Of a stretch of 37,886 nt of DNA, positions 1 through 37,886 are shown in pieces (position 1 is the first letter of the stretch; each line of letters opens with the position of its first letter). Where the stretch lies: the NCBI GenBank assembly GCA_964058845.1, contig CAXKVR010000502.1, forward strand, positions 1 to 37,886, read 5' to 3'. The stretch is from Carex sylvatica (Eukaryota; Streptophyta; Magnoliopsida; Poales; Cyperaceae). The notes below the pieces were generated by a model. The model was not told where the DNA came from and made no database searches. It worked only from the letters and a program-made list of their open reading frames with translations. Made by a program: the position numbers and the translations under genes.

Positions 1-3000
1 TCAAAGCACTTGGTAATCAGCAACCACAGCCTTGTGTTATGTGTGGAGACGAAGGGCATGAGTATGAGAATTGCCCGCTTACGCAAAGGGATGAAGGGCC
101 CGAGCAAGTTAATTCTCTCAACAGTGAACCATCATACTTCCCAAAACCTCCTTTCAGCCGAACCTATTCCAAAGACCCGATTGAACAACAGAATTGGAGG
201 TGGAAGCAAAACAATCCCACACAATTCAACAACAATCCTTCTGGCAGCAACAATAACAACCGCAACTTTTACAACAATGCTGCATTCAATAACTCAAACA
301 ACAACCGACCACCATATTCTGGACCATCTAAGCCCTATGTTGCCCCTGCAGTGGAAAACTTCATGCATGAACAAGGGAAGATGAATCAAATGCTTTTCGA
401 ACAGATGCAAACGATCAGTGCTCAATTGGCAAGTTTGGCCCAAAACAAACCTCAAAGTGGGAGCCAAACCGCACCACCACAACCTGGAATGCTACCAAGC
501 CAACCAGAGATTAACCCCAGGGGAGAAGCCAAAGCGGTGACGTTGCGAAGTGGGACACAGTACCAAGGACCAGCCATACCTGTCGAGCCAGAAACAGATC
601 ATACGGTCCGTACGAATCCCATACGGCCCGTACCAACACCCCCTGTGATTTCCGAGCAGTCAGAACCTGAACCAACTGAAGTTGTGACTGAGACAACAGA
701 CCATACGGTCCGTACAAATCCCGTACGGCCCGTACCGAATGAATCTGACAGACAGAAAAAGAAGGTGACCGAGAAACCACCGCCCTACCGGCCACCAGTA
801 CCATTTCCACAGAGACTAGCCGAAACCCGACTCAATGAACAATTCTCAAACTTTCTTGGAGTTCTCAAGCAATTGCACATTACCATTCCATTTACCGAGG
901 CTTTGACCCAAATGCCAACCTATGCTAAGTTTCTCAAAGATATCCTATCCAATAAACGAAGCTTGGGGGGGCATGAGACGGTGAAATTGACTGAGCAGTG
1001 CAGTGCCATCCTGAGAAATGAACTTCCACCGAAATTGGGAGATCCGGGTAAATTTTCCATTCCATGCACAATTGGCAAAGCAACCATCCGACAAGCTTTA
1101 TGTGATTTGGGGGCTAGTGTGAGTCTCATGCCGCGAACTATCTTCGAACGAATGGGTGTAGGCGAGCTTAGACCTACACGGATGACTTTACAACTTGCGG
1201 ATTCTTCGGTGAGACTACCACTTGGCATAGTGGAGGATGTACCGGTTCGAGTCGGTAAGTTCTATGTGCCCGGTGATTTTGTTGTGATGGAAATGGAGGA
1301 AGACAAGGAGGTCCCTATTATTCTAGGACGGCCGTTTTTGAGAACCGCCGGGGCGCTAATCGATGTGAAAAATGGGACTTTAACCTTGAACATTGGAGAT
1401 GAGAAAGTTCACTTTCAAATCGACCGAGCAATGAAGTATCCTGCTCAACCCGAATCGTGTTATATGGTCGATGTGATTGATGAATTAGTTGAAGAGAAGT
1501 TAATGGAGCAAATCAACAACTCTCTAAGGTATCATTCTGATTTTTTATCTGATTTGCAGGCTGAAACAGGCGATCTTGAGAGAATTTGCGCAGCAGACAC
1601 GACACCTGTCTGTCTGGAAGATTTTTCGTACGGGCCGTACGCAGATCATACGGACCGTACACCAGATGAATTTCAAACCGAGAAGCTGGAGATTGAGAAG
1701 GAACCAAGAATCCAGTCTGACACTGAGGCATACGGTCCGCACGAAACTCATACGGGCCGTACAAAAAGCCAGACAGCACAGATCACTCCCGAATTAAAAC
1801 CTCTCCCAGCCACTCTCAGGTATGAATTCCTTGACTTAGAAAAGACATATCCTGTAATTGTGAATGCAGGATTGACCCCTGACCAAACCGCCAAGCTCAT
1901 GGAGAAGTTGAAAATCCACAAAGGCGCGATTGGGTATTCTATCAAGGACTTGAAGGGGATCGATCCAACCACTTGCACACACAGGATCTTGCTAGAAGAC
2001 GACCACAAGCCTTCAATTGAACACCAAAGACGGCTCAACCCGAATTTAAAAGAGGTAGTAAAGAAAGAAATTTTAAAACTTTATGAAGCAGGTATCATCT
2101 ACCCGATTTCTGACAGCAAATGGGTGAGTCCCGTCCATGTGGTTCCCAAGAAAGGAGGAGCAACAGTGGTGAAAAATGAGAAAGATGAGATGATTCAAAC
2201 ACGCGTTGCAACCAGTTGGAGGATGTGCATAGACTATCGAAAGCTCAACGCGGCTACGCGCAAGGATCACTTCCCCTTGCCATTTGTCGATCAACTCCTT
2301 GAAAGGCTTGCTAACCACTCATATTTTTGTTATCTTGATGGTTATTCAGGTTTCTTTCAGATTCCCATTCACCCGCAGGATCAAGAGAAGACCACATTCA
2401 CATGTCCATACGGTACCTACGCATACCGTAGGATGCCTTTCGGTCTTTGCAATGCACCTGCGACTTTTCAGAGAGCTATGATGGCTATTTTTTCTGAATT
2501 TATTGAAAAAGAAGTTGAAATTTTTATGGATGATTTTTCTGTATACGGTACTTCTTTCGATTCTTGTTTGGCTAATTTGTGTAAGATTTTGCAGAGATGT
2601 GAAGAAGTTAATTTAGTCCTCAATTGGGAAAAATATCATTTCATGGTCCAAGAAGGAATTGTCTTGGGACATGTTATCACCTCTAGAGGTATAGAGGTTG
2701 ATAAAGCAAAAATTGAGGTGATCGAGAAACTCAAAATTCCAACAAATGTCAAGGGGGTTCGAAGTTTTCTTGGACATGCCGGTTTTTATCGCCGTTTCAT
2801 AAAAGACTTCTCAAAAATTGCGAAACCTTTGACCAATTTACTTATTAAAGATTCTGATTTTATTTTCACTGATGATTGTGTCAAGTCTTTTTGCAGTTTA
2901 AAGGAAGCTCTTATCTCTGCACCTATCTTACAACCGCCAGATTGGTCACTACCATTTGAGCTGATGTGCGACGCAAGCGACTATGCAGTCGGAGCAGTTC

Positions 3001-4691
3001 TGGGGCAACGGAAAGACAAAAAACCGTGTGTTATTTACTATGCTAGCAAGGTGCTAGACCCGGCCCAAATGAACTACACCACAACCGAAAAGGAGCTTCT
3101 CGCCATTGTATTTGCTCTCGACAAATTCAGATCATATCTGGTGGGCTCGAAGATAGTGGTCTACACAGATCATGCCGCACTAAGGTACCTCTTAAGTAAG
3201 AAAGATGCAAAACCAAGATTGATTAGATGGATTCTTCTTTTGCAGGAGTTTGATCTCGAGATAAGGGATACGAAAGGAGTCGAGAACTCTGTGGCGGACC
3301 ATCTGTCACGTCTTTATTGGGAAGAAGAGACCACAATTAAACTCCCAATCAACGACTCATTCCCAGATGAACAACTCTTTGAAATCAGTTCTGATCTGGA
3401 TGAAATCCATACGGGCCGTACAGAAATTCATACGGCCTGCACAATCCAACATACGGACCGTACACAAATTCATACGGGCCGTACAAATACCAACCAGACC
3501 AAACAGCAAACTCCCTGGTACGTCGACATCGCGAATTACCTGGTCTCTGGAGTTTTGCCCGCTACAATGTCCCAACAACAGAAGAAGAAACTAAGGTCGG
3601 ATTCCAAGTACTACTTTTGGGATGAGCCTTACCTCTTCAAAATTGGAGTCGATGGCGTATTCCGATGTTGTGTACCACTTGAGGAAACAGACTCTATTCT
3701 TGCACATTGCCACTCGTCCGCTTATGGAGGACACTCTTCATTCTCTAAGACCACTGCCAAGGTATTACAATCTGGTTTCTTTTGGCCTTCTCTTTTTAAA
3801 GATGCAAGATCTTTTGTTATAGCTTGTGATAGGTGCCAAAGAACTGGAAACATGACAAGACGAAGTGAGATGCCTCTCAACTTTATTCTTGAGGTCGAGA
3901 TTTTTGATGTTTGGGGCATCGATTTCATGGGTCCATTTCCCTCTTCTCAAGGGAATGAGTATATTTTGGTGGCGGTCGACTATGTATCAAAGTGGGTCGA
4001 GGCCATGGCGTGCCGCAAAGCTGACTCAAATTCGGTAAGAAAGTTTTTCAATGAGATCATTTTCCCTCGTTTTGGGGTGCCTCGAGCTGTCATTAGTGAC
4101 GGAGGCAAGCATTTCATCAATCGACAATTCAAAAAACTCTTGAGCCGACATGGGGTGACTCACAAGGTATCAACTTCTTATCACCCTCAAACTAATGGCC
4201 AAGCTGAAATTTCTAACAGGGAAATCAAGTCGATTTTAGAGAAAACAGTTGCAAGGACAAGGAAGGATTGGGCTTTCAAGCTGCATGATGCACTTTGGGC
4301 CTATCGCACTGCATTCAAGACACCGATTGGCATGAGCCCTTACAAGCTGGTATATGGAAAGCCATGTCACCTTCCCGTTGAAATTGAGCACAAGGCATTT
4401 TGGGCCACAAGAGCGATCAACATGGACCTCCTCGCAGCTGGAGAAAAGCGTATCCTCGACTTGCATGAGTTGGAGGAAATGAGGTTGCATGCGTATGAGA
4501 ATGCGAGATTTTACAAGGAAAAGACGAAGCGATTGCATGACCAGCGCATTTCACCTCACCAGTTCAAAGAGGGAGATCTTGTACTTTTATTTAACGCTAG
4601 ATTGAGAATTTTTCCAGGTAAACTCAAATCGAGATGGTCCGGCCCATTTCAGGTGAAGAAAGTGTACCCCTTTGGAGCAGTTGATATCTAG
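1..4691 (+). CDS. Athila-type Ty3/gypsy gag-pol polyprotein (5' partial, premature stop)
   Basis: Polyprotein of an LTR retrotransposon. The frame is open from the first bases, so the true start lies upstream. Domains in order: a gag zinc knuckle of the form CX2CX4HX4C (about 36-80); a low-complexity Asn/Pro/Gln linker; an aspartic protease with active-site DLGAS (1104-1118) and ILGRPFL flap-side motif (about 1320-1340); reverse transcriptase with catalytic FMDD (2523-2534); RNase H with acidic residues in CDAS (2970), EKELLA (3093) and YTDHA (3168); and integrase with an HHCC zinc domain (about 3700-3835), a D-D-E triad (Asp 3921, Asp 4098, Glu 4206) and a GPF-type tail (about 4620-4690). 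FMDDFSVYG and DLGAS fit Athila elements (family knowledge). The TAG at 4689 interrupts a frame that otherwise continues to TAA at 4809-4811 through a typical gypsy integrase tail, so the ORF has lost about 40 residues. Three linkers carry palindromic repeats (listed separately). No other lesion is visible in the window. Confidence 0.96.
600..736. repeat. palindrome cluster 1: two pairs in the gag-protease linker
   Basis: Four 15-bp odd palindromes of the form CATACGG-N-CCGTACN start at 600, 620, 702 and 722. Pitch within each pair is 20 bp and between pairs 102 bp. All four cores (TACGGNCCGTA) are exact. Centre bases are T, C, T, C. The first of each pair is read as HTVRT and the second, two bases out of phase, as (I/V)RPVP. 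About 45 bp around the two pairs is similar, so a local duplication is possible here. Confidence 0.95.
1627..1763. repeat. palindrome cluster 2: two pairs in the protease-RT linker
   Basis: Copies start at 1627, 1647, 1729 and 1749, repeating the 20-bp pitch and 102-bp pair distance of cluster 1. Three cores are exact. The 1729 copy has CCGCA for CCGTA. Reading frames differ from cluster 1: the first of each pair reads YGP(Y/H) and the second HT(D/G)RT. The DNA between the pairs is unrelated to that in cluster 1. Confidence 0.95.
3408..3485. repeat. palindrome cluster 3: tetrad in the RNase H-integrase linker
   Basis: Four copies start at 3408, 3429, 3450 and 3471, an exact 21-bp pitch. Three cores are exact; 3429 is degenerate (CGGCCTGCA). 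At 21 bp the copies stay in one frame and give a repeated HTxRT peptide separated by two variable residues. Confidence 0.95.
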
Positions 4692-4811
4692 AGTACAGAA
4701 AGTGGGACCTTCAAAGTAAATGGTCAGCGTCTCAAGCACTACGTTGCTGATCACTTGATGAGTGAGCGGAGTGTGCAGTTTCTTTCTGACCCCGCTCCAG
4801 TGGAAGTTTAA
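4689..4811 (+). pseudogene. integrase C-terminal tail beyond a nonsense codon
   Basis: After TAG (4689-4691) the same frame stays open for about 39 codons to TAA at 4809. It encodes a stretch containing GTFKVNGQRLKHY, the usual end of plant gypsy integrases. The stop is therefore a point mutation rather than the natural terminus. Whether the shortened integrase is active cannot be read from sequence. The tail beyond the GPF motif is the least conserved part of the enzyme. Confidence 0.85.
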
Positions 4812-4822
4812 AGTTGCACGGC

Positions 4823-4870
4823 GGTCTAGCTAAAGACCTAAAACGAGCGCTTCTTGGGAGGCAACCCAAG
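4823..4870 (+). promoter_or_regulatory. conserved post-pol hairpins of an Athila-type element
   Basis: Two short stem-loops lie just after the original pol terminus. The first has GGTC (4823-4826) pairing with GACC (4835-4838). The second has CTTGGG (4853-4858) pairing with CCCAAG (4865-4870) around AGGCAA. A 'GCGCT...GGGAGGCAACCC' block after pol recurs in many plant Athila-like elements (recalled, not searched). A role in RNA processing or in expression of the third ORF is inference. Confidence 0.5.
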
Positions 4871-5007
4871 CACTTTTAAAATCATTATGTTTAGTCATTT
4901 CTTTTACTTTTGTTTTAGTTTTATATTAGTTTAATTTTGACTTTTCAATTTGTAGTTGTTATTTTTCAATTCTGAGCAGACATGAGAAGTAACCATTTCT
5001 GGGAGTT

Positions 5008-5043
5008 GGTACGGTCCGTACTATATTTCATACGGGCCGTATG
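5008..5043. repeat. palindrome cluster 4: pair after pol
   Basis: Two exact-core copies start at 5008 and 5029, a 21-bp pitch. The second, CATACGGGCCGTATG, is symmetric over its full 15 bp. This pair lies outside any coding frame I support, so protein-level selection cannot explain it. Confidence 0.93.
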
Positions 5044-5581
5044 GGAACCATTCGGCACAGAGCCTCAAGGGGCACGGCAGAACCTCAAAGGGCGCGACCT
5101 TTTCTCTTCACATCCCTTCGACTTAACTCCCGTCCTTTCGGTTAGACCCTCTTCCCTTTTAAACCCGACCCCCCCGACAGACTCTACCCCACACCACCTC
5201 CTTTTTGTCGTTTTCTTCCTACGGACCGAACACCACCCCGTATAACCAAAACCCTAGCCGCCGCAACTTCTCCTCCGCCGCTCTCCGCCTCTAGCTACCC
5301 ACCGGCCGCCCACTCTCCGCCACCTTTCTATCCGCCTTTAGCGGATCGCTGCCACCTCACCTCCGCACCACCCTTCTCTTTTCCACCGGTCACCGATCTT
5401 CTCTAGCAGCTCACCACCACCGGTCACCATCTCTAGCAGAGCACCACCGCCCTCGTTCGCTGCTACACCCTCGTGATTCCCTCCAAGCCGCACTACAAAT
5501 CCCTCGCCGCCGACAACTTTTCTACCAAGACACCGACCAAACCCTACCAGCCGCCTCCTTCCCCTCTGAGCACACACCAGC

Positions 5582-5660
5582 CCTACGGCCCGCACAGACT
5601 CCCCATCCAGGCCGTACCAACCACCGTCCGACCCGTACAAATCCCTCTCCGGGCCGTACC
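5582..5660. repeat. palindrome cluster 5: eroded tetrad ahead of ORF3
   Basis: Four degenerate copies lie at 5582, 5604, 5625 and 5646, pitch 22, 21 and 21 bp. The first has both half-sites with one change. In the other three the right half (CCGTAC) is intact and the left half has decayed. Spacing matches cluster 3 although the sequence has drifted. The array ends 17 bp before the ORF3 start codon. Confidence 0.7.
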
Positions 5661-5677
5661 ACTTCCTACTGACCGCT

Positions 5678-6790
5678 ATGTCTGGTGAGCGCCGTCAAAA
5701 GCGGCGCCAAGACCGCTCCCCCACACCACCCCGTCATCCCTCACCAGAGCCCTATGACTCCGGCTCTGACCGCACTTCCTCTGGTGAATACATCGACCGC
5801 GCCGACCGCTTCGCGGCACGGTACTTTGAAATGCCCACTCGTCGGATGTACGAGAACTTCATCTCTTTACAACGGCGAGTATTCGAGAACACTGCCATGG
5901 TCCACCTCGACACACTCCACGCTCTTGGAGTCGAGGATGATTTCATCCTTCTCACCGCTGGAATTGGGTTTACCATGGATTTCTGGAAACTCCACCATCC
6001 CGCCTACGAGATGGACACCAAGGAATTCCTCTCCTCCCTCGAGCTCAAGTTGGACAACCAGGATGTCCACTTCATCAAATTCAGGCTGTGTAATCGCACC
6101 CATCGCGTCTATCTCTCTTCTCTGCGCGAATGGTTCGGTTTCCATCGCGAGCCCACTACTGACACTCTCAGTTTCCGACCTGGGTGGGATCGAGATACCT
6201 TCTGGGCCATGATCACCGGCTGCCCTCGCTCCGCCAATGCATCATACCGAGCACGCTACATCCCTCACCCGGTTCTTCGTATCATCCAGCGCGCCCTTGC
6301 TTCTACCATCTTTGCGCGCGGTGAGACTCAGAACCGCGCCAACACCGTCGACCTCATACTCATGGATACCATGCTCCGTGCCGACTCCGAGTATCCAGAC
6401 TTGGCCCTTCTCATGGTCCAGCACTGGATTGGGCAGCAGTCCAAAACCAGGCCCGGTGGCAAGATCAAAATTGGGGCTTATGTTGACGTCATTAAGCAAC
6501 GCCTCGGATTGGGGGCGTATCCGGGCCGAGACTTATGTCCTGGCCCCACTCTTCTGGATCCTGACAGCTTCCGCCAAGCTCTTTTCATCAATATCTCCCG
6601 TGGCCCAGCCGGTCATTCTGATTACTACGACTGGCGTTTTGTCGACGGCTCTTCCCGCCGCCTTCCATTCGGCCCATCCATCTCCGTGGTGGATCTCCAC
6701 CTGGTTGGTCTCTCCCCCTCCTCCCTCGGACATTCCCAGCTCCTCCTCTCAGCCACCCACATCTGGGTTTGCACGCCATTGCCCAGCTGA
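5678..6790 (+). CDS. Athila-type third ORF (env-like position), truncated by frameshift
   Basis: A 370-residue ORF between integrase and the 3' LTR, where Athila elements carry their extra gene. It starts at ATG 5678 with a charged, Arg/Pro/Ser-rich N-terminus, then a folded-looking region with blocks such as ARYFEMPTRR, FWKLHHPAYEMDTKEF and ASTIFARGETQNR. These recall the Arabidopsis Athila ORF-1 family from memory; no search was run. I see no clear signal peptide or transmembrane helix, so 'env-like' is only positional. After about residue 345 the reading becomes low-complexity and stops at 6788-6790. The expected C-terminal part continues in another frame, so one indel probably lies at about 6700-6785. 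The function of this family is not established. Confidence 0.8.
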   Translation: MSGERRQKRRQDRSPTPPRHPSPEPYDSGSDRTSSGEYIDRADRFAARYFEMPTRRMYENFISLQRRVFENTAMVHLDTLHALGVEDDFILLTAGIGFTMDFWKLHHPAYEMDTKEFLSSLELKLDNQDVHFIKFRLCNRTHRVYLSSLREWFGFHREPTTDTLSFRPGWDRDTFWAMITGCPRSANASYRARYIPHPVLRIIQRALASTIFARGETQNRANTVDLILMDTMLRADSEYPDLALLMVQHWIGQQSKTRPGGKIKIGAYVDVIKQRLGLGAYPGRDLCPGPTLLDPDSFRQALFINISRGPAGHSDYYDWRFVDGSSRRLPFGPSISVVDLHLVGLSPSSLGHSQLLLSATHIWVCTPLPS

Positions 6791-7004
6791 CCCATCTCTT
6801 AGGGATCTCTACTCCCTCATGACTGACATCAGGGACACTCAGCTACAGCAGGGCCGTGACATCACCGCCATCCAGCAGCAGACAGCTCAGCACACCTCTC
6901 GCCTGGATGAGATTAGTGTCTCCATGTATGACTGTGCCGAGCGCCTTGGCGACATCGAGGACCAGTTTCGTGACTGGCGCTTCGACCCCTCCTCTGACTA
7001 CTGA
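6700..7004 (+). pseudogene. ORF3 C-terminal part in a shifted frame
   Basis: In the frame ending at TGA 7002-7004, a Pro/Ser-rich linker is followed by a Gln-rich helical stretch beginning PADPSLRDLYSLMTDIRD, with QQGRDITAIQQQ and a C-terminal FRDWRFDP. A coiled-coil tail of this kind is usual for the third ORF of Athila-like elements (recalled). No ATG precedes it at a sensible place, so it is best read as the end of the preceding ORF cut off by an indel. The exact shift point cannot be fixed without a relative to align. Confidence 0.7.
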
Positions 7005-7476
7005 TCAGGTTTTTCCCTACCCCGGCTTATTTATTTTTCGATTACATGTCTTGAAGCATTGAGGGCAATGCTCGGACTAAGCTTGGGGGGGGTGATTAGT
7101 TATTTTTCTTTATTTTGCATTTAGTTTGTTTTCGTGTTTTGCATGTCTTGAGGATTAAATTTGTGTGAATTGCGAGAATTAGGGTCAATTTGGGAAATTG
7201 GAAATAACCACACATTTGGTTGAAAGAATTGTAAACGATAGTCTGTTTTGGGACTTTGTGGGATTGAATTGAATTGTGACAAGAAAGCATTTGAAACCGG
7301 ACTATGCCTTGTAAAAATAGAAAAATGAGATTTCAAAGTAATAGAAAGATTGGGACATCCATTGGTATGAATGAATATCATTGGATGTGTGTATTCATGA
7401 TGTATACGAAGAGAAAAGATGGAGAATATAAGAGTACTGGCAATAAGACGTGTTAGGCGCCTTTGAGCTCGTCTCC

Positions 7477-7522
7477 CATACGGACCGTACACCTATAAAA
7501 AAAAAAAAAAAAAAAAAAAAAC
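7477..7522. repeat. single palindrome copy followed by an A tract
   Basis: The copy at 7477-7491 has an exact core with centre A. It is the only well-kept copy with no partner. The place where a partner would start (7497-7498) is the first base of a 26-base A run. Confidence 0.85.
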
Positions 7523-7898
7523 CGAAAAGAGCCTTTACAAACATCAACACATGTAGTCCGTGACTTTCTGACCTAAGCTTGTTCCAAGCTTGGGGGAATT
7601 TCCAACCACAAATGAGGGCATAAATTTGGTAAAGAATGAACTATTGATACATTTGATTGCTTAATTCTTACAAATAGCATTACATTCTTGAAGTTAGAGT
7701 TTGATCAATTGAGTTGTGGGGTGAATTAAAGTTGACCAAAGGAAACCAAGTTACTATCTGAAATGACTCCAATGGATTTCTAACGAACGCAAAATCATGC
7801 ACCTTTTTCCTCTTAGTAGATTAAGTTGCATTTAGGTAAGTCCAACAACCCGAACCACACCTAAGTTAGAATTTTTGCTTGAGGACAAGCAAAGTTCA

Positions 7899-7912
7899 AG
7901 CTTGGGGGAATT
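7899..7912 (+). promoter_or_regulatory. polypurine tract of the 3' LTR
   Basis: AAGCTTGGGGGAATT-type tract (about 7899-7912) directly abutting the TG that begins the LTR. In LTR elements this primes plus-strand DNA synthesis. Two similar AAGCTTGGGGG tracts occur upstream, at 7079-7092 (eight G) and 7586-7598. Confidence 0.8.
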
Positions 7913-8081
7913 TGATATCTCCATATTATATCTGAATTATGGTCCTAATTTACAATGAAACCTGTGCTTTAAAGCCTATTAATGTGGACTTTTTACTTAT
8001 ATTTCGATGAAATGTGGTACTGCTATGTTTTGTTTGGTATTTTGCAGGAAAAAGGGCGAAAAACTGGTTCTGACAACTTTT

Positions 8082-8218
8082 CATACGGCCCGTATGATAT
8101 TCTGTGCGGGCCGTACAAGAACTGCCCAACCACACAGAAGGATCCACAACAGAGGCACAAAGTCTCCAAGTCAAAGCCCAGGCATACGGGCCGTACGGGA
8201 TCTCGTACGGGCCGTACA
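8082..8218. repeat. palindrome cluster 6: two pairs in the 5' part of the LTR
   Basis: Copies start at 8082, 8103, 8183 and 8204. Pitch is 21 bp and pair distance 101 bp, nearly the same geometry as clusters 1 and 2 in pol. Three cores are exact; 8103 has TGCGG for TACGG. As the LTR start is the U3 region, this array lies where enhancer or silencer sites would sit. Confidence 0.95.
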
Positions 8219-8851
8219 ACGCTGATTCGAAAAATCCAGCTGGAATCTGAATTGAGCACGATTTGAGGAGCCGAAAAGGAAACCCCTCCAGGCGTGATCT
8301 GGGGCATTAAAGGAGATATTCCACAGCAGGAAAGGGGATTAATAGGCAATCAATCAATAACTTTAGGGGGAATTCATTCTATCAATTGGTGGTTGCTAGG
8401 TTTTGGACGAGGGGAAAAGAAGAAGAGAAGGGAAGAACGCGAGTTTTCCACGGATCTTCGGATTTTCCACTGTTTTGTCATGAACTCTTTTATTTCTTGT
8501 TATTTGTGTTATCTCATGAACATGAGTAGCTAATTTACTTAGTTTCTAGGGGTAAGATGTAGTTTCTAGTTTAGCTTTGCTTGTGTGCTACTTGGATTTT
8601 GTGTTGAACGCTTTGTTTTTACTTTGTTATGTAGTATTTTTATTGCTCTATTTGTGCTTGCTTGAATCTGATTAGTCATCCCGTTAGATGAATGCGCACA
8701 TCTAAGTGTTAGGAGCCAAGTCTATGAAATTCATTCCAACTGAATAAAGTATATGAAGTAGGGTGAAACCAAGGAGTACCCGAAAGGCGAAACTTTCCTT
8801 GAGGCGAAAGTCCTTGGATACTTTTAGTAAACTAACAAGTAACTTAGATAA

Positions 8852-8949
8852 ATTAGGCCAAAATGCGAAAGTTGAGGTTTAACGCATCTAAGAGGGAAGT
8901 ACTTGAGTCCGGTAATCGGGTATTAGGCCAAAATGCGAAAGTTGAGGTT
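8852..8949. repeat. 28-bp direct repeat in the LTR
   Basis: An identical 28-bp segment beginning ATTAGGCCAAAATGCG occurs at 8852-8879 and 8922-8949, 70 bp apart start to start. Confidence 0.9.
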
Positions 8950-9030
8950 AGGTATCTAGATCTGGTCAAAAGAAATCCTAAACACAGAATCAACACAGAA
9001 AACAGTAGCTGCAGCATTAACTTGAGATCC

Positions 9031-9066
9031 CATACGGACCGTACGGGAATCTGTACGGGCCGTATG
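9031..9066. repeat. palindrome cluster 7: pair near the LTR 3' end
   Basis: Two exact-core copies start at 9031 and 9052, 21-bp pitch, about 320 bp before the LTR end. They face cluster 6 across the LTR. Confidence 0.95.
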
Positions 9067-9383
9067 CCTTGAGACTGAACAGAAATGAAATCTGAACCCT
9101 GGAAACTCCTTTTTATCAATTGGAAACAACTTTAATTATCTTTTATCGTCTTTTAATCAGTAGAATTGTTAGAACTAAAACCAAACCAATTTCTCTCACT
9201 TCTAGAATTTCAAGTGATTTTAGGATAAGTCTAGTGTTTTTATTCCGTCCCTGTGGATCGATACCTGAGCATACTCAACGACAGGATAGTACACTTGCTA
9301 TCTGAATTGACAGAGTATAACAAAGGTTTAAAAAGTATAGCTTGCTATACTGAGACTTTTTGGCATATATTCTTGTGCGATCA

Positions 9384-9878
9384 AGTAACGCTACGCTACT
9401 TCGCGAATTAAACAGGTTGTTTTAATTCACGCTCATATCTCTAGTTTCGAAGTTCAAATAGCCGATTCAAACCGTTAGATGTTTAATCTATATTAAAATG
9501 TGCTTGCAGGCCAAATTTTATATTTTTTGAAATTTTTTTATGGTTTGAAAATCGCTGTTTTTATTAAAATTCTGCACCATTAAAAAACAGCGATTTTCTG
9601 AATTTTTTTACTATTTATTAAGCCAATTTGAAAATCCTTGATCCAACGGTGGCTTCTGATTTTACTGTTTTGTTAAGCCACCGTTGGATCAGCGATTTTC
9701 AAAGTGGCTTAATAAATAGTAAAAAAAAATCAGAAAAATATAAAATTTGGTCTCCAAGAACATATTAATATGGAGAACAAGATGAACGGTTCCGATCGAC
9801 TATTTGGACATTGAAAATATAAAAATGAGTTATAAGCATATGTGGAGATATGCTTATATAAGCATAGTAGCTAATCTC
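9384..9878. mobile_element. rearranged fold-back MITE next to the LTR
   Basis: The left part (9384-9600) looks like one arm and the central hairpin (TTGAAAATCGCTGTTTTT region) of one fold-back element. From about 9600 it continues into the arm, centre (GATCCAACGGTGGC and its complement) and other arm of a second element, ending GTAGCTAATCTC at 9878. The right half closely matches the complete copy at 19346-19770. The retrotransposon ends exactly where this composite begins. Confidence 0.6.
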
Positions 9879-9897
9879 TCTCTCTCTCTTTATATGT

Positions 9898-9918
9898 GTA
9901 TATATATATATATATATA
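9898..9918. repeat. (TA)n microsatellite
   Basis: An AT dinucleotide run between two fold-back elements. It is part of a recurring (TA)n(GA)n edge of this MITE group. Confidence 0.85.
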
Positions 9919-10341
9919 GAGATGGACTTGGGTGAGCCATGGCTCACCAAGCATTTGTACTCCACGCCGTATTTTCATTTTGAAAGTCCAAACGACCGAT
10001 CCGAACCGTTAGATGTGATCTCTATATTGAAATGTGCCTGGAGACCAAATTTTACATTTTTTGGAATTTTTTTACTATTTATTAAGCATTTTTTTAAATT
10101 GCTGTTTTGCTGTGAACAGTAAAAAACAGTAAAATTTTCTGGACCATCGGATCAGCAATTTTAAAAAATGCTTAATAAATAGTAAACAAATTCCAAAAAA
10201 TATAAAATTTGGTCTCCAAACACATTTCAATATGGAGAACAAGATGAACGGTTCGGATCGGTTGTTTGAATTTTCAAAATGGCTAAAATGAGCCATGGCT
10301 CACCAACGCAAAATAAGCCATGGCTCATTTTAGCCCAACTC
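9919..10341. mobile_element. fold-back MITE (GAGATGGACTTGGG / GAGTTGGGCTA ends)
   Basis: About 423 bp, inverted-repeat along most of its length. The left arm runs through GAACCGTTAGATGTGATC and GGAGACCAAATTTTA, the centre has ACTATTTATTAAG and its complement, and the right arm returns TAAAATTTGGTCTCC and AACGGTTCGGATCGG. Its ends carry GAGCCATGGCTCA palindromes. The target duplication is obscured by flanking TA repeats. Confidence 0.75.
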
Positions 10342-10393
10342 TATATATATATATGTATATGTATATATGTGTATATAGATATATATGTATATG

Positions 10394-10439
<46 letters not shown>

Positions 10440-10455
10440 GAGAGAGAAAGAGAGA
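10342..10455. repeat. compound (TA)n, (GT)n, (GA)n microsatellite
   Basis: A TA/TATG stretch, a GT run at about 10401-10428, then (TA)n and (GA)n leading into the next MITE. Confidence 0.9.
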
Positions 10456-10879
10456 GAGATGGACTTGGGTGAGCCATAGCTCACCAAGCGTTTGTACTCC
10501 ATGCTGTATTTTTATTTTGAAAGTCCAAACGACCGATCTGAACCGTTAGATGTGATCTCTATATTGAAATGTGCTTGGAGACCAAATTTTATATTTTTAG
10601 GAAGTTTTTTACTATTTATTAAGGATTTTTGAAAATTATTGTTTTGCTGTGAACAGTAAAAAACAGTAAAATTTTCGGAACCATCGGATCTGCAATTTTA
10701 AAAAATACTTAATAAATAGTAAAAAAATTCAAAAAAAATATAAAATTTGGTCTCCAAGCACATTTCAATATGGAGAACAAGATGAACGGTTCGGATCGAT
10801 TGTTTGAATTTTCAAAATAGCTAAAATGAGCTATGGCTCACCAACGCAAAATAAGTCATGGTTCATTTTAGCCCAACTC
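10456..10879. mobile_element. fold-back MITE, sister of the 9919 copy
   Basis: About 424 bp with the same ends and inner module as 9919-10341 and high similarity to it. The (TA)n(GA)n tract on the left (about 10429-10458) is mirrored by (CT)n(TA)n on the right (10879-10906). This suggests the microsatellites belong to, or arose from, the terminal repeats. Confidence 0.75.
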
Positions 10880-10907
10880 TCTTTCTCTCTCTCTCTATAT
10901 ATATATG

Positions 10908-11311
10908 GAGTAAGGCTAGGGTGCTATGGGTTGCATAGAGGACTACGGTGCTACGACTTAATATTCGAGTTTTTAAAATCCTAACGGTCGATTCGAACCG
11001 TTCATCTTGTTCTCTATATTAATATGTGTTTGGAGACCAAATTTTATATTTTTTGAAAATTTTTTACTATTTTTTTAGATAGTTAGAAAATCAAATATCT
11101 GAATGGTGCACAATTTTTTAGATCAAGTGATTTTCTACCTATCTAAAAAAATAGTAAAAAATTTCCAAAAAATATAAAATTTGGTCTCCAAACACATATT
11201 AATATGAAGAAAAAGATGAACGGTTCGGATCGACCGTTAGAATTTTGAAAAGTTGAATATTGAGCCGTAGCACCGTAGCTCTCTATGCAACCCATAGCAC
11301 CCTAGCCTTAC

Positions 11312-11313
<2 letters not shown>
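10908..11313. mobile_element. fold-back MITE (GAGTAAGGCTAGGGTGC ends)
   Basis: About 406 bp with nearly perfect ~40-bp terminal inverted repeats: GAGTAAGGCTAGGGTGCT on the left, AGCACCCTAGCCTTACT on the right. The inner module GGAGACCAAATTTTATAT and its complement is shared with the neighbours, but the central loop has GATAGTTAGAAAATC instead of the CCAACGGTGGC type. Flanks are TA-rich, so no target duplication can be fixed. Confidence 0.8.
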
Positions 11314-11376
<63 letters not shown>

Positions 11377-11381
11377 ATGTA

Positions 11382-11456
<75 letters not shown>
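11312..11456. repeat. 145-bp (TATATG)n / (TATGTG)n microsatellite
   Basis: Three blocks: TATATG units, then TATGTG units (about 11380-11417), then TATATG units again. It abuts the right end of the MITE. Open frames through it (poly Tyr-Val) are artefacts of the repeat. Confidence 0.95.
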
Positions 11457-12748
11457 TCTCAGCATGAAATACGTGAAAACTTTGAACGAGCTTTGAATCT
11501 GAGAACAGATCCTGAATTGGAGATTAATGCACAGTTGTCTACTATCTCGAGTGTGTTGTACACAGTATACAAATTAATTTAAAATTAAGCTCATATTTCA
11601 AGCCGCTTGATCACGTTTTGGTGATGAATAACTAACCAGCGTGAAACATTGTCTGTGCACAATTATGGCATATATGATATATTTAATTAGGAATAGAAAT
11701 CGTGACTGGACCGTTTTGTTTGTTCTCTATTTTCAATGCTTTTGACCTAGCTACATTTTAAGGCACAACAATTAATATTCTGTCCATGTGCATACTTCCA
11801 GTTGAAATTTGTTTATGGCAAATGTGTGGTCCCAACTACGGGAAAAAAACTTCCTCTTGAAATATAAAGAGTGATCAGAAGCCACTTGATCTGGACCAGC
11901 TACTATTATTTTGCAAACAAATTTCAAATTTCAAATTTCGTACATCCATATTACTCACTTCACTGATTTTCCAGTGTATATATATATATCAATTACCCAC
12001 ATACTCATCATGTACTTAAGAAGACCATAGTAATTACAAAAGCGTATAAATCTTTGAATTATTATTAATGAAACCATAAAGGGATCAATTAAACCATAAG
12101 GTGGACTATTCAGCGATTAGCAAACTAATACGGAGCAGAGTTTTGAGTAGATCAGATGTTCAGTATTTGGACTCAGGAAATTGTAACTCTTAGCCTTGAA
12201 TTAGATTATCAATTTTTGTAGTATTTTCTAATACTGGACTGTGTTTCAAGGTATGACAATCGTCGAGCCTATTTCCGCTGTCATTGTGATGGCAGAGATT
12301 CTATGGCACACAATCTCGATCATCCAATTCAAATCGAACGCACATGATATGATCTGGCCTTTTAGATGATCCAGATTACGTGTCATAGTTTTATGGCAGA
12401 TGGCTGAATCGACAATTATCCAATGTACTAACTAGTATGTGTGTGAGTGTGTGTTTGCTGCAATGAAATGTAAGCAAGGTATGGATGGTTTATTAAACTA
12501 TTCATTGATAATAGATAGCCTCCTGTTGAAGTAGTGTTGCATGGACTGGCCTAATTGTCCAATAAAGGCCTCCCTCTAGAGGAGAGTAGTATTGTTGTAG
12601 ATCCACTAATTAAGTCTTCTCAAGAGGCTCTCTCTTTTTGGGACGAGCTACAACAAGGCCCATATGCCATTTAATACTTATCCAAGTCCAAGAGCTACAA
12701 CAAGGCCCATACCATACTATACCATACCATATAGGAAATAGTAGATAG
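11457..12748. other. intergenic DNA, no gene seen
   Basis: AT-rich DNA with no supportable ORF. It contains an imperfect direct repeat beginning GAGCTACAACAAGGCCCATA at about 12645 and 12689. Confidence 0.6.
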
Positions 12749-12945
12749 GAGTAGGTCCGATGGACATTGAACCTACTTTTAGGTTCAATTAGCTCTATTA
12801 CCGTACGATTAGTATTAAGATCTGTGTGCACGAAAATTGATAAAAAATCATACGGATTTTAATAAGAGCACACGTTTCTTAATGAAATTGGATGGCTAGA
12901 TCACCCATCGAACCAAAGTAGGTCCAATGGGCATCGGACCTACTC
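12749..12945. mobile_element. small MITE-like inverted repeat
   Basis: A 197-bp unit with about 30-bp terminal inverted repeats: GAGTAGGTCCGATGGACATT at the left, and CATCGGACCTACTC at the right with AAAGTAGGTCCAATGGG before it. No matching flanking duplication is visible, so the class is unresolved. It may be an old deletion derivative. Confidence 0.5.
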
Positions 12946-13338
12946 TGAAGTGACCATATAGAGGGATAGGGAGAGGGAGGGGGGCAAATCTCCTCGCAGG
13001 TATTTACGGTTTAAGATTGAATTTTAGTCGTTTTAAGGTTCGGACTAGTGCAAGTGACAGTATTATTTGACTTTGAAATTCGTGCCAAGTTAAAAACAAC
13101 GGTTCAGATCTACTAATTTAAAAGATCTCCTTTTCAGGCAATGGAGAAGATGTGAATTCGAGTGAGAGGAAGGGGAGAGGGAGGGCCGGAGGGATATCAG
13201 GTATGGTCTACCATATTCATACATATTTTCTAAGTTTTTGTACTCTTTATCCACTTGAGTTATATCATTTGATGCTAAAATATTTACACACTTAAAATAT
13301 GAATGGCCTCACTAGAGAAGAATGCAGAAACTTAAAAA
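12946..13338. other. intergenic DNA, no gene seen
   Basis: A GA-rich patch (about 12958-12985 and 13150-13190) in otherwise AT-rich sequence. Nothing recognisable. Confidence 0.5.
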
Positions 13339-14666
13339 TAGGGGTGTCAACGACACCCTTTTATTTGTTTTTCTGATCTGTATCGTATTTGAAAAGATGG
13401 ATAAGGATAAGATTTTTTTTGTCTGTTAGTTTATAAAATATGGATAAGAATAACAATTTTTTTTTGTTTTCTTATTGTTATCCTATCAGATAATTTTCAA
13501 AAAAATTATACATATAAATATATATTTATATGAAGAGAATATATGATACAATAAAGTATTGTATTTTACTAAATTTTCATAATATAAATTAGTTGTATTC
13601 ATTATTATTATTTTTCTTTTTTTGTTTCGAAAAATATTTTATGAAATCACAAATTGAGATGTTAATGGCACATTTTTATCTGTTTACCTAACCCATTCCG
13701 TATTTGAAAAAATGAGTAAGGGTATAGATTTTTTTTCGTTATCATAACTGGTACAGGTATGATTATGAAAATGCCTCCAGACCTATATCTTACTCGTTAT
13801 TTTTTGCTATTTTCAATTAAAAAGAATCACTGAGTTTTTGTCCATTAATTATTATATTAGAAACTTAAAAATAATCACAGGTTTGATCGGCGTTATGTTT
13901 TACTCTTTTCAATTAAAAAAAATCAATTAATTGTCTTTTTTTTTTACATTTCTGGGAGGCCAGTTGCTTATGCTAAAAAGGTAGTTTAGCAGTATGATGT
14001 CTAATTCTGCCTGTTGTTTTATAGTTTTATCGTTTCCCATCACAGTTCGTACCAAAATTTTGAACATTTTTTTTTCTCAAGTAATTAAAAAAGTGGCACA
14101 CATCCCACTCATACACACATAGCTGAAGCTAAAGAATTTTCTTTTTTGAATACGATACGAGTTGGATAAACAGATAAAAGATGCAATTGATATCCCTAGT
14201 CCTTGCTGAAGTTTTATTATTGTAAAATTTATGTTATAATAGACTTACTCATAAGCTAAAAAAATTACACGACATATATTAACTCTCAAAAACATCTCCA
14301 TTTGTAAGTTAACTCTGTTTTGTAATGAAGCTGAGCTTCCGCCTTTTTAAAAAAAAAAAAAAAAAATTGCATGAGATTGCAAGGTGCATTCGATAAATAA
14401 TATTTTAAATTAAAAGACTTCATTTTCATCATATCTAAATAAATTTACTAAAAACAGTTCCATAAGCTGCTTAGTATTATTCGTTAGTTCATCTGGTCAA
14501 TAAAACCAAAATCCATGGAATTGATTGTTCCGTATCCGTATTCGTTTAAGATGATTTTAAATTTTAATATCCATTTACTATCTGTATCTGTATCCGCTCA
14601 TTATCCGACAGATGCAGATATGATATCAGTATTATCTGCTCCGTATCCGCTTCGTTTTCACCCCTA
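13339..14666. mobile_element. degenerate hAT-like element nest
   Basis: The left end TAGGGGTGTCAACGA (13339) and right end TCGTTTTCACCCCTA (to 14666) are hAT-type ends. A second pair lies inside, at about 13654 and 14198 (ATTGATATCCCTA), sharing AAACAGATAAAAG-type subterminal sequence. The right subterminal part is rich in GATAC/GTATCC repeats. No 8-bp target duplication matches at either pair, so this is old, nested or rearranged. No transposase frame is present. Confidence 0.42.
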
Positions 14667-15355
14667 GGTCTTGAGTCAATATTCCCCCCACGATAATGTC
14701 GATAATATGCTCTCTCTCTCTCTCTCTATTATTAAATAAAATAAAATCATAGATAATGTAACCGTACGTAACATCATGGGCAATGTACTTCTATGCAGTT
14801 GCAGGCATTAGTAGAAAATAACAAAGTCAGAATCACCCTGCATTTGATTATCTGCAAATAAAATTATTGTATCTTACATGTAAAAATACCAAAAAATGCT
14901 TCGTATACCACGCCACATTAAATTAGCACGTAGGCTCTTGAAAAATTACTTAGTTTTAATTCCAATTTAAATTACACTATTTGCTGTCATATGCAAATGA
15001 ATTCAGAATATTTGATAAACAACAATAATTTTCAATAAAACAAAATTTATAAAAAATAAATATTTGTATTTTATTTCAATGATTAAAAAAGCCTATTATG
15101 AAATAATAATTAATAAGTATTGTTATTTATTATTTAATCACTTTTATTTAATTATATCAATAATTACTAGTATTGTGCCTGTGCGTTGCAACATTGACAT
15201 ATTAAAAGAGAACAAAAAAATCTCATACAAAATAACATATTTTTATATAAAAAAATAGACCGAATGACAAATAATAATTTCTTAAATGACATCTACACGT
15301 AAATAACATTCCTTAGATGACATATTAAATAACGTATTAAATAGTATATATATAG

Positions 15356-15386
<31 letters not shown>

Positions 15387-15396
15387 GAGAGAGAGA
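14667..15396. other. intergenic DNA with a possible old Helitron-like trace
   Basis: AT-rich with a (CT)n run (14709-14728) and a (CA)n run (15355-15380). CTAGTATTGTGCCTGTGCGTTGCA (15169-15192) resembles a motif seen near some plant Helitron ends (recalled, weak). A segment around 15215-15290 reappears diverged at about 18570-18640, on the far side of the MITE cluster. Confidence 0.4.
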
Positions 15397-15813
15397 GAGG
15401 CTAATATGCTTTCGGAAGCATATGAACCGAAGTGCTTACGGTCCAAATTTGAAATTTCAAAACTCAAAAAGTCAATCCGAACCGTTAATCTTGTTCTCTA
15501 TATTAATATCTGCTTGGAGACCAAATTTTATATTTTTATGAATTTTTTTACTATTTATTAAGTATTTCACAAAATTGTTGATCCAACGGTGGCTTAACAA
15601 AACAGTAAAATCAGCAGCCACCATTGGATCAACAATTTTGTAAAATACTTAATAAATAGTAAACAAATTCAGAAAAATATAAAATTTGATCTCCAAGCAC
15701 ATATTAATATGGAGAACAAGATGAACGGTTCGGATCGACTTTTTGAGTTTTGAAATTTTAAATTTGGACTGTAAGCACTTCGGACCATATGCTTCCGAAT
15801 GCACATTAGCCAC
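15397..15813. mobile_element. fold-back MITE (GAGGCTAATATGC ends)
   Basis: A 417-bp inverted-repeat element. The left end GAGGCTAATATGCTTTCGG pairs with CCGAATGCACATTAGCC on the right. The centre carries GATCCAACGGTGGC and GCCACCATTGGATC. Flanked by (GA)n on the left and (TA)n on the right. Confidence 0.75.

Positions 15814-15851
<38 letters not shown>
15814..15851. repeat. (TA)n(GA)n microsatellite between two MITEs
   Basis: A TA run followed by a GA run, filling the whole gap between adjacent fold-back elements. Confidence 0.9.
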
Positions 15852-15854
<3 letters not shown>

Positions 15855-16277
15855 GTTGGCTACTCTACTTACATAAGCATATGAGGTTATATGCTTATAA
15901 GTCATTTTTTCATTTTCAATATAAAAAAAAATTGATCTGAACCATTAAATGTGATCTCTATATTGAAATGTGCTTGGAGACCAAATTTTACATTTATCTG
16001 AATTTTTTTACTATTTATTAAGCCACTTTGAAAATCGCTGATCCAACGGTGGCTTCTGATTTTACTGTTTTGTTAAGCCACCGTTGGATCAGCAATTTTC
16101 AAAGTGGCTTAATAAATAGTAAAAAAAATCAGAAAAATGTAAAATTTGGTCTCCAAGCACATTTCAATATAGAGATCACATCTAATAGTTTAGATCGACT
16201 TTTTGGATTTTGAAAATGAAAAAATGAATTATAAGCATATACCCTCATATGCTTATGGAAGTAGAGTAGCCAACCTC
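15852..16277. mobile_element. fold-back MITE (GAGGTTGGCTACTCTAC ends)
   Basis: A 426-bp complete copy. GAGGTTGGCTACTCTACTT at the left and AAGTAGAGTAGCCAACCTC at the right are perfect inverted repeats. The whole element folds on itself around TTACTGTTTTGTTAA. Very similar to 19346-19770, but the flanks here are microsatellite, so no target duplication can be read. Confidence 0.82.
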
Positions 16278-16298
16278 TCTGTCTCTATATATATATAA

Positions 16299-16722
16299 GA
16301 GATGGGCTACGGTGAGCTATGGAGTAAAATGAGTTGGTGCTCCATGGCACTATATTTTTATTTTATAAATTCAAAGGACCGATCCGAACCGCTCAACATG
16401 ATCTCCATATTGAAATGTTCTTGGAGACCAAATTTTATATTTTTTGAAATTTTTTTACTATTTATTAAGTCACTTTGAAAATCGCTGATCCGATGATCTA
16501 GAAAATTTTACTGTTTTTTACTATTCATAGTAAAACAACAATTTTCAAAATTACTTAATAAATAGTAAAAAATTTCAAAAAAAAATATAAATTTAGTTTC
16601 CAAGCACATTTCAATATAGAGATCACATCTAATGGTTCAGATCGGTTGTTTGAATTTTCAAAATAAAAATACGACATGGAGTACAAACGCGTTTTACTCC
16701 ATGACTCACCGTAGTCAACCTC
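16299..16722. mobile_element. fold-back MITE (GAGATGGGCTACGGTGAGC ends)
   Basis: A 424-bp copy with end pair GAGATGGGCTACGGTGAG and CTCACCGTAGTCAACCTC. The inner module is shared with neighbours, and the centre resembles the 9919 type (TTTTACTG...CAGTAAA). Flanked by TA repeats on both sides. Confidence 0.75.
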
Positions 16723-16748
16723 TATATATACATATAGAGAGAGAGAGA

Positions 16749-17171
16749 GAGATGGACTAAAATGAGCCATGGAGTAAAACAACTTAGTTCTCCATGACAC
16801 TATATTTCCATTTTGAAAATCCAAACAACCGATCGGAATCGCTCAACACGATCTCCATATTGAAATGTGCTTAAAGACCAAATTTTACATTTTTTGAAAT
16901 TTTTTTACTATTTATTAAGTCACTTTGAAAATCACTGATTTGGCAGTCCATAAATTTTTAATGTTTTTTACTGTTCACAGCTAAACAGTCATTTTCAAAG
17001 TGGCTTAATAAATAGTAAATTTTTTTCAAAAAATATAAAATTTAGTCTCCAAGCACATTTCAACATAGACATCACATCTAACAGTTCAGATTGGTTGTTT
17101 GGACTTTCAAAATAAAAATATGGCATGGAGTACAAACACGTTTTACTCCATGGCTCACCGTAGTCAACCTC
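16749..17171. mobile_element. fold-back MITE, sister of the 16299 copy
   Basis: A 423-bp copy. The right arm is nearly identical to that of 16299-16722 (CATGGAGTACAAAC, then CTCACCGTAGTCAACCTC). The left end has diverged (GAGATGGACTAAAATGAGCC). Preceded by (GA)n, followed by (CA)n. Confidence 0.75.
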
Positions 17172-17203
17172 ACACACACACACAAACACACACACATATA
17201 TAT
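17172..17203. repeat. (CA)n(TA)n microsatellite
   Basis: A CA run then TA, filling the gap between two MITEs. Confidence 0.88.
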
Positions 17204-17588
17204 GAGGAGGGTTCAAATGCACCATCTTTTTTGTGCTCCAATATGCTCCAAGTTCTTTATTTTTATTTTCAAAGTTCGAACAGTCGATCCGAACCGCTCA
17301 ACATGATTTTCATAATAAAATATGCTTGGAGTTCAAATTTTATATTTTTTAGAATTATTTTACTATGTTTTTAGATAGGTAAAACATGACTTTATCGGAT
17401 GGTCCAAAATCTCCTTAAAAAAATAATTTTGTATCTATCTTAAAAAATAGTAAAAAAATTCTAAAAAATATAAAATTTGGTCTCAAAGTATATTTTATTA
17501 TGAAGATTATGTTGAACGGTTCGGATAGACTGTTTGAACTTTGAAAATGGAGATAAATGATGTAGTTTGTGTGGATATGGACCGAAAT
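17204..17588. mobile_element. fold-back MITE, right end damaged
   Basis: The left end is GAGGAGGGTTCAAATGC. Arms carry GATCCGAACCGCTCAACATG and its near complement GTTGAACGGTTCGGATAGAC. The central loop is of the GATAGGTA...CTATCT type, as in the 10908 copy. The right terminal repeat is missing and runs into TATGGACCGAAATAG, a piece of the next element, so the two meet at a rearranged junction. Confidence 0.62.
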
Positions 17589-17589
17589 A

Positions 17590-18531
17590 GAGTGACTAAT
17601 ATGCATTCGTATGCATATGGACCGAAATACATAGAGTCTAAATTTGAAATTTTAAAATTCAAAAAGTCAATCTGAACCGTTCATCTTGTTCTCCATATTA
17701 ATATTAGGGGTGGCAAAAACGCTCGTAGCTCGTGGATCGATTGTGGCTCGCATCTGGCTCACTCGCTAACAACTCGTTCATTAGTGGACCGAGCTATTAA
17801 CGAGCCAGCTCATCACTAGCTCGACTCAAAATTAATGAGTTTGAGCTGGGGCCTAGCTCGGTCGCTCGCTGGCGAGCCAACTCGGTCCAAGTATGAATTT
17901 GTGCATTGGTATAAATTTGTGTGAATTTAGTACACATGAATTTATTTTGTGAACTGTGTTTGTATGAATTTGAAGATTTAGTAATTTAATATGTATGAAT
18001 TTAGTTACAAACTTAATTTATGACAGTTGACTTTATAATATATTATCTAAAACATTTGGGTTTTTGGCCCACGAGCTGGCTCAGCTCGCTCGTTGCCAAA
18101 ACAAGCGAGCCATGAGCCACTTTTTTAGCTCGGATTCAAATGTTGGCTCGCTCATGACTTGCTCGTTGCTAAAACGAGCGAGCCATGAGTTTGGTCTAGC
18201 TCGAACTGAGCTAGCTCGTTGCCAGCCCTAATTAATATGTGCTTGGAGACCAAATCTTATATTTTTCTGAATTTTTTTACTATTTATTAAGTCAGATCCA
18301 ATAGTGGCTTAACAAAACAGTAAAATCAGCAGCCACCGTTGGACCAATAATTTTCAAAGTGGCTTAATAAATAAATAAAAAATTTCAGAAAAATATAAAA
18401 TTTGGTCTCCAAGTAAATATTAATATGGAGAACAAGATGAACGGTTCAGATCGACTTTTTGGATTTTGAAATTTCAAATTTTGACCGTATGTATTTTGGC
18501 CCATATGCATACGAATGCGTATTAGTCACTA
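17590..18531. mobile_element. fold-back MITE interrupted by a hAT element
   Basis: The ends GAGTGACTAATATGCATTCG and CGAATGCGTATTAGTCACT are inverted repeats. Without the 526-bp insert and one target copy the element is about 408 bp, normal for the group. Its arm is split after GTTCTCCATATTAATAT and resumes at ATTAATATGTGCTTGGAGACC. Confidence 0.82.
17705..18230. mobile_element. non-autonomous hAT element with perfect target duplication
   Basis: A 526-bp element with inverted ends TAGGGGTGGCAA and TTGCCAGCCCTA, flanked by the 8-bp direct repeat ATTAATAT (17697-17704 and 18231-18238). The 8-bp duplication and TAGGG(G/C)TGGCAA ends are hAT hallmarks. Both subterminal regions are packed with GCTCG/CGAGC repeats, likely transposase-binding sites by analogy with other hAT elements. 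There is no coding frame. Mobilised, if at all, by a transposase elsewhere. Confidence 0.92.
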
Positions 18532-19345
18532 TATATATATGTAAAATATTTTTTACATTATTTCATAAGAATATCTCAAACAAAATTACATATTAAATGA
18601 CAAATAATTTTCTTAAATGATATAAAAATAAAAAGAAATGAAGTTATGACCAATCAATTATCAATCAATTCCAAAATTCTTTAAATGACATTTAAAAAAT
18701 AGAAATATATCATGATCAATCCGAAAGATGATACAATGTGCATGCAGAGACTAGAGAGTAGGTGTGGCAAGCACATATTTTAATAAATTTAGACTTCTAT
18801 ACATAAAAAAGAAAAAGAAAAAAAAAAGATGCATAGAATTAGAATATTTGATCGGATGACTAATATTCAAAGTCATTGGTGGATCAGGACATCTACGTGC
18901 TTAATATAAGAATGGATATTAATACAAATAATTATATTGATATCAAACATTTTAGAAAAAAAATAGAATTTCTCACAACCACTCCCGCGATATAACCAAA
19001 CATTCATTTCAGCTCCTTCACATAACTATTTTCATGCATATTACATGAATATATAGGTTATAAAAACTTAATTTGTAAAATTTTCGCATTTGTAAAATTG
19101 CACCTCATATATTTCCGTAACTGAACAAAAGTAACTTATTAATTCACATCACGCGGTATTCAACTACTAGTTGAGAGTGCAAGTAGACAAGTACTATTAT
19201 TCTTTTTTTTCTTAGCCAAGCTAAGCTACCTCTTTTAAAATTAAAATTAGTACGATTATCGGTTTATTATACTCGAATTGCCACGCTGTCAACGATTATT
19301 TCCAGTCATTATATTGGGTAGTTCATGTGTTCATGGATATATTTA
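18532..19345. other. intergenic DNA, no gene seen
   Basis: AT-rich. The first part (about 18570-18640) is a diverged repeat of 15215-15290. Nothing else recognisable. Confidence 0.5.
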
Positions 19346-19770
19346 GAGGTTGGCTACTATGCTTATATAAGCATATCCCCACATATACTTATAACTTATT
19401 TTTGTATTTTCAATGTCCAAATGATTGATCGGAACCGTTCATCTTGTTCTCCATATTAATATGTTCTTGGAGACTAAATTTTACATTTTTATGAATTTTT
19501 TTACTATTTATTAAGCTAATTTGAAAATCTCTGATCCAACGGTGGCTTCTGATTTTACTGTTTTGTTAAGCCACCGTTGGATCAGCGATTTTCAAAGTAG
19601 CTTAATAAATAGTAAAATAATTCAGAAAAATATAAAATTTAGTCTCCAAGAACATATTAATATGGAGAACAAGATGAACGGTTCCGATCGATCATTTGAA
19701 CATTAAAAATACAAAAATGAGTTATAAGCATATGTGGAGATATGCTTATATAAACATAGTAGCCAACTTC
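19346..19770. mobile_element. complete fold-back MITE with perfect 9-bp target duplication
   Basis: A 425-bp element with ends GAGGTTGGCTACTATGC and GCATAGTAGCCAACTTC, inverted over nearly its full length around TTTACTGTTTTGTTAA. It is flanked by the 9-bp direct repeat ATATATTTA (19337-19345 and 19771-19779). A 9-bp duplication fits the Mutator superfamily, so this copy is my reference for classing the group. It has no coding capacity. A transcript across it would form a long hairpin. Confidence 0.85.
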
Positions 19771-19779
19771 ATATATTTA

Positions 19780-20288
19780 TCTATAGTAAGTTCTCATAGG
19801 AACTTTTAGTTGACCAAGAATAATCTTGCTCATATTAAGTGCATGTTGTTTTGGGATTCGATGGAATTGTACGGGAATAAATTTTCCAAGGACTATGGAC
19901 CTATGGTTGTCTTCTTTTCATCGTTGTTGAGTTTATGCTTCGTTGGATTCAATAAATTTGTACGGGAATTAATTTAATAAAATTTCCAAGGCCTGCGGTT
20001 ATTTTTTCTTCTTCTTATTTGCAAGTTTGAAGATGAAACTATTTTAAACTAAATAGATAGTTTAAATGAATTAAAACTTTAATTACATATTAGAGCGTAT
20101 TTTCTTATTCTGGGCTAAATTAATAAACATTCTATATATCATAGGTACCAGGAATACATTGCATCAGGATAAGTTTTAGTCGTCTTAATTACAACTACAC
20201 ATCATATTATACTCCAATATATAGCTGGAAATAATTAACAATATGCATTTAATTTATTAATAATTTAGTACAGTTAAAATATCCTAAA
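19780..20288. other. intergenic DNA, no gene seen
   Basis: Contains an imperfect direct repeat around TTGTACGGGAAT...AAATTTTCCAAGG (about 19867 and 19958). No ORF. Confidence 0.5.
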
Positions 20289-20624
20289 TTTTTTATTTTA
20301 CCATTAAAAAATATAAACAAAAAAACCATAAAATTTCAAAATTTTCATTTTTGACATGTCACAACTTCAAGTTGCGGTTAAAATTGGGGTGTCCGCAACT
20401 TGAAATTACAGACGAACTTTTTTCATTCCAATAATTTTGACCAAACTATTTTTGCTTGTTAGGTTCTGATTGACCAAAAAAGTTGGGGGTCACAAACTTC
20501 AGCTGCAGATATTGATTAGAAAAAAAAAAGTTGTTGTCCGGAATTTGAAGTTGTGGCTGTATTAAAAATAAAATTTTCACAAATTCATAATTTTTTTGTT
20601 TAATTTTTTTTAATGATAAAAATA
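20289..20624. repeat. imperfect long inverted repeat
   Basis: The left arm has TTTTACCATTAAAAAATA, AAAATTTTCATTTTTGA and CACAACTTCAAGTTGC. It is mirrored in the right arm by GAATTTGAAGTTGTGGC, AAATAAAATTTTCACAAATTC and TTTTTTTTAATGATAAAA. Probably an older fold-back element. Ends and target duplication are not clear. Confidence 0.5.
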
Positions 20625-21034
20625 GAGTAAAGCTAAGGTGTGCTAACCTCATTAACTTCTTGATGAGCATAACTTTAAAATTTATTAATTGAGCTTTAAA
20701 CGACGAATTTAAATCATTAAAACCAATCTCCTTTACGAGCGGTGTATGTACATATAAAATTTTGAAAGTTTTGAATATATTTATTATAAGTCAAGTGGTC
20801 AAAATATAAAGTTGTATAGATAAATATAATGCATTTATTATTTATTTATTTTTACCTCTTGATCAACTTTATACTAAATGAACTTGAAAATTTAAAATTT
20901 TGCATGTAAACGTATCACTCGTAAAGTAAATCAATTTCAACGGCTTAAGTTCGTTGTTTGAAACCATTCCGGTAAATTTTGGAGTTATTCTCACTAATTT
21001 CTTTTGGTGAGCATAACACATGCTAGCTTTATTC
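20625..21034. mobile_element. fold-back MITE (GAGTAAAGCTA ends), second internal type
   Basis: A 410-bp element. The left end GAGTAAAGCTAAGGTGTG pairs with CATGCTAGCTTTATTC. The arms carry a module with TCAAGTGGTCAAA and its complement TTGATCAACTTTATAC, and TCACTCGTAAAGTAAA with TTTACGAGCGGTG. This differs from the 15-19 kb copies but is shared with 29815-30221. The flanking 9-mers ATAAAAATA and CAATAAATA agree at 6 of 9 positions, so the duplication is only suggestive. Confidence 0.65.
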
Positions 21035-22150
21035 CAATAAATATTTTTTATTTTTGTATTTTAAAGTCCAAATATTTGAAATAGCATGGATTGTAGGGAT
21101 TTTTGGATCGCAGCAGATTTATTTCCAACTTGCTTTGGGCCGATGACTTTAATGAACGATAGCCTAGCTACAGATATTAGCTTAGTCAAATACGATTGTA
21201 TAGCTTAGTCAAATACGATTGTAGTAATGTCGTTGATGTTAGCTGCATCAACTACAATCATTGAATTTGGTTCTACATTTATACTTGGTTAACGCGCTTT
21301 CGAATCAGAATGTCAAATTAATATTTCTTTGTGCTTCGTCATATCTCTTTGTTTTTATTTTTTTTATTTTAATAATAAAATATTTAAATTTAAATGTTAA
21401 ATTAAATTTTTAAATGTGATAGAATTATTACTTTATTTTTATAAGAATCAATAATTAAAAAAGTCAACATTAAAAATTTATGTCTTAAAAAATTCAAATC
21501 TAGAGTTTACTCTATCGTTGGAGCGCAGAGCGTAGAATTTATCCCATCTCAATCAGAGCGTGGTGGTGAGCAGATTTGATCGTTGGAATGTAGCGGTGAT
21601 CGAAAGAATGAATCCGGTTGTGGAGAGATATTAGGATTAAAGTAATAGAGTTATTAAAAATGTATATTATATAGTAAGATTATAAAATTAGCTTAGTTTA
21701 GAGAATTTTCATGAAAATAAGATATTAGATCTAAAATTATAAATTTTTTTATCAATTAAAATATTAATAGGTATAAAGTCATTAATTTAAAAAAAAATCA
21801 TGTCTCATTCAATGTATTTTTATAAAAATTATATGTCAATCAAAACAAAATCGAGAAGTTATAATCTTTTACCAATGCATATAGAAATAATATATATGAG
21901 GTGTTACACTTCTACTTTAACATTTAAGTTATTAAAATTTTTAAAAATAAAGATATAATAAAGACTTTTATGAAGACATTTATATCTTATTAGATTATGA
22001 ATCTATATTATATATCCCATAATTTTGGCAAATAATATAAATAAATTGATATTTCTTAACGAATTATGATATAAATATGTTCATGCATAAAAGTAATTTT
22101 GCGATTATCCATGTATGAATGAAAATATTATCCTAATGATATCCGATCCA
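21035..22150. other. intergenic DNA with a 23-bp tandem duplication
   Basis: Very AT-rich. A 23-bp unit starting TAGCTTAGTCAAATACG is perfectly duplicated in tandem at 21178-21200 and 21201-21223. No gene seen. Confidence 0.6.
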
Positions 22151-22580
22151 GTCCGTTGAATTAAGAAGGGACTGCATCCCATGGGACCTAGTGAGAACGA
22201 ATTCGGATCCAATGAAGTAACCCAACTTCTAGTTTGGATCCGGACCGTTCGATGTTCTCAGACACGAATATTAAAGAGTCCGTGCATTCCACTTTGGACC
22301 GAATTGGTGCAATCTAAAATCAAAATCTGGGTTATTTTAGGGACTCCGGACCGGGATGTTTGTTCCCCGTCTGTCTCGAATTCGCATCTCTGAGATATCT
22401 CACACTTTGACTGTTTCTTCGGAAAATCTCAACCGTTAAAATACGTTCTGCACGAATTTCAAAGCACAAATAATACTGGAAGTTGAGATTTCTCAGAGGA
22501 TCCGCCCGTCTGAGTGGCTATATTTCTCCCCCTCCGAAACCCTACCTTGCTCAAATCAGGAAGGAATCAGGTATAATGAG
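22151..22580. other. GC-richer island, possible gene start or old element
   Basis: Clearly less AT-rich than its surroundings. It holds nested inverted pieces (TGAGAAC/GTTCTCA and GGATCCAA/TTGGATCC at about 22191-22261; TCTGAGATATCTCA and TGAGATTTCTCAGA at about 22389 and 22485). Near its end is GAAACCCTACC, which contains a telo-box-like AAACCCTA, then CAGGAAGGAATCAG before GTATAATGAG, shaped like a 5' exon and donor site. The ORF at 22181 is short and unlike any family I know. I cannot decide between the two readings. Confidence 0.3.
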
Positions 22581-25119
22581 AATGATGGAGGAATTAATGA
22601 ATTTCTCCCATTCCTCCCATTTCTCGTGCTGAATTCAATACTTGATGACCGTAGAAGTGTTGCAAAGTAAATGAATGTTATACATTATAAGTTGCTGGTA
22701 ATTTGTTTTCTCCAATATTATTCTGTTTCATGTTTTTTCAGCCATTTTGTATAGTACATTGTCATCGGTTGCATCTTACCAATATCTAGTCACTCAGGTT
22801 GCACATCAAAGTTCTTTACCACTCAGTATAAAAAGTGATGTTCTTTGCTGGCATTCTAACAGATTATCACAAATACATCTGTTCAGTTAGTTCTGTTTTA
22901 TCTTTGATTTGATAATATATTCATATACTTTCCGTTGCTCTCAAAGGTCAAGCATGTATTTTTTTTCTTTTCCAAAATGTTTTAAGACAATTTTTTCCGG
23001 CATAATTTGTTTATTATTGTAAGGCTTACTTGCCTTGGTATGCTGTCTTTTAGGTGTATGTTTCTATTCCAGTCTGATATAGTGGATTGTATATTTTTAT
23101 TGGGGATTAGTACAACCTTTTTATGGAAATGAAACCCTCACGAACACTGGTTGGGTTTCATTTTTAGCATACCCCAACATGTTTGGGACTAAAGGCTTTG
23201 CTGTTGTTGGTGGTGGTGGCGGTGATGATTAGTAGTTGACAGCAATTCGCTCTGGCAGTGGCCAAGTTGTTTGTTTTCCTGGATGTTGTATTAAGGGGTG
23301 AAATTTTCTCTTTTTCTTGACATTTTTGGATAAAATCCATTAAAAAAGTTTAACCAAAGAGATCTCGTTATGAAGCATAAAAGGGGTTTTGGTTACTTGT
23401 AGCCTTGTAGGACAAGAAGGATGATAAAATAAGTACAAGAATTTTGTGATAAGACAACCTGTTATGTGCTCACTGCAAGTGGAGAAATCAATTTGACTTA
23501 ATTAAAAGAACAGTACCTGCAAGTGTCTAATTATTAGAAATTTACTTTTTCTAATTAGATGTTAGCTTGCATATTGTTAGCATATTTATTGATTCTTTCA
23601 TTTGGTTTTGACTGCAGGTTTGAATAGGCATCTTTATTAGTAACTATCATATAGGCACTTGTGTTTTACTTGATTAAACTTGATTTCATTGACAGAATTG
23701 CACAATAAAGTTCTTGTAAGTCTCTGATCTGCAAATTGAATAAATTTGACCCAATAATGCTTCGTTTAACCCTTAACGGTACTCATTTCCCTTCTGACTT
23801 CCATCTCAGCATTGGAAATCGAGGTCGGTTACCATACAGACATCATGTGCCAGTTCATTTAGAAAATAGAGGCACACATAATGTTAATTTATTTATTTTT
23901 TTGTCAGTGGGTGGGTTGGTTTGGGCTTGGAAGGTTGGGGCGGGCGGTCGATTTGGGTTTTTCTTATACACCTTGGATATCAGGAAGTAAATGAACCTCA
24001 ACATTAGGTAGGAAATACGACTGATTCTATTCTCACCCACCTAATTTTGTTTATGATATTCCTAGATGCCCCCTTCCTTAATTCTGTTACTTCTACTCTA
24101 TTAGGGAAGATTACCAATTTAATTGGTATAGATGTCTATATCAGAAACAGTAATGACCGATTGCAGTGGCATAAACTAGTCTCATTACCTGAAGAATGCT
24201 ACCTAATGTTAACGAGTGATGACTTGCCGACTGGCATGCTAGAGCCACCATAGAAAGGGGCATTTAATTAGTTAGTTAATTATGCAGGACAAGTTCACAC
24301 TATTTAATGTGACATTTGTTTATTGAATGTTGTCATCAATATTTATTGCATTGAACTTACAATGTCAAATAACCACCTCATTTTTGTTTTCTTTTATTTT
24401 ACGCTAGCTGGAGAATTCAGCTCGTAAGAAGGGAATGTAGAATTAGAAATTTTGACATGAGATGCAACATAGAGATTAAATGATGATGCCAGATGAAGAG
24501 AACCAGAGAGGGTAGCCTTACAAACTTTTAAAAGGAAAAAAGTAGGACTTTGATGTAACTAATGAGGTACCAGCAAGGCAAATTCAGGAATTCTGGTATC
24601 AAGTGACTAGGCTGGTACATTTGTATTTTAGACAAAGAACACTATTGTCTAAAATCATCAAGCAGGGAACTCCAGATTTTGTACAAGCATTGTTTTTTTT
24701 CATGCTGAGTTTTGTATACGCCAGAAAATAATTCATGAGATTTTTTTTGTATTTTCCCTTTTTCAGGCCTATATAAGTTTAGGAATTTCCTTGATACAGA
24801 CTGGTCATTCTAAAAATGTTTGCATAGTTAAATCCTTAGCAAATTTGTGCTGTTATTTTTTATACTGGATTTTGTACATGAACTAGCTTTTGTGTTTTTT
24901 ATTTATTTATTTATTTGTTATTTCATGTTGGTCTCATACTGAAAATATCGAAATATTCTCTCCAATATTTGACACATTTTATGTATGACTCGTCTCCACC
25001 AAAGTTTCCGCAATGCCTTAGAATATATATATTTTCATTTTGAAGACTCCACATATACCATCGTAATTATTTCTTAACCGAATAATATATATACATATAT
25101 ATCTTTATGCAAAAATAAT
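22581..25119. other. intergenic or intronic DNA, no gene recognised
   Basis: T-rich, intron-like sequence with short frames at 23736-23990 and 24047-24253. The second ends in a non-repetitive, protein-like stretch containing LQWHKLVSLPEECYLML, which I do not recognise. It could be an exon remnant of a host pseudogene, or chance. Confidence 0.3.
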
Positions 25120-25445
25120 TGTATCTACATTCTAGCAACTCAAATGAGTTTCTAAATAACTGTTACGTATTTCTTAAAAAATAAAGTCTCTAAATTTTTT
25201 AACTCTTACATATCTGAAATTAATTTTAGAGTTTCTATTAAGTCACGTCAACAATAAATTAAAAATAATAATAATTTGAGCCAATCATTTAACCAATATG
25301 GAGTTTATAAATAATTTCTTAATAAGAAACATTCTTACATAGTTTCTAAATAAGAAACTATCCCACATCTCTAAAACTAAATTAAAAATTACCACATCAA
25401 ATTAGAAACTTTCATAATAATATCAAAGATGTAGATGCTCTCCAC
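25120..25445. repeat. ~310-bp interspersed repeat, copy 1
   Basis: Matches the reverse complement of about 26285-26610 over its length: GAAATTA-TTT-A--GTTTCTATTAA, CAACAATAAATTAAAAA, ATTACCACAT-AAATTA and other blocks are shared. The outer ends GTATCTACATTC and GATGTAGATGC are inverted, so it may be a MITE. No duplication resolved. Confidence 0.55.
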
Positions 25446-26284
25446 GCTTATTTTCAACTTACGTTAATTTTGATGGATCATCAGTGACTAACTACATAGT
25501 GCCACTAAACAATGAAATACAACTTAAATAAAATAAACAGAGAACGTGTAATGCTGTTAAGCCATCTAAATCTCAAAAGAAATTTAACAGGCTGTAATGA
25601 TCTATTAGTTTTTAAGGAACAACTAGCAAATCGCGTATGCTCAACCCATATCTCTCCTGTCAACTATGCAGATTTGTTTCTCTTAAACAATTATAACAAC
25701 CTAAGAAGGACCAGACATATTTAATGCAATCTTAATTGGTATTCAATTTATTGTCCAATCTATTATTTGTCTCGAATGTGCATTTATATAGAAAGAGCCG
25801 CCAAAAATAATCTTTCATTTGAGGAAATGCTTATATAATATTGACAAATAATTTCTCCAGGTCGTATATTTAAAGTTTTTTATGACAGAAACGTAGCTGG
25901 TTTTTAAGTTGTAGATTTTCTGCCTGTATTATCCTAGTTTTTTAAAATAACATTCAAATATAATTAATTTGGTCACAAAGGATTCTCAAGATTATATTTG
26001 AAATTCTGATCACATATGCCTACAATTATGCGTGCCCACGTGTAAACAATTTCTTTTTTTTGTATATTTAGCATCCGCGTATATATTCTGAACCGGAAAG
26101 GCGAATACAAAGGATCAGAGTTTTAGAGACAGTCTTGTGGAATATATTAAGTTAATTATTTTCTGAAAAAGTAAGGTTGGGCACGTTCAATGTATCTTTA
26201 ATCAATTCTTACGCAACCCATTCATCAGCAAGTCGTGCTTTCTTTTTATTCTTCTCCATTAACCAATTAATCACACTCTTTGCT
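25446..26284. other. intergenic DNA, no gene seen
   Basis: AT-rich DNA between the two inverted copies of the 310-bp repeat. The ORF at 25512 has no recognisable domain. Confidence 0.5.
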
Positions 26285-26610
26285 ATGTATGTGAGCATAT
26301 GCAATTGTGGTATTATTAGAGTTTTTAATTTCATGTGGTAATTTCTAATTCAGTTTTAAGTATGTGGAAGAATTTTTTTATTTAGAAATCATGCAAAAAA
26401 GTATTTTATTAATAAATTGTAAATAAACTTCACACTGGCAGAATTATTGGTTCAAATTTTTTTTTTTTTTTTTTAATTTATTGTTGATATGATTTAATAG
26501 AAACATTCAAACTAATTTCAGAAATGTAAGAGCTTAGAAATTTTAAAAACCTTAATTTTTAAAAAATAATTAATTTATTATTTAGAAACTAATAGAAACA
26601 TACCTATTTT
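26285..26610. repeat. ~310-bp interspersed repeat, copy 2 (inverted)
   Basis: Reverse-complement relative of 25120-25445, diverged and with a poly(T) run (26459-26474). The two copies face each other about 840 bp apart. Confidence 0.55.
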
Positions 26611-28556
26611 TTCGCTACACAGAGAGAGGGCACCTATAAATTGAAACTTTGCAATTTCGTCTTTTATATTTTGTAACAAATATTGTTCCGCTTCTTTCAT
26701 AAAATGAAATTACGGAAATAAATCTGCTGTGATTCGACCCTGCAATTTCAAATCCACTCATTTATTTGTCTTCATGCACAAATTTCCAAAACAGATAGTT
26801 TTTATGTACAAATCTCAAAACAAATGAATGAGTGAATTTGAAATTACAGAATCTTGTAATTATTTGGAATCACAACATATTTATTTCCTAAAATTACACT
26901 GTTAAATTACATTGTATTAGATTAATCTGAATTTTCAAGCTCTGTTGTATACTATTCACAATATATACATATTCTTGTCATCATATAAAATTAAATAAAA
27001 ATAATAATTTTAAGGAGTTGGTTAATTGTCTCAAGACTCAATCTCTGATCAAATTCTCATACTAACGGTTTTGACCGGAACCACCTTCTAGAATATCACT
27101 AGTGACTTTTAGAGTTAGCGAGTTTCAAGTCCGTAAACCGTTCTCTATAAATTTGTAAACTGATAATTTAACGTATGTAAACTTATCAAGTAATAAAAAA
27201 AATTAATCTTTTTAGATATGGTCTAGTTGTTGGTTTCAATTAATTAAATTCAAGGATTTTTATGTAAACATTACTACAAAATTATTTAAACGCTGATTTT
27301 AAATTTGTAAATCTAACAAATAAACTATGAATTTTATTTTTTTGGATCTGTAAACCTCAGAGAGCACCGTTAGAGTCATTAGAAAGTGAGTCAGGAAGCA
27401 GTGGATAAAATATGAGAAGAGGTAAATGGGAAACAATACTTTTTTTTTTTTTTTTCTAATTTTAATTATATGTTGCTAAAATGCATTTGTAGAAGTTGCA
27501 ATTATCTCTTGACCTAATTAATTAGTTGCAGATTCATGCCGTTACAAAATTTTCTCTACTTGGAAGTTGGGAGATAGAAACATCCTCAAAGAGGAATTAA
27601 TATTCTCTCTGCTAGAACCATGTATGATGTATGTACGTAGGATCGTTGTCAATATTGTTAATTATTGTTGATCAAGGATTGCTTCTCTTCTGGGGGACTA
27701 CAATTTTGTTGGATCTTTTTTCTGGACAATTAGGTCATGTATATATATCTATATTATATCCTTTTAAGTTTTAAAAAACGAAATTTACAATAAAAAATGA
27801 GCACATGGTTATTTGTATATAGTCAGCCTATTTTAGGTCGGCCTAGCTCTGTGCAATTAATTTTATTGGAATGATTTGTTGATGTTGCCATAATCTTGGA
27901 ACAATCTGTCTACAGCTTTGAACAAATCCAAGTGAATCCAGACTCAATTATCTAAGTTTTAACTAACTTATCGCCCGTACAATGCTCATTATCAATTATC
28001 ATAAGCTAGCTACCATGCAATGCTCGTGCTCACTATAATATTACCCCACTATTTCATTCATCAAATCTATTCTAAGTCAAGTCTTCCCACCCCCCATGTG
28101 CCCACTCCATCTCAAATTAATTTACCTGGCCTCCAATTAACGGATTCATTAATTACTTTATTATTTGGGATCATTATTGGTACTATCCCATTGACAACAA
28201 TTTGAACTTTTCTATTAAGACAAAATATTTTAACTTATTCATATTCCTTCAATTAATACATAATTAGCTTCTTATTAAAAAATAAATGACCAAATTAACC
28301 TTTTATATAAGGCATGCATCTCTTCTATTTTGTCCAGTTCGCTTCTTTTATTTCTAATGGTTAACATTTAAAACGAAATTTGGATCAAGAGAATACCCAC
28401 GACCGGGAAAAAAAAAAAAAATCTATGTAAAACAAAATTGAAAATGCGACAGTCCACTCTGTATTCCTAAGTTGAAGTTCAAGATTACTTGGCAAATACT
28501 GCCAAGGTTTTAAAAAAAAAATGTTAAAGTCCAATTAAGATTACATAACAAAAACG
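26611..28556. other. intergenic DNA, no gene seen
   Basis: Very AT-rich with homopolymer runs. Small open frames, for example at 28020-28205, look random. Confidence 0.55.
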
Positions 28557-28776
28557 TGTTGGATCTTAATCCAACGTTGAGCATATATGTAATATAATTA
28601 TGAATTGTATACTATCAAATATGGTTGTCACAACTAAAGTGATCAAATTAAGACATTAGATAATCTATGTATTTAATATGATGTACTCTATAAGTGTGTA
28701 GAACAATTTAGGCGAATATCAAATTATTAATGGTCTGATTATGAGATTTGCAAATACAGAAAATTGTTTTTTTGGG

Positions 28777-29124
28777 GACGCACTGAGTCTCAGTACTTAG
28801 CCAATTTATGTGAACTTCAGGGCAATGAAGGAAAAAGTCCGAGCCCAGTGCGGGTGGACTGACCCGCACTGGGTACTTAAACGATTTCCTGAAAGTTCAG
28901 ACAGAACAAAAGTCCGAGCCCAGTGCGGACGCACTGGGACTCAGTGCGGGTGGACTGACCCGCACTGGATATTTGACAATTTGCGGAGTCCAGGTTTTTA
29001 GCCCAGTGAGGGTGGATGATCCGCACTGACCATTTTTGGACTGAAATTTAAGGCGGTTAATTAGACACGTCTCAATCCAGTATGGACACACTGAGACGCA
29101 GTGCGGGTGAGCTATCCGCACTCG
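28777..29124. repeat. array of CpG-rich stem-loops in the solo LTR U3
   Basis: Perfect palindromic stems: 28844-28873, arms CCCAGTGCGGGT and ACCCGCACTGGG around GGACTG; 28919-28938, arms CCCAGTGCG and CGCACTGGG around GA; 28942-28967, arms CAGTGCGGGT and ACCCGCACTG around GGACTG. Decayed copies lie at 29002-29028, 29076-29097 and 29099-29124, with a half copy at 28777-28793. Short-loop and long-loop units alternate, and AAAAGTCCGAG precedes two of them, so the array grew by duplication of a cassette. Confidence 0.9.
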
Positions 29125-29143
29125 TGTTGTTAGATGTGTAACC

Positions 29144-29151
29144 TATATAAA
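29144..29151 (+). promoter_or_regulatory. TATA box of the solo LTR
   Basis: TATATAAA preceded by ACC and followed by GATGGACCC. It lies about 20 bp after the last stem-loop, as a core promoter just downstream of U3 control sites. Transcription would begin near 29175. Confidence 0.65.
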
Positions 29152-29814
29152 GATGGACCCCCAAGGGACACGATAACCAACTCATCTCAAAATTGTCATA
29201 GAGGTTATTCTATACAGAATTCTGAGAGCCTTCTCTTTCTCTTCCACCATTAAAGAATTGAGAGGAGAGATCCATAAGAAAATTGGAGAGGATCTCTCAA
29301 GAGGCAATCTTGTTGCTTTGGAAGATCTAATCTACAATCCAGCCAAAAGGGCGTGAAAAGGAAAAGCTAGGGTTCTAGAGTCTTGTCTCACGCTCACGGA
29401 GATGATTGTTGCTCCTACATCGAATTCGGAATTCTATGGCAAACAACATGGAATTAGGTATTGTATTCCGTACTTAAGTTTATGTTTTGGGTCTCTTTGA
29501 CATATGACGGTCTTAAGTTAAGGTGAGAGTTGTTTCTTCTTCTCCGGAGTGTAAGTGTTTAACCTCTAGATGAGATGTAATTATTTGATCTCTAGATAAG
29601 ACATAATTATTTAGCATTTATGATTTCCCAACAAAACGCTGATTCCTGTTGTAATTTTCTTTTCTTTTATTTAGTATTTCCCATATTTTTGTTATACAAA
29701 GGAGATGCGCTTAATTATTAGTCTTTTCAGTGTTCATTTTAACACTAAAGTATTTAGTTGTTGAGTGAGAAAGAATTAATAAAATGAAGAAAATATAAGA
29801 GATGTGTTTGCTAT

Positions 29815-30221
29815 GAGTATGGCTAATATAATATCAGTGTTATTTCAGTTTATATAACACTAACTCCAAAATCTATCAAATTGAGTTCAAATGGTGAATC
29901 CAAACCATTCAAACTGATCTACTTCATAAGTTGTGCGTTTACATGTAAAATTTATAAGTTTTTGAGTTTATTTGGTATTAAGTCAAGCGGTCAAATGTTT
30001 GAATTTTTAAGTTAATTTTAATACATTCATTTTTCAACTTTTTTGCCGCTTTATTTGATACTAAAATAACTCGAAAATATAAAAAATTTACATATAAACA
30101 CATCACTCATAAAGTAAACTGATTTAAACGGTTTGGATTCACCATTTAAACTCGATTTAATAGATTTCGAAGTTGATGTTATATAGACTGAAATAACGCT
30201 AATGTTATACTAGCCAAACTC
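29815..30221. mobile_element. fold-back MITE with likely 9-bp target duplication
   Basis: A 407-bp element. The left end GAGTATGGCTAATATAATAT pairs with the right end ATGTTATACTAGCCAAACTC, and the arms also share GTTATTTCAGT. The flanking 9-mers GTTTGCTAT and GTTTGCCAC agree at 7 of 9, both changes being transitions. The inner module (TTAAGTCAAGCGGTCAAA type) links it to 20625-21034. Confidence 0.75.
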
Positions 30222-30608
30222 GTTTGCCACCCATGAAGGATAAGTTAGTCAATTTACCGTTTATAAAAAAAATAATAACAGCTTCAATGATAAAATGGAG
30301 TATGAAAGACAGAGATCAAGTATTTGGAAGAGCTAATGTTGGACTTTTCTTCCTGCTTCAATTCGTCAAACAACAATTTAATTAGTAAAAGAAAGAACAC
30401 TTTTTTCCGGAGAACTCTGACTTTCACTTTCACTTGTTTAAAAACAATTGCAATTTCATTGTAGTTTCTCTTTTCTTTTTAAATCTTGGAAGAGGCAGGC
30501 AGGATTTATATTAAAAATAAAAAAAGGGTCATGACAGTCTCAGAATCAGAATAAAATAAAACACCCATTGCAATCATACTATCAAACCATCTCCATTATC
30601 CAACGACG
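30222..30608. other. intergenic DNA, no gene seen
   Basis: AT-rich, no ORF or repeat recognised. Confidence 0.5.
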
Positions 30609-31011
30609 TAGGGATGTAATTAAATATGTGTTGTCCCGTGGCGTGCAGTGATTTAGGTCATGTATTGTATTGTGTCGTGACTAATTAATCAGATTTTTAC
30701 GTATTGTGTTGTGATTAATTTGGAATGAACGATCACGATACGTGAATGGTCACAAACTAGTCACGTTTGGTCACATTTTACTATTTATTTCATAATTTAA
30801 GTTAATTTGTTCAAAATTTACTATTACATCATGATTTAACGGTGCTAATCATACATGACTTGTGTGATCACGCGTTGTGTCGTGACTAGACTAATTCGCA
30901 CATCATGCAAACCGTGCCAATTTTACGAAAAATAGTCATGTCACGTGAATAGTCATAGCACGTACCCACGCTGTGACATCCAATCACAACAATGACTTTT
31001 TTACATCCTTA
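30609..31011. mobile_element. probable old hAT-type MITE
   Basis: A 403-bp unit with ends TAGGGATGTAA and TTACATCCTTA. Flanking 8-mers CAACGACG and CAAAAATG agree at 5 of 8. The inside is full of GTGAC/GTCAC and CACGTG-like repeats on both sides, as in hAT subterminal regions. No coding frame. Confidence 0.5.
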
Positions 31012-31097
31012 CAAAAATGTCCTCTTCATTTCTTTTCTTTTTTTTTTCCTGATAAAATGGGTTAAATCTACCGATTTCAATGAAATCGAGTTAGGAT

Positions 31098-31389
31098 CAT
31101 AGTAACATGGTACGCGAATAATCCGCGTATAATTCATTTTTTTGACATTTTCGAACTGAATACCGAATAAAATACAAAAAATATATTATACGTTTTAGTC
31201 ATGAATAAAATGCGAATCACGAATTATTCGCGAATAAAACACAATTTTTTTTTTGTTTTTATTGTTTTTTTTTTTGCTTCCTTGTGGTACCGAATCATTC
31301 CCGAATTATACCCAAATCCGAACTATTAGATCTGGATTAGTAAGTTTGACCCTGCCGAACCGAAACCGAACTATTCATTTGTTACTATG
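31098..31389. mobile_element. hAT-type MITE with perfect 8-bp target duplication
   Basis: A 292-bp element with ends CATAGTAACA and TGTTACTATG (with one extra base on one side), flanked by GTTAGGAT at 31090-31097 and 31390-31397. Subterminal sequence is rich in CGAAT/ATTCG and GCGAATAA repeats. No coding capacity. It lies about 1.7 kb upstream of the P450 gene. Confidence 0.85.
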
Positions 31390-31397
31390 GTTAGGAT

Positions 31398-31997
31398 AAA
31401 CCCTAAACAGCTGATGCCTAATCATGTGTAACAAAAACAGCAATACAACAAAATTCATAACAGCTAATTAACTAATAGAAAGCCTTACAGACCAAAATAG
31501 CCATGAGTAAACATATAATTAGTACATAAAAAGGCTCCTTAATTATATCTAAATCAAAGTTATGCATGTTTAGTGTTAACTTTCACTCTTCAATAGTATC
31601 TTGTCCAAACTGAAGTCTGTGTATCAGCTCCTATGCCATCACCATCACCATCACCTGGTCCTCTTCTTTCCCCACTGTACCGGGCGTGTATCTGATCCGG
31701 TGGTTTCTTTACATCACATGCCAATATTAGAGCAAATTTTAAAAAAGAGTCATCTCCTTTTCTTTTAAGGATTTTTACATGAACAACCCTAAATAAATAT
31801 TATTTAGTTCCAGCTAGATAATCCATAAGATAACACCTGTATTTAATTCTACAAGTAATCTATCTCTCAAAATGAAACTATTAAGTACAATTACAAGACC
31901 CTCAATGATAGAACATTTAAAATGAAACGCACTAAAAGATGTAATTCATTGTCATATTTGTGATGCATCAAGTACATTCAATTAACTAATAAATGAT
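31398..31997. other. intergenic DNA, no gene seen
   Basis: Contains a short (CATCAC)n patch (about 31634-31655). No ORF. Confidence 0.5.
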
Positions 31998-32270
31998 CGG
32001 TAATTTAGATAGGTACAAAATCACTGTTTTTTATTGTCATGGTTTTTTAGATAGCTACAAACTCAATGATTTTCGAGAAGATTTTGGCCCATCCAAAAAC
32101 AACATCAATTTTTTACCTATCTAAAAAAAAACAAATAATAATAATTGATCTGCAAGTACATTTTAATATGGAGATCATGTTGAGCAGTTCAGATTAACTG
32201 TTTGAATTTTGAAAACGAAGATAAGAATGTAAAGCACGGACTTTGAAAATTGAGATAAGAATATAAAGCA
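31998..32270. mobile_element. decayed fold-back MITE fragment
   Basis: The central loop TTTAGATAGCTACAAA...TTACCTATCTAAA and right arm ATATGGAGATCATGTTGAGC with TTTGAATTTTGAAAACG match the group of 10908 and 17204. The left arm is missing. A ~38-bp piece at the right edge (GATAAGAATGTAAAGCACG) is repeated in tandem. Confidence 0.6.
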
Positions 32271-33129
32271 CGATTGAGACATAAATGAGGCATTTTGGAC
32301 TCTACTTTATAGAAAATATATGGACTAATACCACTTGATATTTGTCGAAACAACATTTAGTTTGTCGGATCATTGCCAAGTTTACCAAACTACTGCCAGA
32401 AGATAACTGGATCATCCTCAGAAGTTTGCTGGTGATTATGTTAGGTATGAAAGGTAATTGTTGACAGTATTAACCAGTTAAACTATTTGCTCAAGCATTA
32501 ATTGATACACAAAATTAATTACAACAATGTTAGATCTGTTACAGGTTTACAGCTGAAGTGAACACTTAATTAGGTCCTCCATGTATCACTTGGTGAGAAA
32601 TTAATAGCCTTTTATTTGGATCTAATATCTATGCTAGATCTGTTTTCAGATACAACCGCTGCGTTTCATTGGAGAGCAAGAAATCTTATTCTGATTTATC
32701 AGGTTTGCGTTAATTATTTGGCCATATAAATTAAGTCAATATTCAGTTAGATCCCGAAGATATGCTTTTTTTTTTCCTCTTTTTAACTTTTGTATGGTCA
32801 AGTTAAACTGCCACCACGAATCAGCGTAGAGAAAATAGATAAAAAAAAAAAAAAATGCAATCTCATGCTACACGACCAAGACCAACCGTATATTGCAAAT
32901 AATGCGCACTAATATCAAAATAAAGTATACATAAAAAATGTGGTCCTGGGACAAACCAGGCAAACTCCTTGAGTTGTATTATCTATCCCTAACCACGTCT
33001 CTCTGTATAGCCAACCAAGTGCAATTAAATTAAGCATTAAAATATAATACACAAATGTACCTTTATTTATTTTAATTACATCATTAATTTAATTTCCATC
33101 CAGCTAAGCCCTCCATTCTCTGGCTAGTC
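32271..33129. other. upstream region of the P450 gene
   Basis: AT-rich DNA with poly(T) and poly(A) runs (32767, 32841). I see no gene and no regulatory motif I would assert. Confidence 0.5.
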
Positions 33130-33138
33130 TATATATAA
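33130..33138 (+). promoter_or_regulatory. TATA box of the CYP87-type gene
   Basis: TATATATAA, 128 bp before the first in-frame ATG (33266). It is followed by a CT-rich leader (TCTTCATCTTCATCTTCTC), typical of plant 5' leaders. A start site near 33160-33170 is inferred from spacing. Confidence 0.7.
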
Positions 33139-33265
33139 ACAACTGATCTCCCTCATTCCTTGCATCAGATACTCTATCATCCTTTAACTATCTCTTCATC
33201 TTCATCTTCTCTTAACTTGGCATTGTAAAATTTTGACCAAGTTAGAGAGGGAGAAGAAATTAAAC

Positions 33266-35686
33266 ATGAATATTGTGGCTACCATTAATACAGTGGAGAT
33301 GAATGTGATGTCTTATATTGGAATATGCATTGCAACATTTATTACCATATGGGTGTCAAATTGGATCTATAGATGGAGAAATCCAAAATGCATTAGTGGA
33401 GTTCTTCCACCTGGATCCATGGGACTCCCCTTTCTTGGTGAGACTATTCAGTTCTTCCGTCCGAATCCTACATGTGATGTCTCTCCTTTCATTAAAAAGA
33501 GAGAAAAGAGGTAATTTATTTAATTTGGTCATTTTAATGTTATCCTTTTATTTATACTATACAAGTATATATTTTACCAGTATGAAATTTTCTACAGTCC
33601 TAATTGCACCAAGTTTTTTGCATGCAGTGTACGCTTTTCTTACCAGATTGTTTTAAATTGCTTGTGCTTACTTGGAACTTTTCTCTCTTAATACATGTAG
33701 GTACGGGCCTATATTTAAAACAAACTTGATCGGCCGACCAGTGGTGGCAATAACTGATCCAGAGTTAATATATTATGTTCTAAAGCAAGAAGGCAAACTA
33801 TTTGAAAGCTGGTATCCAGACACATTTACTGAGGTATTTGGGCGAAATAATGTCGGTTCTCTCCATGGATTCATGTACAAGTACCTAAAAACCTTAATTC
33901 ATAGGCTGTATGGCCCGGAGAATCTCAAATCAGTTTTTCTTCCTGACATTGAGAAATCATGCCACACCACTTTCCAATCTTGGTCCAGCCAGCCATGCTT
34001 TGATTTCAAAGAAGCTATCTCTGTTGTAAGCACTCTAATACCTTCTTTATTATGCTCCAATACGTACATATTCTACTGATGATCTAATTAATTAATTAAT
34101 TAATTTGCTGTATGTTGATCTTCATTTAACTTTGTCAAATCTTAGATGATATTTGATATCACTGCTAAGAGGCTGATTAGCTATGATCCTTCTGGTTCGG
34201 TTGAGAATCTAAGAGGTTGCTTCGTTGCATTCATACGAGGATTAATATCTTACCCTTTTGATATTCCAGGGACGGCCTATCACCAATGCTTACAGGTACC
34301 GCACTAACATACAACTTGAAAGTATGAGAACAATTAATTAAGTTTCTAAATGGCCTTGTGGTCTGTGAGTTATTAATTTTATTATTTTTATTTTTATGCA
34401 AATTAAGGGGAGAAAAAGAGCGATGAAGGTGTTGAAGAGGATGCTGAAGGAAAGAATGAGCACAGCAGACAGGCAATGTGAAGATTTCTTCGACCTTGTC
34501 ATAGATGAGTTAAAAAAAGAAAGATCTCTTATGACTGAGCCAATTGCTTTAGACTTGATGTTTGTACTTCTCTTCGCGAGTTACGAGACCACCGCCTTGA
34601 CCTTGACTCTCGCCATGAAGTTCCTCTCTGACAACCCGAAAGTTGTACAAGAGTTGACAGTACGTGACCATTAATTTCATTAACAAATTTTACTTGGTTA
34701 ATTCTTAAATATATATATGTGCTAATGGAGGTAGCCTTGTTATATCAGGAGGAACATGAAGCAATTATAAGAAACAGAAAGGATCCAGACTCCGGTGTCA
34801 CATGGGCAGAGTATAAATCTATGACTTTCACTTCCCAGGTGAGCCAAATATATATTCCATGATTAATTATTCCTTAACCATATATATCATCATTAAGTTG
34901 CATGTAAACAAATATCAATTTGGACTAATATTCTGTTTTGTTTTGTTTTTTTATGATTTAAAGGTAGTATATGAGGCTGTCCGATTGGCGAACATTGTCC
35001 CAGTAATGTTCAGAAAGTCTTTGCAGGATTCTGAGGTTGGAGGTATGTTCTATTAATTGGTTCTAAACTTCTAATATCGCAAACACCCCAGCATTATAAT
35101 TATTGGCAACTCATTTCTCAAACATAAAAGAAGTTTGAAAAACTTACCATGTAGTAAACAACTATGTGGTTTTAATCAAGGAAATGAACAATAATAAATT
35201 GACACTAAAGTTAAGAGTTGACTTAAGGTAATTATATATGGTTGTTTGAACAGGATATACAATTCCACAAGGATGGGCAGTGATGCTGAGTGCGCCATCT
35301 GTTCATATAAACCCAGAGATATATGAAGATCCTTTAGTATTTAACCCCTGGAGATGGAAGGTTAAACCTGACATGACAGGAGGCACAAAACAATACATGG
35401 CCTTTGGAGGTGGATTGAGGTTTTGCGTAGGGGCGGATTTCAGCCGGGTCTTCATGGCCCTTTTCTTGCATAACTTGGTCACCAAGTATAGGTAATTAGT
35501 TGCTTCATTTTATGATCAAGATCAACATATTAATTAATTTTACTCGGGAAATAAACATTTGCTAATCTCTTATTTTGTTTTCTAATCTTTTCTAGGTGGA
35601 AAGCAGTTAGAGGAGGCAACATAGTTCGAACTCCTGGTCTCGGGTTTCCCGATGGATTTCACATTCAGCTCTTTCCAAAGGAATAA
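33266..35686 (+). CDS. cytochrome P450, CYP87-type (eight exons, apparently intact)
   Basis: Exons: 33266-33510, 33701-34025, 34146-34295, 34408-34659, 34749-34838, 34964-35042, 35254-35491, 35596-35686. All seven introns (89-211 bp) are GT-AG and phases join cleanly, giving 489 residues with no internal stop. The first ATG (33266) is chosen; Met12 (33299) is an alternative. An N-terminal membrane anchor (about residues 15-36) is followed by the hinge LPPGSMGLPFLG. P450 hallmarks: I-helix ASYETT (297-302; the family often has ASFETT), ExxR as EAVR (358-361), PERF-region FNPWRW (410-415) and haem loop FGGGLRFCVG with Cys438. The body (for example SWYPDTFTEVFGRNNVGSLHGFMYKYLK, split here: SWYPDTFTEV / FGRNNVGS) is strongly CYP87-like. 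It would be an ER-bound monooxygenase using a P450 reductase. Characterised CYP87 enzymes act on sterols and triterpenoids, including cardenolide-pathway side-chain cleavage and cucurbitane oxidation. The substrate here is unknown. Confidence 0.93.
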
Positions 35687-36853
35687 TATTGTATATTATA
35701 ATTGATTTCATGTTAGACTTAGGTTGAACCATAAAAGCTTGCTTTGGTTTTGGAACCAAATTGTATTCTTACTTTGCAAGCTCTTGATTTGAGGTGCTTT
35801 TTTTGGGGGTCTTAACTCTTAATTTGGTGCATCGGTTGTAAATTAATATAATTTGTTCCTTGTACATAGATTTCACTTGCTGCGTTGCGCCTCTACTCTG
35901 AGTCTCTGACTATGCGCAAAATCACAGCGGCCTGAGCTTAAATTTGACCAACATACATATATAATATAAAATAAATATACATTCCAAATTAATTCACCAG
36001 GCCTATTTCATATGATAGGAGAGATAGCAAAAACCCACTTAGTCTACAATACAAGGCCTATAATAAATCTTGGACGAAATAAAAACCTACAATTAATGCT
36101 CCTTAATTTCAAGATATTGGAATTTGTTGGTTGCGTGGATCCTTTTAGGCCTCTAAATCCATCAATATTCATTCATTGTATGGGACTGGCCTCCTGAAAG
36201 CCTGAAATAAAATGTTGTATTCTGTATCAAATTTATTTTCACGAAAAGTTCCGAAGGCCATGTCTTCCGAGGAGAGTTTTTTATTCATATAAATTAATCA
36301 AATAATATGTACGGAAATAAAAAGAGTATTAAAATTATAATATTTTTAAAAATATCGGTATTAATGGTTTCGATATAATTTTGAATCAGACTCAATAGTA
36401 CTAATTCATATTCTTTTTCATTTTTAACTCCATGCAAAGATGAAATTTAATTTGTTGCTACAAAACAATCATCTCATAATTATATAGATCTTGAAACATT
36501 AATTCTGATCCATAAATTAGGTCACTAAAAATCCTGAATTATCCTTTTCTTTCTTCTCTGAATGATTTCTTTCTTCACAAAAAAATCTCTTCGCCTCTTT
36601 TCATGGTTTTCCTCTCTAAAAAATAAATACTCCACCATTTGTTAACCAAATTCAAATGTTTTTGTTGGAATAAGCTTAAATCGAAGAGGTGAACTCTATA
36701 TTGTCAGATAAGTCTGTTTTTTTCCCCCGGTAAATATGATATATATATACATATTTTTAATCAGAAGTTAAATTTGAGTATAAATTAGAAGGAAAAATGG
36801 GGTACTGTTTTATAGTAGAAATTTGAGGTGTTAAAGGGTAATGTTTTTCTTTA
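35687..36853. other. P450 3' flank and intergenic DNA
   Basis: The 3' UTR probably ends within about 200 bp. AT-rich AATAAT (35682) and TTGTAAATTAATATAATTT (35836-35854) could act as poly(A) signals. Beyond that the DNA is AT-rich with no gene seen. Confidence 0.45.
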
Positions 36854-37259
36854 GAGTAGGGTTAAAATATTTCATTGATTTTGTGTCCTATCATATCCAA
36901 ATCGTTATCTCTATTTTCAAAGTTTAAAGAGTCAATCCGAACCGCTCAATATGATCTTTATATTAAATTGTGCTTGGATACAAAATTTTATAATTTTTAA
37001 ATTCTTTTTGCTATTTTTTATGATTGATACAAAATTGTTATTTTTAGATAATTCTGGACCATTCAAAAATAGTGATTTTGTACTTCTTTAAACAATTAGC
37101 AAAAAAATTCTAAAATTTATAAAATTTATTATCCATGCACATTTTAGTATATAGATCATATAGAATGGTTCGGATCGATTATTTAGATTTTAGAAATAGA
37201 AATAATGATGTTGAAACATAAATAGAACACAAAATCAATAAAATATTTTAACCCTACTC
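36854..37259. mobile_element. fold-back MITE with likely 9-bp target duplication
   Basis: A 406-bp element with long inverted ends (GAGTAGGGTTAAAATATTT left; AAATATTTTAACCCTACTC right) extending over about 33 bp. Flanking 9-mers TTTTCTTTA (36845-36853) and TTTTCTTTT (37260-37268) agree at 8 of 9. The inner module is the shared ACCGCTCAATATGATC and GAATGGTTCGGATCG type, more diverged than the 15-19 kb copies. Confidence 0.8.
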
Positions 37260-37886
37260 TTTTCTTTTAATCCGCTTGCACCTCTATTGTTTCATCACAA
37301 GCTAACCTATTTCATAGATTTGCTGATTCATAAATGAACTGACTTTTTTGTGATAGTTATGCTGGTTTTGAAAATATCTTATTTATGAACCAGGATTAAT
37401 GGTCAAGATACATAAATTGGGTGGTTTTCTGTGGTAGCAAAATCACCTCTTTGTGCAAATTACAAAAAAAATTACAAGGAATCAGAATCGTTGAGTCTGA
37501 TTCAAAAGTTGAATCGGAACTATTGGTCCTGATATTTCTAAGAATATTACAATTCTAATACTCTTTCTATTTTCGTATATATTATTTTATTAATTTATAT
37601 GAACAAAAAATTCTCTCTTCCGAGATATCAAGTATGATTTCTTTGCTTTATTCTTAAAGAAAAAAAACTTTAAATAATAATAATATCGTAAAAGAAAACC
37701 TCTGAATGATATTACTTAAATTCTACAATTGTCCATATTATAAATCTACTTCAAATAAAAGATACTTTAAAACGATGGTCTACTACAAATGAAAAAAAAA
37801 AATAGAACATATTTGTTCACAATAAAACTAAAATATTGTATTCCCCCTCTCAAGCAAAAAATAGCTGCAACTCAAGCTTATAGGGG
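37260..37886. other. intergenic DNA, no gene seen
   Basis: AT-rich to the window end. No supportable ORF or repeat. Confidence 0.5.

Follow-up and report, generated by a model that had tools for sequence, protein, structure and literature searches.

The element and its palindromes

The window, i.e., the whole stretch of 37,886 bp that was analysed, starts inside an Athila-type Ty3/gypsy element, the 5' part of which lies beyond the window (Table 1). We assigned the element to Athila based on the order of its pol domains, namely protease (PR), reverse transcriptase (RT), RNase H and integrase, which is the Ty3/gypsy order, and on the ORF that follows pol. This ORF, called ORF3, matches the ATHILA family (PF03078, E 1.4e-17, Pfam); in the window's copy, its coiled-coil part lies in another frame, reaching position 7004. 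In the stretch between ORF3 and the LTR, we noticed by eye three copies of a polypurine-tract-like sequence, AGCTTGGGGG (7080-7097, 7586-7601 and 7898-7913). Athila4 and Calypso reportedly have an additional polypurine tract too (PMC2829016). Directly after the element, positions 9432-11470 contain nested inverted repeats, with arms of up to 198 nt that are 91% complementary, as well as TA and TATATG runs, and this region resembles stacked MITE-type hairpins. The remainder of the window includes a 450-bp tandem repeat of 2.7 copies (15953-17171) and an ORF (33672-34079) that presumably resembles part of a plant cytochrome P450.

Table 1. Features of the Athila-type element in the window.
Feature	Position	Strand	Basis or remark
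Partial gag-pol frame, 1550 aa	39..4691	+	ORF list and Pfam
Zinc knuckle in gag-pol frame			By eye
Protease	1059-1364		Pfam
RT	2184-2675		Pfam
RNase H	2940-3251		Pfam
Integrase	3672-4187		Pfam
Exact TACGG-N-CCGTA cores (n = 18)	602, 622, 704, 724, 1629, 1649, 1751, 3410, 3452, 3473, 5010, 5031, 7479, 8084, 8185, 8206, 9033, 9054		
Palindrome doublet, gag-PR linker (602, 622)	602..632	.	Same RT offset in clade B copy L049
Palindrome doublet, gag-PR linker (704, 724)	704..734	.	Same RT offset in clade B copy L049
Two doublets, PR-RT linker (1629, 1649, 1731 degenerate, 1751)	1629..1761	.	Core scan
Four-unit array, 21-bp period, RNase H-integrase linker (3410, 3431 degenerate, 3452, 3473)	3410..3483	.	
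Palindrome doublet, pol-ORF3 spacer (5010, 5031)	5010..5041	.	
Four degenerate palindromes (5584, 5606, 5627, 5648), directly upstream of ORF3	5584..5658	.	
ORF3, ATHILA ORF-1 family (PF03078), candidate palindrome reader	5678..6790	+	
Single palindrome, between ORF3 and 3' LTR	7479..7489	.	
Probable 3' LTR, TGATATC start after AAGCTTGGGGGAATT	7913..9430	+	By eye, from this one LTR; right border approximate
LTR palindrome doublet (8084, 8105 degenerate)	8084..8115	.	
LTR palindrome doublet (8185, 8206)	8185..8216	.	
LTR palindrome doublet (9033, 9054)	9033..9064	.	

An earlier note had described a palindrome repeated throughout the element, and our rescan confirmed this basic observation. All 18 exact cores that it listed were recovered, at starts 2 bp beyond those quoted, as were all seven degenerate copies (one or two mismatches; marked in Table 1). 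The rescan added core-like sites at 5220 (one mismatch) and at 2409 (two mismatches); the latter lies inside the RT domain and is probably a chance match. As had been claimed, the cores are confined to the element: positions 9,421-37,886 contain no exact core, none with one mismatch and seven with two. A first-order Markov model predicts 0.0018 exact cores in 9,420 bp, and in 200 simulated sequences, families of gap-1 palindromes with the same arms never exceeded three members. It also proved correct that all 18 exact cores lie outside the pol domains assigned by Pfam (PR, RT, RNase H and integrase). However, the description as a 15-bp palindrome was too strong. The symmetric core is real, but its symmetry covers only 11 bp, because the flanks outside it (left, A in 13 copies or G in 5; right, C in 15 or T in 3) are not fully symmetric.

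Neighbouring copies are spaced by 20-22 bp, i.e., about two helical turns. The ten exact cores within the pol frame use all three codon phases (7, 2 and 1), and therefore selection acts on the DNA, not on the peptide; we rejected a protein-level cause of the repeats for this reason. We also scanned the host assembly (64 Mb, 950 contigs), where TACGGNCCGTAC gave 679 + 604 matches, versus 4 + 2 for the reversed control; a site with full symmetry is counted on both strands. Palindrome pairs exactly 20 bp apart numbered 127 in the assembly, versus 0 for the reversed pattern, and a 221-bp query around the RNase H-integrase array had 38 genome matches, the query itself included.

Spelling and conservation in related elements

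An RT search of the host assembly listed at least 131 matches, among which Athila copies range from 100% to ~63% identity and other gypsy elements lie at ~40%. From these we selected copies and read their flanks: 30 copies in clade A (window included), four in D2, two in each of clades B, C, F and D1, one unassigned Athila copy and nine non-Athila stretches. The clades separate in an RT tree, in which the position of C is weakly supported (0.57).

The repeated motif, or tag, is spelled differently in these clades. In clade B the dyad is CACGG-N-CCGTR, in clade C it is TTGCGG-N-CCGCAA (11 exact copies in L050 and 8 in L052), and D1 and D2 have the same spelling, AGTGCG-NN-CGCACT or AGTGCGG-N9-CCGCACT. 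Clade F (L051 and L064) has GGCCGT half-sites, an assignment resting on few sites. Genome counts for three non-A dyads were 256, 958 and 200, versus 0, 0 and 2 for reversed controls. Every clear dyad has CCG on at least one arm. The emphasis that the earlier note placed on CpG therefore stands only in part: the core common to the clades is CCG/CGG, and symmetry and spacing differ by clade. The unassigned Athila copy (L065, at C44, RT 83%) contains ACGCGA-G-TCGCGT and ATGCG..CGCAT pieces at 553-590, without a clear dyad.

Regarding whether relatives carry the motif, the answer is mixed. The exact clade A core occurs once in one clade B stretch and twice in the other, and it is absent from L050-L055, six stretches of clades C, F and D, so that sister clades lack this palindrome as such, but they have dyads of their own at the same places. 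Dyads or half-sites in the spelling of the respective clade are present in the PR-RT linker of A (-450 to -328 relative to the RT start), B (-441 to -328), C (-575 to -410), D1 (-463 to -351) and D2 (-524 to -349). In five stretches, with degenerate sites included, spacings below 40 bp were 22 bp (12 cases), 21 bp (10), 20 bp (9) and 15 bp (2).

In most comparisons the tags decay more slowly than adjacent DNA, as was anticipated, but in one D2 pair (L053/L054) the two hardly differ. In the pol-ORF3 spacer of 30 clade A copies, including the window, pi is 0.042 in the motif, versus 0.289 in the 10 bp between the palindromes, 0.184 in the 20 bp before the doublet and 0.114 in the other 219 columns; 10.6% of 170 shifted masks inside this spacer reach an equally low pi, some of the spacer being conserved in its own right. 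For the RNase H-integrase linker array (30 copies, window included), the values are 0.038 in the motif and 0.068 in other columns. Two clade C copies differ at 1/51, 1/72 and 4/45 motif positions versus 18/148, 27/229 and 19/84 non-motif positions, and the two D2 pairs at 3/73 versus 20/147 and, in the pair with hardly any difference, 4/55 versus 18/183. The central base of the palindromes drifts, as does the DNA that separates the doublets, and sites from one linker to the next have the motif in common, not the flanks. Tag-bearing linkers diverge fast, which, like the weak D2 pair, slightly lowers our confidence in the reading of the tags proposed below. ORF3 diverges faster than every pol domain compared.

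Clades A and B differ by a change that is repeated from site to site. We compared ten orthologous site pairs, whose choice is biased to the CACGG form because the B sites came from a CACGG scan (at most two mismatches). In all ten pairs, A has T and B has C at motif position 1. Positions 2-5 of these pairs are identical in 40/40 comparisons, nine pairs differ at the central base, and positions 7-11 agree in 7, 9, 10, 8 and 6 of ten. Outside the motif, 233 linker columns are the same and 219 different, and only 24 of 73 T's changed to C. Two A sites are not part of these pairs: 1731, for which the B counterpart likewise starts with C, and 3452, which B has lost. As all paired sites have undergone this one base change, these clades offer a ready test of protein-DNA co-evolution.

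ORF3 as a candidate reader of the tags

The extra gene of Athila elements has long been called env-like. However, simple hydropathy found no transmembrane segment, as an envelope product of an endogenous plant retrovirus should have, in 10 ORF3 proteins (best 19-residue Kyte-Doolittle mean 0.74-1.47, with the window's own ORF3 represented by its truncated frame).

The earlier note had proposed that the palindromes are bound by a dimeric protein, without deciding on the factor, and had drawn an analogy to VANDAL elements, whose VANC proteins bind short motifs in them. For the predicted structure of an ORF3 domain, the best alignment is to VANC21 bound to its target DNA. ORF3 is thus predicted to share the fold of this DNA-binding protein, so the analogy gains structural support. 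However, it does not extend to a sequence match: DUF1985 (VANC) was not matched by any of seven ATHILA proteins, with E cut-offs of 1 for two of them and 10 for five, nor by the window's ORF3 at 0.001, and our other searches gave no sequence link between ATHILA and VANC either. We therefore do not class ORF3 with the VANC sequence family. The full-length ORF3 model gave structure matches mainly to the coiled coil, and this C-terminal part is predicted to be suited to dimer formation. A viral structure library gave no match at E 0.001.

Tags also occur where a complete ORF3 does not. The D2 copies L053 and L054/L060 retain ORF3-like sequence. A D1 element (at C140), whose open frame extends through RT and is 1874 aa long, has, at the place of ORF3, only a piece resembling the ORF3 C-terminal tail, a loss read in this one D1 copy; its 1.2-kb spacer contains 15 half-sites. 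Moreover, four of the nine non-Athila gypsy stretches (L043, L044, L045 and L047, from two families) have a D-type array block after pol. The captured block is ~82-84% identical to the D-type array of L057, in reverse orientation. The arrays lie at 6349-6789 in L044 and 6603-6836 in L043, and 72-bp tandem copies occur in L044 and L047. Between the two gypsy families, 63/64 half-site columns are the same, versus 158/193 other columns. Among the other stretches, L039-L042 contain neither GTGCGG nor CCGCAC, and the block is absent from L046. In L040, CACGGC and CACGAC (9 and 11 copies in the whole stretch) are mostly clustered at 7495-8148, perhaps as another array.

The most economical account is a clade-specific tag with an element-coded reader, where ORF3 is the reader and VANC the model. 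On balance, we think it probable that the palindromes are mostly conserved, clade-specific tags bound by the element's ORF3, which is predicted to have a VANC21-like fold and would therefore mark and de-silence its own family as VANCs do for VANDALs. The ORF3 of each clade would then bind the tags of that clade, two ORF3 dimers could sit on one face of the helix at a doublet, and binding may remove DNA methylation and so shield the element from silencing. We lean only slightly towards a broader proposal, in which the Athila "envelope" gene encodes a VANC-fold reader of palindromes along its own element, and in which this sequence-specific anti-silencing co-evolves with its tags base by base, while relatives that lack ORF3, and unrelated elements with pirated tags, exploit it. 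If ORF3 does read the tags, sequence-specific anti-silencing would not be peculiar to VANDALs, but would also be a device of plant LTR retrotransposons, and the CGG-CCG boxes of Sireviruses may be of the same class.

Known systems and alternative explanations

The VANDALs of Arabidopsis resemble the present case in having a short motif that is repeated along the element and differs between related families, a turnover that the Athila tags also exhibit, and a fast-evolving accessory protein next to a conserved enzyme (PMC5735166, PMC10398659). In addition, VANC6 is reported to act on AT9TSD1, an unrelated element in which its motif is present (Hosaka et al., PMC5735166), which may be compared to the gypsy families with Athila-type arrays. 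However, VANDALs are Mutator-like DNA transposons rather than LTR retrotransposons, and the VANC motifs described are noncoding and of 8-9 bases, whereas the motifs here are palindromes that also lie inside coding linkers.

The repeated-motif (RM) boxes of Sireviruses are clustered in the LTRs and upstream of env, and in 12 of 13 elements their consensus palindrome has a CGG-CCG core (PMC2829016). Many copies of such a palindrome are found here too, as CGG-N-CCG in clades A, B and C and as CG-NN-CG or CGG-N9-CCG in D. In contrast to this element, which is Ty3/gypsy by its pol order and RVT_1, Sireviruses are Ty1/copia, and the accessible portion of PMC2829016 reports no pol-linker sites for RM boxes and names no reader.

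The main rival to an element-coded reader is a host factor, i.e., a host regulator or silencer that reads CGG..CCG dyads, with clades escaping from, or recruiting, different members of its family. We consider this unlikely, despite the presence of CCG/CGG in clear half-sites of all clades, the arrays kept by the ORF3-less D1 element and by unrelated gypsy elements, and the Sirevirus boxes found across several plants, which four Sireviruses without env keep in their LTRs (PMC2829016). Several spellings in one genome are unexpected for one host factor, the arrays extend to pol linkers, at a long distance from the LTRs, and escape from a silencer is expected to destroy sites, not to re-spell all of them in step. 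The clade-specific spelling therefore disfavours a single common host factor and favours a reader that the element encodes. As for specific candidates, CCGTAC resembles the core site of SPL/SBP proteins and GGNCC that of TCP proteins; both were rejected, as neither fits all clades.

It is highly improbable, in our judgment, that the dyads are instead a signal in the genomic RNA, serving packaging, dimerisation or small RNAs. In D and F, where 5-9 nt separate the arms, the dyads could fold as hairpins, and the period of 20-22 bp is the length of small RNAs. However, a single base between the arms keeps the dyads of A, B and C from closing completely, a spacing that disfavours an RNA hairpin; arrays are moreover present in coding linkers, spacers and the LTR, without distinction, and the captured array of L043 and L044 is opposite in orientation to its source. 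Least credible is neutral spread of a functionless 21-bp unit by slippage or gene conversion, which the tandem doublets, the 72-bp duplication in L044/L047 and the D2 pair L053/L054 would fit, but which is disfavoured by the conservation of tags relative to local flanks in most comparisons, by the drift of central bases and between-doublet spacers, and by the common motif of sites whose flanks are unlike.

Published Athila elements are of the same type, with a PF03078/Transposase_32-type ORF, and differ in that palindromic arrays are not part of the descriptions in the accessible portions of PMC11728184 and PMC12844716; according to these sources, the sunflower Athila aORF has a predicted nuclear localisation, and PMC12844716, from 2026, leaves open whether Athila ORFs shape methylation. 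Among accessible portions of open-licence literature, our search found no report of Athila palindrome arrays or of a VANC fold for ATHILA, and viral contigs gave neither an Athila relative nor a tandem palindrome. In other plants, we scanned 142 proteins, not all of which could be parsed, for linker repeats at the protein level; this set included 120 pol relatives, which were the best 120 among 7,939 matches. Seven proteins were flagged, and six were set aside because their parsed span, of 222-1026 aa, is not a linker. The protein that was left, P0098, a pol of Rhynchospora pubera, has repeated ACSSRPE units in its PR-RT linker, the only repeat-bearing linker among the parsed relatives.
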